Below, one piece after another: positions 1 through 64,000 of a stretch of DNA of 64,000 bases (positions are counted from its first letter, which is position 1; each line of letters opens with the position of its first letter). The position numbers and the translations under genes are program-made. Source of the stretch: Mesohalobacter salilacus (GTDB lineage: Bacteria; Bacteroidota; Bacteroidia; Flavobacteriales; Flavobacteriaceae); contig RRZV01000067.1 of the NCBI GenBank assembly GCA_003931895.1, forward strand, positions 1 to 64,000. The letters run 5' to 3'. The notes beneath the pieces are model-generated. The model was not told the origin of the DNA. It did not search any database and saw only the letters and a program-made list of their open reading frames with translations.

Positions 1-63
1 AGAACTGAGAACTGAGAACTGAGAACTGAGAACTGAGAACTGAGAACTGAGAACTGAGAACTG
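1..63. repeat. Heptanucleotide tandem repeat (AGAACTG)9
   Basis: Nine perfect copies of the 7-bp unit AGAACTG run from the first base of the window to position 63, so the array is probably cut by the window edge and may be longer. It lies in non-coding DNA about 190 bp upstream of the first gene. Tandem heptamers are a known class of short repeat in several bacterial phyla. No function can be read from it. Confidence 0.97.
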
Positions 64-222
64 TAGACTTCATATTTTCAATTAGTTAGTAAACCAAAAA
101 TAGTAGAACTTTTTATAACTCAATTGAGGGTTTCACTCACTAAATGTTAAAATTCGGGTCTTAGTCAAAAAATTTTTACAATCATATAAAAACAAAATTC
201 AGCTATTATAGTTCAAAACCCT

Positions 223-230
223 TAAATTTG
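223..230 (+). promoter_or_regulatory. Candidate -7 box TAAATTTG
   Basis: This matches the Bacteroidetes TAnnTTTG consensus and lies 19 bp upstream of the ATG at 250. I see no clear -33 TTG at the expected distance. Confidence 0.45.
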
Positions 231-249
231 AATTCATTGGGATAAGACT

Positions 250-1389
250 ATGATTAACAAACGGCTTTTGATTAAAAACCTGCTGGCGCATAACGACGAA
301 AATAGTTTTTATGACAAAAAGCTCAAACTCGATTTTGGGAGTCGTGAAGGCAAAGCCAAGTTTTTAAAACACGTTTGTGCCATGAGTAATTCTAATCCCA
401 AAAACAATTCTTATCTCGTAATTGGCGTAAAAGACGATGATAACAGTATTGTGGGAGTAGATTTTTTTGATGATTCTAAAATCCAAAACCTCATCAATGC
501 GTATTTAGAACACCCGCCATTGGTCAACTACGAAAATATTCCTTTTCCGCATTTGCCTGCCGATAAAGTGGTAGGCTTGGTCAGTATTAGACCACGAAAT
601 GATGATAGTATTTGTGCCTTAAGACGCAACATTTGGAAGTATTACGGGGGTTCGGTTTTTATGCGCGAAGGCAGCATCAGCAAACCTAAAGTGTTTGACA
701 TTGAAATCGAAGACATCAATTCTGAAATAGTTAAAGCTATAGAAAACCACTCACAAAATAACATCAAAATGACCCTAGACAGTGTGTTTGAGTTTATGCA
801 AAATAGCAAAGATTTCAATCCTACGTACAAAGTGTTTAAAGAATATTTTGTATTGTGTTGGGCAGGAAAAACTCAAAAAGTCAACAACAAAACCTACTAT
901 TCAAGAGTCAATATTGAATTGATAAATGAGCAAGTCAAGTTATTTTATTCTGACCAAGATGAAGTTGAAATTGAAATTAGTGAAAACGAATTTAAAATTT
1001 TAGAATATATTCATCTGGGCTTGCAAGGAGAATACTATTATTATCCTTTAGAAAAAACATCTATCAGCTTTAAAGACAATATGAGTTACGATATTGAAAG
1101 TGAACTGGTGTTTCAACCACCAAAGTTTGACCAAAAAACATTGCGACATTATTTGAATTCAAACGATCATTTATTAAAAAAAATCGAAAAAAACCTCAAC
1201 TTAAACAAGCAAGAAACCATTGAACTTCGATATTTACCTTCAGTTTATTTAATCGGGTATCTCAACGGTTTTGAAGATTGTATAGAAAAGTTAGAATCGG
1301 CAAAACCCTATTTAAAAACAAAAAGCAGTACAGCTTACAAAAAATACAAAGACGCCATGCGGGTTTTAAGAAAAATAAAATACAATTAG
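250..1389 (+). CDS. AlbA_2/Schlafen-type putative nucleic-acid-binding protein
   Basis: A 379-residue soluble protein. Residues ~20-150 look like the AlbA_2 (Schlafen AlbA_2) domain: an N-terminal helix rich in basic residues, then the strand YLVIGV at 55-60 followed by acidic KDDD and a VGVDFF turn, a pattern typical of this family. Members are described as putative DNA/RNA-binding proteins; a precise role is not known. The C-terminal ~200 residues are not recognised and look mixed helical. The stop codon is followed after 2 bp by the phosphoesterase start at 1392, so the two are probably co-transcribed. The ATG at 250 follows a TAnnTTTG box. Family assignment is by pattern only. Confidence 0.75.
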   Translation: MINKRLLIKNLLAHNDENSFYDKKLKLDFGSREGKAKFLKHVCAMSNSNPKNNSYLVIGVKDDDNSIVGVDFFDDSKIQNLINAYLEHPPLVNYENIPFPHLPADKVVGLVSIRPRNDDSICALRRNIWKYYGGSVFMREGSISKPKVFDIEIEDINSEIVKAIENHSQNNIKMTLDSVFEFMQNSKDFNPTYKVFKEYFVLCWAGKTQKVNNKTYYSRVNIELINEQVKLFYSDQDEVEIEISENEFKILEYIHLGLQGEYYYYPLEKTSISFKDNMSYDIESELVFQPPKFDQKTLRHYLNSNDHLLKKIEKNLNLNKQETIELRYLPSVYLIGYLNGFEDCIEKLESAKPYLKTKSSTAYKKYKDAMRVLRKIKYN

Positions 1390-1391
1390 AA

Positions 1392-2120
1392 ATGAATAGA
1401 ACATTAGTTATAGGCGATATTCACGGGGCTTTAAAGGCTTTAAAAGAAATCTTAGAAAAAGCTAAAGTCACTAAAGATGATAAACTCATTTTTCTCGGCG
1501 ATTATGTTGATGCTTGGAGTGATAGCGCCAAAACTTTAGATTTTTTAATTTCACTTCAACAAAGTCATAACTGTATTATGCTTAAAGGCAATCACGATGA
1601 GCTATTACTCGATTGGCTTATTCATCAAAACCAGAATGAAAAGTGGTTAATGCACGGCGGGCAAAGTACTTTAGAGGCGTATAAAAATATGAATAAAACG
1701 CATAGAAAAATTCATCAAAAGTTTATAGAAAATTTACCTACATACCATGTTGACAATCAAAACCGATTGTTTGTTCATGCAGGCTTTGCTAATATGCATG
1801 GACCAGATTACGAATACTATGAAAATACAGTTTATTGGGACAGAACTTTATGGGAAACCGCTGTGGCTACTGATAATAAATTAAATCAAGATGACGTCAA
1901 ATATCCCAAGCGTCTAAAACTTTTTAAAGAAATTTATATTGGCCATACACCAGTAAGTCGTTACGGACAACTTACGCCTATGCAAGCTCAAAATGTGATT
2001 AATGTCGATACTGCCGCAGCCTTTAAAGGACCACTCACAATTTTGGATGTCGATACCAAAAACTATTGGCAAAGCACACCTGTTCACGAATTATATCCTG
2101 ATGAAAATGGAAGGAACTAA
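1392..2120 (+). CDS. Metallophosphoesterase, Ser/Thr protein phosphatase-like
   Basis: A 242-residue calcineurin-like phosphoesterase of the ApaH/PrpE-type bacterial phosphoprotein phosphatase group. The full set of metal-binding blocks is visible: GDIHG (8-12), GDYVD (36-40), GNHDE (66-70), VHAGF (128-132) and GHTP (184-187), so it should be an active two-metal phosphatase; the substrate (phosphoprotein or dinucleotide polyphosphate) cannot be told. The frame is open from 1278, but the ATG at 1392 places the GDIHG block at the usual distance from the N-terminus and avoids a 100-bp overlap with the upstream gene. It lies 2 bp after the AlbA_2 gene and is probably in the same operon. Confidence 0.88.
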   Translation: MNRTLVIGDIHGALKALKEILEKAKVTKDDKLIFLGDYVDAWSDSAKTLDFLISLQQSHNCIMLKGNHDELLLDWLIHQNQNEKWLMHGGQSTLEAYKNMNKTHRKIHQKFIENLPTYHVDNQNRLFVHAGFANMHGPDYEYYENTVYWDRTLWETAVATDNKLNQDDVKYPKRLKLFKEIYIGHTPVSRYGQLTPMQAQNVINVDTAAAFKGPLTILDVDTKNYWQSTPVHELYPDENGRN

Positions 2121-2156
2121 TACCTGTAGCGTCCTAAAATTAGTATAACACTAAGT

Positions 2157-2489
2157 TTACTTTTCGAAGCTATAATCTCGTTCAACTTTAGCTATTCTGG
2201 TTTTGTAACATTTATACCATTCACTTTGCCCTTTTTGTTGAGCAATTTGATGTTGAGAATGTTTTTTCCACTGTTTTATAGATTCTAAATCTTTCCAATA
2301 CGACACGGTAATTCCCAAAGAGTCTCTCGCAGACTCAACACCGAGAAATCCTTTTTGCTTTTGAGCTAAGTCTATCATCAATTCAGCCATTTCAGCATAA
2401 GCTTTATAGTCTCCTGGTGTTCGTATAGACGTAAAAATAACAGCATAATAGGGTAGTTTGGGGGTTTGAGCTATCATATTTAATTTCAA
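2157..2489 (-). CDS. ABM-superfamily (antibiotic biosynthesis monooxygenase-like) protein
   Basis: A 110-residue single-domain protein resembling the dimeric alpha+beta ABM family. It has a first strand with YYAVIFTSIR, a helix, the KGFLGVESARDS segment, then the signature SYWKDLESIKQWKKHSQH helix. Family members include small monooxygenases and heme-degrading proteins, but most are of unknown substrate. It overlaps the end of the alanine racemase gene by 4 bp (ATGA arrangement), so it is translationally coupled as the last gene of a tdk-alr-ABM operon. No specific reaction can be assigned. Confidence 0.8.
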   Translation of the reverse strand: MKLNMIAQTPKLPYYAVIFTSIRTPGDYKAYAEMAELMIDLAQKQKGFLGVESARDSLGITVSYWKDLESIKQWKKHSQHQIAQQKGQSEWYKCYKTRIAKVERDYSFEK

Positions 2490-3598
2490 TTGTCAATAAT
2501 AATTCGACTTACACGTTGAGAAATTCTAGTAATCAGCTCATAAGGAATACTCAATTGATTGATATCAAAATCTAATGCCGTATGTCCTTCTCCAAAAATT
2601 AAAACTTCATCACCCTCTTTGCAATCAATATCTGTAACATCAACCATCAAAGTATCCATACAAACATTACCGACAATAGGTGCAGTGTTTCCATGAAGTT
2701 TTACAATGCCATTTCCGTTACCATACATTCTAGAGATGCCGTCTGCATATCCAAGTGGTAAAGTCGCAATCTGTCGTTTGTTTTGCGCCTTAAATTTTCT
2801 GTCATACCCCACGCTATCGCCTTTTTCAATCCATCTTAATTGAGCTATTGGTGCTTTTAATGATGCTATAGGTTTTAGCATTTTATGCTCTGCAGGGTGA
2901 TTTCCGTATCCATATAATGCAATACCCGCACGTACCATACCCATTTCAGCCTCAGCATAGTTAAGTATCCCACTCGAGTTACAAAGATGCGTTATTAAGT
3001 CTTCGTGTGCATAAGCTTCAAAAACTTTGACCGCGGTCTTAAAACGTTTTATTTGTGATAATGTAAATTTTTTCTCTTCTGGCATGCCTGCTGCTGATAG
3101 ATGAGAAAATATGCCTTTTAATTTTAAAGTTTCTCTATCTGAGAGACAGGTTTTAACGTCTTGAAACTGGTGTTCATCAAAACCTAAGCGATTCATTCCT
3201 GTATTAATTTTTAGATGAATAGGAAAATCTTTGATGCCTTGCTGTTTTAAATTTTGATGTAAAGATTTTAAAAAATGAAAGCTATAAACGCTTGGGGTTA
3301 ATTCAAATTCTAACAATTGAGACAATTCCTCTAACTGTGGATAAAAAATTAAAATAGGACATTTGACTCCTGCTTTTCTGAGGCGAACACCTTCTTCTAT
3401 ATAAGCAACCGCTAAGTATTTTACCCCTAAATCTTGTAGTGCTTTACCTATAATCACTGAGTCTGAGCCATAGGCAAAAGCTTTGACGACACCCATAATT
3501 TTTGTCTCTGCTTTGAGATGACTTTTGATGACTTTAAAATTGTGTTTTAAAGCCTTTAAGTTAATTTCGAGTCGAGTTTCTAAAGCCTTATGCATCAA
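2486..3598 (-). CDS. alr: Alanine racemase
   Basis: A 370-residue PLP enzyme that interconverts L- and D-alanine for peptidoglycan precursor synthesis in the cytoplasm. The PLP lysine is in VVKAFAYG (K39), a slight variant of the usual VKADAYGHG; the second catalytic base is Y265 in [17 protein letters not shown] is also conserved. Length is normal. It overlaps the thymidine kinase gene upstream by 4 bp and the ABM gene downstream by 4 bp, so all three are one transcription unit. The TIM-barrel then C-terminal beta-domain order is intact. Confidence 0.96.
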
Positions 3599-4227
3599 TC
3601 TTTAGGTTTTATTTCTTCAACATCTTTGAGTTCGATTTGCTTTAATTTTTCATGCTGCATCGCTTTGAAATAAGCAGCTCTGCTAAGTGGTTCATATTCT
3701 TCTGTTTCGCCAAGAAAAACCAATTTGTCATTTGTTGATTTTCTAAAACTATATTGTGCCAAATTACCTGTTCTTGTACATACAGCATGTACTTTTGTAA
3801 CGTATTCTGCTGTTGCCATTAAATTAGGCATAGGCCCAAAGGGATTCCCCTTAAAGTCCATATCTAGCCCAGCAACAATAACCCTTATACCTTGATTAGC
3901 AAGGTTATTACAAACATTGACAATTTCATCGTCAAAAAACTGGGCTTCATCTATGCCTACAACATCACATCCGTCTGCCATTAAAGGAATATTGCCAGCT
4001 GCCGGAACGGGCGTAGAGCGAATTTGATTTTCGTCGTGAGAAATAACATTCTCTTCATCATAACGTGTATCAATTTGAGGTTTAAAAATTTCTACTTTTT
4101 GTTTGGCAAACTGCGCTCGTTTTAACCGGCGGATAAGTTCTTCGGTTTTTCCTGAAAACATGCTCCCACAGATCACTTCTATCCAACCAAATTGTTCTTT
4201 GTGATTAACAGTATTTTCAAGAAACAT
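3595..4227 (-). CDS. tdk: Thymidine kinase (type II)
   Basis: A 210-residue ATP-dependent kinase that salvages thymidine to dTMP. The P-loop is GSMFSGKT (21-28) and the DEAQFF block (93-98) carries the catalytic acid. Many type II kinases have a zinc-binding CxxC in the lasso region; here only C150 remains in HAVCTRTG, so the structural zinc site appears incomplete. It is the first gene of the tdk-alr-ABM operon. No clear TAnnTTTG box was found in the 98 bp that separate it from the divergent gene at 4326. Confidence 0.95.
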
Positions 4228-4325
4228 TTTTAAAATTTATAAGGATTACCGAAACAATTTCATTAATTTTAGGTCGTTAAAATTAGTAAAAATAAAGCGT
4301 TAATAAACAGACAAAGAAAACAAAA

Positions 4326-5186
4326 ATGAAGAAAGTCTTAGAAGACGAATTAATGAGCTTAGCTCACAGAATCCTCAAATTGAGGAATCGGGCTGAAATA
4401 CACGAACTTAAAGAGCAGGCAGCAGTATTACATGAAAAACTCTCGGTGCTTTCTTTTGCTGAAAAACATTTTGACGGCCTAAAGCCAACAATCAAAAAAC
4501 ACGATGTAGAAAAAGCTATAGAACAGGATTATGTTGAAGAAAAAGACCATCTAAACTACCCTGACGGCACCGAATACAGCGAAGATCAAATTTACGAACA
4601 CAACACAGAAAAAATAAAAGACATCGTTTCTCAAATGCCTTACGAGACAGAGCAAGTCGATAAAATGTTTGAAAAACAGGATCAAGAATCTGGCACAAAT
4701 ACAAAAACCGAAGCTAAACCTTCATCACAAAAAGATGTTCAAGATTTTGGGGTACATTACGACGATTTACCAGATTTTGAACCCGCCGAAGAGGATACCT
4801 CACAAAAAGATAAGCCCAAGTCTAAAGAAGAAAACCCTGATACTGAAGGCGACGCAAAAACACAGGATAAAGCATCAAATCCTGAAGAAGAAGAGCAACC
4901 GAAACGTAAAATGGACTTATTTTCTCAACCCAAAAAATCCCTTAACGACAGTTTAAACAAAGAGTTAAAAATTGGATTAAATGATAGGTTATCTTTTGTC
5001 AATCAGCTTTTTAAGGGTGACACTAAGGCGTATGAAAGTTTTATTGGTCATATCAATGCTTTAAAAAGTTTTGAGGAGGTGAAGTCTTATCTCAATGAAC
5101 AAATTCAAGATAAATACAGCTACTGGAAAGACAAAGAAGAGATAGCAAACAGACTACTTCATTTGATTGAAAAAAAATTTGAATAA
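4326..5186 (+). CDS. Conserved-looking hypothetical protein with acidic middle
   Basis: A 286-residue protein with no signal peptide or membrane segment. Residues 1-60 are predicted helical and charged (LAHRILKLRNRAEIHELKEQ). Residues ~95-190 form a low-complexity stretch rich in D, E, K, P and Q, likely disordered. Residues ~200-286 form a compact helical domain (LNDRLSFVNQLF, KSYLNEQIQDKYSYWKDKEE). I do not recognise a named domain. The stop is 2 bp before rsmI, so the two are co-transcribed; a role beside translation is possible but only by context. Confidence 0.75.
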   Translation: MKKVLEDELMSLAHRILKLRNRAEIHELKEQAAVLHEKLSVLSFAEKHFDGLKPTIKKHDVEKAIEQDYVEEKDHLNYPDGTEYSEDQIYEHNTEKIKDIVSQMPYETEQVDKMFEKQDQESGTNTKTEAKPSSQKDVQDFGVHYDDLPDFEPAEEDTSQKDKPKSKEENPDTEGDAKTQDKASNPEEEEQPKRKMDLFSQPKKSLNDSLNKELKIGLNDRLSFVNQLFKGDTKAYESFIGHINALKSFEEVKSYLNEQIQDKYSYWKDKEEIANRLLHLIEKKFE

Positions 5187-5188
5187 CT

Positions 5189-5854
5189 ATGCTTTATTTT
5201 GTTCCAACGCCGATAGGCAACCTTAAGGATATAACCTATCGCAGTGTTGAGGTTTTGAAAGCTGTTAATCTTATTTTAGCAGAAGATACTAGAGTCAGTG
5301 GAAAATTGCTCAAAAATTATGACATTCAAACGCCGATGTTAGCTTATCATCAGCATAATGAACATGCCTTTACTGATAAAATTATTGAGCGGTTAAAAAA
5401 TAACGAGGACATTGCCCTAATAACCGATGCTGGTACTCCAGGTATATCAGATCCTGGATTTTTGTTATCGAGGGCTTGTGTAGAAAACCAGCTTCAAATG
5501 ACATGCTTGCCTGGTGCAACAGCTTTTGTACCAGCTATAGTCACAAGTGGTTTACCCAATGATAAGTTTGTTTTTGAGGGATTTCTCCCTCCAAAAAAAG
5601 GGCGCCAAAAACGGCTTCAAATTTTGAAGGATGAATCCCGAAGTATGGTGTTTTATGAATCACCTTATAAAGTTCTTAAAACCCTTAAAGATTTTAAATC
5701 AACCTTTGGTGGTGAACGCCTGATGAGTGTTTCTAGAGAAATAAGCAAGCTTTACGAAGAAACTCAACACGGTAGTATAGATGAAATTTTAGAGTTATAC
5801 ACCGACCAAAAGCCCAAAGGTGAATTTGTAATTATTGTAAAAGGTTTGGATTAA
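5189..5854 (+). CDS. rsmI: 16S rRNA (cytidine-1402-2'-O)-methyltransferase
   Basis: A 221-residue SAM-dependent methyltransferase of the tetrapyrrole-methylase fold that 2'-O-methylates C1402 in the decoding centre of 16S rRNA. The family motifs FVPTPIGNLKDIT near the N-terminus, LAEDTRVSG, and ITDAGTPGISDPG (SAM site) are all present. It is somewhat shorter than the E. coli enzyme (which has a longer C-terminus). It starts 2 bp after the acidic hypothetical gene and ends tail-to-tail with the S41 protease gene, overlapping it by 23 bp. Confidence 0.95.
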   Translation: MLYFVPTPIGNLKDITYRSVEVLKAVNLILAEDTRVSGKLLKNYDIQTPMLAYHQHNEHAFTDKIIERLKNNEDIALITDAGTPGISDPGFLLSRACVENQLQMTCLPGATAFVPAIVTSGLPNDKFVFEGFLPPKKGRQKRLQILKDESRSMVFYESPYKVLKTLKDFKSTFGGERLMSVSREISKLYEETQHGSIDEILELYTDQKPKGEFVIIVKGLD

Positions 5855-7442
5855 CCAATTTTGGTTTAGACTTTAAAGCTTTCAAAACCATGACGTCTTT
5901 TTCTGCAATTATTTTATAGGCTAAATCTGAATTAAAAAGTTGTAGTGCAATCGTTGCTTTTAAATAAGTCCTTACAATAGACTGAGCTAATTCATCACCT
6001 TGATATTCCAGATTAAAGTTTTGTAAAAACGCTTTAAATGCAACCAACATGCTTTGACTAACTTCATAATACGTCGTAAAGTCATCGGTGGTTAGGCTAT
6101 TATAATAAGATCTGTTTTTTTCTAATTCATCAAAAATAAAGCGATCTAAAATTCCACCTTCAAACATATCGTGAATATCAATCTCAATTTCTCCAACTTG
6201 CTTGGGTACAAAAATATCTGGAATAATACCGCCACCGCCATAGACAGTTTTACCTTGTGGTGTTTTAAACGCCAAAGAGTCAACCACATCTATACTATCA
6301 GCAGATTGAAGTTCACCATTAGTGTAACGGCTCATATAGTCATTGAAATAATCTTCTCTACCATTGCTGTACGCCCTTTGTATAGATCGACCTGTCGGGG
6401 TGTAATATCGCGCTACGGTTAATCTTACTGCGCTACCATCACCAAGTGGCATAATGCGTTGAACTAGACCTTTACCAAATGATCGACGGCCTACTATAAG
6501 TCCGCGGTCGTTATCTTGAATGGCGCCTGCTAAAATTTCACTGGCAGAAGCAGATTTTTCATTAATTAATATTGTAACGTTTTCGTTTTCAAACAATCCT
6601 TTTCCAGTAGCTAAAGTTTCACTCATACTTCCGCTGCGATCTTTAGTATATAAAATAGGTATATCATCTGATAAAAACTCATCTACAATATTCACAGCTT
6701 CTTTAAGGTAACCTCCTCCATTATTCCTTAAATCAATGATGATGCGATCAGGGTTTTGATCTTTTAAAGATTTGGCATAAGCCATAAACTCGTCGTAAGT
6801 GGTTTTGGCAAAACGATTAATCTTAATGTAAGCGGTTTTAGGATTTAGCATAAAACCAGCGTCAACACTTTTTAATGAAACTGAATTGCGTTTTACTTTA
6901 AAGTTCAGCAGCTCTTCTTTATTATCACGCTTTACTTTTAAGCTGACTTCGGTAAGGCGCTCGCCTTTTAAAAGTTTGACAATTGAGTCTGAAGTGATTT
7001 CAGGTTTAGATAGTTCTAATCCGTCAGCATACAAAATCTTATCACCAGACTTTAATCCTGCTATATCACTTGGTCCTTTAGGAATCGTTCTAATGACGGT
7101 GAGTGTATCATTACTTTTGTAAAAGCTAATACCTATACCAACAAAACTACCGTTCATACTTTGATTTTCAGCATCAAGCTCAGCTTTAGGCAAATAAGCT
7201 GTATGCGGATCTAAATCTCTTATAATTTGATTGATTGTTAAATCTACAATACTGTCGGTGTTAACTTCGTCGACATATTTATTTTCGATTAATTGAATCA
7301 GCGTGTTAAGCTTCTGCTTTTGATTGTATAATTTTAACGAACTCACAGGAGAAGAGACGTTAAATAGCGCGCCAATATATATACCAACCACACAAGCAAT
7401 GCTTAGTAATACTGGAATGTATATCAGTTTTATACGTTTCAT
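5832..7442 (-). CDS. C-terminal processing peptidase, S41 family
   Basis: A 536-residue membrane-anchored serine protease. An N-terminal hydrophobic segment (~8-26) serves as signal/anchor; a PDZ domain spans ~95-175; the S41 catalytic core follows, with DLRNNGGG (238-245), SASASEI (297-303) and K324 in RRSFGKG forming the Ser-Lys dyad region. Such enzymes cleave at unstructured protein C-termini in the periplasm. The gene lies 1 bp after the deaminase gene, probably one operon, and overlaps the end of convergent rsmI by 23 bp. It is a second, shorter paralogue of the Prc-type protease at 33506. Confidence 0.93.
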   Translation of the reverse strand: MKRIKLIYIPVLLSIACVVGIYIGALFNVSSPVSSLKLYNQKQKLNTLIQLIENKYVDEVNTDSIVDLTINQIIRDLDPHTAYLPKAELDAENQSMNGSFVGIGISFYKSNDTLTVIRTIPKGPSDIAGLKSGDKILYADGLELSKPEITSDSIVKLLKGERLTEVSLKVKRDNKEELLNFKVKRNSVSLKSVDAGFMLNPKTAYIKINRFAKTTYDEFMAYAKSLKDQNPDRIIIDLRNNGGGYLKEAVNIVDEFLSDDIPILYTKDRSGSMSETLATGKGLFENENVTILINEKSASASEILAGAIQDNDRGLIVGRRSFGKGLVQRIMPLGDGSAVRLTVARYYTPTGRSIQRAYSNGREDYFNDYMSRYTNGELQSADSIDVVDSLAFKTPQGKTVYGGGGIIPDIFVPKQVGEIEIDIHDMFEGGILDRFIFDELEKNRSYYNSLTTDDFTTYYEVSQSMLVAFKAFLQNFNLEYQGDELAQSIVRTYLKATIALQLFNSDLAYKIIAEKDVMVLKALKSKPKLVNPNLLQ

Positions 7443-7443
7443 T

Positions 7444-7875
7444 TTATTCTGTTATGTTGGGGATATGTACCAAATCTACTTCAGCTTTTTTCAAAAAATC
7501 AAGCCCTGAATTGTCTTTATAGGCCTGTTGATAAACCACTCTAATGATTCCTGCCTGATGAATCAACTTACTACACTCTCTACAAGGCGATAATGTGATG
7601 TATAAAGTTGAACCTCTACAGGACTGTGTAGATGAAGCGACCTTTAAAATAGCATTTGCTTCAGCGTGCAATACATACCATTTGGTGATGCCCTCATTAT
7701 CTTCACAATTATTGTCAAATCCGCTAGGTGTTCCATTATAACCATCAGATATAATCATTCTATCTTTAACGATAATAGCACCGACTTGCTTACGTTTACA
7801 TCGCGATAGTTTACCCCATTCTCTGGCCATCCTTAAATAAGCACGGTCAAACTTGTCTTGTTTTTTTGGATTCAT
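7444..7875 (-). CDS. dCMP deaminase / ComEB-like cytidine deaminase
   Basis: A 143-residue zinc enzyme of the deoxycytidylate deaminase family that converts dCMP to dUMP for thymidylate synthesis. The zinc and proton-shuttle motif is HAEANAI, and the two zinc cysteines are in SPCREC; the family DGYNGTPSG loop is also present. Length is normal. A TAATTTTG box lies 34 bp upstream, and the S41 protease gene follows with a 1-bp gap, so the two likely share a transcript although their functions are unrelated. Confidence 0.93.
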   Translation of the reverse strand: MNPKKQDKFDRAYLRMAREWGKLSRCKRKQVGAIIVKDRMIISDGYNGTPSGFDNNCEDNEGITKWYVLHAEANAILKVASSTQSCRGSTLYITLSPCRECSKLIHQAGIIRVVYQQAYKDNSGLDFLKKAEVDLVHIPNITE

Positions 7876-7909
7876 GAAGCCGTTATATCCTTTCAGTTTT
7901 GATTATTAT

Positions 7910-7917
7910 CAAAATTA
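7910..7917 (-). promoter_or_regulatory. Candidate -7 box TAATTTTG for dCMP deaminase
   Basis: It matches TAnnTTTG read on the minus strand, 34 bp before the start at 7875. No -33 TTG is seen. Confidence 0.45.
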
Positions 7918-7962
7918 AAACTTTTAAATGTGTTTTAGTCTTTATCTTTTCTTAAAGGTTTT

Positions 7963-8550
7963 TTACCATATCCAAGTTTCTCTTAAAATCGGTATGCAAA
8001 GCCCAATGACAATGGAGCAACTGACCAAAATCCAATCCTTTTTAGAAAACCGAAAGAGGTTTTGAACTAAAAACCCAAGAATTAAAACAGGAATTACCAC
8101 AAAAAGTTGAGCCAATTCTACGCCTAATGCAAATTCAACTAACATGAGCAGTATAGATTCAGCTCCTTGCGACACCATATTGAAATATGAAGAAAATCCA
8201 AAACCATGAATTAACCCGAAGAATAACGTAAATGCATAAAGCGCATTAATCTTTTGTTTAGCAATATTTTTGTTAGCAAAAAATATATTATAAAGCGCTG
8301 TAAATAATATGCTTACAGGAATTAAAAATTCTACCCATGCACTATCAACTTGAATAACTTTATAAGCCGCCAAAGTTAAAGAAAGTGTATGGCCGAGTGT
8401 AAAAACTGTCACTAGCCAAAATACGCGTTTTCCTTCGCTAAATGTATAAGCTGCTACTAAAGCGATTAAAAATAAAATATGATCATAAGCGCTCCAATCT
8501 AAAACGTGGAAAAGACCAAGTTTTAAATTGAACCAAAAGTCTGCAAGCAT
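7963..8550 (-). CDS. HupE/UreJ-family membrane protein
   Basis: A 195-residue integral membrane protein with about six hydrophobic segments. It carries the family pattern GLFHVLDWSAYDHILFL near the N-terminus, TLGHTLSLTLA, and LIHGFGFSSYF, where histidines within membrane segments could bind metal. HupE/UreJ proteins are linked to nickel transport beside hydrogenase or urease genes, but neither occurs here, so the metal is unknown. It is transcribed alone, divergently from tRNA-Ala. Confidence 0.87.
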   Translation of the reverse strand: MLADFWFNLKLGLFHVLDWSAYDHILFLIALVAAYTFSEGKRVFWLVTVFTLGHTLSLTLAAYKVIQVDSAWVEFLIPVSILFTALYNIFFANKNIAKQKINALYAFTLFFGLIHGFGFSSYFNMVSQGAESILLMLVEFALGVELAQLFVVIPVLILGFLVQNLFRFSKKDWILVSCSIVIGLCIPILRETWIW

Positions 8551-8586
8551 GTGTTAAAAATTTAATAATGCAAAATATCAATTAAT

Positions 8587-8619
8587 TTTGATTTAAAAAT
8601 AAAAATAATAGTAAATTTG
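8587..8619 (+). promoter_or_regulatory. Promoter of tRNA-Ala (TTTG-N21-TAAATTTG)
   Basis: The -33 TTTG is at 8587-8590 and the -7 TAAATTTG at 8612-8619, with 21 bp between. The mature tRNA begins 10 bp downstream. This is one of the best matches to the Bacteroidetes consensus in the window. Confidence 0.75.
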
Positions 8620-8628
8620 TGCTTTTAT

Positions 8629-8702
8629 GGGGAATTAGCTCAGTTGGCTAGAGCACTACGCTGGCAGCGTAGGGGTCATCGGTTCGAATCCGATATTCTC
8701 CA
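8629..8702 (+). tRNA. tRNA-Ala (anticodon GGC)
   Basis: A 74-nt cloverleaf. The acceptor arm GGGGAAT pairs with ATTCTCC and includes G3:U70, the alanine identity element. The anticodon stem is CTACG/CGTAG with loop CTGGCAG, giving anticodon GGC for GCC/GCU codons. The T arm is ATCGG-TTCGAAT-CCGAT. The discriminator base is A at 8702. The 3' CCA is not encoded (the next bases are CATT), so it must be added by the CCA-adding enzyme. No terminator-like stem was seen downstream. Confidence 0.97.
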
Positions 8703-8848
8703 CATTATTTTATTGGTAACTTAGAAATTAGTTCTTCACATAATCTAAGGCATATTCTACACCTTATCACTTTTAAACTATTGGTTTAAAAACACTTTGA
8801 TTATCAAATAATCTACAATTCAAACCCTTATTAAAAAAAGTCGATATT

Positions 8849-10048
8849 TTATTCCTCTATATTAAGCCTGTATTTGCCAGAATATACTGCAAAAAACAAG
8901 CCTAAATTATTATTGAAATTAATACCAATTAAGGTATTAAAATTCACCCAACCAATTTTATAATTGTATTTCTCGCTGTTAAAAACTTGCTCCGTTTTTT
9001 GAAACGGAATTTGATCTAAAACTTTAATGTTTTGGCTTGCCAAATAAATTTTTAGATAAAAATTATTAGTAAAGCTCAGATTAAGACTTTTAGATTTTTT
9101 ATAACTATAAGCATATTGGCTTTTTAAAGCTGAAACATCAGACAATACAGCACTTGCTGTAGGATCACCTCCTGCCCCTTTACCTAGATATAATTGCTGA
9201 TGAGCAAATTTAGCATCAATATGCACAGCATTAAATTCGTTTTCGACATTAAAATTAGCGTGTTGCGTATTCACTAAAAATGGTGCTACAAATCCAACAA
9301 CTTTATCATCGATATTTTGTGCAAAAGAAAAGAGCTTAAGTTTGCAATTAGACTGCCTTGCAAACTCTACATGTTCTGGCAAAATATGTCGGATACCGCA
9401 GTTAAAAACCACATCTGGCTGAGGACTCACCCCAAACGCATGTTTGAGCAAAATGATGAGTTTATATTTAGCATCAAAACCATCAACGTCTAAAGTCGGG
9501 TCAGACTCTGCATAGCCAAGCTCTTGAGCTTCTTTTAAAGCCTTGTCATAATTTAGACCCAAATTAGTTCTGCTTAAAATATAGTTTGTTGTGCCATTGC
9601 AAATCCCTTGAAATCCAAGTATTTGATCGCTTTTAAAATAATCTTCTAAAGTTCTAATAATAGGTATGCTGGCACATACTGAAGCTTCATATAAAAAAGA
9701 TGTGTGTTTTTTGTTTGAAATTTGAATAAGTTCATCAAGATGATGCGCAATCATTTTTTTATTAGCAGACACCACTTGTTTTCTTGAGTTTAAAGCTGTT
9801 TTTACAATGTTATAAGCTGCCGCTGCATCGTCAATTAGCTCTACTACGATATCTATTTCAGCATCTTCTAAAATATCAGAAGCTTTATAACTAAAATAAT
9901 TTACTGGTAGGTCTCGGGTTTTACCTTTAGTTTTTACGACTATGGTTTTAATTTTTGCATTGAGATTTGGACTTTCATTAACAGCTTCGTAAAATCCTTG
10001 TCCTACACAGCCATATCCAAAGAGCCCTATATTTAAGGTTTTATTCAT
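8849..10048 (-). CDS. hom: Homoserine dehydrogenase
   Basis: A 399-residue NAD(P)-dependent oxidoreductase that makes homoserine from aspartate semialdehyde. It has the Rossmann GYGCVG fingerprint near residues 11-16, the family block ICNGTTNYILS, and the catalytic/substrate region ELGYAESDPTLDVDGFDA. The last ~70 residues are divergent, AT-rich in coding, and do not look like a clear ACT domain, so feedback control may differ from two-domain enzymes. It is monofunctional (no aspartokinase). It is the last gene of metY-osmC-metX-hom, 35 bp after metX. Confidence 0.94.
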   Translation of the reverse strand: MNKTLNIGLFGYGCVGQGFYEAVNESPNLNAKIKTIVVKTKGKTRDLPVNYFSYKASDILEDAEIDIVVELIDDAAAAYNIVKTALNSRKQVVSANKKMIAHHLDELIQISNKKHTSFLYEASVCASIPIIRTLEDYFKSDQILGFQGICNGTTNYILSRTNLGLNYDKALKEAQELGYAESDPTLDVDGFDAKYKLIILLKHAFGVSPQPDVVFNCGIRHILPEHVEFARQSNCKLKLFSFAQNIDDKVVGFVAPFLVNTQHANFNVENEFNAVHIDAKFAHQQLYLGKGAGGDPTASAVLSDVSALKSQYAYSYKKSKSLNLSFTNNFYLKIYLASQNIKVLDQIPFQKTEQVFNSEKYNYKIGWVNFNTLIGINFNNNLGLFFAVYSGKYRLNIEE

Positions 10049-10083
10049 ATGTTTTATTTTTTTAATTCTAAACTATTGTGTTT

Positions 10084-11094
10084 TTATTTTATGTACCAAG
10101 ATGAAACTAAACGGTTTATTTTACTTCCTTCAACTAAAAATCCATCGTGTCCATAAATAGATTCAATTTCTATGTATGTTGCATCTTTAATATTTTCAGC
10201 CAAAAAAAACTGCTCCTCGGGTGTAAATAAAATATCAGACATGATACCAATACATAGTGTTTTAGCTGTTACCTGCTGAAGAGCTTGATAAGTAGAGTCA
10301 AATCCTCGTCCAAGATGATGGCTGTCCATACTTTTGGTTATAGCATAATAAGCATAAGGGCAAAAGCGTTTGACCAGCTTTTCCCCCTGATAACGTTGAT
10401 AACTTGAGGCTTTAAAATCGGTTTGCTTGGCTGGTGAAACTTCACTTTGAGTTTGGTTATAAATTTTTGAAGTTCGGTAGCTTAACAGTGCTATAGCACG
10501 TGCAGCTTTTAAGCCTAGCTTACCGCCATCTAACTTATTATCTTGAAAACTCTCGTCTGCTTCTAAAGCAAGACGTTGAGAGTCATTGAAAGCAATGCCC
10601 CAAGATGAATGAAACGCATTGGTAGCTATAACACATAATTTTTGAATTTGTTTTGGATAATGCACAGCCCAATGCAAAGCTTGTTGACCACCTAAAGAGG
10701 CTCCCAACAATAACTGAATTTTCTTAATGTTTAAGTGATTCATAACCAATTGATGTGCTTTAACCATATCAGCAATATTGACCAAAGGAAAATTTTTTCG
10801 CTGAAATTGTTTCGGCACTTCAGGTGATGACGCTCCAGTTGAACCATAACAAGAACCTAAAAAATTAACACAAACGATAAAATACTTTTCAGGATCTAAA
10901 AGTCTCCCTTGTCCAAACAAATCTGGCCACCATTGGTCAACATTTGAGTCAGCGGTTAAAGCATGACAAACCCAAATGACATTAGTTGCGTCAGTGTGGA
11001 GTTTGCCATAGGTCGTGTAAGCCAGCTTTAACTCTGGTAATACTTCACCACTTTCAAGCTTAAAAGATTTTTTGTATCTAAATATATTAGACAT
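10084..11094 (-). CDS. metX: Homoserine O-acetyltransferase
   Basis: A 336-residue alpha/beta-hydrolase that acetylates homoserine in methionine synthesis. The nucleophile elbow is GASLGGQQALHW (Ser), the acid is in SDILFTPEEQ, and the histidine in YGHDGFLVE; the MetX block NFLGSCYGSTGASSP is present. It supplies O-acetylhomoserine to MetY, encoded at the start of the same operon. Its start overlaps the OsmC gene by 8 bp. Acetyl- rather than succinyl-specificity is inferred from the family and the MetY partner. Confidence 0.94.
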   Translation of the reverse strand: MSNIFRYKKSFKLESGEVLPELKLAYTTYGKLHTDATNVIWVCHALTADSNVDQWWPDLFGQGRLLDPEKYFIVCVNFLGSCYGSTGASSPEVPKQFQRKNFPLVNIADMVKAHQLVMNHLNIKKIQLLLGASLGGQQALHWAVHYPKQIQKLCVIATNAFHSSWGIAFNDSQRLALEADESFQDNKLDGGKLGLKAARAIALLSYRTSKIYNQTQSEVSPAKQTDFKASSYQRYQGEKLVKRFCPYAYYAITKSMDSHHLGRGFDSTYQALQQVTAKTLCIGIMSDILFTPEEQFFLAENIKDATYIEIESIYGHDGFLVEGSKINRLVSSWYIK

Positions 11095-11548
11095 ATATTT
11101 TATCCTTTTTTGCAGTATTGATTTGATAATTTATTGGTGTTTTTTGACTTAGGTTATCACTTACTGGACATCTTTGTTTTACTTGATCTATTAAAAATTT
11201 GAGTTTTTCTTCAGAAACATTGGTGTTAAAGTTTATACTAACATTCAAAGATTGAAACCCCGCTCTACCGTCACTGCTCATTCCTAACAATTTTGATACA
11301 TTAATGTCACCCTTAATATTGATACTCAAATCATCTATTGTAATTCCTTGTTCTTTAGCCACTAAATTGATAACTACATTAAGGCAACCTGCGTATCCGG
11401 CCAAAATGTATTCGACTGGATTTGCGGCCAAGTCTTGACCTCCAAGTTGTTGTGGCTCGTCTATTAAAAAACTAAAATCTCGTGATTTCCCTTTATATAA
11501 TGTTGGGGTAATACTGGTTCCGTTGATTGAAAAGTTTGATATACTCAT
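11087..11548 (-). CDS. OsmC-family protein in the methionine operon
   Basis: A 153-residue protein of the OsmC/Ohr fold. The two redox cysteines of the family are present, one in the AGYAGCLNVV helix and one in KQRCPVSDN. Such proteins reduce organic or fatty-acid hydroperoxides, or have unknown thiol chemistry. It sits between metY and metX (11 bp after metY, 8-bp overlap with metX) and so is under the SAM-I riboswitch. The tight placement suggests a role linked to sulfur or redox handling during methionine synthesis, but this is inference. Confidence 0.9.
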   Translation of the reverse strand: MSISNFSINGTSITPTLYKGKSRDFSFLIDEPQQLGGQDLAANPVEYILAGYAGCLNVVINLVAKEQGITIDDLSINIKGDINVSKLLGMSSDGRAGFQSLNVSINFNTNVSEEKLKFLIDQVKQRCPVSDNLSQKTPINYQINTAKKDKIYV

Positions 11549-11559
11549 TTTTTTTGGTT

Positions 11560-12879
<1,320 letters not shown>

Positions 12880-12895
12880 TTAAATGAATTGAAAT

Positions 12896-12929
12896 AAAAA
12901 AGAGTTTGAGCAAGTGAAAGTTGCTCAAA
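12896..12929 (-). terminator. Intrinsic terminator-like hairpin in the metY leader
   Basis: Read on the minus strand, TTTGAGCAA (12929-12921) pairs with TTGCTCAAA (12913-12905) around a 7-nt loop, followed by CTC and a run of six T (12901-12896). It lies between the SAM-I aptamer and the metY start. Its position suggests a regulated leader terminator, but the ~140-nt gap to the aptamer is long. Confidence 0.7.
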
Positions 12930-13072
12930 ATGAGATGGGATGAGGCTAATTCAGTATTAGCAACACATTCGCATACAACAATAGCATGCAAAAAGGGAAA
13001 TGACTGATTTTAAATCAGAATAAGAATAGAAATTGGAAATAGAATCTTTAAAATACTTCATCGCTTAAAGGT

Positions 13073-13207
13073 TTTTATATTCTCTGAAAGCACTATCGCT
13101 CTCAGATCTGGAATTGGCACCGGTTTTCCAACACTGAAATACATCAGCACTTATAGTGGGTTGCCAGAGGGTCATTGAGCCAGTCTCTCACCTCGTTCTT
13201 TATAAAA
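13073..13207 (-). promoter_or_regulatory. SAM-I (S-box) riboswitch aptamer
   Basis: On the minus strand the conserved S-box core is present in order: AAGAACGAGG, then GAGACTGGCTCAATGA, then CTGGCAACC, and later CCGGTGCCAATTCC. Helix P1 pairs TTTTATA (13207-13201) with TATAAAA (13079-13073); P4 is an 8-bp hairpin CTGAGAGC/GCTTTCAG (with one G-U pair). S-adenosylmethionine binding to such aptamers shuts off methionine genes. The downstream operon metY-osmC-metX-hom is the expected target. Confidence 0.93.
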
Positions 13208-13234
13208 TTTGCGATTACTCACAAATTGGTGATA

Positions 13235-13267
13235 CAAACATAAGAATAATAAAATATCAATTCCAAA
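13235..13267 (-). promoter_or_regulatory. Promoter of the metY operon (TTTG-N21-TATGTTTG)
   Basis: Read on the minus strand, TTTG (13267-13264) and TATGTTTG (13242-13235) are 21 bp apart. The predicted transcript start near 13228 lies ~20 nt ahead of riboswitch helix P1, which is what a riboswitch leader needs. Confidence 0.75.
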
Positions 13268-13340
13268 TAAACTTTTGTTAAAGACAAAAATAATAGCTAA
13301 ATATTTTATTTCAGGTGATTTACCAAATAAAAAATCGCAT

Positions 13341-13348
13341 TATATTTG
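13341..13348 (+). promoter_or_regulatory. Candidate -7 box TATATTTG
   Basis: It matches TAnnTTTG 19 bp upstream of the lipoprotein start at 13368. No clear -33 element. Confidence 0.45.
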
Positions 13349-13367
13349 ACTCATAAAAAATGATACT

Positions 13368-13961
13368 ATGCTTAAAAATTTTATTTATTTACTAACACTT
13401 ACTTTACTTTTTTCCTGTGGTGTGCCCTATCAGATCAGTTCAGTAAAACTTAAAGACGGTTCCACTAAAACACTTCTTGTAAAACAAGATGAAGGCTTTT
13501 TATTAACTAAAGATAATTTTTCAGATAGTCCTGAAAAACTGCATTATTCTGAAATTGATTACGTCAAAAAGAAAAACAACCTTAATGAAGAGACTAAATT
13601 TAAGTTTTTTAAAGTTGCGGGTAAAAATCAATATTTACTTTTAGAAGAAGAAATCGTCGGTCCAGTAAGTTTGTATATTCAAACAACTGAAGGTACAAAT
13701 ACGGAATATGCAACAGGAATGACCTACAATTATACTTCAATAGGATATTATGTTAAGAAGGAACATAATAATGAAGTTATATTTTTGACATCAGATTCTG
13801 CTTTGAATTTTAAATTTACTGAAATAGGGCAGACTTTTTTTAGAGATTGTCCCGAATTAGTCCAAAAAATTGAAGATAAAGACTTTAGAAAAAAAGACGT
13901 TTACGAAGTTGTAAAATTTTACAATAAAAATTGTGCTGTAGGGGTCTCTTTAGCTAATTAA
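13368..13961 (+). CDS. Putative lipoprotein of unknown function
   Basis: A 197-residue exported protein. The N-terminus has a short positively charged region, a hydrophobic core and a lipobox-like LLFSC, so C17 is the likely lipidated residue. The rest is mostly polar with alternating strands (SSVKLKDGSTKTLLVKQ, KNQYLLLEEEIVGPVSLYIQ), consistent with a small beta-rich envelope protein. I do not recognise the family. It stands alone between the divergent met operon and the convergent pfkB gene, from which it is separated by 4 bp. Confidence 0.75.
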   Translation: MLKNFIYLLTLTLLFSCGVPYQISSVKLKDGSTKTLLVKQDEGFLLTKDNFSDSPEKLHYSEIDYVKKKNNLNEETKFKFFKVAGKNQYLLLEEEIVGPVSLYIQTTEGTNTEYATGMTYNYTSIGYYVKKEHNNEVIFLTSDSALNFKFTEIGQTFFRDCPELVQKIEDKDFRKKDVYEVVKFYNKNCAVGVSLAN

Positions 13962-13965
13962 TTCA

Positions 13966-14907
13966 TCAAAAAGTATCATAAAAGTCTTTCAAATCTTTTG
14001 GTAAACCTCCAATATTCTGAAGCTTGATAGCCGCTAACTTTAGTCCCAATTTTAAGCATTTCTCTTGACTTAAGCTCTTAGTGTACCCATATAAAAATCC
14101 AGACCAAAACGCATCGCCGGCACCTGTGGCATCTTTAACATATTTGATAGGCTGCGCAGCTAAATGAATGATTTTTCCATGTTTATCTAAGTATTTAACG
14201 CCTTGACTTCCTAAGGTTAAATAAATTCGATTTACACCGAGTTTGCTTTGGAAGTAGTCAAAAATTTCCTGGTGACTCAAAGATGTGTCAAGAAGCCGAT
14301 TAACATCATCCTCACTTATTTTTAATAAAGGGTTTAGCTGAAGATATTTCTGTATAACAGCAACTGCTTCGGCTTTATTTGACCAAATTTGTGGAGCATA
14401 ATTTAAATCTATACTCAGTTCGGCGCCAAAATTTTTAGCTTGTCTCGCCGCTTTTAAAATGGCCTCTTGTGCAGGTTGTTTTGATAATGCAAAACAAGTC
14501 GTGTGAAACACTTTGGTTTGTTGGAGCAATCTTTTTGTAAACTGACTTTCTTGGATATGATAATCCGCTGCTCGATACGGCATAAATTCTGGTGTTCCGG
14601 AAGTTTTAGACACGATAATGATCGAAGTCGGTAAAGTTTGATCTAGTCTTAAGTTTTCAATCGATAGCTTATTGGATTCGAATTCGTTTAAAATATACTT
14701 CCCTAAACCATCATGACCTATACTACCAACAAAACGAACATTCAGTTTAAGCGAATTCAAATTAAGAGCCACATTAGCCGGTGAACCGCCCAAAAAACGC
14801 TGAAAGTCTTCGGTTTCAGACAAAGAATGATTCATTTGCTGACCAATCATGTCGATTAAAATTTCACCTGTGCTGATGACGTCTATAGGTTTTTCAGTCC
14901 AATCCAT
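13966..14907 (-). CDS. PfkB-family carbohydrate kinase, putative fructokinase
   Basis: A ribokinase-fold sugar kinase of 313 residues from the chosen start. The PfkB signatures are present: GGSPANVALNLNSL near the N-terminus and DATGAGDAFWSGF near the C-terminus, holding the catalytic Asp and anion hole. The frame is open to 14964, but the 19 extra residues are odd and cysteine/histidine-rich; the ATG at 14907 gives the normal MDWTEKPIDVISTGEILID start. It overlaps the glycoside hydrolase end by 25 bp. Fructose as substrate is inferred from that partner; 2-keto-3-deoxygluconate or other sugars are possible. Confidence 0.85.
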   Translation of the reverse strand: MDWTEKPIDVISTGEILIDMIGQQMNHSLSETEDFQRFLGGSPANVALNLNSLKLNVRFVGSIGHDGLGKYILNEFESNKLSIENLRLDQTLPTSIIIVSKTSGTPEFMPYRAADYHIQESQFTKRLLQQTKVFHTTCFALSKQPAQEAILKAARQAKNFGAELSIDLNYAPQIWSNKAEAVAVIQKYLQLNPLLKISEDDVNRLLDTSLSHQEIFDYFQSKLGVNRIYLTLGSQGVKYLDKHGKIIHLAAQPIKYVKDATGAGDAFWSGFLYGYTKSLSQEKCLKLGLKLAAIKLQNIGGLPKDLKDFYDTF

Positions 14908-16064
14908 TGTTTTCCGTTTAAAAATTGTGTCAGCATCATTGTGGCAGCTGCACTCCAAGTGCAATATTTTACGCCGTTTGGCTCTTGCGTTTTAGAATCG
15001 AAATTTTCATAAAAGCCCCAATTGGCTTTGGCATTGAGTGTATTGATTTGCTCTAAAACAGCTTCGGCTTCTTTCTTTTCACCTTGAAGATAACAGCCTA
15101 TCCCATAAAACCCATTGACCATTGGCCAAGTGCCTCCATTATGAAATTGGTAAGGATAATTTCTGAATTCGTACTTACAGTTATTGGTTAATAAATCCCA
15201 GTCTTTGTCGTCTTTAGTAATGACCGGCCAAAAGGCAGGCAGACTTTTGAGAGACAAATCTTGTTTTAAGGTTTTGCAGTAGTTTAAAAGTTTATTCTGG
15301 TCTTGAGTTTGACCAATATCTAATATCAATACCAAGCTATTGGCAAAAGCATCAAACTGAGTTTGGTAACCCGCAGGTTCCAGGCTGGCCACCCAGTAAT
15401 CCATTTTATCTAATTGTTGATTGTAAGCATTGGGATGGTATACGTTTTCGGCATGATCGCGTTTTTTATAGTTAAGTTCAATTTTGTTTTGAATAGCATT
15501 ATATTTGGTTTGCAATTTCTGATCGTCTTCAAAATGCAGAACACATCGTATAGCCCAGAGTCGCAAAAGCTGGTCATAAAGAATAAAACCCTCAGTAGGA
15601 TATTCATCAGCCCAATTACCACTGCGAGGGACGTACATCAAATCACCGTTATTAAATTCCCAGGCTTGCATGAGTTTCAGGCATTTATCAATCGCAATTT
15701 TATGCGTCTTAAAAAATGTAGTGTCCTCAGTGACGTGCGCATATTGGCAAACCCCAATCACAAACCAGGCTAAAGTATCCACACGACCGGCCAAACCTCC
15801 AAAACTAACTTCTCCGGTTTCTACATCCACATTCGAAGGTATATTTCCAATCTCATGCTGATGTTTAGCTAAAGTTTCCAAAGTGGCTTTCATGGTCTTG
15901 ACCAGAGTCTTGTCACCGTCCAATAGTCCTGCCAGACCACAAATCACACCATCACGCGCCCAGATGCGTTTATAGTTAGCCACATCATTAATTGCTGCCA
16001 AAAAACCATTTGGAGATTGGGCTTTTTGGAGTAGTGATTTGGCTTGTTGGTAGGCTAGATTCAT
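14883..16064 (-). CDS. (alpha/alpha)6-barrel glycoside hydrolase, putative GH100-like invertase
   Basis: A 393-residue soluble protein without signal peptide. Segments IWARDGVICGLAGLLDGD, a tryptophan-rich central region and YQFHNGGTWPMVNGFYGIGCYL resemble neutral invertases of family GH100 and related glucosidases of the amylo-1,6-glucosidase clan. Coupling with a PfkB kinase just downstream would make a sucrose-splitting pair (glucose + fructose, fructose then phosphorylated). The alternative is a more general glucosidase or debranching-type enzyme. Family placement rests on motif resemblance only. Confidence 0.7.
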   Translation of the reverse strand: MNLAYQQAKSLLQKAQSPNGFLAAINDVANYKRIWARDGVICGLAGLLDGDKTLVKTMKATLETLAKHQHEIGNIPSNVDVETGEVSFGGLAGRVDTLAWFVIGVCQYAHVTEDTTFFKTHKIAIDKCLKLMQAWEFNNGDLMYVPRSGNWADEYPTEGFILYDQLLRLWAIRCVLHFEDDQKLQTKYNAIQNKIELNYKKRDHAENVYHPNAYNQQLDKMDYWVASLEPAGYQTQFDAFANSLVLILDIGQTQDQNKLLNYCKTLKQDLSLKSLPAFWPVITKDDKDWDLLTNNCKYEFRNYPYQFHNGGTWPMVNGFYGIGCYLQGEKKEAEAVLEQINTLNAKANWGFYENFDSKTQEPNGVKYCTWSAAATMMLTQFLNGKQWIGLKNL

Positions 16065-16163
16065 AATATTGTAAAAAAAGTTAAAATTACAAAATTCAGC
16101 CTGTACCTATAGATAAATTTCTTCTCAAATATTTAAATTAACTTTACTTTCCAAAAAGAACCC

Positions 16164-16171
16164 TATTTTTG
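16164..16171 (+). promoter_or_regulatory. Candidate -7 box TATTTTTG for the sprE-atp region
   Basis: It matches TAnnTTTG about 65 bp upstream of the sprE TTG start; it could drive sprE, bactofilin and atpZ. No clear -33 element. Confidence 0.4.
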
Positions 16172-16236
16172 TCAAAGGATTTTATAATAAATCACATAAT
16201 AACTTGTTATTCAACTGACGTCAATTTTTTAATAGT

Positions 16237-18831
16237 TTGAAATTTAAAATCAATAATTTTTTATTCTTAGTAATTCTCGCATTACTGGTTTCTGCATGTT
16301 CAACACAAAAAAATAAGTTTGTCAACCGCAATTGGCATGCTATGAATACTTATTACAACACCATTTATCACGGCAATTTAGCTATTGACAATGGCATTCA
16401 AACTGTTGAAGATGAATATCCCGAAAACTATTGGGACATCTTACCTGTTGAACGCATGCAAGAAAAGCCACCAACTCAAGATATTTTTGAAACTAAAACT
16501 CAAAAAAACGAAGCTAAAAATCCCGATTTTAAAAGAGCCGAAGAAAAAGCAGCTAAAGCTATTCAAAAACACTCTATGTATATTGCTGGAGAAGAATACA
16601 ACTACCAAATCGATGAGGCTTTTATACTTTTGGGTAAAGCCAGGTATTACAGCCATCGCTACATTCAAGCTAAAGATGCTTTCCGTTATGTGCTTAACCA
16701 CTACCCTGAAAGTAGCGGTATTGTAGATGCTAAAATTTGGATGGAGAAAGTGAATATGCGTCTCAATTATTACGAATTAGCTTTGCAAAACTTACTCAAA
16801 ATTCAATCTGAATATTCTGATTTAACTGAGGAAGAACAAACGCACCTCAATAGTATTTTGGCTGAAGCTCATATTCTGAATGACAATTACAGTCAGGCCA
16901 TTGAACCTTTAAATAAGGCAATATATTTCGCAAAAGATAATAATGAAAGAGGACGCTTTCTCTACATCAAAGCCCAACTTTTTGATGAGCTCAACCAGGT
17001 AGATAGTGCCAATTATACCTATCAAAAAGTGATTGAACTCAATCGTAAATCACCACGAGATTATATGATTCATGCCAAGTTAGAACAACTTAAAAATATA
17101 GATCAAGATACCGTAGACTATGCTTTTATGAAATCTCAATACGGCGAGCTAATAGAAAACCGTGAAAATAGACCCTTTTTAGATTTTATTTATTTTGATT
17201 TTGCCGAATACCATAACAGCCTTGATTCTATTGATTTAGCAGTCAATTATTATAATAAGTCTTTAGCCAAACAACCTCAAGATAAATATTTATACTCAAG
17301 AGATTATTTAAGGTTAGCCCAAATTTATTTTGATCGAAATAATTATAAAACAGCTGGAGCTTATTACGATAGCACCCTCACACATATTGACAAAAGTAAA
17401 CGCGAGTATAGACTAATTGCTAAAAAAAGAAAAAGCTTAGACGATGTAATCAAGTATGAAGGCATTGCTAATGAAAAAGATAGTATAATCAATTTGATTG
17501 AAATGGACAAAAAAGAACAGCTTGCCTATTTTAATGATTACATAGAAACTTTAAAAGAAGAAGCTCAAAGTGTTTTCGCTCAACAATCGGCTTCTCAAAA
17601 AGCATTAAACAATTCAAAATCAGCTTTTAAAAGTGGTAATGCAAAAGCACAAAATAGACTTAGTGCACCTAATGGAACTAATGGCGGAAGAAGTTCTTCT
17701 GGAGCAGCCAGTTTTTATTTTTATGATACCAATCAAGCCCAAAGAGGTTTACTCAACTTTAAACAAACTTGGGGAAATATTGAATTGGCCGACAATTGGA
17801 AATATGGCGGCAAGAGAAATACTAAATCTTCTGTAGAAGAAGAAAAACCAGAAGAGAATCCCTTTGAAAATGACCCAAAATACCAGCCTGAAACTTATAT
17901 TTCTCAAATACCTACAGATCAAAATATCATTGATAGCCTTTGGATAGACCGCAATTTTGCTTACTATCAACTTGGCGTTATTTACAAAGAGAAGTTTAAA
18001 GAGTACGACTTATCTAAAATCAGATTTGAAAATCTGCTCAACAGCAAGCCTGAAGAACGATTAATTTTGCCTAGTCTTTATAATTTGTACTTAATTGCAG
18101 AAGCTCAAAATAATAACTCTGCCAAAAACCAGTGGAAAAATAAAATAATAAACGATCATCCTGAAAGCGAATATGCGGCTTTATTATTAAACCCCCAACA
18201 ATTTAAAGATAGTGAAAACAACCCACAAAACATCTATGAACGTTTGTATAGATTGTATAAAAATCAACAATATGAATATGTCGTTCAACAAGCCGGGCAA
18301 TACGCTAAAAAATTAGTGGGAAGACCAATAGCCCCTAAATTTGAATTACTAAAAGCTTTCGCTATAGCAAAAATAGATGGTGCTGAAGCCTATAAAGAAG
18401 CTTTAAATTATGTCGCTTTAACCTATCCGCAGTCAGATGAAGGTAAATTTGCTCAAAAACGCTATAATGACCTTAAACAAAAAGTAAGGTCACAAGAATT
18501 TAAACCTGATACAGACCAACAGATTTACAAATTAGTCTATCGTTTTGATAACCTAGAGGACCAAAAAACATTTAAGGCTGAACTTTTAAACGCTTTTGAA
18601 GCAAATGATTACAATTTTAAAGTTACTGACGAAGTCTACACTTCTAGTCAAAGTTTTACAGTTGTTCATGGACTAAAAAGCTTGCTTGGCGCGCAAGGCT
18701 TAGCAGAAATTTTAATTAAAGAAGAAGGGGTTTCCGAAGAAATTAATTATTTTGCAATTTCAAATGAAAATTATAGTATTCTTCAGATATACAAAAACTT
18801 AGACCAATATTTAAAACATTTAAACAAATAA
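16237..18831 (+). CDS. sprE: SprE/PorW-type TPR lipoprotein of the type IX secretion system
   Basis: An 864-residue outer-envelope lipoprotein. The signal peptide ends in LLVSACS (lipidated C21); after it NKFVNRNWHAMNTYYNT resembles the conserved start of SprE/PorW proteins. Many TPR-like helical pairs fill ~130-420 and ~560-760, with a low-complexity Ser/Gly/Asn stretch around 480-500. SprE/PorW is needed for type IX secretion and gliding in Flavobacterium johnsoniae and related bacteria. The start codon is TTG; no in-frame ATG would keep the signal peptide. The bactofilin gene follows after 2 bp. Confidence 0.88.
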   Translation: MKFKINNFLFLVILALLVSACSTQKNKFVNRNWHAMNTYYNTIYHGNLAIDNGIQTVEDEYPENYWDILPVERMQEKPPTQDIFETKTQKNEAKNPDFKRAEEKAAKAIQKHSMYIAGEEYNYQIDEAFILLGKARYYSHRYIQAKDAFRYVLNHYPESSGIVDAKIWMEKVNMRLNYYELALQNLLKIQSEYSDLTEEEQTHLNSILAEAHILNDNYSQAIEPLNKAIYFAKDNNERGRFLYIKAQLFDELNQVDSANYTYQKVIELNRKSPRDYMIHAKLEQLKNIDQDTVDYAFMKSQYGELIENRENRPFLDFIYFDFAEYHNSLDSIDLAVNYYNKSLAKQPQDKYLYSRDYLRLAQIYFDRNNYKTAGAYYDSTLTHIDKSKREYRLIAKKRKSLDDVIKYEGIANEKDSIINLIEMDKKEQLAYFNDYIETLKEEAQSVFAQQSASQKALNNSKSAFKSGNAKAQNRLSAPNGTNGGRSSSGAASFYFYDTNQAQRGLLNFKQTWGNIELADNWKYGGKRNTKSSVEEEKPEENPFENDPKYQPETYISQIPTDQNIIDSLWIDRNFAYYQLGVIYKEKFKEYDLSKIRFENLLNSKPEERLILPSLYNLYLIAEAQNNNSAKNQWKNKIINDHPESEYAALLLNPQQFKDSENNPQNIYERLYRLYKNQQYEYVVQQAGQYAKKLVGRPIAPKFELLKAFAIAKIDGAEAYKEALNYVALTYPQSDEGKFAQKRYNDLKQKVRSQEFKPDTDQQIYKLVYRFDNLEDQKTFKAELLNAFEANDYNFKVTDEVYTSSQSFTVVHGLKSLLGAQGLAEILIKEEGVSEEINYFAISNENYSILQIYKNLDQYLKHLNK

Positions 18832-18833
18832 AT

Positions 18834-19253
18834 ATGTTTTCTGATAAAAAAAACCCAAAAGCAGATTTTTCTAAAGAACAAAACAAAATCTCTCAAGGCA
18901 CGACCCTAACTGGCGACATAAGCTCTGAAGGTAGCTTTAGAATAGAAGGAGAGCTAGACGGCAATCTTAATATTAAAGGTAAAGTCGTTATCGGCGAGAC
19001 AGGACAAATTAATGGTGAAGTTATATGTGAAAATGCTGATATTGAAGGCAAATTCAATGGAACGCTTAAAGTTAATGCTTGTTTAACCCTAAAAAGCACT
19101 TCTCAAATCTCAGGCGATGTTATTACAGACCAACTCGTAGTTGAGAACGGTGCTGTTTTTAATGCTACCTGTCAAATGAAAGGCAATGTAAAATCCCTCG
19201 AGGATGAGCGAAAAACAACAACAAAACCCCAAAAAACCAAAGCAGTCCAATAA
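18834..19253 (+). CDS. Bactofilin (polymer-forming cytoskeletal protein)
   Basis: A 139-residue protein with the bactofilin core (~20-120): a right-handed beta-helix with regularly spaced G and I/V, as in GTTLTGDISSEGSFRIEGELDGNL and GEVICENADIEGKFNG. N- and C-terminal tails are charged and disordered, also typical. Bactofilins polymerise without nucleotides and act as scaffolds for envelope machinery. It is placed between sprE (2-bp gap) and atpZ, whose start lies inside its last 50 bp, so the genes are tightly coupled. Confidence 0.93.
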   Translation: MFSDKKNPKADFSKEQNKISQGTTLTGDISSEGSFRIEGELDGNLNIKGKVVIGETGQINGEVICENADIEGKFNGTLKVNACLTLKSTSQISGDVITDQLVVENGAVFNATCQMKGNVKSLEDERKTTTKPQKTKAVQ

Positions 19254-19440
19254 ATGGGTTGCGCTTACTGGCGCGGGTATTCAAATGGGTGTGATTATTT
19301 TTGTATGTGCTTATATTGGTAAAAAACTCGACACTTACTACGAAACACAAACCGCTTGGTTTACTTTAGGTTTGATTTTATTTGGTGTTTTTATAAGTTT
19401 ATACCTATTGATTAAGCAGATTAATAATTTAAACTCTTAA
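19204..19440 (+). CDS. AtpZ/AtpI-family protein
   Basis: A 78-residue protein with a Lys/Gln-rich N-terminal tail and two transmembrane helices (~20-40 and ~48-70) joined by GKKLDTYYETQTAWFT, the AtpZ pattern. AtpZ/AtpI proteins are encoded just ahead of F-ATPase genes and are linked to Fo assembly or magnesium/calcium transport. The ATG lies within the bactofilin reading frame, giving an unusually long 50-bp out-of-frame overlap; no later start would keep the first helix. Confidence 0.85.
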   Translation: MSEKQQQNPKKPKQSNKWVALTGAGIQMGVIIFVCAYIGKKLDTYYETQTAWFTLGLILFGVFISLYLLIKQINNLNS

Positions 19441-19506
19441 ATTTATTTTTCTATATCTTTCGTCTAATAAAAATCCAATTATAACTTTTGAGTATATTAA
19501 TACACA

Positions 19507-19902
19507 ATGAATGAATTTTTAAATAGAGAATTTCGGTTCTTACTTTTGTTATTATCCTTTTCCATTACAGGATTTCTAATTCATTGGTATATTGAATTTC
19601 AGTTTTTTTTAGAATTAAATTTAATAATACCAATTTTCACAATTTATCTGTTCAATTTTATAACTGTTGTGATTGTTTATACTATCATAAATTACAGGTA
19701 TTATATAGGTAAAATACAAATATTACCTTTATTTTTGGGTGCAACTTTATTTAAAATGATATTATCTATAATTTTTTTGTTGCCTATTTTATTAAAACCA
19801 AATGAAAATGCAACTACAGAAACATTAAACTTCTTTATTCCTTATTTTTTCTATTTGGCATTTGAAATTATTGCAATTATGCAATTAATGAAGGGAAAAT
19901 AA
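19507..19902 (+). CDS. Small membrane protein ahead of atpB (AtpI-like position)
   Basis: A 131-residue protein with four hydrophobic helices at roughly 10-30, 38-58, 72-98 and 110-128. The sequence is strongly Ile/Leu/Phe-rich, and no named domain is certain. Position directly before atpB, size and four-helix layout match AtpI-type ATP synthase assembly proteins, so an Fo assembly role is the best guess. It is separated from atpZ by 66 bp and from the atpB promoter by a few bases. Confidence 0.75.
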   Translation: MNEFLNREFRFLLLLLSFSITGFLIHWYIEFQFFLELNLIIPIFTIYLFNFITVVIVYTIINYRYYIGKIQILPLFLGATLFKMILSIIFLLPILLKPNENATTETLNFFIPYFFYLAFEIIAIMQLMKGK

Positions 19903-19916
19903 TCCTGATTTTATTG

Positions 19917-19947
19917 TTTGAAAATTGACTTAGTATTGCTACATTTG
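19917..19947 (+). promoter_or_regulatory. Promoter of atpB (TTTG-N19-TACATTTG)
   Basis: The -33 TTTG is at 19917-19920 and the -7 TACATTTG at 19940-19947, 19 bp apart. A transcript would start near 19954, so atpBEFHAG can be expressed independently of sprE-atpZ. It also decides the atpB start (see atpB). Confidence 0.75.
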
Positions 19948-19986
19948 CACAAATTTTTAAAGAAGCCATCATTTATTAATATAGTA

Positions 19987-21078
19987 ATGAATATACTTTC
20001 TGCTAAGTCTCTTGTTTTTAATGTGTTATTATTTCTGTCATTAATGGCTTCTGCTCAAGTTGAAGAAACTTTGATAGAAGAGGAAACCGATGAAAATAAA
20101 TTTGACCCGAAGGAAATGATAATGCATCATATTAAAGATGCATATGGGTTTCATATTATAGATATAAATGACCATCCTATCTCAATACCTTTACCTGTTA
20201 TACTATGGACTGAAAATGGTTTGACAACTTTTATGTCTTCAGAATTCCATCATGATTCTGATGGAAAGGTTATTGTTGAAAAAAATGGTGAAAAGTTTGT
20301 GAACTATCACGAAAAAGCATACAGACTTAATCCAAGTGCAGAAAAATTAAAAATAGGAGATGATGGCTATCCTGTTAACGCAGAAGAGCCAATTGACATA
20401 TCGATTACTAAAAATGTATTAATGATGTGGATTTCGGTAATTGTGCTTCTTTTGATATTTATTACTACAGCGAGACAATATAAAAAATCAAAAAATAATT
20501 TACCAAGTGGAATAGCTAAATTTACAGAACCTCTCGTGTTGTTTATTAGAGATGATGTTGCTATTCCAATGATTGGAGAAAATAAATACAAGAAATATAT
20601 GCCCTATTTGTTAACCATATTCTTTTTCATATGGGTTAATAATATTTTTGGATTAATACCAATTTTTAATGCAGCAAATGTTTCAGGTAATATTGCATTT
20701 ACTATGACTTTAGCTGTTTTTACATTCATTATTACTACATTAAGTGGTAATAAAAATTACTGGAAACATATTTTTTGGATGCCAGGAGTTCCTATACCAA
20801 TGAAAATATTTTTAATGCCTATCGAAATTGTTGGGATGTTTGTAAAGCCAGTTTCTTTAATGATACGTTTGTTTGCTAATATTACCGCAGGTCATATCAT
20901 TATTCTATCATTGATATCACTTGTCTTTATTTTTGAAACAGTTGCGTTAGCCCCTGTTTCTGTTGCGTTTTCATTATTCATAACATTAATTGAAATTGTT
21001 GTAACAGCAATACAAGCATATATATTTACAATATTATCAGCGCTATATTTTGGTATGGCCACAGAAGAGAATCATTAA
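19987..21078 (+). CDS. atpB: ATP synthase Fo subunit a
   Basis: A 363-residue subunit of the membrane proton channel. The essential arginine lies in LMIRLFANITAGH, and the C-terminal helices around it are conserved. As in other Bacteroidetes, there is an N-terminal signal peptide ending in LMASAQ and a ~110-residue acidic periplasmic region before the first core helix. The frame is open from a TTG at 19918, but the promoter at 19917-19947 overlaps that TTG, and the ATG at 19987 starts exactly at the signal peptide; I therefore take 19987. It is first in atpBEFHAG. Confidence 0.93.
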   Translation: MNILSAKSLVFNVLLFLSLMASAQVEETLIEEETDENKFDPKEMIMHHIKDAYGFHIIDINDHPISIPLPVILWTENGLTTFMSSEFHHDSDGKVIVEKNGEKFVNYHEKAYRLNPSAEKLKIGDDGYPVNAEEPIDISITKNVLMMWISVIVLLLIFITTARQYKKSKNNLPSGIAKFTEPLVLFIRDDVAIPMIGENKYKKYMPYLLTIFFFIWVNNIFGLIPIFNAANVSGNIAFTMTLAVFTFIITTLSGNKNYWKHIFWMPGVPIPMKIFLMPIEIVGMFVKPVSLMIRLFANITAGHIIILSLISLVFIFETVALAPVSVAFSLFITLIEIVVTAIQAYIFTILSALYFGMATEENH

Positions 21079-21082
21079 TTAA

Positions 21083-21307
<225 letters not shown>

Positions 21308-21316
21308 TTAATTTAC

Positions 21317-21354
21317 AAAACACAGAAATAACGGTTGGTTATTTCTGTGTTTTT
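21317..21354 (+). terminator. Strong hairpin with T-run between atpE and atpF
   Basis: The arms AAAACACAGAAATAAC (21317-21332) and GTTATTTCTGTGTTTT (21338-21353) form a perfect 16-bp stem with a 5-nt loop GGTTG; the T-run covers 21350-21354. It has the form of an intrinsic terminator inside the ATP synthase operon. Partial termination or mRNA 3'-end protection would raise atpE over the genes downstream, fitting the need for many c subunits per complex. Confidence 0.85.
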
Positions 21355-21387
21355 AAAAAAAATTTAAATGATTAATATTACTTTACT

Positions 21388-21882
21388 ATGGATTTAGTTA
21401 ACCCAGGATTTGGATTAGTTTTTTGGACAGCAATTACTTTTTTATTCTTAATTGTTATTTTAAGAAAGTTTGCATGGAAACCTATTTTAGGAGCAGTTGA
21501 TTCTCGCGAAAAATCAATCCAAAAAGCTCTTGACTCTGCTGAAGAAGCCAAAAAGGAAATGCAAAACCTCAAGGCCGATAATGAAAAAATGAAGCAAGAA
21601 GCGCGTCAAGAACGCGACGCTATGCTTAAAGAAGCTCAGCAAATGAAAAAGCAAATGATAAGCGAAGCCGCTGAAGAAGCTGCTAAGAAATCTGATGATA
21701 TCATTGCAAAAGCTCAAACAGCTATAGAAAATGAAAAGAAAGCCGCAATTCATGAATTGAGACAACAAGTCGCTCAATATTCAATTGAAATTGCTGAAAA
21801 GGTTTTAAAAGAAGAACTTAAAGACAAAAAGGCCCAAAACAAACTCGTTGATAGAGAGTTAGAAAAAGTTAAGCTTAATTAA
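21388..21882 (+). CDS. atpF: ATP synthase Fo subunit b
   Basis: A 164-residue peripheral-stalk subunit. One N-terminal transmembrane helix (~8-27, GLVFWTAITFLFLIVIL) is followed by the KFAWKPI turn and a long charged alpha-helix rich in K, E, A and Q (~40-150) that forms a coiled coil with the second b and contacts delta. Length is normal. It starts ~33 bp after the atpE hairpin and ends 9 bp before atpH. Confidence 0.96.
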   Translation: MDLVNPGFGLVFWTAITFLFLIVILRKFAWKPILGAVDSREKSIQKALDSAEEAKKEMQNLKADNEKMKQEARQERDAMLKEAQQMKKQMISEAAEEAAKKSDDIIAKAQTAIENEKKAAIHELRQQVAQYSIEIAEKVLKEELKDKKAQNKLVDRELEKVKLN

Positions 21883-21891
21883 TCAATTCCT

Positions 21892-22425
21892 ATGGGACAA
21901 CGCGCAGCAAAACGATACGCTAAAGCTATTTTAAATCTCGCTCAAGAGCAAAAGTCTATGGACAAACTCTTAGGGGATTTGTCATTAATTCAAAATAGCA
22001 TAACGCAGAGTTCTGAATTAAGAAGCATCTTTAATAGTCCTGTGGTTAAGAATAAAGATAAATGTGCTATCGCCAAAGCGGTTTTCAAAAACGCAGACGA
22101 CATGTTGCACAAATTATTTGAAACCTTAGCTGAAAATAAACGTTTTAATCACCTTAAGTGGATATGCCAATCTTATGCAACGCAGTATAATAAATTGCAC
22201 CATATAAGAGAAGCTCATATTAGCTCTGCCGTTAAGTTAAACGACGAAGCCATTACAACTTTAAAAGAAAAGATAAAAACCATTACAGGCGATGAAGCCC
22301 AAGTCAGCACCTCAACTAATGAAGAGCTTATTGGCGGTTTCATTTTAAACCTACAAGATTTACAATACGACGCCAGTTTATCAGGGAAACTCAATAAACT
22401 TAAAAGAAATTTACACACAAGATAA
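21892..22425 (+). CDS. atpH: ATP synthase F1 subunit delta
   Basis: A 177-residue subunit that links the peripheral stalk to the top of F1. The N-terminal helical domain (RAAKRYAKAILNLAQEQ) and the C-terminal DEELIGGF-like motif, here TNEELIGGFILNL, are conserved, followed by YDASLSGKLNKLKRNL. It lies between atpF and atpA with short gaps of 9 and 25 bp. Confidence 0.95.
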   Translation: MGQRAAKRYAKAILNLAQEQKSMDKLLGDLSLIQNSITQSSELRSIFNSPVVKNKDKCAIAKAVFKNADDMLHKLFETLAENKRFNHLKWICQSYATQYNKLHHIREAHISSAVKLNDEAITTLKEKIKTITGDEAQVSTSTNEELIGGFILNLQDLQYDASLSGKLNKLKRNLHTR

Positions 22426-22450
22426 TATCACATTTTAACGCATAATAGTT

Positions 22451-24031
22451 ATGGCAGAAATTAATCCAGCTGAAATTTCAGCAATCATCAAAAAGCAAAT
22501 CTCAGGATTTGAATCCAAAGCTTCTCTCGATGAAGTGGGAACCGTCTTAAACGTCGGTGATGGTATTGCTAATGTTTATGGCTTGACCAATGCTGAATAC
22601 GGAGAACTCGTAGAATTTGAAAATGGCCTTAAAGGCATGGTACTTAACCTTGCTGAAGATAATGTTGGGGTTGTTATTTTTGGTAAATCTACACATATTA
22701 ATGAGGGAGAAACCGTTAAGCGGACCAAAAAAATTGCTTCAATCCAAGTTGGTGAAGGTATTGTGGGCCGTGTAGTTGATACTTTAGGTAAACCTATTGA
22801 CGGGAAAGGACCAATTGATGGCGAAACTTTCCAAATGCCAATCGAGCGTAAAGCGCCAGGTGTAATTTATAGAGAACCGGTTTCTGAACCACTTCAGACG
22901 GGTATTAAATCCATTGATGCCATGGTGCCTGTTGGTCGAGGACAACGTGAATTGGTTATTGGTGACCGTCAAACTGGTAAAACAGCAGTTTGTATCGATA
23001 CCATTTTAAATCAAAAAGAATTTTATGATGCTGGTGAACCTGTCTATTGTATTTATGTAGCCATTGGACAAAAAGCCTCTACAGTTGCAGGAATTGCCAA
23101 CTTACTTGAAGAACGCGGTGCTTTAGCTTACACGACCATTATTGCAGCCAACGCTTCAGATCCAGCACCAATGCAGGTTTATGCTCCACTCGCTGGTGCC
23201 GCTATTGGTGAATACTTTAGAGATACAGGACGACCCGCTTTGATTATTTATGATGATTTGTCTAAGCAAGCAGTAGCTTATCGTGAAGTTTCATTACTTT
23301 TAAGACGCCCACCAGGTCGTGAGGCTTATCCCGGGGATGTCTTTTACTTACACTCCAGATTACTTGAGCGTTCTGCAAAAATCATTAATGATGATACCAT
23401 AGCTAAACAAATGAACGACTTGCCTGAATCTTTAAAAGGTAAAGTCAAAGGCGGTGGTTCATTAACAGCATTACCTATTATTGAAACCCAAGCCGGTGAC
23501 GTCTCAGCTTATATTCCTACCAATGTAATTTCAATTACTGATGGGCAGATATTTTTAACTTCAGATTTATTTAACTCTGGTGTTCGTCCTGCGATTGACG
23601 TGGGTATTTCGGTATCTCGTGTTGGTGGTTCTGCTCAAATCAAGTCAATGAAGAAAGTAGCTGGAACACTTAAACTTGACCAAGCTCAATATCGTGAACT
23701 TGAAGCCTTTGCTAAATTTGGTTCAGATTTAGATGCTTCAACAAAGCGAACTATCGAAAAAGGACAGCGCAACGTGGAATTGCTTAAACAAGCAGAATCA
23801 GACCCTTATAAAGTTGAAGACCAGATTGCTGTGGTTTATGCGGGAACTAAAAACTTGTTGAAAAATATTCCAATTGACAAAGTCAAAGAATTTGAAACAG
23901 ATTATTTAACTTACCTCAACGCAAAGCATGAAGGTGCTATGCAAGATTTGAAATCTGGTAAGTTAACTGATGAAGCTATTCAAGCACTTGAAGAAGCTGC
24001 GCAAGAAGTGGCTTCAAAATACAACGGATAA
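22451..24031 (+). CDS. atpA: ATP synthase F1 subunit alpha
   Basis: A 526-residue non-catalytic nucleotide-binding subunit. Walker A is GDRQTGKTA, the arginine finger region is [10 protein letters not shown], and the [17 protein letters not shown] block is near invariant. Domain order is N-terminal beta-barrel, nucleotide-binding domain, C-terminal helical bundle. No atpD or atpC follows atpG, which is normal in Bacteroidetes, where they form a separate locus. Confidence 0.98.
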
Positions 24032-24048
24032 AATTATAAGATAGCATT

Positions 24049-24915
24049 ATGGCTAACCTTAAAGAACTTAGAAGTCGAATTAGCTCTGTGAGCTCAACCA
24101 TGCAGATTACCAGTGCCATGAAAATGGTATCTGCAGCAAAATTAAGTCGTGCTCAAGATGCCATAGTATCGATGAGACCTTATGCTGAAAAATTAACTCA
24201 ACTTTTACAAGACCTCAGTGCAACGGTTGAAGATGATTTATCGACTGCTTTAACTGAAGAACGCGAGCTCCAAAAAGTTTTGATTGTGGCTATTTCTTCA
24301 AATCGTGGTTTGGCTGGAGCATTCAACACCAATATCATCAAAAAGGTTAATCAGCTTAAAAAGGAAACTTATACCACTCAAGACGTAAAAGTTCTCACAA
24401 TTGGTAAAAAGGTTAACGATATTCTTAAAAAAACTTACGACATTTTTGAACATCACGAAGAGATTTTTAATGATTTGAGTTTTCACAATTCGGTTCAAAT
24501 CTCTAAGGCGATTATGAATGCTTTTGAAGACAAAGCTTACGATAAAGTCGTTTTAGTGTATAACCGTTTTAAAAATGCAGCAACACAAATTGTAGAAGCT
24601 GAAGATTTTTTGCCACTTGTTGCCGATAAAACTGAAGATGAAACGCCACAACAACTCGATTATATTTTCGAACCTGAAAAGGGTGAAATCATCAGAGAAT
24701 TGATGCCAAAGGCTTTAAATATTCAATTGTATAAAGCCTTAAGAGATTCATTTGCATCTGAGCACGGCGCGCGTATGACTGCTATGCACAAAGCCACAGA
24801 AAATGCCACAGAGCTCAGAGATGGATTGAAACTCACCTACAACAAAGCCCGTCAAGCTGCTATTACCAATGAAATATTAGAAATTGTTGCTGGTGCTGAA
24901 GCTTTAAATGATTAA
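24049..24915 (+). CDS. atpG: ATP synthase F1 subunit gamma
   Basis: A 288-residue central-stalk subunit. It has the conserved N-terminal coiled-coil helix (LRSRISSVSSTMQITSAMKM), the SNRGLAGAFN block of the Rossmann-like domain, and the C-terminal helix with EHGARMTAMHKATENA and YNKARQAAITNEI. It is the last gene of the cluster; I see no convincing terminator in the 87 bp before dusB. Confidence 0.97.
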   Translation: MANLKELRSRISSVSSTMQITSAMKMVSAAKLSRAQDAIVSMRPYAEKLTQLLQDLSATVEDDLSTALTEERELQKVLIVAISSNRGLAGAFNTNIIKKVNQLKKETYTTQDVKVLTIGKKVNDILKKTYDIFEHHEEIFNDLSFHNSVQISKAIMNAFEDKAYDKVVLVYNRFKNAATQIVEAEDFLPLVADKTEDETPQQLDYIFEPEKGEIIRELMPKALNIQLYKALRDSFASEHGARMTAMHKATENATELRDGLKLTYNKARQAAITNEILEIVAGAEALND

Positions 24916-25002
24916 GCAATAGCTCAACAAAATTTAAGTTTTAGGTCTTCAAACTTGTCAATTCGCATTTATTCATTGATTTTTGCATAAATTAAAACTG
25001 CT

Positions 25003-25998
25003 TTGGTTAAAATAGGCAATATACAACTCAATGACTTTCCTCTGCTTCTTGCACCGATGGAAGATGTAAGCGATCCTCCATTTAGAGCCCTATGCAAAGA
25101 AAATGGCGCAGATGTCGTTTATACTGAATTTATTTCTTCAGAAGGTTTAATTAGAGATGCTGCAAAAAGTGTCATTAAGCTTGATATCTATGAAAAAGAA
25201 AGACCTGTAGGTATTCAGATTTTTGGAGCAGACAAAGAAGCCATGCTAAAATCGGTTGAAATTGTTGAAAAAACTCAACCAGATATCATTGATATTAATT
25301 TTGGTTGTCCTGTAAAAAAAGTGGTCTCTAAAGGCGCAGGCGCAGGCATACTAAAGGACGTAGATCTTATGGTTTCACTAACAGAGGCCATGGTTAAACA
25401 CACTAAACTACCGATAACCGTTAAAACACGTTTAGGTTGGGATCACGACTCCATTAGAATTGTAGAAGTGGCCGAAAGATTACAGGATGTTGGTTGTCAA
25501 GCTATTTCAATTCACGGTCGAACACGAGCTCAAATGTATAAAGGTGATGCAGACTGGAGACCAATAGCAGAAGTGAAAAACAATCCACGAATGCATATTC
25601 CTGTATTTGGTAATGGTGATGTCAATACGCCAGAACGTGCCGTTGAGATGCGCGATCGTTATGGGCTTGATGGGGCAATGATTGGTCGAGCTTCTATTGG
25701 TTATCCCTGGTTTTTTAATGAAGTTAAGCATTATTTTAAAACAGGAGAGCATCTTCCACGCCCTGACATTTCAGAAAGAGTTGAAGTCGCTAAAAGACAT
25801 TTGCAAATGTCTGTTGATTGGAAAGGTGAAAAACTTGGTATTTTAGAAACGCGAAGACATTATACCAACTATTTTAGAGGTATCCCAAATTTTAAACCCT
25901 ACAGAAAAACTTTAGTCACCTCAGAAAACCTTCACGAAATATACGATACCTTAGATACCATTAAAAATGTGTTCGCAGAAACAGAATTTTTGGTCTAA
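25003..25998 (+). CDS. dusB: tRNA-dihydrouridine synthase
   Basis: A 331-residue FMN enzyme that reduces uridines in the tRNA D-loop. The N-terminal FPLLLAPMEDVSDPPFR, the catalytic cysteine in NFGCPVKK, the KGAGAGIL block and ISIHGRTRAQMY are all present, followed by the C-terminal helical tRNA-binding domain. The start codon is TTG, giving MVKIGNI, the usual family start; no in-frame ATG precedes the core. It ends tail-to-tail 2 bp from the convergent permease gene. Confidence 0.94.
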   Translation: MVKIGNIQLNDFPLLLAPMEDVSDPPFRALCKENGADVVYTEFISSEGLIRDAAKSVIKLDIYEKERPVGIQIFGADKEAMLKSVEIVEKTQPDIIDINFGCPVKKVVSKGAGAGILKDVDLMVSLTEAMVKHTKLPITVKTRLGWDHDSIRIVEVAERLQDVGCQAISIHGRTRAQMYKGDADWRPIAEVKNNPRMHIPVFGNGDVNTPERAVEMRDRYGLDGAMIGRASIGYPWFFNEVKHYFKTGEHLPRPDISERVEVAKRHLQMSVDWKGEKLGILETRRHYTNYFRGIPNFKPYRKTLVTSENLHEIYDTLDTIKNVFAETEFLV

Positions 25999-26000
25999 GA

Positions 26001-27200
26001 CTAAACAAGTTTAGCGGCTCTAGAAGAAGCTATTTTTGAAGCCAATGTTCCTAAGCCTAAAGTTGTTATTAATACGATAATTAGGGTCAAAAGGTTCCAT
26101 TTAACGGGATAAGCCAACGATGAGGTGATGTAAACCAAATCATATTTTAGTTGTAAAAACACCAATATAGATCCAAAAATTATACCTAAAATTGACCCAA
26201 CTGCTGTACTTAGTAAACCTTGTATAAAAAATATACTATTAATTTGAGAAACATTAGCACCTAAATATGAAAGCGTTTTTATGTTTTCTCGTTTATCAAT
26301 TATAGCCATAATAACAGCTCCAATAAGATTGAAAAGGGCAATAATTAGAACTAATGTACTGATGAGGTAAACCATTAAGTTTTCAGTATTCAACATTTTG
26401 TAGAGCTCGTCGTTTAGTTGTAAACGTGTTTTTATATTTACGGATTGTTCTGGAAAAATCTGAATAATTCGATCTTTTAATTCAGATATATCTGCATTCT
26501 CATCAATTGCTAACTCTATACCTGAATATTCGCTGTTTTGGTAATTCAATAATTCTCTAGCTAAATTTAGCTGACTGAAAACGTATGTGTTGTTGTATTC
26601 TTCAGAAATTCCAAAAATACCTCTTACGCGGCTTGGAACTTTTCTAAAAGCATCCTGAGGATTCATAATTTGTCCTGTACCAGGTTTAGGAACAACAAAG
26701 TTTAGGTAAGCCGATTGATCTAATATACCTATAGATAATTTTCGACTTAATCCATTACCTATAACAACTTGATAAGGATAATTTGGGTTAAGCCATTGAC
26801 CAAGAAATACATTAGACTTAAGACTATTAACCCTAATATAATTGCTGTCTACAGCTTTTAGTACAGCGGGTAAATTTTTATCTTTAAAATTCAGCAGGGT
26901 TTTTTCTTCTATAACTTTTGATGCATGCTGTACACCTTTTAGCAAAAGTATAGAATCAAGATGTTTATCAGTGACTATAAGTCTTTTACTCTCTAAAGGA
27001 AGCACTTTTAAGTCTGGGTCGTATTTATTTGCAAAACTCAAACTAAACTCCTTAAGACCACCAAAAGCTGATAACACTACAAAAAGGGCTAAAGACGTTC
27101 CAAAAATACCTACTAAAGCCAAATAACTAATAATATTTATAGCATTATTTTTGCTTTTGCTTAAAAAATAACGTTTAGCAATATAATAGGAAAATTTCAA
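26001..27200 (-). CDS. LolC/E-like FtsX-family ABC permease
   Basis: A 399-residue inner-membrane protein with one N-terminal transmembrane helix (~25-50), a large periplasmic domain (~55-270) and three C-terminal helices (~275-300, ~325-350, ~365-390), the FtsX/MacB topology. N-terminal YYIAKRYFLSKSKNNAINIIS is typical of LolC/LolE-type lipoprotein-release permeases. The ATPase gene is not in this window. The start overlaps rbfA by 4 bp, so the two are coupled. Lipoprotein release is the likely role by family. Confidence 0.88.
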   Translation of the reverse strand: MKFSYYIAKRYFLSKSKNNAINIISYLALVGIFGTSLALFVVLSAFGGLKEFSLSFANKYDPDLKVLPLESKRLIVTDKHLDSILLLKGVQHASKVIEEKTLLNFKDKNLPAVLKAVDSNYIRVNSLKSNVFLGQWLNPNYPYQVVIGNGLSRKLSIGILDQSAYLNFVVPKPGTGQIMNPQDAFRKVPSRVRGIFGISEEYNNTYVFSQLNLARELLNYQNSEYSGIELAIDENADISELKDRIIQIFPEQSVNIKTRLQLNDELYKMLNTENLMVYLISTLVLIIALFNLIGAVIMAIIDKRENIKTLSYLGANVSQINSIFFIQGLLSTAVGSILGIIFGSILVFLQLKYDLVYITSSLAYPVKWNLLTLIIVLITTLGLGTLASKIASSRAAKLV

Positions 27201-27589
27201 GACTTTTTACGTTTATTGAGCAGATCTGGGTTTTTGATAGGATTTTCTTTTCCTTTAAAGGCAGCCTCTACTTCACTCACATAAGCTGCTGTGTCGTCGT
27301 GAAAGAAATGAACCTCAGGCACGCGTCTCAGTTGGTTTTTGGTTCGCATTGCCAATTGATGCTTAATGGCATTAGACAGTTCCTTTATTTCTTTGATAAT
27401 TATCGGTGTTTTCTCTTCAGGAAAAACACTCAAATAGGCCTTAGCTTCAAGCATATCAGGCGTAACTTTAACCTTTGTCACGCTAATGATGATGTTCTTT
27501 TGCCCAGTTTTTCTTAAATTCTCTTGTATAATTTCAGCGAGATCTTTTTGAATGATTTGGCTTATTTTTCGTTGTCTTTGACTTTCCAT
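27197..27589 (-). CDS. rbfA: Ribosome-binding factor A
   Basis: A 130-residue KH-like protein needed for 30S maturation (processing of the 16S 5' end) and cold growth. The N-terminal ESQRQRKISQIIQKDLAEI helix, the VTKVKVTPDMLEAKAYLSVF strands and LRRVPEVHFFHDDT near the C-terminus are typical. The gene is coupled to the downstream permease. A TAATTTTG box ends only 4 bp before the ATG, so the message may have almost no leader. Confidence 0.94.
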   Translation of the reverse strand: MESQRQRKISQIIQKDLAEIIQENLRKTGQKNIIISVTKVKVTPDMLEAKAYLSVFPEEKTPIIIKEIKELSNAIKHQLAMRTKNQLRRVPEVHFFHDDTAAYVSEVEAAFKGKENPIKNPDLLNKRKKS

Positions 27590-27593
27590 ACTG

Positions 27594-27601
27594 CAAAATT
27601 A
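27594..27601 (-). promoter_or_regulatory. Candidate -7 box TAATTTTG abutting rbfA
   Basis: It matches TAnnTTTG on the minus strand and ends 4 bp from the rbfA ATG. If real, transcription starts at or next to the start codon. Confidence 0.45.
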
Positions 27602-27659
27602 AGCTTTTTTTAGACAATAGAATTTTTATAATGCATTGGTCTTAAAACCACGATTTAAG

Positions 27660-28865
27660 CTACATCTTATAAATCCAATCGGCGGGGTTTTGGGTTTTAT
27701 CGTTTTTGTAGATGTAAAACCCTAAGGTTGTAGAACCGTCTGTTAAATCTTGACCTATGCTTCCTATAAATTGATTGCGCTTGACCTTATCACCTTTTCT
27801 GACATTGAGCTTGTCTATGTTTTTGTAAACACTAATATATTGACCGTGGCGAATCATTACTACTTTGAAAGCGTTTGGTATGACCATAATTCGACTGACT
27901 TCACCGTCATAAATAGCTCTTGCTTTCGCCCCTTGCTGAGTATCAATGCGTACGCCTTCACTTTTAGTCATCACTGTTTTGACTACAGCGTGACGTCTGG
28001 TGCCATAAGGGCGAGAAACAAATCCTGAGACTACTGGCCAAGGCAATTTCCCTTTATTATCTTCAAATTTGCCCCCTAAAAGTTTAGCTTCTGGAGTCAT
28101 TTTAAATCGACTGCTTGAACTACTTCCTAATTTCTTGTTTTCGGCGGCAATGGCTTCACGGATCAATTTTTGAATGAGTTTATCAATATCACTGATCTTT
28201 TCTTGTTTGCGTTCTAACTCTTTTTTGTATTGGCCTTCTTTTTCGCGAATTGAAGCAATAAGTTCCTTTTCAGCAGCTTTGTCTTTATTGAGTTTTTCAA
28301 TGGTTTGTCTATTTTGGGCTAAAAGCTGTTCTTTCGCTTTGCGTTGTTCAAATAGTTTTTCATTTAATTCTTGAAGTTCTTTAGTTTGAATTTCTATTTC
28401 TTTACCCTGTTGCTCACGATGTGCTGCAAATTGTTTCATGTATTGCAAACGTTTGTAGGCTTGCAAAAAATTATCTGAGGATAATAAAAACATAATCCGG
28501 TTTTGCTTAGACTTGCTTTTGTAGGCGTCAACCACCATTTGGGCATATTCGGTTTTGAGTTGCTTGAGTTGAGAGCGCAGTTTATCAATAGCTTGAGAGT
28601 TGGCATTGATTTCTCTGGATAACATATTGGCTTCACGATTGTTGATGCGCACAAGTCGTTCAGCAGCGGCAATGCGTTGGTTTAAGGTTTGTACTTTTTC
28701 AATAACCGATTGTCTGCGAGATTGACTTTCGTCTAAATTGTTGTTGATCTGCTTAATTTGCTGCTCGATTTGTTGGCGTTCTTTTTCTAGCTCTTTTCGA
28801 GTTTGACCAAAAGCGAGCTGTGCATAAAAAATGAAGATTATAAGTAAAAAAAGAAAACGCTTCAT
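27660..28865 (-). CDS. EnvC-like murein hydrolase activator with degenerate M23 domain
   Basis: A 401-residue secreted protein. A signal peptide (to ~AFG, residue 20) is followed by a long coiled coil (~21-245, rich in Q, E, K, R) and a C-terminal LytM/M23 domain (~275-400). The zinc-binding HxxxD and HxH motifs are not intact: the first reads GVRIDTQQG and the second LGFYIYK. Loss of catalysis plus a coiled coil is the EnvC design: such proteins activate amidases for cell separation. It is last in an operon after the DUF4292 lipoprotein (4-bp gap). Confidence 0.88.
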   Translation of the reverse strand: MKRFLFLLIIFIFYAQLAFGQTRKELEKERQQIEQQIKQINNNLDESQSRRQSVIEKVQTLNQRIAAAERLVRINNREANMLSREINANSQAIDKLRSQLKQLKTEYAQMVVDAYKSKSKQNRIMFLLSSDNFLQAYKRLQYMKQFAAHREQQGKEIEIQTKELQELNEKLFEQRKAKEQLLAQNRQTIEKLNKDKAAEKELIASIREKEGQYKKELERKQEKISDIDKLIQKLIREAIAAENKKLGSSSSSRFKMTPEAKLLGGKFEDNKGKLPWPVVSGFVSRPYGTRRHAVVKTVMTKSEGVRIDTQQGAKARAIYDGEVSRIMVIPNAFKVVMIRHGQYISVYKNIDKLNVRKGDKVKRNQFIGSIGQDLTDGSTTLGFYIYKNDKTQNPADWIYKM

Positions 28866-28869
28866 ACTT

Positions 28870-29643
28870 TTAGTTCAATTGAATTGGCGAATAGTTGTTT
28901 GGAAATTTAAAAGGAAACTTCAAATCTTCATTCAACTTTATGTTTTTATATGTTAAAGTAATTTGAATTTGTTCGTTATTATCTCCAGCTAAAATTACAA
29001 ATTCTTCTGGAAATGAAAACCCGTCAACGACTTGATAAGATTTATAAATAATTTTAATTTGCCTGTCGTCTAGACTTAGGGCTTGTTGTTTGATTTTAAA
29101 TGTTTTAGCGTCTAAAAGTAAAAATTGAGTCAAACCATTTTCATACGTCGTTACCATTTGGAAATACTCATCTGCAGTTTGAAAATCGGTATTAGAGACG
29201 TCAATATTTTTTAGAGCTTGCCCAGTAAACATATTTTCTATTTGATTATAATTCAATTCAAGACCTAAAAAAGAGCTCACCAACTCAAAATCTCCATCAA
29301 AATAGGAATTATCTAAACGTTCGTAAAACTTTATATTCTGGGGTGTTATCATCATTTTTGCAACTTGAATAAATCCTGCAAATTTTGCACTCATCCAAAG
29401 CGTTTTGTCTTTTTTAAACCTATAACTAATATTGATATTTTGTTGCTGACTACCGTCATTATAAAGTCCCTTTATTCGTCCCCGCATGGTTTTAAACTCA
29501 GGTGCAGACTTGTTGTAGTTTTTAACTATGGCTTTTAGTGTTTCTGTTTTGAGATCCTTTTTTTTTAAGGCTGACTGGCTACCACCGCAGGCTGACAGTA
29601 TTAAAACTGAAATCAAAACAACAAAAATTGGTTTAAGCCTCAT
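28870..29643 (-). CDS. DUF4292-family lipoprotein
   Basis: A 257-residue lipoprotein from the chosen start: the signal peptide ends in VLILSACGG with the lipidated Cys at ~19. The body (KTMRGRIKGLYNDGSQQQNINISYRFKKD and later KIIYKSYQVVDGFSFPEEF) fits DUF4292, a LolA/LolB-like beta fold common in Bacteroidetes. The frame is open to 29712, but the extra 23 residues overlap the TPR gene and would bury the signal peptide, so the ATG at 29643 is taken. Its place in an envelope operon suggests lipoprotein or envelope handling; function is not established. Confidence 0.85.
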   Translation of the reverse strand: MRLKPIFVVLISVLILSACGGSQSALKKKDLKTETLKAIVKNYNKSAPEFKTMRGRIKGLYNDGSQQQNINISYRFKKDKTLWMSAKFAGFIQVAKMMITPQNIKFYERLDNSYFDGDFELVSSFLGLELNYNQIENMFTGQALKNIDVSNTDFQTADEYFQMVTTYENGLTQFLLLDAKTFKIKQQALSLDDRQIKIIYKSYQVVDGFSFPEEFVILAGDNNEQIQITLTYKNIKLNEDLKFPFKFPNNYSPIQLN

Positions 29644-29647
29644 AGAT

Positions 29648-31018
29648 TTATTTAAGTTTATCCTTAAGTTGTTTAGCTTTTGCTTGATAAGTGTTTGATT
29701 TTTCTTCTTCATTTAAACCTTTGTATGCGCGTTGTAAACTTTCATAGAGTTGAAGCATCAAATTATTTTCTTCGAAAATGTAAGATTCTGCTTCAAGTAA
29801 AACCGATTCTGCCGCGTTATATTGTGTTTGTTCAACTAAAGCTTGACCTTTAATTAACATAAAAACGGCCTGTGTTGGAAAAATTTCAAGCGCTTGATCT
29901 ACGGTTTCAATCGCCGCTTCTGGCTTATTGAGTTGAAGTTCTAAAATACTGATATATCTTAAAATCTGAAAATCCTGAGGGTTTTGCGCTAGTGCTTTTT
30001 TGAAATTTTCTAGGGCTCGAGGTTTATCGTTTTCAAAATAAAACAAGCCCAAGTCTAAAAAGCTAGCCGAGTTTTCTGCAGTTTTAGAAGCTACATTTAA
30101 GACTTGCACAAACGCTTCTTGATATTCGGGGTGATTTTCCACATAAGATTTGACGTATTCAATAGCTTTTACTTTGTAATTCTCTTCTAAAAATCGATCA
30201 GACACAACAACTTCAAGAGCATCAAATGCTTGTTGAACTTCATCTAATTTAAGATGAATTTGAGTTTTTAAAACATAAGCTCTTGTAAAATGTGGGTGAT
30301 TATCAATTAAACTCTTTGAAGTTTCTAAGGCTTTTCGATATTGTTCGCTTTGTATCAAAAACCTTGTTAGTCTGATGGCATTTAAAGGGTTGTATGGCTC
30401 GAGTTCAACGCGTTTTTGATAGTACGATATGGCCTTTTTTGGCTTGTTGTAGGCTTCATAAATCACTTCTCTCAACTGGTCTTTATGCACGTCAAAACCC
30501 TGTTTTTGCTCTGCTTTAGTTAAAGCATCTATCGCTTTTGGGTATTGCTCTGTAATCAAATAAAGGTTGGCTAAAATTTCATAATATTCTGGTTTTTTTA
30601 AAGCTAGATCGCTTGCTAATTCAATGGCTTTTATATAGTTTTTTTGTTGTTCGTAAACTTTGAAAAGCGCTTCGCGAATATCAAAATCATTAGGTTTTAA
30701 TTGGTCAGCGATTTCCAGATGTTCTAAAGCTAAATTATTTTGTTCTAAATCGAAATAATTTAAACCCAGTTGAAAATAAATGACAGCTTTTTCAGAATGC
30801 TCTTTTTTAAGCGATTCTAAAATTTCACCCGCTTTTTCATAATTTTCTATACCACGTTCAGAAAGAGCTTTAAAAAATTTGACTTGAAAAATATTGTTGT
30901 TTTCAATATTTGAAATACTGTCTTGAGCCTCGAGGTCTTGTTCAATTTGAGCATTCAAAATTTGGGAGAAAATAAATCCCAAAACACAAAACAGATATGT
31001 CAAAGCTTTATAAGTCAT
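29648..31018 (-). CDS. Secreted TPR-repeat protein
   Basis: A 456-residue exported protein. The signal peptide is the first ~23 residues (to ILNAQ). About ten TPR-like helix pairs follow with regular ~34-residue spacing, e.g. AVIYFQLGLNYFDLEQNNLALEHL cut at its usual A/Y/G positions and ALAQNPQDFQILRYISILEL. TPR proteins are protein-interaction scaffolds; the partner is unknown. It sits between a nucleotidyltransferase gene (end to end, no gap) and the DUF4292 gene. Confidence 0.85.
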   Translation of the reverse strand: MTYKALTYLFCVLGFIFSQILNAQIEQDLEAQDSISNIENNNIFQVKFFKALSERGIENYEKAGEILESLKKEHSEKAVIYFQLGLNYFDLEQNNLALEHLEIADQLKPNDFDIREALFKVYEQQKNYIKAIELASDLALKKPEYYEILANLYLITEQYPKAIDALTKAEQKQGFDVHKDQLREVIYEAYNKPKKAISYYQKRVELEPYNPLNAIRLTRFLIQSEQYRKALETSKSLIDNHPHFTRAYVLKTQIHLKLDEVQQAFDALEVVVSDRFLEENYKVKAIEYVKSYVENHPEYQEAFVQVLNVASKTAENSASFLDLGLFYFENDKPRALENFKKALAQNPQDFQILRYISILELQLNKPEAAIETVDQALEIFPTQAVFMLIKGQALVEQTQYNAAESVLLEAESYIFEENNLMLQLYESLQRAYKGLNEEEKSNTYQAKAKQLKDKLK

Positions 31019-32029
31019 CTAATCTAAAACCGAATAATCGCCAATACTGATGCTGGTAAAATTGCCGTCAAATTTGGCAAAATTGCCTATCATAGCATTA
31101 TCGAGATGAGCATTTTTAATTTCGGCTTGCTCTTGAATCAAACTGTTTTTTATCGTGCTGTCTTTTACCACCGTACCTTTTCCTAAAGATACGTGAGGCC
31201 CAATTTTAGCATTAATTAATTTCACATCATCCGCAATAAAACAAGGTTCTGTAATTTCAGAGTTGTGAATTTCAACATGATCTGAAATTAGTTTTTCATC
31301 ACTGTTTTTTAAATGTTCTAAGGTGCGCTTGTTGGTTTCAACGGTTACGGTTTTATTACCGCAATCCATCCATTCATCAACTTTTCCAGGTTTAAAGACA
31401 ATGCCGTTGGCTTTCATTTTTTCAATACCATCATTGATTTGATATTCGCCTCCACGAATCAAGTTTTCATCTAAAACAGCTTGTAATTGTTCTTTTAAAA
31501 TACTGACGTCCTTAAAGTAATAAATGCCAATGACGGCCAAATCAGATTCAGGATGTTCAGGTTTTTCTACCAAGTCAGTGATGTGACCTTTGTCGTTGAG
31601 ATTGACCACGCCAAAAGCTTTAGGATTGTCAACTTGTTTGACCCAAATCATGGCTTCAGTATTGTCTTCAATAGTAAAATCTGCTTTAAACAAAGTGTCT
31701 GCGTAGGCCACCACAGCAGGTCCACTTAGAGAAGGTTCAGCGCTCATAATAGCGTGACCAGTACCAAGGGGTTGATCTTGAATATAAATGCTGGCTTTGG
31801 CATTTAATCCTGTGGCGATATTTTCAAGTTGCTCTTCAACAGCTTCGCCAAAATCTTTACCAATGACAAATGCAATTTCTTCGATAGGTTCTTCTACAAC
31901 TTTAGCAATATCTTCAACCAAGCGTTGTACAATGGGTTTTCCAGCGATAGGAATAAGCGGCTTTGGAACAGTTAAAGTATGCGGTCTAAGTCGAGACCCT
32001 CGACCTGCCATGGGAACGATTATTTTCAT
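31019..32029 (-). CDS. Sugar-phosphate nucleotidyltransferase with left-handed beta-helix tail
   Basis: A 336-residue enzyme. Residues 1-~235 form a Rossmann-like nucleotidyltransferase with the signature GRGSRLRPHTLTVPKPL and the DTLF acidic metal site. Residues ~250-336 are hexapeptide-like (VSLGKGTVVKDSTI, NALIGNF-type repeats), as in GlmU or glucose-1-phosphate thymidylyltransferase-like enzymes. It makes an NDP-sugar for envelope polymers; which sugar is unclear. It is the first gene of the four-gene envelope operon, with a TACTTTTG box 25 bp upstream. Confidence 0.88.
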   Translation of the reverse strand: MKIIVPMAGRGSRLRPHTLTVPKPLIPIAGKPIVQRLVEDIAKVVEEPIEEIAFVIGKDFGEAVEEQLENIATGLNAKASIYIQDQPLGTGHAIMSAEPSLSGPAVVAYADTLFKADFTIEDNTEAMIWVKQVDNPKAFGVVNLNDKGHITDLVEKPEHPESDLAVIGIYYFKDVSILKEQLQAVLDENLIRGGEYQINDGIEKMKANGIVFKPGKVDEWMDCGNKTVTVETNKRTLEHLKNSDEKLISDHVEIHNSEITEPCFIADDVKLINAKIGPHVSLGKGTVVKDSTIKNSLIQEQAEIKNAHLDNAMIGNFAKFDGNFTSISIGDYSVLD

Positions 32030-32054
32030 AATATAATGTCTTTCTAAAGTTTTT

Positions 32055-32062
32055 CAAAAGTA
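32055..32062 (-). promoter_or_regulatory. Candidate -7 box TACTTTTG for the nucleotidyltransferase operon
   Basis: It matches TAnnTTTG on the minus strand, 25 bp upstream of the start at 32029. It would drive nucleotidyltransferase-TPR-DUF4292-EnvC. Confidence 0.5.
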
Positions 32063-32145
32063 AGGATTTATGTTTTGAAAGCTGTTCATCCTTATAAAAT
32101 TGAGACAAAAAATATTTGATAGCATAATATTTCTTAATTTTAACA

Positions 32146-33399
32146 ATGCGAATTTTTATAACTTCAGTAGGAACGCGGGGCGATGTCGAGCCTTTTCTTG
32201 CTATTGGCGAAATACTTCAGCGGCGTGGTCATCAAATCACTTATGCCTTTCCTCAACAATTTTCTCAATTGGTTCCAAAAACTGCTGATTTTTTTGCTTT
32301 ATCACCAAGAATTATTGAATTAATTCAAAGTAAACAAGGTCAAATTATGATGGGAAAAGCAAATATTTTCAAAAAGCTTCGAGCGTTAAAATATCTATAC
32401 AAGCAAGGAAAGGTTATTAATAACGCTATTGCAAAACAGCATTTTGAAGCACTTCAAGCCACACAACCTGAACTGATTATTCACAATCCTAAATGTAGCT
32501 ATCCTTTCATTTGGGGATTGAATAAAAATATAAGTACAATATTAATAAGTCCGGTGCCCTACATAATTCACAAAGTTGATCATCATCCGCACTTAGGTTT
32601 TCAAAAAAACTTAGGTAAAAGTCTAAACCACCTGACTTATAAATTATCTAATTATGGTTTAGTCAAGACTATTTATGATATTCAAAAGAAGATAACAGAC
32701 AAAACAACATTATTTTCTAAAAAAGAAATACTTAAAGAATTAATGAATAAAAAAATCATTTACAGTATTTCGCCAAGCTTATTTAAAGCTCCGAAATATT
32801 GGCCAAAAAATACAAAAGTCTTAGGCTACTACCATAGAGATATTTCACAAAAGTGGTTACCAACTGATAAGGTTAAATTATTCCTTAAAACTTACAATAA
32901 GCCTGTGTTTTTGAGCTTTGGTAGTATGCAAAGCAATCAAGCTCAAAAAACTTCAAAACTTCTTTATGCCGTATTTGATAAGCTTAAAATTCCGGTCATT
33001 GTCAATACTGCTGAAAAAGGTTTAATAGCACTTGAAACTTATAGCAATAAAAATCGTTTTTTATTTGTCAATGAAATTCCATATAATTGGATCATGTCAA
33101 AAGTTTATGCTGTAGTCCACCACGGCGGCTCTGGCACTACTCATACAGGGATTAAGCACGCTTGCCCAACCTTAATAATTCCACACATCATAGATCAATA
33201 TATTTGGAACAATTTAATTTATGAGCTTGGCATAGGCCCAAAAGGAAATTCAATTAACCGCTTAACTTCAAATAAATTTGAAAAAGCTTTAAATGATTTA
33301 TATGAAAACAAAAAATATAAGACAAACGCAAATGTCTTGTCAACTCAAATAAATAAAGAAAATATTAAAGAAAAAATATTGAACTTTATTAAAGCTTAA
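32146..33399 (+). CDS. UGT-like (GT1/MGT) glycosyltransferase
   Basis: A 417-residue GT-B enzyme of the UDP-glycosyltransferase/MGT superfamily. The N-terminal TSVGTRGDVEPFLAIGEIL is the family acceptor-domain start, and the C-terminal VHHGGSGTTHTGIKHACPTL is the donor-site signature of this family; VFLSFGSM starts the C-terminal Rossmann domain. Relatives glycosylate lipids, sterols or natural products. The acceptor is unknown. It is a single gene with its own strand orientation between two operons, and no clear promoter box. Confidence 0.88.
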   Translation: MRIFITSVGTRGDVEPFLAIGEILQRRGHQITYAFPQQFSQLVPKTADFFALSPRIIELIQSKQGQIMMGKANIFKKLRALKYLYKQGKVINNAIAKQHFEALQATQPELIIHNPKCSYPFIWGLNKNISTILISPVPYIIHKVDHHPHLGFQKNLGKSLNHLTYKLSNYGLVKTIYDIQKKITDKTTLFSKKEILKELMNKKIIYSISPSLFKAPKYWPKNTKVLGYYHRDISQKWLPTDKVKLFLKTYNKPVFLSFGSMQSNQAQKTSKLLYAVFDKLKIPVIVNTAEKGLIALETYSNKNRFLFVNEIPYNWIMSKVYAVVHHGGSGTTHTGIKHACPTLIIPHIIDQYIWNNLIYELGIGPKGNSINRLTSNKFEKALNDLYENKKYKTNANVLSTQINKENIKEKILNFIKA

Positions 33400-33476
33400 T
33401 TGCTCTTTAACAAACTATTATATGAAATCTATAAGCTTAAACTTTTAATTTGGCTTAATTTGTGCTTCTTATTTTA

Positions 33477-33484
33477 TAATTTTG
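33477..33484 (+). promoter_or_regulatory. Candidate -7 box TAATTTTG for prc
   Basis: It matches TAnnTTTG and ends 21 bp before the ATG at 33506. It overlaps the upstream in-frame TTG at 33482, which argues against that TTG as start. Confidence 0.5.
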
Positions 33485-33505
33485 AAACTTGTAAACAATA
33501 TTCTA

Positions 33506-35647
33506 ATGAAAAATAAATTTGCACTATTGTGTATAGCCGTCCTTTTAGCGGTAAGCTCGTGTAGTTTCACCACTAAAAAGTTTGATACTGAAGGCTCAGA
33601 TAAAGATAAAATTTTAATAGAACTCATTACTTATGTTATAGACCAAGGACACTATGACAAGCGTAAAATAGACAATGACTTTTCAAAACAGGTTTATGAT
33701 GAATTTATCGAAAGCCTCGACCCGATGAAACGTCATTTTATGCAAAAAGATCTTAAAGATTTTGACCAATACAAAACTGAAATTGACGATCAAATTAAAG
33801 AAAAAGACATCAGTTTTTTTAATTTAGTTTACAACCGTTACCAACAACGTCTTGAAGAAACTAAAGTCTTTTATAATTCTATTTTAGAAGAAGATTTCGA
33901 TTTAAATTCTAATCAAACCATCAATACAGATTATGAAAATTTAGAGTTTGTCAAAAATTCAAAAGATTTAAAAAAACGCTGGAAAAAACAATTGAAATTT
34001 TCAATTATATCTAATTATTATGCTGCTTTCGATACCCAAAATGCTTTAGCTGAAGAAAGTGATACCGTAGAAATTAAATCAAGCGAAGAGCTTAAAAAAG
34101 AAGCTATCGACCAAACACGTGAATCCATTGAACGCTATTTTTCAAACTCTGAAGATTTAAGACGTGAAGATTGGTTCAATTTATACGTCAACACTGTTGT
34201 TTCTCAATTTGACCCACATACGGCTTACTTAGCGCCGAGAGATAAAGATCGTTTTGATATTTCAATGTCTGGAAAACTTGAAGGTATTGGTGCACGACTT
34301 CAAAAACTAAGAGACAACGTCAAAATTGTCGAGATTATTTCTGGTGGTCCAGCGTGGAGAGGAAAGGAATTAGAAGTAGGCGATTTAATCATGAAAGTCA
34401 AGCAAGAGGATGAAGAACAAGCTGTAAACATCACAGGAATGCGCTTAGATGATGCCGTTGAGCTAATTAAAGGCCCAAAAGGCACCAAAGTGACATTAAC
34501 CGTAAAGCGAGTCGATGGTACATTTGAAGATATTACGCTTGTGAGAGACGTGGTTGAAATTGAAGAAACTTACGCTAAGTCTACCATAATCGAAAAAGAC
34601 GAGTCCAAATTTGGGTTTATCAATTTGCCTAAATTTTATTTTAATATGAACAATTACAATGAGCGCAATGCGGCTTCAGATGTTGAAAAAGAAATTAAAA
34701 AACTTAAGGCTTCTGGTGTGCAAGGTATTGCGATAGATTTGAGAAATAATGGTGGCGGCTCATTATCAACGGTTGTAGAAATGGCAGGTTTGTTTATTGA
34801 TAAAGGACCCGTTGTTCAAGTTAAAGATAAAGATGGGAATGTTGAGGTTTTAAAAGACAAGAAAAAAGGTACGATTTGGGATGGTCCATTGGTGATTTTA
34901 GTCAATGAACTTTCAGCTTCAGCTTCAGAAATTTTAGCAGCAGCCATGCAAGACTACAAACGTGCCATCATTTTAGGCAGTCGACAAACCTACGGAAAAG
35001 GCACTGTGCAAAACGTTGCTAATCTTAACCGTTGGATGCGAAGTAATTCTTTAGGTGATATGGGTGCATTAAAACTGACTACGCAAAAATTTTACCGTGT
35101 AAGCGGTGGTTCAACACAACTGAAAGGCGTTGAAAGCGATGTTACGGTTCCAGACCGCTATTCATTTATTGATATTGGAGAAAGAGATTACAAGAACCCA
35201 CTGCCCTACGATAAAATCAGAGAAGCAGATTATGAAGTTTGGACAGGTTATGAAGATTTAGAAAATATCGTCAAAGCCAGCCAAAATCGTATGGACAGCC
35301 ACGAGCAAATTAGCTTGATAGAAGAACAAGCTAAATGGATTAAAACCCAACGAGACAAAAATGACTTCCCACTTAACTTTCAAGCCTATAAACAGTTAAT
35401 GGAAGAAAATGATGCACAAGCCAAAAAATTTGACTCGCTTAACGATTATAAAAACAGCTTAACTTTTAAATCTCTACCGTCTGAAATTAAGGCATTTGAA
35501 ACCGATGAGGCTTTAAAAGACAAGCGCGAGAATTGGCACAATAATTTACAAAAAGATATATACGTTGAAGAAGCTGTGTCTGTTTTGCAAGATTTAAGAC
35601 AACACACTAAAAACTTTAAGTTGGCTGAGGCTTCAACACAAAACTAA
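33506..35647 (+). CDS. prc: Tail-specific protease Prc, S41 family
   Basis: A 713-residue periplasmic protease. The signal peptide with lipobox LAVSSC predicts a lipoprotein. An N-terminal helical domain (~35-240), PDZ domain (~245-350), catalytic core with DLRNNGGGS and SASASEIL, the lysine in RQTYGKGTVQ, and a C-terminal helical domain follow the E. coli Prc order. It degrades proteins with nonpolar C-termini. The frame is open from a TTG at 33482, but the promoter box and signal peptide favour the ATG at 33506. The permease gene follows after 4 bp. Confidence 0.93.
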   Translation: MKNKFALLCIAVLLAVSSCSFTTKKFDTEGSDKDKILIELITYVIDQGHYDKRKIDNDFSKQVYDEFIESLDPMKRHFMQKDLKDFDQYKTEIDDQIKEKDISFFNLVYNRYQQRLEETKVFYNSILEEDFDLNSNQTINTDYENLEFVKNSKDLKKRWKKQLKFSIISNYYAAFDTQNALAEESDTVEIKSSEELKKEAIDQTRESIERYFSNSEDLRREDWFNLYVNTVVSQFDPHTAYLAPRDKDRFDISMSGKLEGIGARLQKLRDNVKIVEIISGGPAWRGKELEVGDLIMKVKQEDEEQAVNITGMRLDDAVELIKGPKGTKVTLTVKRVDGTFEDITLVRDVVEIEETYAKSTIIEKDESKFGFINLPKFYFNMNNYNERNAASDVEKEIKKLKASGVQGIAIDLRNNGGGSLSTVVEMAGLFIDKGPVVQVKDKDGNVEVLKDKKKGTIWDGPLVILVNELSASASEILAAAMQDYKRAIILGSRQTYGKGTVQNVANLNRWMRSNSLGDMGALKLTTQKFYRVSGGSTQLKGVESDVTVPDRYSFIDIGERDYKNPLPYDKIREADYEVWTGYEDLENIVKASQNRMDSHEQISLIEEQAKWIKTQRDKNDFPLNFQAYKQLMEENDAQAKKFDSLNDYKNSLTFKSLPSEIKAFETDEALKDKRENWHNNLQKDIYVEEAVSVLQDLRQHTKNFKLAEASTQN

Positions 35648-35651
35648 TGTA

Positions 35652-36743
35652 ATGAAAAGTCCAAAAGGACAATCACTTTTAAGCTTAGCGCTCCAAAAAT
35701 TCAAAACACGTTTTTGGGGCGTTTTTAGTTTGAGCTATATTGTTTTTTGTGCTTTAGTGGCTCTATTAGCTTATATTATTGCGCCAGATTCTTCAGTTAA
35801 TGCCAATCAAATGCAATTGGCAATCCATTCCAAGTCGCCAGGTTTTGAAACTTTAGTCATTGAAATTCCTGACAAAAAAGAAACTGAAAATTCTTGGACA
35901 TCCTGGTTAACTGGTCAAAATTCAGTCAATGTTATTATTCCTATTCAAGATTATCAAATAAAAAATAATGTAGTTGAAATCACACCTTTTGACACAACAG
36001 CATCTAAAGAGAGTATTGCTTTAGATCATTTTGAAAACGTCAGAGAAATTGAAGATAATTTTATTTACACCAAAACTTATTGGCTTGGCACAGACCGTTA
36101 TGGTCGAGATATGCTCAGTCGGTTACTCATAGGAACACGTGTTTCCTTGTCTATTGGTTTTGTGGCGGTATTTATTTCGCTCGTAATTGGTATTTTTATT
36201 GGTGCACTTGGCGGTTATTTTGGAGGAGCAATTGACCAATTTGTGATGTGGCTCATTAATGTCACATGGTCTATTCCGACACTACTTCTGGTCATTGCAT
36301 TAACACTTGCCTTAGGCAAAGGCTTTTGGCAAGTCTTTATCGCAGTGGGTTTAACGATGTGGGTTGAAGTTGCACGAGTTGTTCGCGGACAAGTCAAAAG
36401 CGTAAAACAAATGCCTTATATTACCGCAGCACATGCTTTAGGCTTTTCTCATTGGCGTATAGTCACCAAGCATATCTTACCCAATATCATGGCACCAGTG
36501 ATCGTAATTTCTGCAGCCAATTTTGCGGCAGCTATTCTCATCGAAAGCGGATTAAGTTTTCTCGGTATTGGTGCACAACCGCCTATTCCAACTTGGGGCA
36601 ACATGATAAAAGAACATTACAACTACATCGTGCTGGGTCAAGCGCATTTGGCTATTATACCAGGCTTAGCTATTATGAGTTTGGTGATGGCTTTTATGAT
36701 GATTGGCAATACTCTTAGAGATGCATTTGATGTGAAAGGATAA
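35652..36743 (+). CDS. ABC transporter permease, DppC/OppC family
   Basis: A 363-residue inner-membrane permease of dipeptide/oligopeptide importers. After the first helix (~20-42) comes a long extracytoplasmic insert (~43-150), then five helices with the EAA loop around AAHALGFSHWRIVTKHILPN. The TDRYGRDMLSRLLIGTRVSL block is typical of DppC/OppC. The partner permease, ATPases and binding protein are not in the window. It is coupled to prc (4-bp gap). Substrate is unknown; peptide is the family default. Confidence 0.92.
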   Translation: MKSPKGQSLLSLALQKFKTRFWGVFSLSYIVFCALVALLAYIIAPDSSVNANQMQLAIHSKSPGFETLVIEIPDKKETENSWTSWLTGQNSVNVIIPIQDYQIKNNVVEITPFDTTASKESIALDHFENVREIEDNFIYTKTYWLGTDRYGRDMLSRLLIGTRVSLSIGFVAVFISLVIGIFIGALGGYFGGAIDQFVMWLINVTWSIPTLLLVIALTLALGKGFWQVFIAVGLTMWVEVARVVRGQVKSVKQMPYITAAHALGFSHWRIVTKHILPNIMAPVIVISAANFAAAILIESGLSFLGIGAQPPIPTWGNMIKEHYNYIVLGQAHLAIIPGLAIMSLVMAFMMIGNTLRDAFDVKG

Positions 36744-36965
36744 TCATAAAGATAATTTTAAATACCAAAAGACTTCGTAATTAGACAACTTTACTGTGCA
36801 ATATTTAAACATTTCTATAGTAATAACATTGAGTTGTTATTCCGATGACATAAGATATCTCTAATTACAGCTTTAAATTGTGACAAAGCTTTGCCAATTT
36901 GACATACAATTAACTCTAAATCCTAAATTTTAACCTTACACCTAATCTTAGCATGTTTTTTGTTT
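36744..36965. other. Non-coding gap before secA
   Basis: An AT-rich intergenic stretch without an ORF. It contains one 7-bp inverted repeat (AATAACA/TGTTATT near 36830) not followed by a T-run, and a 6-bp one (AGCTTT/AAAGCT near 36880). These could end the dppC-like transcript weakly; no riboswitch class was recognised. Confidence 0.4.
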
Positions 36966-36973
36966 TAACTTTG
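36966..36973 (+). promoter_or_regulatory. Candidate -7 box TAACTTTG for secA
   Basis: It matches TAnnTTTG, 24 bp upstream of the secA ATG at 36998. No -33 TTG at the expected distance. Confidence 0.5.
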
Positions 36974-36997
36974 AAACTGCAAAATTTATAATCCATT

Positions 36998-39900
36998 ATG
37001 AGCATTTTAGATAGCGTACTTAAAACATTTGTTGGTGATAAAACCAAGAAAGACCTCAAACAAATATATCCAATTGTTGACCAAATCAAATCCTATGAGT
37101 CTGAGCTTGTAAAGCTTGATTTAGAACAACTTAGGCAAAAAACAACTGATTTTAAAGCTAAAATTAAAGCTGCAAATGCAGAAGAATTTGAAAAAATTGA
37201 TGCACTAAAAAAAGAAGCAGACACATGTGAAGATATTGACGAAAAAGAAAATATTTATACTCAAATAGATGACTTGGAAGAAGTGGTATATGAAAATTCT
37301 GAAAAAGTTTTAGACGAAATTATGCCTGAAGCTTTTGCTGTGGTCAAAGAAACAGCCAAACGCTTTTTTCACAACACCGAATTACGCGTTAAAGCTACAG
37401 AATTTGACCGTGAACTTTCTGCAGAAAAAGACTATATCAGTCTTGATGATGATTACGCTATTTGGTCTAATTCATGGGATGCCGCCGGGAAGCCCATTAC
37501 TTGGGATATGATTCACTATGATGTACAGCTAGTAGGTGGTATTGTGATGCACCAGGGTAAAATTGCAGAAATGCAAACTGGTGAAGGAAAAACTTTAGTG
37601 GCTTCCTTACCAATGTATCTCAACGCCTTAACTGGCAATGGAGTTCACCTGGTTACTGTAAATGATTACCTGGCTAAACGTGACAGTGCTTGGATGGCAC
37701 CAATTTTTCAATTTCACGGCTTGAGTGTAGATTGCATAGACTACTACAAACCTAACTCTGCCGAACGTCGCCGAGCTTATAAATGTGATATTATTTACGG
37801 TACCAATAATGAATTTGGTTTTGACTATCTACGTGATAACATGAGTCATTCAACCGACGACTTAGTGCAACGAAAACACAACTTTGCTATTGTAGATGAA
37901 GTCGATTCTGTTTTAATTGACGAAGCTCGTACACCCTTGATTATTTCTGGTCCAGTACCAAAAGGTGATGTACATGAATACGACGAACTGAAACCTAAAA
38001 TTAATCAACTGGTTGAAATTCAAAGAAAATTTTTAGTTAAAGAACTTGCTGAAGCCAAAAAACTCATTGCCGAAGGAGAAAATAAAGAAGGTGGTCTAAA
38101 ATTGTATCGCGTATATCGTGGTTTACCTAAAAATAAAGCACTTATCAAGTTTTTAAGTGAAGAAGGCATCAAACAACTCTTGCAAAAAACGGAAAACCAT
38201 TACATGCAAGACAACAACCGCGAGATGCCTACTGTCGATAAAGACTTGTATTTTGTAATTGAAGAAAAAAACAATCAAATTGACTTAACCGATAAAGGTG
38301 TCGATTTTCTGTCAGGTGAAGACGATCCTGACTTTTTTGTCATGCCTGAACTCGGAACCGAAATTGCTAAAATTGAAAGCGAAGAGCTAGATAAAGATGA
38401 AGAAATTGCTAAAAAAGAAGAACTTTACAGAGATTTCGGTGTAAAAAGTGAACGCATCCACACTATGCGTCAGTTATTGAAAGCCTACACCTTATTTGAA
38501 AAAGATACCGAATATGTGGTCATGGACAATAAGGTCAAAATTGTCGATGAACAAACGGGGCGTATCATGGATGGTCGCCGCTACTCTGACGGTTTACACC
38601 AAGCCATTGAAGCCAAAGAAAATGTCAAAATTGAGGATGCTACCCAAACTTTTGCTACTGTAACACTTCAGAATTATTTCAGAATGTATAGTAAACTGTC
38701 TGGGATGACAGGTACTGCAGTAACTGAAGCTGGTGAATTTTGGGAAATTTACAAGTTAGATGTTATTGAAATTCCAACCAATAAACCCATTGCTAGAGAC
38801 GACAAGGAAGATATGGTTTATAAAACCAAACGCGAAAAATACAATGCCATTATAGATGATGTGGTCAATTTATCAAAAGCAGGAAGACCGGTATTGATAG
38901 GTACAACTTCTGTTGAAATCTCCGAATTGCTCAGCAAGATGCTCAACATCAGAAAAATTAAGCATAATGTTTTAAATGCGAAGCTACACAAACGCGAAGC
39001 CGATGTTGTGGCAGAAGCTGGAAACAGCGGTGTAGTAACCATAGCTACCAATATGGCTGGTCGTGGTACAGATATTAAGCTTTCTAATGAGGTTAAAAAA
39101 GCTGGCGGTTTAGCCATTGTCGGTACTGAACGCCACGATTCTAGGCGAGTAGACAGACAGTTACGTGGTCGTGCAGGTCGTCAAGGTGACCCTGGAAGTT
39201 CCCAGTTTTATGTTTCACTTGAAGATAATCTTATGCGTTTATTTGGTAGTGAGCGAATTGCCAAACTGATGGACCGCATGGGACTAAAAGAGGGTGAAGT
39301 TATTCAACACAAAATGATTTCAAACTCTATAGAACGCGCTCAGAAAAAAGTAGAAGAAAACAACTTCGGTATTCGTAAACGCTTATTAGAGTATGATGAT
39401 GTCATGAATGCCCAGCGTGAGGTGGTTTATAAACGTCGTTATCATGCTTTGTTTGGTGAACGCTTGCGAATAGATATCGCCAATATGATTTACGATACCA
39501 CTGAAAGTATCGTCAACCTCAACAAACAAGCTGAAGATTATGCCAATTTTGATTTTGAACTCATTCGCTTTTTCTCTATGGAATCGCCTGTTGATGAAAC
39601 AGAATTCAAAAAAATATCTCAAGACAAATTAATTGATAAAGTTTACGAAGAAGCCTACAAGCGATATGAAGAAAAAATGGTCAGAAGCGCTGAACAAGCT
39701 TTTCCTGTAATAAAACAGGTTTATGAAAATCAAGGGGATAAATTTGAGCGTATCGCAGTGCCATTTACAGACGGGCAAAAAACACTTCAAGTGGCTACTA
39801 ATTTGAAAAAAGCCTATGAAAGCAATGGCAAACAGTTGGTCACCGATTTTGAAAAAAATATCACCTTAGCCATTATTGATGAAGCTTGGAAAAACCATTT

Positions 39901-40363
39901 ACGCAAAATGGACGAGCTTAAACAAAGTGTTCAATTGGCAGTACACGAGCAAAAAGACCCGTTATTAATTTACAAATTTGAAGCTTTTGAACTCTTTAAA
40001 GTCATGCTTGATGAAGTGAATAAAGATGTGGTATCGTTCTTGTTTAAAGGCGAACTCCCTGAAAGAGATAATGCAAATATTCAAGAAGCAAGACAAACCC
40101 GAAGACCTGAAAAAGTCCAAACCCGAAAAGATGAGATCCAAAACCTAGATGAACGTGCCGCTGCTGCAAGACAAGCTGGACAAAATGCTAGCGGTCAAGG
40201 GAATCAAGTTGTAGAAACTATTGTAAGAGATAAACCTAAAATTGGGAGAAACGATATCGTGACCATCAAAAATATAGAAACCGGTGAAAACAAAAGTCTA
40301 AAATACAAGAAGGCTATTCCTATGCTCAATCAAGGCCAATGGGTTTTGGTTGACCAAAATTAA
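36998..40363 (+). CDS. secA: Preprotein translocase ATPase SecA
   Basis: An 1121-residue motor that pushes preproteins through SecYEG. Walker A is in MQTGEGKTL, Walker B and the DEAD-like region in IVDEVDSVLIDEARTPLIISG; the second helicase half has the TNMAGRGTDIKL and RQLRGRAGRQGDPGSS blocks. It is longer than the ~900-residue E. coli protein because of acidic/charged insertions (~50-110 and ~330-470), usual in Bacteroidetes. The C-terminus has no SEC-C zinc motif. The small DUF4199 gene follows closely. Confidence 0.98.
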   Translation: MSILDSVLKTFVGDKTKKDLKQIYPIVDQIKSYESELVKLDLEQLRQKTTDFKAKIKAANAEEFEKIDALKKEADTCEDIDEKENIYTQIDDLEEVVYENSEKVLDEIMPEAFAVVKETAKRFFHNTELRVKATEFDRELSAEKDYISLDDDYAIWSNSWDAAGKPITWDMIHYDVQLVGGIVMHQGKIAEMQTGEGKTLVASLPMYLNALTGNGVHLVTVNDYLAKRDSAWMAPIFQFHGLSVDCIDYYKPNSAERRRAYKCDIIYGTNNEFGFDYLRDNMSHSTDDLVQRKHNFAIVDEVDSVLIDEARTPLIISGPVPKGDVHEYDELKPKINQLVEIQRKFLVKELAEAKKLIAEGENKEGGLKLYRVYRGLPKNKALIKFLSEEGIKQLLQKTENHYMQDNNREMPTVDKDLYFVIEEKNNQIDLTDKGVDFLSGEDDPDFFVMPELGTEIAKIESEELDKDEEIAKKEELYRDFGVKSERIHTMRQLLKAYTLFEKDTEYVVMDNKVKIVDEQTGRIMDGRRYSDGLHQAIEAKENVKIEDATQTFATVTLQNYFRMYSKLSGMTGTAVTEAGEFWEIYKLDVIEIPTNKPIARDDKEDMVYKTKREKYNAIIDDVVNLSKAGRPVLIGTTSVEISELLSKMLNIRKIKHNVLNAKLHKREADVVAEAGNSGVVTIATNMAGRGTDIKLSNEVKKAGGLAIVGTERHDSRRVDRQLRGRAGRQGDPGSSQFYVSLEDNLMRLFGSERIAKLMDRMGLKEGEVIQHKMISNSIERAQKKVEENNFGIRKRLLEYDDVMNAQREVVYKRRYHALFGERLRIDIANMIYDTTESIVNLNKQAEDYANFDFELIRFFSMESPVDETEFKKISQDKLIDKVYEEAYKRYEEKMVRSAEQAFPVIKQVYENQGDKFERIAVPFTDGQKTLQVATNLKKAYESNGKQLVTDFEKNITLAIIDEAWKNHLRKMDELKQSVQLAVHEQKDPLLIYKFEAFELFKVMLDEVNKDVVSFLFKGELPERDNANIQEARQTRRPEKVQTRKDEIQNLDERAAAARQAGQNASGQGNQVVETIVRDKPKIGRNDIVTIKNIETGENKSLKYKKAIPMLNQGQWVLVDQN

Positions 40364-40376
40364 GCCCGTAAAACGC

Positions 40377-40865
40377 ATGGAAAAATTTAAAATTGAATTT
40401 AAATGGGCATCAATCTTTACAGGTATTAATCTGATTTGGGTTTATCTCGAAAAGTATTTAGGCTTACACAATGAGCATATTAGCTACCATTCCATAGTCA
40501 GTTTAATCATGTTACTGCCTCTAAGTTTTTGTATTTTTATGAGTTTAAAACAAAAACGTCAAGAGTATTATAAAGGCGAAATGACCTGGCAAAAGGCCTT
40601 TTTTTCTGGCTCATTGCTAAGTTTGTTAGTCGCTGGCTTATCACCTGGACCCATTTATGTGATGACACAATACGTCTCGCCAGACTTTTTTGAAGTGGCA
40701 AAAACTGCCAGCGCAGATAGAGGTGTGCCTCTTGAGTTAACTAAGCAACTTTTTAATTTAAATACTTATATCAGTCAAGCCATTATGTTCTACTTAGCTT
40801 TTGGGGTTATGATTTCTGCTATTGTTGGATTAATTGTAAAACGAAATTCAACTCAAAAATCATGA
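40377..40865 (+). CDS. DUF4199-family membrane protein
   Basis: A 162-residue membrane protein with four helices (~10-28, ~40-58, ~75-95, ~135-157). The layout of helices, a GEMTWQKAFFSGSLLSL loop and AKTASADRGVPLEL fit DUF4199, a small Bacteroidetes family of unknown function. The frame is open from a TTG at 40350 inside secA; the ATG at 40377, 13 bp after the secA stop, is the better start. It may be co-transcribed with secA. Confidence 0.82.
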   Translation: MEKFKIEFKWASIFTGINLIWVYLEKYLGLHNEHISYHSIVSLIMLLPLSFCIFMSLKQKRQEYYKGEMTWQKAFFSGSLLSLLVAGLSPGPIYVMTQYVSPDFFEVAKTASADRGVPLELTKQLFNLNTYISQAIMFYLAFGVMISAIVGLIVKRNSTQKS

Positions 40866-40921
40866 TTTTCAATATAAGTTTAAGCTAAGTTTTACGACTA
40901 CAAGTCAATAAATAATAGCAA

Positions 40922-41221
40922 ATGAACTCAAATTTCAATAACATTATCAAAAGTGAAACTCCAGTATTAATTGACTTTCATGCCGACTGGTGTGGTCCAT
41001 GTAAAATGTTAACACCAATTTTAAAAGAGGTTAAAAGTGAGTTGAAAGATAACATCAAAATCATTAAAATAGATGTAGATAAAAACCAAAGCTTGGCTTC
41101 TAAATACCAAGTAAGAGGTGTGCCTACCATGATGTTATTTAAAGATGGACAGCAAATGTGGAGACAAAGCGGTGTTTTACAGAAAGAAGATATTATTAAT
41201 GTGATTAATCAACATTCATGA
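40922..41221 (+). CDS. Thioredoxin
   Basis: A 99-residue cytoplasmic thioredoxin. The active site is WCGPCK (in DFHADWCGPCKML), the cis-proline is in VRGVPTMMLF, and the length is that of a single domain with no signal peptide. It is a general disulfide reductant. Its stop overlaps the ATG of the GIN-domain gene by 4 bp, so the two are translationally coupled despite different cell compartments. Confidence 0.93.
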   Translation: MNSNFNNIIKSETPVLIDFHADWCGPCKMLTPILKEVKSELKDNIKIIKIDVDKNQSLASKYQVRGVPTMMLFKDGQQMWRQSGVLQKEDIINVINQHS

Positions 41222-41895
41222 AAAATTTAATTTTAGTTTTAATTGGGTTTATTCAAGTATTAGGCTTAGCGCAAACCGAAGTTGTCATCAACAAAAATAT
41301 CCAAGCCGTTAAAGTCTCAGCTGGTATTCAAGTGGAGTTAATCACCAATGCTCAAGACAATAAAATTGTAGCAGACGAACGTGTGTTAGAAGCGATCAAT
41401 TATAAAGTTGACGACTATGAACTCAAAATAGGTCTATCGCTAGGCACTATATTTGACGGTGATTTTCCTTTAAAACTTAAAGTATTTACTAAAAATATTG
41501 ACCGCCTCAATGCGGTGCAAGGCTCTACAGTAGAAATTAAAAACTTGATTAAAGCAGATCAGTTTTTTATACGAGCTACAGAAGGTTCTATTGTATCAGG
41601 AGAATTTAAAACCCAGTCTTTAGAACTTAAGGCACTCTCTGGTGGTATTATAGACATTAGAGGCAAAAGTAAGAGTCAGGATGTATTAGTCAATACTGGT
41701 GGAGAATACAAAGGACGCAACTTAAAAACTGAAAACACAAAAGTTAAAGTGACCTACGGCGGTAATTCTACTGTGTTTGCTTCAGAAAACTGCGAAGCCC
41801 AGATTGTTGTTGGTGGTCAAATTGACGTTTACGGCAGTCCAAAGTATGTGAATGAAAAAACTACTTTTGGTGGCAATATCGATATTATAGATTAA
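41218..41895 (+). CDS. GIN-domain (DUF2807) secreted protein
   Basis: A 225-residue exported protein: signal peptide 1-~19 (to LGLAQ), then a right-handed beta-helix-like adhesin fold (DUF2807, head GIN domain) with repeated short strands such as VQGSTVEIKNLI, KALSGGIIDIRG and TYGGNSTVF. The family is widespread in Bacteroidetes and not functionally defined. It overlaps the thioredoxin gene by 4 bp. After it comes a 289-bp AT-rich gap. Confidence 0.87.
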   Translation: MKNLILVLIGFIQVLGLAQTEVVINKNIQAVKVSAGIQVELITNAQDNKIVADERVLEAINYKVDDYELKIGLSLGTIFDGDFPLKLKVFTKNIDRLNAVQGSTVEIKNLIKADQFFIRATEGSIVSGEFKTQSLELKALSGGIIDIRGKSKSQDVLVNTGGEYKGRNLKTENTKVKVTYGGNSTVFASENCEAQIVVGGQIDVYGSPKYVNEKTTFGGNIDIID

Positions 41896-42136
41896 GTGTT
41901 TTGTGAAATTTTTAAGGTATAAGTTTTTTAAAAAGTTAGTCATACCCCCTTTTTTTGAAAAGGTTTAATGATTTATAATACAATTATTTTTTGTTGTACC
42001 ACTTAATTTTTACTCCCTAAATCTTATAATTAGCATGAAAATCGCTATATAATAAAAATGAACTTTATTTGTTTTTTGTTATTATGATAATTTTATTACG
42101 CTAAAATTAATTTTTTAATACTTATTTAGCATATTA

Positions 42137-42165
42137 TTGTATTTATTATTGTTATTTTAGGTTTG
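42137..42165 (+). promoter_or_regulatory. Promoter of the small secreted protein (TTG-N18-TAGGTTTG)
   Basis: TTG is at 42137-42139 and TAGGTTTG at 42158-42165, 18 bp apart and 19 bp before the ATG at 42185. Upstream, 41896-42136 is very AT-rich non-coding DNA in which I see no other feature. Confidence 0.65.
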
Positions 42166-42184
42166 AATATTAAAACAAAACAAA

Positions 42185-42547
42185 ATGAAAAACTATATTA
42201 TTATATTTTTAGCTTTAAGTTTATTTACTAAAATTAATAGTTATGCTCAAAATTCAAATCTAAATTTTGATGAAGGTGAAGTTTTTACTATTGCTGAAGT
42301 CTCAGACAATAATTATGAATATATTAATTTTCCTAAACCAAATTTTATTATTAAAAAAGGGGGCATTCCAGATTTTAAAACTTTAAAAGGTAAGAAAGTA
42401 GAGATAGCTTCTATTAAAAAAAATAAAGTTGGAACTTTAATAGCGAATATAAGGCTTACCTCAAGAGCTTCTTTTTTCAACAGCCACAAATATGTTGAAG
42501 TTAGTATAGAAGATGCTATAAAAAATGGTGAGTTAATTAAGGAGTAA
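42185..42547 (+). CDS. Small secreted protein of unknown function
   Basis: A 120-residue protein with a signal peptide (1-~22, ending NSYAQ). The mature part is ~98 residues, lysine-rich, with alternating short strands (GEVFTIAEVSDNNYEYINF, GKKVEIASIKKNKVGTLIA), suggesting a small beta domain. No family is recognised. It has its own good promoter and stands alone, convergent with the methyltransferase gene 5 bp away, so it is likely a real, separately regulated gene. Confidence 0.72.
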   Translation: MKNYIIIFLALSLFTKINSYAQNSNLNFDEGEVFTIAEVSDNNYEYINFPKPNFIIKKGGIPDFKTLKGKKVEIASIKKNKVGTLIANIRLTSRASFFNSHKYVEVSIEDAIKNGELIKE

Positions 42548-42552
42548 GAATT

Positions 42553-43179
42553 TCAATACTTCTGAAACACAAAATGAATTAAACGAGGAACAGTTTCTTT
42601 GGTTTCCTCATCAAACGATTCTTGGAGGTCTACCAAACTCAAATTATTAAAATTAGCTGCATCGATAAAATCTGAAATGTGATGTGTAAACGTCTCTAAG
42701 ACATGGACTTTATCATCAACCTCAAATCTGGCTTTACTACCTATATATTGTTTAAACGGGTGCAATTCACTAATATAGAATAAGCCTTTTGAATTTAATT
42801 TTCTATAGACTTGTTGAAACAAGTTATTTAAATCTTGAATATGCTCCAAAACTAAATTGACACTAATTAAATCTGCAAAAGAATCTTCAACTGGCCAGAT
42901 CTTAAGTAAATTAGCTTTTTTGAAATGGACGTGCTTTAAGTTAATTTTTTCTTGAGCTAAATTGAGCATTTTTTCTGAAAAATCAATTGCAATAACTTTT
43001 TGTGCTCTTTCAGCAAAATATGTTGTGTTCTTTCCACTTCCACATCCCAACTCTAAAACATTTTTAAAATCGTACTGCTTAAGAATTTCTCGGGTTTTCT
43101 TCTGATCTAAATCTCTGGTTTTATTAAGATTGGTATCGTATTGACTAGCCCATTGGTTGTAGGCTTCTTCAGTTTTCAT
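42553..43179 (-). CDS. Class I SAM-dependent methyltransferase
   Basis: A 208-residue cytoplasmic methyltransferase. Motif I is VLELGCGSGKNT, followed by VIAIDFSEKML (acidic residue binding the SAM ribose) and DLISVNLVLEHI (motif IV region). It resembles small-molecule/ubiquinone-type methyltransferases (Methyltransf_11/25). The substrate is unknown. It starts 1 bp after the stop of the M23 peptidase gene on the same strand and is probably co-transcribed with it. Confidence 0.88.
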   Translation of the reverse strand: MKTEEAYNQWASQYDTNLNKTRDLDQKKTREILKQYDFKNVLELGCGSGKNTTYFAERAQKVIAIDFSEKMLNLAQEKINLKHVHFKKANLLKIWPVEDSFADLISVNLVLEHIQDLNNLFQQVYRKLNSKGLFYISELHPFKQYIGSKARFEVDDKVHVLETFTHHISDFIDAANFNNLSLVDLQESFDEETKETVPRLIHFVFQKY

Positions 43180-43180
43180 A

Positions 43181-44458
43181 TTAAGAACTGCTATTGGCGA
43201 CTTGAGTTTCCATTTCTAAAAAATCTTGATCTAACTTTGTTTTTAAATTTGAAATAAATTCAAAATAAGAAGACTTAATAGATTCAGGCATAGGTTTAGC
43301 ATCTGGCAAATCCTGCTTATAAGGATCAACTTGGCGACCGTGAACCCAAAATCTATAGCAAACATGTGGACCTGTAGCAAGACCTGTACTACCCACATAA
43401 CCAATAACTTCACCTTGTTTTACACGTTGACCAACTTTTACAGCGCGTTTAGTCATGTGCAAATATTGAGTTGTGTACTTGTTAGTATGCTTAATTTTAA
43501 CATAATTCCCATTGCCTCGGGTATAGCTAGATTTAATAACGACACCATCAGCGGTAGACCAAATTGGTGTTCCACGAGAAGCAGCATAATCAGTTCCTTT
43601 GTGGGCTTTCCATCGTCTTTGGACAGGATGAAATCTTCTAGGACTATATCGCGAAGAAATACGTGAATATTGAACTGGTGCTTTTAAGAAAAATCGTCTT
43701 AGCGTTTTAGCATTTTCATCAAAATATTCAGTTCTTCCTGTAAGAGAATCAACTTCGTATTCAAATGCGTAATAGGGTTCATTTTCGTGAATAAAAACTA
43801 CAGCATCAACGCTTTCTAGACCAGCGTAAATACTGTCATTAATGTATTTTTCTTTAAAAACAATTTTAAATTGGTCTCCTTTTTGAATTCTAAAGAAATC
43901 TATGGTCCATTGGTAAATATCAGCCAAGCGGTTGGTCAGCATATAATCTAAACCTGCTTCGTCTATGGTTAAAGATAGAGAAGAATTGATAACGCCAGAA
44001 GCTGTCCTTGTTTTAATAGTTACGGGTTTTTTGGCTCTTTCAGCATAAATGCTATCGCCTAAAAAAACTTTGGTATAATCTATTTTATTATGCTCGTAGA
44101 TAAATGCGTAGGGCTTGGCTAGACTATCCTTGTTTTTTAAAATTGTATAAGGTTTGCCAACATTAATACGTTTAAAGTCAAAAATAGTATCTGGAATGCT
44201 TTGCGTAATCTGATAAACTTCTCTGGGTGTTACACCATGTTTATCCATAATAGAACCAAAAAAGTCACCTTTGGAAACAGTATCATTAACCACCTCATAA
44301 TGCTTAAGTGTAAACCCATAAGCTTTTATAGTTTTTTCAACCGGAGCCTTAGCTATCTGGGATTCCTCTTTAGTGTTGGTATCCGTCGTTGAGTTGTTGT
44401 TTTGACAACTAAAAACCAATATAAAGGGACACAAAAAAGCTAAATATATTTTAATCAT
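43181..44458 (-). CDS. M23-family peptidase lipoprotein
   Basis: A 425-residue envelope protein. The signal peptide ends at ILVFSC (lipidated C18). The middle (~45-270) has OapA/LysM-like features (KGDFFGSIMDKHGVTPREVYQI). The LytM/M23 domain (~275-395) has the first zinc motif intact in HKGTDYAA (HxxxD), but the second reads GPHVCYRFW: the usual HxH is HxC, so a cysteine would have to serve as the third zinc ligand. It probably cuts peptidoglycan cross-links. TAACTTTG box 22 bp upstream. Confidence 0.88.
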   Translation of the reverse strand: MIKIYLAFLCPFILVFSCQNNNSTTDTNTKEESQIAKAPVEKTIKAYGFTLKHYEVVNDTVSKGDFFGSIMDKHGVTPREVYQITQSIPDTIFDFKRINVGKPYTILKNKDSLAKPYAFIYEHNKIDYTKVFLGDSIYAERAKKPVTIKTRTASGVINSSLSLTIDEAGLDYMLTNRLADIYQWTIDFFRIQKGDQFKIVFKEKYINDSIYAGLESVDAVVFIHENEPYYAFEYEVDSLTGRTEYFDENAKTLRRFFLKAPVQYSRISSRYSPRRFHPVQRRWKAHKGTDYAASRGTPIWSTADGVVIKSSYTRGNGNYVKIKHTNKYTTQYLHMTKRAVKVGQRVKQGEVIGYVGSTGLATGPHVCYRFWVHGRQVDPYKQDLPDAKPMPESIKSSYFEFISNLKTKLDQDFLEMETQVANSSS

Positions 44459-44480
44459 GAAATTCTGTTTATAACTTTTG

Positions 44481-44488
44481 CAAAGTTA
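44481..44488 (-). promoter_or_regulatory. Candidate -7 box TAACTTTG for the M23 peptidase gene
   Basis: It matches TAnnTTTG on the minus strand, 22 bp upstream of the start at 44458. Confidence 0.45.
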
Positions 44489-44516
44489 GTAAATTAGAAG
44501 TTTGTGGCAGGCTAAC

Positions 44517-44774
44517 TTAGTAGTCAGAATTAACTTTTTCCTTGATTTCTTCTAAATCTTTTATATCTAAAACCTTATAGTCTTTTTTCTTAAAAATATT
44601 TGTCAGCAAACTATTTTTTGAATTATATTTTTTACAACGTTCACAATAAGAGATATGCATTTTAAGTTTTAATCTTTCCCAAAAACTGGCTTCACCATAC
44701 TGCATTTTATCACTGTAGTGTGCTATTTCTTGACAAGACTTTGGGATATTTTCTTCTGAATATTTTTGACTCAT
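44517..44774 (-). CDS. Small zinc-finger protein, putative anti-sigma factor
   Basis: An 85-residue soluble protein. The HISYCERCKKY segment is an HxxxCxxC motif as in zf-HC2/ZAS anti-sigma domains, and an upstream Cys/His pair (SCQEIAHY) could complete the site. It lies 13 bp after the ECF sigma gene on the same strand, the classic sigma/anti-sigma arrangement. With no transmembrane segment it would be a cytoplasmic sensor, for example of redox or zinc. Function is inferred from motif and neighbour. Confidence 0.75.
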   Translation of the reverse strand: MSQKYSEENIPKSCQEIAHYSDKMQYGEASFWERLKLKMHISYCERCKKYNSKNSLLTNIFKKKDYKVLDIKDLEEIKEKVNSDY

Positions 44775-44787
44775 TTACTCTTTAAAT

Positions 44788-45345
44788 TTAATTCTTAAAC
44801 CAGCTACTATCCATACAGTCAGCTAAAGATTTTCTCGCTCTATGAATAATTACCCATAAATTAGACGGTGTAATATCAAAAACATTACATATGGCTTCGG
44901 TATCGTAGTCTTGAATGGTTTTCATTCTAAAAATTTGTGCCTGTTTTTCATTAATAGTCTCAAGACAATTTTCTATAGCTAAGCCTAATTCCGAGTTTTC
45001 AATATTATCCTCTGCTGTTTTATCAGAATGATCGGCAACTCTTTCTTCTAGCCAATCGCCCTCTTGATCCTCTGAAGTATAATCCATCTTGACCTCAGCT
45101 TTACCCTTTTTAGAGTTTATTTTTCTATAGTGGTCTATAATTTTATGTTTTAAAATAGACACCAACCAAGTGCGTTCAGTAGAATCGCCTTTAAAATTAT
45201 CTTTAGATTTTAAACCGGCTAAGAATGTTTCTGAAATCAAATCTTTAGCAATTTCAGCATCATTCACCCTTGTAATGGCAAAGTTAAACAAGTAATTAGA
45301 ATACTTATCTACCCAAGATTTAGGAGAAAGTTTTTTATCTGGCAT
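44788..45345 (-). CDS. ECF-type RNA polymerase sigma factor
   Basis: A 185-residue sigma-70 family factor. Region 2 (~10-85) has YLFNFAITRVNDAEIAKDLISETFL and the promoter-melting segment KGDSTERTWLVSILKHKIIDHYR; region 4 (~115-180) ends in a helix-turn-helix with TEAICNVFDITPSNLWVIIHRARK. Regions 1.1 and 3 are absent, as expected for ECF factors. The putative anti-sigma gene follows after 13 bp. Target promoters are unknown. Confidence 0.92.
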   Translation of the reverse strand: MPDKKLSPKSWVDKYSNYLFNFAITRVNDAEIAKDLISETFLAGLKSKDNFKGDSTERTWLVSILKHKIIDHYRKINSKKGKAEVKMDYTSEDQEGDWLEERVADHSDKTAEDNIENSELGLAIENCLETINEKQAQIFRMKTIQDYDTEAICNVFDITPSNLWVIIHRARKSLADCMDSSWFKN

Positions 45346-45411
45346 AATGTTAAATTAAAATCTAAAATTAGTAGTTTTAAACCATTAAAACTTTAATAAA
45401 TTCTTAAAATT

Positions 45412-46650
45412 TTGAAGGCTGCAAAAATTCTTATTTTGGGCTTACAATATCCAGAGCCGCAATCGACTGCAGCAGGGTCGCGAATGCTTCAAGTTATATC
45501 TCTATTACAGTCTTTTGGTTGTGAATTGCATTTTGCAACTACACAACCTAAAACCGAGCTTTCATCAGATTTAAACAGCTTAAATATAATGACTTATACT
45601 ATCAAGGTTAACGATGATAGTTTTGATGATTTTATCAAAACTCTACAACCTGAAGCCGTGATTTTTGACCGCTTTATTACAGAAGAACAATTTGGTTGGC
45701 GTGTTGATGAACATTGTCCAAGAGCTTTAAAAATTTTAGACACCGAAGACTTACATTTTTTAAGAGAATGGCGGGAAACACAAATAAAATCGAAGCAAAC
45801 TACTGAACTACCAAAACACCTCACCGACAAAGCTAAACGCGAAATAGCAGCGATATATCGTTGCGATTGGTCATTGATGATTTCTAAAGTTGAAATTGAA
45901 ATTTTGAGCAAAACTTATGGAATCCCAAAAGAAATGTTGTTTTACTTACCTTTTGTATATAACACAAAAAAAGCATTGAAAAGTGATTATCCTGATTATG
46001 GTCAACGCTCTCATTTTTTGAGTATAGGCAACTTTAAGCACAAGCCTAATTTAGATATGGTGAATTATTTGTATCGAAGTATTTGGCCTAAAATTCACCA
46101 AACTTTACCCCAAGCCGAGTGGCATATATATGGTGCGTATTGTCCTGAATCTATTCAGCAACTTCACAGCCCTAAAAAAGGTATCATTGTAAAAGGTCGA
46201 GCAAATGAGGTATTGTCGACTTTAGAACAATACCGAGTCATGCTAGCGCCATTGCGCTTTGGGGCTGGATTAAAAGGAAAATGTTTTGATAGTATGCTTG
46301 CAGGCACTCCTTCAATAACCACACCTATTGGCGCTGAGGGTATTTCTGAAAATAAAGATTGGCCTGGCTTTGTAGAAGACCAACCTGAAGCTTTTGCTCA
46401 AAAAGCTACTGAATTATATACCAATGAGAGTCTGTGGAAAGAAAATCAGAAAAAGGGTATTGATTTGCTTCAAAAAGACTTTAAAATCCAGAATTATAAA
46501 GATAGTTTTAAAACAAAAATTAACAGTAGTTATCAAGACTTAGACCTTTATCGTCAACGTAATATGGTTGGACAACTCTTAAAACACCATCATCAGCGTA
46601 GTACAAAGTTTATGTCGCTTTGGATAGAAGCGAAGAATACATTATCTTAG
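45412..46650 (+). CDS. GT-B glycosyltransferase (group 1-like)
   Basis: A 412-residue protein with two Rossmann-like halves. The N-terminal ILILGLQYPEPQSTAAGSRM and the C-terminal LRFGAGLKGKCFDSMLAGTPSITT blocks fit family 4-like (group 1) glycosyltransferases; the latter holds the nucleotide-sugar site. The start codon is TTG, giving MKAAKILILG; no ATG precedes the first strand. The aminotransferase gene follows after 16 bp. Donor and acceptor are unknown. Confidence 0.8.
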   Translation: MKAAKILILGLQYPEPQSTAAGSRMLQVISLLQSFGCELHFATTQPKTELSSDLNSLNIMTYTIKVNDDSFDDFIKTLQPEAVIFDRFITEEQFGWRVDEHCPRALKILDTEDLHFLREWRETQIKSKQTTELPKHLTDKAKREIAAIYRCDWSLMISKVEIEILSKTYGIPKEMLFYLPFVYNTKKALKSDYPDYGQRSHFLSIGNFKHKPNLDMVNYLYRSIWPKIHQTLPQAEWHIYGAYCPESIQQLHSPKKGIIVKGRANEVLSTLEQYRVMLAPLRFGAGLKGKCFDSMLAGTPSITTPIGAEGISENKDWPGFVEDQPEAFAQKATELYTNESLWKENQKKGIDLLQKDFKIQNYKDSFKTKINSSYQDLDLYRQRNMVGQLLKHHHQRSTKFMSLWIEAKNTLS

Positions 46651-46666
46651 AAAAAATTGAAATTTT

Positions 46667-47812
46667 ATGCATCAATTAAATTCTAAATTGCCTCACATTG
46701 GCACCTCTATATTTACTGAAATGAGTCAATTAGCTCAGGAACATCAGGCTATTAATTTATCACAGGGTTTTCCTAATTTTATGCCAGATAAGACGCTTAT
46801 GCATTATGCTAAGGAAGCTATAAACTCACACAGAAACCAATATGCGCCTTTAGGAGGTTTGCCAGAATTACGCCAAAAATTATCTGATAAGTTTTATAGG
46901 TTATACCATCATCGGTATGATTGGGAAAGTGAAATCACTATTACTGCCGGAGCAACACAGGCCATTTTTACAGCTATTTCTACATTGGTAAATCAAGGCG
47001 ATGAAGTGATTGTATTTAAGCCCGCCTACGATTGTTATGAACCTGCCGTTGAATTGTATGGTGGCGTAATTAAACCTGTACAATTAGATGCTCCAGACTA
47101 TAAAATACCTTGGGAAAAAGTTAAAAGTTTAGTTACTGATAAAACCAAACTTATTATCATTAACACACCACACAATCCTTCAGGTTATGTATGGACTAAA
47201 GAAGATTTTGAAAGTTTAAAAACCATTATCAGAGATACCTCTGCTTATATTTTAAGCGACGAAGTTTATGAACATATGGTGTTTGATGATAAAACTCATC
47301 TCAGTATTTGTAAAGATAAAGAACTGGCCGAGCGTAGTATAGCGACTTTTTCTTTTGGCAAAACTTATCACGTCACGGGTTGGAAGTTGGGCTATGCAGT
47401 TGCACCCAAGGCTCTAATGAATGAATTTAGAAAGGTGCATCAATACAATGTGTTTTGCGTCAATCATCCTTTACAATTTGCTTTGAGCCAAATTTTAGAA
47501 GAACCCAGACACTATATGAATTTATCTCAATTTTATCAGCAAAAACGAGACCGGTTTTTAGAATTAGTGAAAGATTCAAGGTTTAAGTTTGTTCCAACTG
47601 AGGGCACGTATTTTCAGCTGGCAGACTATTCAGAAATTTCAGATTTGCCCGATACTGAGTTTTGCTTAGAGTTAATCAAAAAGCATCAATTGGCAGCTAT
47701 TCCTGTTTCGGTTTTTAATCAAAATAAGCTTCAGCAAGGTTGTATCCGATTTTGTTTTGCTAAAACAGATGAAACTTTAGAACAGGCTGCGGAAGTAATT
47801 AATACAATTTAG
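46667..47812 (+). CDS. Methionine aminotransferase (YbdL-like), PLP fold type I
   Basis: A 381-residue aminotransferase. The PLP lysine is in SFGKTYHVTGWKLGYAVAP, with NLSQGFPNFMPD near the N-terminus, NTPHNPSG for cofactor contact, and the C-terminal arginine in GCIRFCFAKT for substrate carboxylate. This set resembles YbdL/kynurenine aminotransferase enzymes that transaminate methionine to 2-keto-4-methylthiobutyrate. Kynurenine or glutamine transaminase activity is the alternative. Probably co-transcribed with the preceding glycosyltransferase gene. Confidence 0.88.
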   Translation: MHQLNSKLPHIGTSIFTEMSQLAQEHQAINLSQGFPNFMPDKTLMHYAKEAINSHRNQYAPLGGLPELRQKLSDKFYRLYHHRYDWESEITITAGATQAIFTAISTLVNQGDEVIVFKPAYDCYEPAVELYGGVIKPVQLDAPDYKIPWEKVKSLVTDKTKLIIINTPHNPSGYVWTKEDFESLKTIIRDTSAYILSDEVYEHMVFDDKTHLSICKDKELAERSIATFSFGKTYHVTGWKLGYAVAPKALMNEFRKVHQYNVFCVNHPLQFALSQILEEPRHYMNLSQFYQQKRDRFLELVKDSRFKFVPTEGTYFQLADYSEISDLPDTEFCLELIKKHQLAAIPVSVFNQNKLQQGCIRFCFAKTDETLEQAAEVINTI

Positions 47813-47853
47813 CTGACATTTCAATGATTTAAGCATTAAAAAATTGTTTAAGC

Positions 47854-48405
47854 TTAATAATCCACATGCCCCCAATTTTCGCCATTTTTAATTCTATAAA
47901 GTTGCATATCTGAAATTCCGAATTCTTTGGCAATCATTTTAATACGCGTACGACGGTTGGGATCGTGAATTTTTCGTTTAAGCCTTATCACTTGTGTTTC
48001 GGTGAGTTTTGAATTTCTTATTCTTTTAGACTTTGGTCTTTTCTTATGCTCAGGGTTGCTAAACTGATGATTTTCTTTTTCTTCCTTAGTCGCCCATTTA
48101 AGGTTTCTAACGTGATTGTCTGTTTTATCGTAATTAAGATGAATCACGTATATACCCTCGCCTTGTTCTAAAAAATGTTGCGCTACAAGTTTATGGACAT
48201 ATCGGCTAGTAAGTTTACCACTTTTTCTATTTTTTAGTCTTAAGTTTTGGTAACCGTTGATGTAAGATTTTTTAACTAGAAATTCTTCTTCTCCTTTACA
48301 GTTGATAATTCTACCGTAATTAGAAATTTTATAAAATTCTCCATCGGCTATTCCCTCATCAAACTTTATAGGTTTCCATTCTTCATCCCAATAACTTCTA
48401 ATCAT
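47854..48405 (-). CDS. NUMOD4/HNH-type protein with C-terminal HTH
   Basis: A 183-residue protein. The N-terminal WKPIKFDEGIADGEFYKISNYGRI resembles NUMOD4 of homing-endonuclease-like proteins; the middle (YVHKLVAQHFL, then IHLNYDKTDNHVRNLKWATKEEN-like) fits an HNH fold in which the central Asn-His pair reads IHLN; the C-terminus (~135-183) has an AP2/NUMOD-type helix-turn-helix (AKEFGISDMQLYRIKNGENW). It may be a phage- or homing-derived nuclease now domesticated or degenerating; activity is uncertain. Confidence 0.82.
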   Translation of the reverse strand: MIRSYWDEEWKPIKFDEGIADGEFYKISNYGRIINCKGEEEFLVKKSYINGYQNLRLKNRKSGKLTSRYVHKLVAQHFLEQGEGIYVIHLNYDKTDNHVRNLKWATKEEKENHQFSNPEHKKRPKSKRIRNSKLTETQVIRLKRKIHDPNRRTRIKMIAKEFGISDMQLYRIKNGENWGHVDY

Positions 48406-48441
48406 GTTTATTTAGTTTGTCTTAAATATAATCATTATATT

Positions 48442-49482
48442 TCAAATATCATCATAGTCCACAACCACTTCAGGAGTTTGAGGCTGGGCTTGACAAGTTA
48501 AAACTAAACCTTGAGCGACTTCATCATCGGTTAAGATTTGGTTTTTACGCATTTCGGCTTTACCTGTTTTGATTTTGGCGAGACAGGAACTACAAATACC
48601 CCCTTGACAAGAATAAGGCACGTCAATATCTTTTTCTAAAATAGCATCGAGAATAACGTCGTCTTGATCCATAACCAATTCGTATTCTTCATCGTCAACG
48701 ATAATTTTTAGTTTGGTTTTGCCTTCTGTGTTGGCAATATCTTCAGCTTCTTTTTCTGAGTAAAATAATTCGTATTTAATTTTATCATCTTCAATACCAT
48801 TATCTCTTAAAACGTCTTGAACCTGTTCAATCATGGGTTCTGGACCACAAAGAAAATATTCAGAAAAGTCAATTCCACTGTACTTGTTTTTTAAGGCGTA
48901 ATTGACTGTTGGTTTTTCTATTCGACCAAAATGTGCTTCGTCTTCACGGGTTTGGCTATAGATATTTTCAACAAATAAACGATCGGGATAGTTTTTTTTT
49001 AGCTCTAATAATTCTTCAAAAAAAATTGTTTCCTGAGGTGATTTATTGCCATAAACTAATAAAAATTTAGAGTCGCCATTCGACTCGAGAACACTTTTTA
49101 GGATAGACATTACAGGTGTAATACCACTTCCTGCTGCAAAGGCACAATAATTTGTTGATACATTAGAAGATAATGTAAAATGGCCTTCGGGTGGCATAAC
49201 TTCAAGACTATCACCAGGTTTAAGATTTTTATTAGCAAAATTTGAAAACACCCCATCAGATATGGCCTTTACGACGATACTTAAATCTTCACTAGGTGTT
49301 GAACAAATAGAATAAGACCGTCTAACTTCTTTTCCATCAATTGTGGCCGATAATGTAAGGTATTGACCTGGTTTGTATTGAAATTCTGTGGTTAAGTCAC
49401 TGGGGATTTCAAATGAAATTTTTACCGCTTTATCAGTTTGGCGGTCTATAGATTTTATTGGGATTGTATGAAATAAACTCAT
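48442..49482 (-). CDS. FAD/NAD(P)-binding reductase with C-terminal 2Fe-2S ferredoxin domain (PaaE-like)
   Basis: A 346-residue electron-transfer flavoprotein. The FAD-binding barrel (~1-100) has RRSYSICS; the NAD(P) domain (~105-235) has AAGSGITPVMSI and CGPEPMI; the plant-type ferredoxin domain (~255-346) has CQGGICSSC plus a later LVLTCQ cysteine. The order fits the PaaE/Hmp-like ring-1,2-phenylacetyl-CoA epoxidase reductase group, but no paaABC genes are nearby, so it probably supplies electrons to another oxygenase or desaturase. Confidence 0.9.
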   Translation of the reverse strand: MSLFHTIPIKSIDRQTDKAVKISFEIPSDLTTEFQYKPGQYLTLSATIDGKEVRRSYSICSTPSEDLSIVVKAISDGVFSNFANKNLKPGDSLEVMPPEGHFTLSSNVSTNYCAFAAGSGITPVMSILKSVLESNGDSKFLLVYGNKSPQETIFFEELLELKKNYPDRLFVENIYSQTREDEAHFGRIEKPTVNYALKNKYSGIDFSEYFLCGPEPMIEQVQDVLRDNGIEDDKIKYELFYSEKEAEDIANTEGKTKLKIIVDDEEYELVMDQDDVILDAILEKDIDVPYSCQGGICSSCLAKIKTGKAEMRKNQILTDDEVAQGLVLTCQAQPQTPEVVVDYDDI

Positions 49483-49501
49483 GTGATTTTTTTATTATCT
49501 G

Positions 49502-49509
49502 CAAAATTA
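49502..49509 (-). promoter_or_regulatory. Candidate -7 box TAATTTTG for the PaaE-like reductase
   Basis: It matches TAnnTTTG on the minus strand, 19 bp upstream of the start at 49482. Confidence 0.45.
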
Positions 49510-49619
49510 CAACCTTATGAATTTTAAAGGATTAAGCTTTATTAAAATATTGGTAATTTTTATGACTCATTATAGCATTTTTGTTTAATGTGAACCGAGA
49601 AAGTGTTTTCTAAACCAAT

Positions 49620-50642
49620 TTATTTATAAGACTTCACAGCATCTACAAATGCCTGAGCATGGTCAACAGGTATATTAGGTAAAATACCGTGACCGAGATT
49701 GGCAATGTAGTTTTGCGTTCCAAATTCATCAATCATCTGATGTACCATTTTTGTAATGGTTTTTGGCGGAGATAAAAGCCGTGATGGATCAAAATTGCCT
49801 TGTAAAGTGATTTGGTTATTTGTTAATGTACGAGCTGTTTTTGGTGAGCACGTCCAGTCCACTCCTAATGCAGATGCTCCTGAAGTGGACATCTGTTCAA
49901 GCGCAAACCAACAGCCCTTTCCAAAAGCAATCACAGGGGCATCGCCTTTCAAAGCGTCAATGATTTGTTGAATGTATTGCCAAGAAAATTCTTGGTAATC
50001 TACAGGAGACAACATACCACCCCATGAATCAAAAACTTGAACAGCATCTACGCCAGCTTTAACTTTTGCTTTGAGGTAAGCAATCGTGGTATCTGTTATT
50101 TTTTGTAATAAATTATGGGCTAAATCTGGTCGTGAAAAGCAAAGTGCTTTGGCTTTATCAAAATTTTTAGAGCCTTGTCCTTGTACACAGTAGCAAAAAA
50201 TGGTCCACGGCGAACCGGCAAAACCAATTAATGGCACGCGATTATCCAAAGTTTTTTTTGTCAATTTTATAGCTTCAAAAACGTAGCTTAACCGATCATA
50301 AACATCAGGGATATTGACTTCTTGAATGCGTTTTTCACTATTTACAGGATGAGGCAGCCAAGGGCCGACACCAGGTTTCATTTCTACCTCAATGTCCATC
50401 GCTTGCGGTACAACCAAAATATCGCTGAATAAAATTGCCGCATCAACTCCAATTTGATCTATGGGCATGACAGTAATTTCAGTGGCCAATTCTGGCGTTT
50501 GACAACGTGTAAAGAAATCGTATTTGTGTTTGAGGGTCATAAAATCTGGCAGGTATCTACCCGCTTGACGCATCATCCACACGGGCGGACGTTCAACCTT
50601 TTCTCCTTTTAAAGCTTTGAGAAATAAATCGTTTTTATACAT
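49620..50642 (-). CDS. hemE: Uroporphyrinogen decarboxylase
   Basis: A 340-residue TIM-barrel enzyme that converts uroporphyrinogen III to coproporphyrinogen III in heme synthesis. The signature [14 protein letters not shown] near residue 20, the [15 protein letters not shown] block with the catalytic Asp, [12 protein letters not shown] and [14 protein letters not shown] are all present. The gene sits 3 bp downstream of the YugP-like protease gene on the same strand. hemD lies 12 kb away in a separate unit. Confidence 0.97.
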
Positions 50643-50645
50643 AAA

Positions 50646-51338
50646 TTAATCTCTTCCTAAGTAAATCATTATAAAATATAACAGGGTTGCAAGGGAGCCA
50701 ATTGCTGCTACGACGTATGTTCTTGCTGCCCATTTTAAGCTGTCTTCAGCGAGTTCGTATTCTTCTGCATTAACAATGGCATTACTTTTCAGCCAAGCCA
50801 ATGCACGGTTACTGGCATCATATTCTACTGGTAAGGTGATAAAACTAAATAATGTTCCCATTCCAAACATGATAATACCAGCCAATAACACCATTTGACC
50901 AACACCAACTGAAACCATAACCATTAAAATAATACCACCAAAAATGACCCATTGGCTCAATTGAGAAGCCACACTCACTACAGGAACCAGTTGGCTTCGC
51001 ATCTCTAACCATTTGTAAGCTTTGGCGTGTTGTACAGCATGTCCAACTTCGTGGGCAGCCACTGCTGCTGCAGCTGCATTACGTTGGTTATAAACACTTT
51101 CACTGAGGTTAACCGTTTTTTTGGTTGGGTGGTAATGATCTGTTAGTCGACCTGAGGTAGAAATGACCTCTACATCAGTAATATAATGATCTGCCAACAT
51201 TTTACGAGCAATTTCAGCTCCACTCATACCATTTTCTAATTGGATCTTAGAGTATTTTTTAAATTTTGATTTCAGCTTGTTACTGACATACCAGCTGACC
51301 AACATTATGGCACCGATAAGAATATAATAGGACATCAT
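50646..51338 (-). CDS. Zinc metallopeptidase, YugP-like membrane protein
   Basis: A 230-residue membrane protease. It has an N-terminal helix (~2-18), the zinc motif HEVGHAVQ (~95-102), two central helices (~118-165) and a C-terminal helix (~205-227), the YugP/neutral zinc metallopeptidase layout. Substrates are unknown; related M48/M56-like enzymes act in membrane-protein quality control. A TATTTTTG box lies 32 bp upstream, and hemE follows after 3 bp. Confidence 0.88.
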   Translation of the reverse strand: MMSYYILIGAIMLVSWYVSNKLKSKFKKYSKIQLENGMSGAEIARKMLADHYITDVEVISTSGRLTDHYHPTKKTVNLSESVYNQRNAAAAAVAAHEVGHAVQHAKAYKWLEMRSQLVPVVSVASQLSQWVIFGGIILMVMVSVGVGQMVLLAGIIMFGMGTLFSFITLPVEYDASNRALAWLKSNAIVNAEEYELAEDSLKWAARTYVVAAIGSLATLLYFIMIYLGRD

Positions 51339-51370
51339 AGTATTTGTTTTATTTAATGAATTTACAACAT

Positions 51371-51378
51371 CAAAAATA
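51371..51378 (-). promoter_or_regulatory. Candidate -7 box TATTTTTG for the YugP-like gene
   Basis: It matches TAnnTTTG on the minus strand, 32 bp upstream of the start at 51338; it may also drive hemE. Confidence 0.45.
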
Positions 51379-51484
51379 CTTCCAAATTATGAAATACTGA
51401 CATTTTTACCTCATGTTATTGTTGACTTTCTATAAACTTAATAAAGCCAACAACAAGCTCCATCACACCATTTGTCCTTAATAT

Positions 51485-51720
51485 TGCTGTCGAGATGTAT
51501 CGAGAGATGTCAAATCTAATAATTTTTAATCAAAGAAGGCGAGTAAAAAATTATATCAATTTGTTCTAGGCTTTGCCCTTTTTTTTAAAATCTAGTTCAA
51601 AACAAAATCCGTCGTCACATCGAGTGATTTTTTTAATCGACAATAGGCGAGTAAAAAAATTGTATCGAGATGTGTTAAGCTGAGCCTTTCGACTGGGCTC
51701 AAGACAGGCCAAATCGAAGC
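51485..51720. repeat. Degenerate intergenic repeat region
   Basis: No ORF fits here. AGGCGAGTAAAAAA occurs at ~51537 and again at ~51646, each followed by a TATC/TTGTATC-type AT stretch, and TCGAGATGT occurs at ~51490 and ~51665. The last part (TTTCGACTGGGCTCAAGACAGG, positions ~51687-51708) has the look of a dispersed intergenic element. These seem to be worn copies of a repeat unit; I cannot define its ends. Confidence 0.5.
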
Positions 51721-51721
51721 T

Positions 51722-54700
51722 CTATCCCACAATATTCACAATTTTTCCCGGTACCACAATGACTTTTTTAGGCGTTCGGCCTTGCAATTGTTTTTGTGTG
51801 CGCTCATCTTGCATGACTATATTTTCTATTTCTTCTTTAGATAAGCTCAAATCCAAATCTAAAGTAAAACGCATTTTACCGTTAAACGAAATCGGATAAG
51901 TTTTGGTGTCTTCTACCAGATATTCGTCTTTGTGTCTTGGATACTCAGCAAAACTGACAGAATCTTGATGACCGAGTTTCTCCCAAAGCTCTTCGGCAAT
52001 ATGTGGCGCAAAAGGTGCCACTAAAACACACAAAGGCTCTAAAATTTCTCGGCTACTACACTTCAGTTGAGTCAATTCATTAACACATATCATAAAACTA
52101 GAGACAGAAGTGTTAAAACTAAAATCCTCAATATCAGCATTGACTTTCTTAATGGTTTGGTGTAAAACTTTTAGAGCTTTTTTATCGGCCTTTTCATCGC
52201 TGACAGCAAACGTATCGTCTTGGTGATAGAGTTTCCACAATTTTTTAAGAAAGCCAACGACACCAGATAATCCAGCCGTATTCCAAGGTTTGGCTTGGTC
52301 TATCGGGCCAAGAAACATTTCAAATAAACGCAAAGCATCAGCGCCATATTCATCACAAACATCATCAGGATTGACGACATTGTATTTGGATTTGGACATT
52401 TTTTCGACTTCAAACTCTAAAATTACTTTGTCTAAATAAATTATTGGTATTTCATTATTATCTAAATTAAACTGTGAAAGGTGTTCTCGTGTACCTATTC
52501 TTAAATTATTGAATTTTGGATATTTTAGTCTTATATCTCTTATTTTTTTCAAAGTAAATATGAAATTCTCACCTTCTTTATAAACAAATTCTATCGGAAT
52601 GTTTTCAATTTTGAATTCAATATTCTTATTTAAATATTTTAGAAGAGATGTGGGGTAAACTCTCCAGTTTTTGTATTTATAAGTTGATTTATCTTTTAAT
52701 ATTTTAGGAGCAATATCAGGCAAACCTGTTATGAAACCATCCTCATCGACTGCTTCATTACTAATTTTATTAAAATCTTCTTCCGTTAAATATTCTGGAA
52801 TTAATAGTGCTTTTGGAGATTCCCCTAAAATCATCCCTTGGTTGATCATGCGTTGAAAAGGCTCTTCAACGTTTAAAAAACCGCGGTCTTTTAAAAACTT
52901 CGTCCAAAACCTTGAATACAGCAAATGCCCTGTGGCGTGTTCGCTTCCGCCCACATAGAGATTGACATTTTGCCAATAGTCTAAAGCGTCTTGAGAGGCA
53001 AACACCTCATCTCGATGTTTGGTTTCCATATAACGAAACATATACCACGAACTGCCCGCCCAACCTGGCATCGTATTGAGCTCAAGTGGAAATACCGTTT
53101 TATGGTCAATCTTATTATTATCTACAACTTGATTAGATTTGGTGTTCCAAGCCCAAGTTTGCGCCCGACCCAAAGGTGGTTCGCCATCTTCTGTGGGTAA
53201 GTATTTTTCTACTTCTGGCAATTTTAGCGGTAAATGTTTTTCGTCTATCATTTTAGGTAAACCATTTTCGTAATACACAGGAAAAGGTTCGCCCCAATAG
53301 CGTTGCCGAGAAAACACTGCATCACGCAATCTATAATTGGTTTTAGCCTGACCAACACCTTTATCTTCTAAAGCTTGAATCGCTACTTTTATGGCTTTTT
53401 TGATCGGCAAATCATCTAAAAAGTCTGAATTGGTAATTAGCGTGTTGTCTTTTTCGCCAAAGGCTTCTTTAGAAATATCTGTGTCTTTAAAGATATTAGG
53501 AATAGGAATGTTGAAATGCTTTGCAAAATCGTAATCTCGTTGGTCGCCACAGGGCACGGCCATCACCGCACCAGTGCCATAACCCGCTAAAACATAGTCA
53601 CCAATCCAAATCGGAATAGGTTGTTGAGTTAAAGGATGCTCAGCATAAGCGCCTGTAAATACACCGCTAATGGTTTTTACATCAGCAAGACGATCGCGTT
53701 CACTGCGTTTAGCGGTCTCTTTGATATAAGCTTCTACGGCTTCTTTTTGTTCTGGCGTTGTGATTTTTTCAACCAACTCATGTTCTGGTGCAAGCGTCAT
53801 AAATGAAACCCCAAAAATGGTATCCGGTCTTGTGGTAAACGCAGAAATTTTGAATTTTGAATTTTGAATTTTGAATTGAATTAAAGCTCCAATTGACTTC
53901 CCTATCCAATTACGCTGAGCTTCTTTAATAGAATCTGACCAATCTAAATTCTCCAAACCTTGAAGCAAACGCTCTGCATAAGCTGAAATGCGCATACTCC
54001 ATTGTTTCATTTTTTTCTGTTCTACCGGATGACCACCACGTTCAGACAAACCGTTAACAATTTCGTCGTTGGCCAAAACTGTGCCGAGCGCAGGACACCA
54101 ATTCACTTCCGTTTCAGCCAAATAAGTCAAGCGGTATTGTAGTAAAATTTCTTCTTTTTTGTCCTCCGAAAACTCCTTCCAATCTTCGGCTGTAAACTCA
54201 ACAATATCTTCATCACAAGCCACATTTAGCTTGTCATTACCTTGTTTATCAAACACTTTGACCAACCCATCAATAGGCTTGGCCTTTTGGTCGTCATAAT
54301 CGTAATACGACCCAAACAATTGAATAAAAATCCACTGAGTCCAGCGGTAATATTTCGGGTTGCTCGTTCGGACTTCTCTATCCCAATCAAAAGAAAATCC
54401 GATACGGTCAAGCTGTTCGCGATAGCGTTTAATATTAGCTTGGGTTGTTTTCGCCGGATGTTGACCGGTTTGTATCGCATATTGTTCTGCAGGCAAACCA
54501 AACGAGTCATAACCCTGTGGATGCAACACATTATAACCCTGGTGACGTTTGTAGCGGGCGTAGATATCACTGGCAATATAGCCCAAAGGATGCCCAACGT
54601 GCAGACCTGCTCCCGATGGATACGGAAACATATCTAAAACGTAAAATGGTTTTTTAGTTTCTTGATTTTCAAAAGGTTGTTGAGCTTTAAAGGTTTTATT

Positions 54701-54754
54701 TTCCGCCCAAAATTTTTGCCATTTCGCTTCGATGTCTTTAAATTGGTATGCCAT
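51722..54754 (-). CDS. leuS: Leucyl-tRNA synthetase
   Basis: A 1010-residue class I synthetase that charges tRNA-Leu and edits mischarged product. The HIGH-type motif is HVGHPLGY near residue 48, the editing (CP1) domain has FTTRPDTIFG, and KMSKSKYN marks the catalytic loop. From the chosen ATG at 54754 the start is MAYQFKDIEAKWQ; a GTG at 54763 is also open but lies closer to the promoter box. Two oddities: a 7-bp tandem repeat encodes FKIQNSKFKI just ahead of the editing core, and the leucine-specific region before KMSKS is ~138 residues, seemingly long. Confidence 0.97.
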   Translation of the reverse strand: MAYQFKDIEAKWQKFWAENKTFKAQQPFENQETKKPFYVLDMFPYPSGAGLHVGHPLGYIASDIYARYKRHQGYNVLHPQGYDSFGLPAEQYAIQTGQHPAKTTQANIKRYREQLDRIGFSFDWDREVRTSNPKYYRWTQWIFIQLFGSYYDYDDQKAKPIDGLVKVFDKQGNDKLNVACDEDIVEFTAEDWKEFSEDKKEEILLQYRLTYLAETEVNWCPALGTVLANDEIVNGLSERGGHPVEQKKMKQWSMRISAYAERLLQGLENLDWSDSIKEAQRNWIGKSIGALIQFKIQNSKFKISAFTTRPDTIFGVSFMTLAPEHELVEKITTPEQKEAVEAYIKETAKRSERDRLADVKTISGVFTGAYAEHPLTQQPIPIWIGDYVLAGYGTGAVMAVPCGDQRDYDFAKHFNIPIPNIFKDTDISKEAFGEKDNTLITNSDFLDDLPIKKAIKVAIQALEDKGVGQAKTNYRLRDAVFSRQRYWGEPFPVYYENGLPKMIDEKHLPLKLPEVEKYLPTEDGEPPLGRAQTWAWNTKSNQVVDNNKIDHKTVFPLELNTMPGWAGSSWYMFRYMETKHRDEVFASQDALDYWQNVNLYVGGSEHATGHLLYSRFWTKFLKDRGFLNVEEPFQRMINQGMILGESPKALLIPEYLTEEDFNKISNEAVDEDGFITGLPDIAPKILKDKSTYKYKNWRVYPTSLLKYLNKNIEFKIENIPIEFVYKEGENFIFTLKKIRDIRLKYPKFNNLRIGTREHLSQFNLDNNEIPIIYLDKVILEFEVEKMSKSKYNVVNPDDVCDEYGADALRLFEMFLGPIDQAKPWNTAGLSGVVGFLKKLWKLYHQDDTFAVSDEKADKKALKVLHQTIKKVNADIEDFSFNTSVSSFMICVNELTQLKCSSREILEPLCVLVAPFAPHIAEELWEKLGHQDSVSFAEYPRHKDEYLVEDTKTYPISFNGKMRFTLDLDLSLSKEEIENIVMQDERTQKQLQGRTPKKVIVVPGKIVNIVG
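53846..53873. repeat. Heptanucleotide tandem repeat (AATTTTG)4 inside leuS
   Basis: Four exact copies of AATTTTG, followed by a partial AATTG. The repeat is inside the leuS frame (minus strand) and encodes the seven-residue cycle around FKIQNSK just before FTTRPDT. Gain or loss of one unit would shift the frame, three units would keep it. Confidence 0.95.
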
Positions 54755-54776
54755 AATATCCACAAAATTTTCCTTG

Positions 54777-54784
54777 CAAAAGTA
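54777..54784 (-). promoter_or_regulatory. Candidate -7 box TACTTTTG for leuS
   Basis: It matches TAnnTTTG on the minus strand, 22 bp upstream of the leuS ATG at 54754. Confidence 0.5.
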
Positions 54785-54830
54785 AGGTTTTAAAAAGAAA
54801 ATAAACCCTCAAATTGCAGTGTAATTATTA

Positions 54831-54950
54831 GGGGCTTTCCCCCGCCTAATGCGGGAGTCGGGCTTTCGGCAGTCGCTTTGCCACGCTTATGGCGTGTCAA
54901 GAGCTCCAACAATGCCTCAATCCCTAAGCCAGGGCAAATCTTGAAAGGTT
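54831..54950. repeat. GC-rich structured intergenic element
   Basis: A GC-rich island in AT-rich DNA. Three small perfect stems follow each other: GGGG/CCCC (54831-54842), CCCGC/GCGGG (54841-54855, sharing two bases with the first) and CACGC/GCGTG (54882-54896). Further on, CAATCCCTAAGCCAGG-like text resembles dispersed intergenic repeats common in Flavobacteriaceae. It separates leuS from the accessory genes, and could be a mobile repeat or a small structured RNA; no RNA family was recognised. Confidence 0.55.
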
Positions 54951-55104
54951 AAAATTTAGTAACAAGACTTATACTATCAATTCAATTTATGCGGTGTTGG
55001 TATATGTTTTTTATGAACTAATAAAAATATTGTATATTTGCAATAATCAAGTCTGCAAAACACGAAAGTCGACTCCATGTCGTTATTTCAAATTTAATTT
55101 GGAA

Positions 55105-55920
55105 TTAGTGTTTTAGTGGGCTTATTTTATTTTCAGCTGTCAATGGATTTTTTCGGTTGTCATAATAATTTTTCCATCCATTATAATTCTTTGTATCGTA
55201 TAAGTCAATTACCAGTTTTACTTGGTCTTTGATAAAGTTATAATACCTGATTTCACCCCTTTCAAAAACACGTTGTATTGTCCAGCAGAAGTAATCTGCT
55301 AAATTTAATAATGGGTCTTTTGTTGGATAACTTACATTAAAAACTACTTTAGTTTTAGAATTCTTATTTTCGTTTATTTTAGAAAATCTTTGTTTAGCTT
55401 TGAGAAATGCCAATTCCAAATTATGGTTTTTCGTGCTTTTCCCACGCTCTGAAATATGCATAACAAGCTTGTCGTGTTTTGAGAGTTTGTTCTTAAGTAA
55501 ATGGGAAAGTAAGTCTGCATAAAAATACTCTTCCTTTCCTTTATGCTTTGTTTCATAACGTTCAATATCTTTTCTACCGACTACAGCTTCGAAACTACAA
55601 TTTATTGTTTTCATTAAGTCAAACATTTCCTTTCTAACCTCCGGTAAATCGTCTGTTGCGTGCAAATAATACCCTGTTTTATTAATTTTCTTTAAAACAC
55701 TTGGGACGTGATAAAATTCATCCTTAACAATTTTATTTTGGAGCTCATTTATTTTATCCCTTACTTCATCCAATGGGTCTTTAATTTTTATCATTCCAAG
55801 AATAAATGCTTTTGATACACCATTTTCGCCAATAATGTTTTTCTTTCCTTTTCCATAAAAGGTAGTATCACCAGCCTCATCCAAAAATCGATGAAAATCC
55901 ATTAATTTATTCTTTGCCAT
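55105..55920 (-). CDS. DUF3800-family protein
   Basis: A 271-residue protein with DUF3800 landmarks: the acidic start FLDEAGDTTF, the basic/acidic middle (KLVMHISERGKSTKNH), and the C-terminal LNLADYFCW block with Asp, as in the family's putative RNase H-like nuclease fold. DUF3800 genes are scattered in accessory and defence-rich regions; activity is not established. An alternative start is the ATG at 55902. It lies in a small island with a HTH remnant and the HepT/MntA pair on the same strand, so it is probably horizontally acquired. Confidence 0.85.
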   Translation of the reverse strand: MAKNKLMDFHRFLDEAGDTTFYGKGKKNIIGENGVSKAFILGMIKIKDPLDEVRDKINELQNKIVKDEFYHVPSVLKKINKTGYYLHATDDLPEVRKEMFDLMKTINCSFEAVVGRKDIERYETKHKGKEEYFYADLLSHLLKNKLSKHDKLVMHISERGKSTKNHNLELAFLKAKQRFSKINENKNSKTKVVFNVSYPTKDPLLNLADYFCWTIQRVFERGEIRYYNFIKDQVKLVIDLYDTKNYNGWKNYYDNRKNPLTAENKISPLKH

Positions 55921-55927
55921 TTTTTGT

Positions 55928-56023
55928 TTATTTGACTACTTCTTTTTTTGCGATTTTATTGTCTGTTTCAATTTTGTTTAATAAGGAAGTGTCAATTTCT
56001 AATTTTGCAGAAATTCTTTGAAA
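55928..56023 (-). pseudogene. Remnant of an Xre-like HTH gene
   Basis: A 31-codon open stretch with no start codon. It reads FQRISAKLEIDTSLLNKIET and then DNKIAKKEVVK before the stop. This fits the second and third helices of an Xre-type helix-turn-helix (pattern A.L.ID...L.KIE). The N-terminal helix and the rest of the protein are missing; the stretch sits right after two stop codons ending HepT and 7 bp before the DUF3800 start. It looks like what is left after a deletion. Because it is short, chance resemblance is possible. Confidence 0.45.
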
Positions 56024-56026
56024 TTA

Positions 56027-56359
56027 TTATTCAGTTAGCTCTTTAATTTCCTCTTTTAATTTATTCAAATGCCGTTTCAAAATGACCCAAACAATTGAAT
56101 TATCAATGCTATCATAGGCGTGAATTAATCTATTTCTAAATCCAATAATTTAATGAGCGTTTTTGATTTCAATAGCTGGTTCTATTTTTTTGAATTGATT
56201 CAAAGCTTCACCAATAATAGCTATTTGCCTTTCAACAGCGCTTTGAGTTTTTAAATCATCTTGATATACATTAAAATCAGAAATATCAACTGTAAATTCT
56301 TCTATCAAATTGATAGCCCTTAAAATATCAGATAGATATTTTTTGCTTTTGTCCATCAT
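56027..56359 (-). pseudogene. HepT-type toxin gene interrupted by an in-frame stop
   Basis: The frame encodes a DUF86/HepT-like ribonuclease toxin of ~110 codons. The first 69 residues (KKYLSDILRAINLIEEF, then AIIGEALNQFKKIEPAIEIKNAH) are intact, then a single TAA (complement of 56150-56152) interrupts. The same frame continues as IIGFRNRLIHAYDSIDNS to a natural stop at 56027; it holds the catalytic RX4HXY motif (RNRLIHAY), so the truncated product lacks the active site. A Lys codon (AAA) to TAA change would explain it. The start overlaps the MntA gene by 32 bp. Confidence 0.85.
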
Positions 56360-56663
56360 AGATTAGAATTTTAGTTGAATCAATACTTTTTTTAAGGATA
56401 GGGTTTTTAATAGAAGTATTTGTTAACAAATCAACTTTTCTTTGAAAAAATTGTTCAAATTTATCCCATATGTTTATTAGGCTTTCGCCGCGCTCTATGG
56501 GATCGTCTTTATCAATTTCTATCAATAAGTCTATATCGCTTGAATCCTCATTAAACTTATCTGTAATAGAAGAGCCAAAAGCATATAAGCTTTTCACATT
56601 ATGCGCTTTACATAATGACAAAAAATCAGCAGTTTTGTGTTTTATAGACTCTTTTAAGTTCAT
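56328..56663 (-). CDS. MntA-type minimal nucleotidyltransferase antitoxin
   Basis: An 111-residue nucleotidyltransferase of the MNT family. The active-site motif is FGSSITDKFNEDSSDIDLLI: GS followed by DxD (with 11 residues between, one more than the common spacing), and a third Asp in RKVDLLT. MntA antitoxins add AMP to the tyrosine of the HepT RX4HXY motif and so neutralise it. A longer frame exists from a TTG at 56705, but the ATG at 56663 gives a normal start. Its toxin partner downstream is broken. Confidence 0.88.
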   Translation of the reverse strand: MNLKESIKHKTADFLSLCKAHNVKSLYAFGSSITDKFNEDSSDIDLLIEIDKDDPIERGESLINIWDKFEQFFQRKVDLLTNTSIKNPILKKSIDSTKILIYDGQKQKISI

Positions 56664-56724
56664 ACGGCTAATATAATATTTTTTCAGCTTGCTCAAGACT
56701 AACAAAAGATATTAATACTTTAAA

Positions 56725-57930
56725 TCAACCTAACTCCATTACCGTCACTTCTGGCCAAATCCCTACACGGCCAGGGTAAGCCAAATAGCCAAAGCCTCGA
56801 TTGACATTGATGAATCGTTTTTGGTGCTTATAAATTCCTGCCCATTGTTTATAGCGATATTGCACAGGACTCCACTTGAACCATCCAGGAATTTCAATGC
56901 CAAATTGCATCCCGTGCGTGTGACCACTTAAAGTAAGCTGAAAGTTCTTAGGGTGATGTTTTAAATTTTCATCCCAATACGACGGGTCGTGACTCAACAG
57001 TATTTTAAAATCTTGAGGCTTTAAATGTTCTGAAGCTTTATCAATATCACCGTGTTTTACAAAACCCCCTTTTCCCCAGTTTTCAACACCTACTAAATGT
57101 AATTTTTCACCAGATTTTTCAATACTCACATTCTCATTTCTCAGCATTTTCCAACCCATTTTTTTATGAATACTTAGTAATTGATTGAAATTTTTGGTTT
57201 TATCAGCTTCGGTCTCCCAATCGTGATAATCGCCGTAATCGTGATTGCCTAAAACGGAGTAAATCCCAATTTTAGCTTTAAGTTGATTAAACACTTCAAA
57301 CCAATTATTCATTTCATCAGCAAGGTTGTTGACCAAATCTCCAGTAAAGCAAATAATGTCAGCGTTTTGAGCATTAATCAAGTCGATGCCGTATTGCACT
57401 TTGTCTTTATTGTCTAAACTTCCAGAATGTATATCGCTAATTTGCAACACTTTAAGTCCTTTAAAAGCTTGGGGTAAATCTTCAAACTCTAATTTGTATT
57501 TTAAAACTTTATAGTTGTATTTCCCCTGATACATCCCATATAAAAGCGATAAAAAAGGAATTGCACTAATGCCAAGCGCCAACTGACTCACAAATTTTCG
57601 CCGTGAAGGAAACGACTTTTTTGAAGACGGAAAGATTAAACGAAAAACATAGCGCAATATTCTCGTAATGTCTTCAGCAAACATAAAAATTAGAAGTCCA
57701 ATTTTTAGAGCCATCATACTTAAAAACAAACCAATAAAGAGGCCTCTGGGTTGTCCAAATGTGCCGCCTTGCACCTCCATATAAAAACCACCAATCATCA
57801 AACCATAAACCAAAAGGCTCAAGACAATGTAGATAATTGTCACTTTCAATTTAGGGAATAGTCGTCTAAATGCTTGAAGCGCGTAGATTTCAATTCCCAA
57901 TAAAATGCCAATGCTAATGATCCAGCGCAT
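56725..57930 (-). CDS. Membrane-bound metallophosphoesterase (YkuE-like)
   Basis: A 401-residue protein with N-terminal transmembrane helices (roughly 3-20, 30-50, 65-95 and 115-130) and a C-terminal calcineurin-like phosphoesterase domain (~150-400). The metal motifs are DIHSGSLDNKD, TGDLVNN, GNHDYGD, and SGHTHGMQFG, all intact. YkuE-type enzymes are extracytoplasmic or membrane-associated and may act on lipid-linked phosphates. Substrate is unknown. It starts 3 bp after gcvP and is probably co-transcribed. Confidence 0.9.
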   Translation of the reverse strand: MRWIISIGILLGIEIYALQAFRRLFPKLKVTIIYIVLSLLVYGLMIGGFYMEVQGGTFGQPRGLFIGLFLSMMALKIGLLIFMFAEDITRILRYVFRLIFPSSKKSFPSRRKFVSQLALGISAIPFLSLLYGMYQGKYNYKVLKYKLEFEDLPQAFKGLKVLQISDIHSGSLDNKDKVQYGIDLINAQNADIICFTGDLVNNLADEMNNWFEVFNQLKAKIGIYSVLGNHDYGDYHDWETEADKTKNFNQLLSIHKKMGWKMLRNENVSIEKSGEKLHLVGVENWGKGGFVKHGDIDKASEHLKPQDFKILLSHDPSYWDENLKHHPKNFQLTLSGHTHGMQFGIEIPGWFKWSPVQYRYKQWAGIYKHQKRFINVNRGFGYLAYPGRVGIWPEVTVMELG

Positions 57931-57933
57931 AAG

Positions 57934-60792
57934 TTATGAAGCTTCTTCCATATAGTCTTCGATGGGATTGCAAGAGCAGATTAAATTTCTATCGCCATAA
58001 CCTTCGTCAACTCTTCTAATAGACGGCCAAAACTTATTATCAGCTACATAATCTAATGGAAATGCAGCTTGTTGTCTGGTGTAATTGAATTGCCACTCAT
58101 CTGCAGTCAACATGGCTTGAGTATGTGGTGCATTGGTTAACAAATTGCCATCATCTTCAGGTTTACATTTTGAAATTTCTTGTCTTATATTAATCATCGC
58201 ATCACAAAAACGATCGAGTTCTATTTTGCTTTCACTTTCTGTAGGTTCTATCATCATGGTTCCAGCGACTGGAAATGATACCGTGGGTGAATGAAAACCG
58301 TAATCAATTAATCGTTTGGCGATATCTTTAACCTCAATACCATTTTTCTTAAACGGTCGGCAGTCTATAATCATTTCGTGAGCGGCTCTTCCGCACTCGC
58401 CGGCATACAAGGTTGGGTAGTGATCTTTAAGCCTTTCTTTGATATAATTGGCATTTAAAATAGCAGTTTCTGTAGATCGTCTTAAACCCTCTTCACCAAG
58501 CATTCTGATATAGGCATAAGAAATGATACAAACGAGCGCAGAACCCCAAGGCGCGGCAGAAATTGCTGAAATAGACTTATCACCACCAGTTTCTATTAAA
58601 GGATTGCTGGGCAAAAATGGAACCAATTGTTTAGCCACACAAATTGGCCCAACGCCTGGACCACCACCACCGTGTGGGATGGCAAAAGTTTTGTGTAAAT
58701 TCAAATGACAAACATCAGCGCCAATAGCACCTGGACTGGTTAAACCAACTTGAGCATTCATATTAGCACCATCCATATAAACTTGTCCACCGTGTTGATG
58801 AATACAATCTGTAATTTCTTTTATACTGGACTCAAAAACACCGTGAGTAGATGGATAAGTCACCATCAAAGCGGCTAAATCTTTACTGTATTTTTCAGCT
58901 TTTGCTTTTAAGTCCTCAACATCAATATTGCCTTTTTCGGTTGATTTTACCACCACAACTTTCATTCCGGCCATCACTGCACTTGCAGGATTAGTGCCGT
59001 GTGCTGAAGATGGCACCAAGCAAATATGGCGGTGGCTTTCACCTCTTGATTGATGATAAGCACGTATCACCATTAGACCAGCATATTCGCCTTGAGCACC
59101 AGAATTAGGCTGTAATGAAGTTGCTGAAAAACCTGTAATTTCAGTTAAATATTGTTCTAATTGTTTAAGCATTTCATGATAACCTTGAGCTTGCTCCACA
59201 GGAACATAAGGATGTAAATTTCCCCATTTCGGATTGCTCAACGGCAGCATTTCAGCGGCCGCGTTTAATTTCATCGTGCACGAGCCAAGAGAAATCATAG
59301 AATGGTTAAGTGATAAATCTTTACGCTCTAAAGATTTGATGTAGCGCATTAATTCCGTTTCTGAATGGTAAGAATTGAAAACCGAGCTTTGAAGAAAATC
59401 TGTAGTTCGGTTTAGATGGTGTTTTGTAATGATGTCAAAATTTTCTAATTGTTGTATGACAACATCATTTGCTGATTTGTATGCTTTAAAAACCTTCAAA
59501 ATCGCATTTAAATCTTCAACAGAAGTGGTTTCGTTAATGGAAACGCAAACCGATTCTGCATCGGGATAGTAAAAATTAATTTGATGTTTTTCCGCTATCG
59601 TTTTAATTTTCTCAGCATCTGCCTTTAGTAAAAGCGTATCAAAATAGGTGTCATTGGCTTGAAAAATGCCAAGACGCTCAATAGCATCAGCAAGATTTGC
59701 AGTTTTTTGATGAATTTGCTCCGCAATAAATTTTAAACCTTTTGGGCCGTGATAAACGGCATACATTCCTGCCATAACCGCTAAAAGCACTTGAGCGGTG
59801 CAAATATTAGAAGTGGCGCGGTCACGCTTAATGTGTTGCTCGCGAGTTTGTAATGCCATTCTCAAGCCCCGATTACCATCCATATCTTTGGTCACACCGA
59901 TAATACGACCTGGGATTTGTCTTTTATAGTCTTCTTTGGTGGCATAGTAAGCCGCGTGTGGTCCGCCATAGCCCAAAGGAATACCAAATCTCTGGGTTGT
60001 GCCGACGACAACATCAACACCCCAACTGCCCGGGGCTTCAAGTAAGACCAAACTCATCAAGTCTGCTGCTACTACGGTTTTAATTTCGAGCGAATGTGCT
60101 TTTTCAACAAAGCTTTTTAAATTATGAATTTGACCGGTTTTACCTGGATATTGTAAAAATGCGCCAAAGTAATCTTCAGCAAAATCAAAATCTTCGTGAC
60201 GACCGACTACAAGCTCTATATTTTGTGGCTCAGCTCGGGTTTCTAATAGCGCTAAAGTTTGTGGAAAAATATCTTCAGACACAAAGAATTTTTGAGCTTT
60301 CTGTTTCTTTTTAGTTCTTGACCTTACGGCAAATAACATACTCATCGCTTCTGCAGCTGCTGTGGCTTCATCGAGTAGAGATGCATTGGCTAATTCCATT
60401 CCTGTTAAGTCGCTGACGACAGTTTGAAAATTCAATAAAGCTTCTAATCGACCTTGAGCAATTTCGGCTTGATAAGGCGTGTAAGCGGTATACCAGCCTG
60501 GGTTTTCAAGAATATTTCTTTGGATGACTGCTGGCAAAATAGCTTCGTGATAACCTAATCCGATATAGGTTTTAAAACTTTGATTTTTTTCAGCTAAAGC
60601 ATTGATATGTTGACTAAATTGGTATTCACTCAAAGCTTCTGGTAAATCAAGGGGTTGTTTTAACCTGATGTTGTCAGGTAGGGTTTCAAAAATCAATTCT
60701 TCAATTGAAGAAACCCCTATGGTTTTGAGCATATCGTTGAAGTTATCTCCACGAGGTCCGATATGTCTATTGGCAAATACCGAAGTGTTCAT
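57934..60792 (-). CDS. gcvP: Glycine dehydrogenase (decarboxylating), P-protein
   Basis: A 952-residue PLP enzyme of the glycine cleavage system. It is the single-chain form: both halves are fused, and the C-terminal half has the PLP lysine in LNLHKTFAIPHGGGGPG. From the ATG at 60792 the start MNTSVFANRHIGPRGDNF is the family N-terminus. A reading from 60816 adds eight residues, but the TACTTTTG box at 60814-60821 covers that position. No glycine riboswitch is present upstream. gcvT and gcvH are elsewhere. Confidence 0.97.
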   Translation of the reverse strand: MNTSVFANRHIGPRGDNFNDMLKTIGVSSIEELIFETLPDNIRLKQPLDLPEALSEYQFSQHINALAEKNQSFKTYIGLGYHEAILPAVIQRNILENPGWYTAYTPYQAEIAQGRLEALLNFQTVVSDLTGMELANASLLDEATAAAEAMSMLFAVRSRTKKKQKAQKFFVSEDIFPQTLALLETRAEPQNIELVVGRHEDFDFAEDYFGAFLQYPGKTGQIHNLKSFVEKAHSLEIKTVVAADLMSLVLLEAPGSWGVDVVVGTTQRFGIPLGYGGPHAAYYATKEDYKRQIPGRIIGVTKDMDGNRGLRMALQTREQHIKRDRATSNICTAQVLLAVMAGMYAVYHGPKGLKFIAEQIHQKTANLADAIERLGIFQANDTYFDTLLLKADAEKIKTIAEKHQINFYYPDAESVCVSINETTSVEDLNAILKVFKAYKSANDVVIQQLENFDIITKHHLNRTTDFLQSSVFNSYHSETELMRYIKSLERKDLSLNHSMISLGSCTMKLNAAAEMLPLSNPKWGNLHPYVPVEQAQGYHEMLKQLEQYLTEITGFSATSLQPNSGAQGEYAGLMVIRAYHQSRGESHRHICLVPSSAHGTNPASAVMAGMKVVVVKSTEKGNIDVEDLKAKAEKYSKDLAALMVTYPSTHGVFESSIKEITDCIHQHGGQVYMDGANMNAQVGLTSPGAIGADVCHLNLHKTFAIPHGGGGPGVGPICVAKQLVPFLPSNPLIETGGDKSISAISAAPWGSALVCIISYAYIRMLGEEGLRRSTETAILNANYIKERLKDHYPTLYAGECGRAAHEMIIDCRPFKKNGIEVKDIAKRLIDYGFHSPTVSFPVAGTMMIEPTESESKIELDRFCDAMINIRQEISKCKPEDDGNLLTNAPHTQAMLTADEWQFNYTRQQAAFPLDYVADNKFWPSIRRVDEGYGDRNLICSCNPIEDYMEEAS

Positions 60793-60813
60793 ACGTATCA
60801 AATTAGGTTTTTG

Positions 60814-60821
60814 CAAAAGTA
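60814..60821 (-). promoter_or_regulatory. Candidate -7 box TACTTTTG for gcvP
   Basis: It matches TAnnTTTG on the minus strand, 21 bp upstream of the ATG at 60792, and overlaps the alternative start at 60816. Confidence 0.5.
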
Positions 60822-60905
60822 AGATATTTCACACAAAACACTTGTTAAATACTAACGCGCATTCGTTAAGATTTAAACTTGATATCAACACTGGATGAAT
60901 TAATG

Positions 60906-60913
60906 TATTTTTG
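60906..60913 (+). promoter_or_regulatory. Candidate -7 box TATTTTTG abutting the UbiA-like gene
   Basis: It matches TAnnTTTG and ends 4 bp before the ATG at 60918, so transcription would start about at the start codon. Confidence 0.4.
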
Positions 60914-60917
60914 AGTT

Positions 60918-61733
60918 ATGATTTTTTTAAAAGCTTTGTTTCGGTTTTATATCAATTCGAGTATTCACGTCGCTTTGGCTGTTGTAGCTTTATTGGTTTT
61001 CACTCATCAACAGTTTGAAATTTCTTTAGATTATGCCTTGATAAGTTTTGTGTTTTTTGGCTCAGTAACGGGCTACAATTTTGTGAAATATGCTCCTGTC
61101 GCAAAATTACATCATAGAAGCTTGACAAATCAATTACGGCAAATTCAAATCTTTTCGTTTTGTTGCTTTTTAGGTTTAGGTATTTCAGCTTTTTTTTTAG
61201 ACATTAAAGTACTATTAGTTTGTGGAGTTTTAGGGCTTTTGACTTTACTGTATGCTATTCCTATTTATAATAAAAACTTGAGAGAAACTTCTGTTTTAAA
61301 GGTGTTTATCATAGCATTAATTTGGGCAACAGTGAGTTTTCTCTTGCCATTTTTAAAAGAGAATCTTTCTCATTTTTACCAAAGCAATTTTTGGTGGCTC
61401 AATTATGTTGAACGTTTTATCTGGATATTATTATTGATGATTCCGTTTGAAATTAGAGATTTGCGTTTTGATGAAACTTATCTCAAAACTTTAGTCAGTA
61501 TTATTGGAGTCACTAAAATCAAAATACTTTCAATTTTAGTTTTGACTGCTTTAGCAACGCATAAATTTTTAGATAATAATTATCAGAATATTTTGATTTA
61601 TATTATTATTTATAGCTCGTTTGCAGGTTTTATCTTGAGTTCAAAAAAAATTCAAAAACCTTATTTTGCTTCATTTTGGGTAGAAGCTTTGCCGATTTTT
61701 TGGCTATTTATGTGGTATTTACTTAGCCTTTGA
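60918..61733 (+). CDS. UbiA-like membrane protein
   Basis: A 271-residue protein with eight or nine hydrophobic helices. The second aspartate motif of UbiA prenyltransferases is recognisable in EIRDLRFDE (about residue 178), but the first (NDxxDxxxD) is only represented by GYNFVKYAPV, lacking the acidic residues. It may be a divergent or inactive prenyltransferase-like protein. It is divergent from gcvP and overlaps the end of convergent hemD by 15 bp. Confidence 0.7.
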   Translation: MIFLKALFRFYINSSIHVALAVVALLVFTHQQFEISLDYALISFVFFGSVTGYNFVKYAPVAKLHHRSLTNQLRQIQIFSFCCFLGLGISAFFLDIKVLLVCGVLGLLTLLYAIPIYNKNLRETSVLKVFIIALIWATVSFLLPFLKENLSHFYQSNFWWLNYVERFIWILLLMIPFEIRDLRFDETYLKTLVSIIGVTKIKILSILVLTALATHKFLDNNYQNILIYIIIYSSFAGFILSSKKIQKPYFASFWVEALPIFWLFMWYLLSL

Positions 61734-62477
61734 TTTTTTGTTTTGTTCCTTGACATAGTTTTCTAAAGCCATCGTCATAGACGGTGTTTTAGGCGTTGGC
61801 GCCTTAATTTCTATTTTTAAACCTTGCTCTTTGGCTGCTTTTAAAGTAGAATTTCCAAACACAGCGATTTTGGTGTCTTTTTGTTCGTAGTCTGGAAAGT
61901 TTTCGTAAAGTGATTTGATACCACTTGGGCTAAAAAACACAAGAATATCATAAAACACATCTTTTAAGTGTGACAAATCACTCACCACGGTTTTATAAAA
62001 AATACCGCGTTTCCAGTCCACACCAATTTTATCGAGTTGCTGAGGGATAACAGGTTTTAAAACATCAGACGATGGTAGCAAAAATTTTTCATCGGAATGT
62101 TTTTTGATGTTGACAATGAGGTCTTGAAAGGTACGTTTACCGACATAAATTTTACGTTTTCTGTAAACCACATATTTTTGAAGGTAGTAAGCCACGGCTT
62201 CACTTTGGCAAAAATATTTTAAAGTGTTCGGTATTTTGTAGCGCATTTCTTCAGCGATTCTGAAAAAATGATCTACAGCATTTCTGCTCGTCAATATGAT
62301 AGCGGTAAAATTTGATAAATCTATTTTTTGTTGCCTGACATCTCTACAATCTACTCCATCAACGTGAATAAATGGAATAAAATCTATTTTTACATTAAGC
62401 TTGTTTTCAAGCTCAGAGTAAGGGGAGTTTTCAATTTTGGGTTCGGGTTGTGAAATAAGAATCGTTTTCACTTTCAT
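61719..62477 (-). CDS. hemD: Uroporphyrinogen-III synthase
   Basis: A 252-residue two-domain alpha/beta enzyme that closes and inverts hydroxymethylbilane in heme synthesis. HemD sequences vary widely; here the pattern FTAIILTSRNAVDHFF, later FLLPSSDVLKPVIP, and YDILVFFSPSGIKSLYENFP with FGNSTLKAAKEQGL is the typical HemD set. The DUF4271 gene is 21 bp upstream on the same strand; this pairing is common in Flavobacteria. Confidence 0.9.
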   Translation of the reverse strand: MKVKTILISQPEPKIENSPYSELENKLNVKIDFIPFIHVDGVDCRDVRQQKIDLSNFTAIILTSRNAVDHFFRIAEEMRYKIPNTLKYFCQSEAVAYYLQKYVVYRKRKIYVGKRTFQDLIVNIKKHSDEKFLLPSSDVLKPVIPQQLDKIGVDWKRGIFYKTVVSDLSHLKDVFYDILVFFSPSGIKSLYENFPDYEQKDTKIAVFGNSTLKAAKEQGLKIEIKAPTPKTPSMTMALENYVKEQNKKSKAK

Positions 62478-62498
62478 AGAGTACTTATTTTCAGATTT

Positions 62499-63155
62499 TT
62501 AGTCAACAGCAAAGATTTTATACAAAAAGAAATACGGTGCTATTTCGAGGGTGCAAAGGTATAAAATAAAATAAAACCAATGTTTAATTAACATACTTAG
62601 GTTTTTATAAGTAAAAAACAATAGGTTTATAATAAAGAAAAGCCCTATTAAGACTAGGCCTATGATAAAAAAATTGACTGAAATAAATGGCGAATAAACC
62701 TCAAAAATCAGAAAAGGAAGTCCTAAAAAAAATGCATATGACCAAATTATCTGCTTATAGAACAAATAATAATTTAAAAAAGAACTATTGCAAAGTGAAA
62801 AATTTATAGCTTTTTCAAAATAATATTTAAGGACTGAAAACAGGGTTAAAATCAAAAAAATGATCAAAACATTTAAATAGGAATTAAAATTTAAACTTAT
62901 ATCTAAATTTTCTTTTTGAACAAATATGTAAGCAAATTGTGCTAAAACAAAATGAGATAGTGTAAATATTAAAACTTCAAAGTTTGTGATAAATTTTGAT
63001 TCTTTTAATTTTTCAGAAAAATAAGTCTCCGAAAAACCAAGCCTGGCAAATTGAATATATTTATTACGGTAAAGTTGTTTGACGAGCACCAAGCCAATGA
63101 GAAATACAATAATACTCAAGGCAAACCAATCATAAGAAATAGTATCTCTAAACAT
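62499..63155 (-). CDS. DUF4271-family membrane protein
   Basis: A 218-residue membrane protein with about six helices (roughly 10-26, 58-78, 85-105, 125-145, 155-180, 190-210). The N-terminal DWFALSIIVFLIGLVLVKQLYRNKY region cut after the first helix, and its position beside hemD, match DUF4271, a Bacteroidetes family of unknown function. It is co-transcribed with hemD from a promoter at 63175-63203. Confidence 0.85.
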   Translation of the reverse strand: MFRDTISYDWFALSIIVFLIGLVLVKQLYRNKYIQFARLGFSETYFSEKLKESKFITNFEVLIFTLSHFVLAQFAYIFVQKENLDISLNFNSYLNVLIIFLILTLFSVLKYYFEKAINFSLCNSSFLNYYLFYKQIIWSYAFFLGLPFLIFEVYSPFISVNFFIIGLVLIGLFFIINLLFFTYKNLSMLIKHWFYFILYLCTLEIAPYFFLYKIFAVD

Positions 63156-63174
63156 AATGCATTGTAAGACTTTA

Positions 63175-63203
63175 CAAAATTACGCCAAATCTCATGCAAC
63201 AAA
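63175..63203 (-). promoter_or_regulatory. Promoter of DUF4271-hemD (TTTG-N17-TAATTTTG)
   Basis: Read on the minus strand, TTTG (63203-63200) and TAATTTTG (63182-63175) are 17 bp apart; the start codon at 63155 is 19 bp on. Confidence 0.6.
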
Positions 63204-63227
63204 GAAATTCTATATAGAATATTGTTT

Positions 63228-63235
63228 TATTTTTG
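63228..63235 (+). promoter_or_regulatory. Candidate -7 box TATTTTTG for the mannose synthase gene
   Basis: It matches TAnnTTTG, 20 bp upstream of the ATG at 63256. Confidence 0.45.
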
Positions 63236-63255
63236 TTTTTTAATGTGCTTTTACC

Positions 63256-63990
63256 ATGCCTGAGAGAATTGTTATTATTCCGACTTACAACGAAATCGAA
63301 AACATCGAAAGGATTATTAGAAATGTATTTTCTCAAGATGTAGCTTTTCATATTTTAGTTGTTGACGACAGCTCACCTGATGGCACTGCTGTTAAAGTGA
63401 AAGCACTTCAACAAGAATATCCAGAGCGTTTAAATTTACTTGTTAGAACAACAAAGAATGGTTTAGGTCGTGCGTATATTGCAGGCTTCAAGTGGGCACT
63501 TGAGCATAATTACGACTACATTTTTGAAATGGATGCCGATTACTCTCACAATCCTAACGATTTGATTCGGTTGTACAACGCTTGTTTTAAGCATGGTGCA
63601 GACTTATCAATTGGCTCAAGATATATCAATGGAGTGAATGTTGTCAACTGGCCTATGAATAGAGTGATGTTGTCTTGGTTGGCGTCTTGGTATGTCAAAC
63701 TTATAACCCAAATGCCTATTTGCGATACCACAGCAGGCTTTGTCTGTTACCGCAAAAGCGTACTTGAAAAAATCAATTTTGATAAAATTAAATTTGTAGG
63801 TTATGCGTTTCAAATTGAAATGAAATACAAAGCCTACACATTAGGATTTAACTTAAAAGAAGTCCCAATCGTTTTTACCGACAGAACCAAAGGCGAATCA
63901 AAAATGGACAAGCGCATTATTTGGGAAGCTGTTTTAGGCGTGATCAATCTCAAATTAAAAAGTATTTTTTTTAAACAAAAATTCAATTAA
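63256..63990 (+). CDS. Polyprenol-phosphate mannosyltransferase (Dpm1-like GT2)
   Basis: A 244-residue GT-A enzyme with no membrane tail. The N-terminal IIPTYNEIENIERII and VVDDSSPDGT bind the nucleotide; EMDADYSHNP carries the DxD metal motif; TTAGFVCYRKSVL and the basic KGESKM region bind the lipid phosphate, as in Dpm1. It makes polyprenyl-phosphate mannose or glucose for extracytoplasmic glycosylation. Confidence 0.92.
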   Translation: MPERIVIIPTYNEIENIERIIRNVFSQDVAFHILVVDDSSPDGTAVKVKALQQEYPERLNLLVRTTKNGLGRAYIAGFKWALEHNYDYIFEMDADYSHNPNDLIRLYNACFKHGADLSIGSRYINGVNVVNWPMNRVMLSWLASWYVKLITQMPICDTTAGFVCYRKSVLEKINFDKIKFVGYAFQIEMKYKAYTLGFNLKEVPIVFTDRTKGESKMDKRIIWEAVLGVINLKLKSIFFKQKFN

Positions 63991-63992
63991 TT

Positions 63993-64000
63993 ATGGCTTA
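63993..64000 (+). CDS. Possible start of the next gene, cut by the window end
   Basis: ATGGCTTA begins 2 bp after the preceding stop codon on the same strand. Only two codons are visible, so no product can be named from sequence. In related genomes a dihydroorotase gene often follows, but this is only context. Confidence 0.3.

Follow-up and report, generated by a model that had tools for sequence, protein, structure and literature searches.

A hairpin with a fixed five-base loop between atpE and atpF of Mesohalobacter salilacus and its relatives: a candidate 3′-end element of the atpB–atpE message

The window, the whole stretch of Mesohalobacter salilacus DNA that we analysed (64 kb; Flavobacteriaceae), carries on its + strand a series of ATP synthase genes in the order atpB, atpE, atpF, atpH, atpA and, last, a gene that we take to be atpG (Table 1). 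Pfam matches support AtpB, AtpE, AtpF and AtpH, and AtpA was assigned by protein matches. Upstream of atpB, a bactofilin gene and an AtpI-like gene (PF09527) share 50 bases, read in different frames (19204-19253), and between the AtpI-like gene and atpB lies orf131 (19507-19902), whose 131-residue product has no Pfam match. Elsewhere in the window an Rfam search identified a SAM riboswitch on the − strand (13072-13208; RF00162, 56.6 bits). A strong hairpin stands between atpE and atpF, dividing operon genes whose products are needed in unequal amounts; the genes on its two sides are presumably co-transcribed.

Table 1. Features of the atpB–atpF region and of the intergenic hairpin (window coordinates).
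Feature	Position	Strand	Sequence, basis or remark
Promoter-like motif TTTG-N19-TACATTTG	19917..19947	+	just upstream of atpB
atpB (subunit a)	19987..21078	+	PF00119, E 5.6e-58
atpE (subunit c), 69 aa	21098..21307	+	PF00137, E 3e-18
Hairpin 5′ arm	21317..21332	+	AAAACACAGAAATAAC; sequence, fold, covariation
Pentaloop GGUUG (DNA GGTTG; consensus G-R-U-U-G)	21333..21337	+	conserved among relatives
Hairpin 3′ arm	21338..21353	+	GTTATTTCTGTGTTTT; sequence, fold, covariation
Five T at stem base	21350..21354	+	only 21354 unpaired in window
A/T-rich leader preceding atpF	21355..21387	+	without promoter-like -7 motif
atpF (subunit b), first gene past hairpin	21388..21882	+	PF00430, E 1.7e-27

The hairpin is real. 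The original prediction of a perfect 16-bp stem with a 5-nt loop between atpE and atpF was borne out: all 16 pairs are Watson–Crick, and the RNA fold predicted for 21290-21400 has an energy of -24.7 kcal/mol, as compared with a mean of -13.4 kcal/mol for 200 shuffles, none of which reached it (z -3.93). No other perfect hairpin with at least 10 Watson–Crick pairs (loop 3-9) was found in the 64 kb window. The structure begins 9 nt past the atpE stop codon and is separated by 34 nt from the atpF ATG. The T-run that had also been predicted stands only in part; there are five T at the base of the stem, but four are paired within the 3′ arm, leaving a single unpaired T, past which comes an A-run (sequence following the T, AAAAAAAA). 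Because four of the five T sit in the stem, a simple terminator scan, which needs at least 5 T in the 8 nt past the stem, did not list the window hairpin. Rfam assigned no family to the hairpin position and, at a permissive threshold, gave weak matches only, the best with E 0.089 and 23.5 bits against a gathering threshold of 60.

The AtpE of the window served as query against 198 related genomes; 187 matched, and the atpE–atpF gap was inspected in 130 of these (the 30 best and 100 picked down the list). A hairpin was counted when it had a G[G/A]UUG loop, three unbroken pairs under the loop and at least eight enclosing pairs, a rule that misses some loci folding with the loop (e.g. L234, L249, L329, L332, L351 and L396). 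Within the window's order, 114 of the 130 loci had a GRUUG hairpin in the gap, as against none of the 130 when the 200 bases past the stop were shuffled; the absence of the stem from close relatives had been named as grounds for abandoning the prediction, and the opposite was found. When the strongest hairpin of each of these gaps was taken, its loop was GGTTG in 97 of 130 loci and GATTG in 13. The class-wide sample comprised 100 of 235 AtpE matches (the 30 best plus picks of 30 and 40), spread over families, and here 54 of 99 loci carried the hairpin (shuffled, 2). Among the 80 most similar named loci it was found in 48 of the 79 usable ones (shuffled, 1). One locus had been dropped from each of these last two samples for short sequence, and all three samples keep near-identical loci. 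Named carriers include Flavobacterium, Pedobacter, Sphingobacterium, Mucilaginibacter, Fluviicola, Taishania, Bergeyella, Polaribacter, Arenibacter and Christiangramia. As anticipated, relatives keep the hairpin in shape and not in sequence, throughout the order and in much of the class.

The GRUUG loop was absent from the gaps of Hymenobacter, Pontibacter, Reichenbachiella, Marinoscillum and Arcicella, which have hairpins with other loops instead, and the GRUUG hairpin was absent from Prevotella and one Candidatus Bacteroides, where gaps are short, or folds are weak or different. Genomes of ~0.3-0.6 Mb (L041, L048, L125) have no hairpin, and their atpF starts 7 to 12 nt past atpE; with gaps of 6 to 12 nt, L041, L048, L059 and L125 lost the hairpin along with the spacer. 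Among the strong non-GRUUG pentaloops, 14 of 24 have a purine first and G last, and pentaloops of this A/G...G kind occur, for example, in the atpE–atpF gaps of L250, L251, L256, L301, L339, L348, L375 and L386; on the strength of the 14, lineages beyond the main group may have a less strict R-N-N-N-G cap.

The anatomy of the element was assessed in a pool of 360 distinct loci, part of which was fetched with a covariance model, so that its 265 GRUUG hairpins are not a frequency. In these 265, the loop starts a median of 27 nt past the atpE stop and ends a median of 52 nt before atpF. The gene past the hairpin is atpF-like in 263 (241 plus 22 of the other 24), and the remaining two run off the sequence. 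The helix is unbroken in 131 of the 265. Some distant families have a 5′ bulge 3-6 bp below the loop; it was rejected as a universal feature in view of the unbroken helices.

Covariation supports the stem. In 49 distinct hairpins the covariation score was 1.06, as compared with 0.24 after shuffling and no more than 0.23 with the partner slid. Helices of 12 pairs without a break occur at 65 of 130 loci and give 59 distinct hairpins, from which the 49 were taken; this choice makes pairing 100% by construction. In 82 model-aligned hairpins the score was 1.04 (shuffled, 0.24; slid, at most 0.17) with 98% pairing, in a set that consists of matches among 100 loci picked mostly as carriers and whose alignment leans towards structure. 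Two-sided changes were seen in 12 of 12 pairs of the 49-hairpin set, a count matched by 19 of 500 shuffles, and in the 82-hairpin set the count was reached by 109 of 500. At pairs 4-12 of 205 distinct sites, for which the loop and two pairs out of the first three served as sole anchor, G-U combinations outnumber A-C by 146 to 43 (since species are not independent, a literal reading of the p-value is to be avoided), indicating that it is the sense RNA of the atp message that folds. The pentaloop is constant, whereas every outer pair of the stem varies. Compensatory base changes are thus present, as in structured RNAs, and a fixed loop on a variable stem is the pattern of a protein-operator hairpin. 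Judged from these alignments, the element is under selection as RNA.

A kissing or pseudoknot partner of the loop was considered. An exact complement of the loop lies within 300 nt at 165 of 265 loci, as compared with 137 and 100 for two controls, and these complements cluster 115-140 nt upstream, at the Gln-Pro codon pair of AtpE's conserved RQP motif. That pair reads CAACC in 134 of 228 GGUUG loci, 19 of 35 GAUUG loci and 38 of 88 loci with other loops. Since CAACC in AtpE does not follow the loop type, such a partner was rejected.

How often does the loop cap hairpins elsewhere? In the window's own genome (G000) the covariance model detected one copy; of the 473 candidates there, 150 were scored. 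Over three genomes (464 kb: 400 kb from two others plus the window) it found three atpE copies only, the weakest, in G025, with E 0.19. Pentaloop hairpins with 10 or more pairs number 44 in these 464 kb; three have the loop, and two of the three are atpE copies. GRUUG as the usual terminator loop of these bacteria was rejected as the main explanation, the loop being rare elsewhere. A class-wide model search under a strict filter gave matches in at least 81 of 395 genomes (82 matches). The class-wide model searches scored 18 candidates per genome, and their counts of 81/395 and 36/395 understate presence because only part of the candidates was scored; further copies are possible. When 50 of the 82 matches were inspected, 45 were at atpE; of the other five, L158, L160 and L178 have the loop, past genes other than atpE, and L173 and L180 do not. 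A model search of 30 genomes gave 38 matches in 29 of them, ten of which are not at the atpE site (nine second matches and the sole match of G276); two of the non-atpE matches were inspected, L424, which follows ftsH, and L421. GGUUG-capped hairpins also stand past aspA (L160, in G512) and ftsH (L424, in G040), genes that were named by eye, and it is possible that whatever recognises the loop acts on these as well. Outside atpE the loop turns up occasionally; among the sites inspected, atpE is the only place where it is regular.

A U-rich, G-poor tract lies ~18 to 24 nt past the first loop base class-wide. In loop-aligned sequences the T frequency peaks at 0.84 at +19, as compared with about 0.30 further downstream, and G drops to 0.01-0.02 at +21 to +24; at the opposing upstream positions A reaches 0.68 at -15, below the T of the downstream partners. 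The U-tract score is 4.35 (265 loci), against 3.20 for the stretch 25 nt further. By the same measure the mirrored upstream arm scores 4.59 (23 loci with enough sequence), and the signal is not strand-specific. A run of at least 5 T accompanies 85 of the 265 GRUUG hairpins, and 70 of the 265 have 5 T in the 8 nt past the stem; in two genomes, such runs accompany 11 of 42 hairpins that separate co-directional genes and 7 of 16 that separate convergent ones. Termination at the hairpin is possible, and probably weak.

The motif just upstream of atpB is of the TTTG-N19 type, which we take to be the consensus type of the Bacteroidota primary sigma factor. Of 148 distinct regions around the start of atpB, 33 have the full motif (spacer 16-22), as compared with 1.8 expected in shuffles. 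In the atpE–atpF gap, a scan based on this consensus alone found the -7 motif in 7 of 307 cases, against 13.1 expected, and on the + strand of the window it found no such motif starting between 20929 and 22674. A second full motif inside atpB, at 20839 (one of 13 in the whole window, both strands), could feed atpE and the downstream genes alike. The atpB motif and the motif-poor gap suggest that atpF and the genes beyond it are probably reached by read-through of the hairpin, which argues against a complete terminator. A complete terminator combined with an internal promoter was rejected on this consensus scan, the -7 motif being depleted in the gap.

The operon in the window is a mosaic. In a comparison of eight genomes, orf131, atpB and atpE were closest to another genus (G068; 61, 76 and 100% identity), whereas in the congener orf131 had no match and atpB and atpE were 48 and 65% identical. 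The bactofilin and AtpI-like genes were closest to the congener (88 and 82%), as were atpF to atpG (80-96%; AtpG over 122 residues only). The window hairpin resembles that of the donor-like locus L002 (CACAGAAGTAAC stem), unlike the congener's (L111), and L002 carries a promoter motif similar to the window's. The orf131–atpB–atpE–hairpin block (19507-21354) looks to have been acquired as a unit, as if the Fo a/c module had been replaced, promoter motif and hairpin included. The hairpin travelled with atpE in what is a single event.

We propose that the hairpin is a cis-acting element that defines the 3′ end of the atpB–atpE message, as a leaky terminator and/or a barrier to RNases; we consider this reading about evenly poised between right and wrong. 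RNA polymerase starting upstream of atpB would transcribe atpB and atpE and then meet the hairpin. Part of the transcripts would stop there, at what would be a weak intrinsic terminator, and/or longer transcripts would be trimmed back to the hairpin and shielded by it. Read-through would supply atpF, atpH, atpA and atpG, and the outcome would be more atpB–atpE RNA than downstream RNA, as would suit a complex with roughly ten c subunits. A candidate termination factor, RNA-binding protein or ribonuclease would read the fixed G-R-U-U-G cap; because the loop is fixed and yet needless for a plain terminator or RNase barrier, a recognising factor appears to be the best account of the cap. It is from sequence that we infer partial 3′-end formation, loop recognition and the link to the subunit ratio. 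A role of the hairpin in subunit stoichiometry is plausible, and not a universal one, as several lineages are without the element. The more specific proposal, that the GRUUG hairpin is the site of a Bacteroidota RNA-binding or termination factor setting the ratio of c to b and alpha, is tentative.

Leaky termination or 3′-end protection had been predicted, and that idea comes out with mixed support. The U-rich stem base, the promoter-like motif at atpB and the motif-poor gap fit it, but the fixed loop is more than it requires, long T-runs are no commoner here than at hairpins that separate co-directional genes elsewhere, and several c-ring lineages are without the hairpin. Also counting against a 3′-end element are the one unpaired T in the window, the lack of strand specificity in the U-tract measure, the second promoter-like motif inside atpB, and the presence of the loop on the aspA and ftsH hairpins. 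Prevotella-type genomes, the very small genomes and Hymenobacter are without GRUUG, yet need a c-ring.

The constancy of the loop would also suit a hairpin that is the site of a trans-acting regulator, an RNA-binding protein or small RNA, through which translation or decay of the message from atpF onward would follow the energy state, 3′-end formation being secondary. The distance to atpF is almost constant, the fixed loop sits on a free stem, and the bulge seen in some distant families recalls protein-binding hairpins, in which this geometry occurs. However, the bulge is not general, such a regulator is without a known partner, and roughly a single copy in each genome, among the candidates scored, would be odd for a global regulator; we regard this account as possible, though a minority prospect. 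The U-rich stretch and the promoter motif of atpB could instead reflect an ordinary intrinsic terminator that closes an atpB–atpE unit, with atpF to atpG served by a promoter of their own. Against this stand the scarcity of the -7 motif in the gap and the motif-free stretch of the window, together with a loop that is constant here and rare elsewhere, and we think it unlikely.

That the hairpin keeps a short and near-constant distance from both the atpE stop and the atpF start raises a further alternative, in which a hairpin ~10 nt past the atpE stop would insulate ribosomes, separating termination on atpE from initiation on atpF. The joint loss of hairpin and spacer in the four loci with gaps of 6 to 12 nt agrees with it, but insulation leaves both the fixed loop and the U-rich stretch unexplained, and we rate it as more doubtful still than the ordinary terminator. 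For a chance inverted repeat, or a functionless remnant of a mobile element, no point in favour was found; covariation and conservation over much of the class refute it, and we give it next to no credence.

The element that we propose, one defining the 3′ end of the atpB–atpE message, bears on a classic question, how one operon provides about ten c subunits per one to three of the others. In Escherichia coli the solution is largely translational. Bacteroidota mostly lack Shine–Dalgarno sites, so that an RNA-level device at the atpE/atpF boundary would be a different answer. If the more specific proposal of a loop-reading factor is true, it would amount to loop-read tuning of stoichiometry inside an essential operon, retained over much of the class. 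The combination of a fixed loop and a free stem offers a handle for finding the binding partner. As the hairpin is absent from Prevotella-type genomes and from one Candidatus Bacteroides, it could have gone unnoticed in gut model species.

Several known systems resemble the element in part. The ops element of E. coli, read by RfaH, works in leaders, as non-template DNA, to recruit an antiterminator; the likeness lies in a short C-GGT-N-G core atop a hairpin (the related locus L023 has CGGTAG), and the difference in that the atpE element is a long covarying RNA stem past a gene. With intrinsic terminators the hairpin shares a stable stem, and its U-rich, G-poor 3′ base, present in most carriers, may correspond to their U-tract, but it lies inside an operon whose genes all must be expressed, its loop is conserved, and in the window it has a single unpaired T. 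We found no description of an atpE–atpF element in the literature searched, which covered few subscription journals, so that novelty is not proven; the main text of a transcriptome study of Flavobacterium psychrophilum, as far as accessible (PMC9723704), is silent on ATP synthase.

Closest in kind are the hairpins of differential decay. According to the accessible part of a study in E. coli, in 26 of 34 gene pairs the stabilised upstream gene has its 3′ end just past a stable hairpin; malE–malF, pufBA–pufLMX and, in E. coli, tatA over tatBC are examples, and that part of the main text mentions neither atpE nor ATP synthase (Dar and Sorek, 2018; PMC5927463). As there described, these cases share with the atpE hairpin a strong hairpin past a gene needed in excess, where a 3′ end is expected, and differ in that the atpE element has a fixed five-base loop, conservation over much of a class and, unlike the E. 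coli cases, a U-rich stretch. In the plastid atp operon, as outlined in the accessible text of PMC6474325, the PPR10 and BFA2 sites, the latter between atpF and atpA, are sequence-specific sites of plant PPR proteins that halt exonucleases and determine where transcripts end around the c-subunit gene. Those too are transcript-end sites within an atp operon, but the atpE element is a hairpin, and one without a known protein. Relative to both precedents, E. coli decay hairpins and plastid atp transcript ends, what appears new is the deep conservation, the locus and the fixed loop, which neither precedent explains and which points to a recognising factor.
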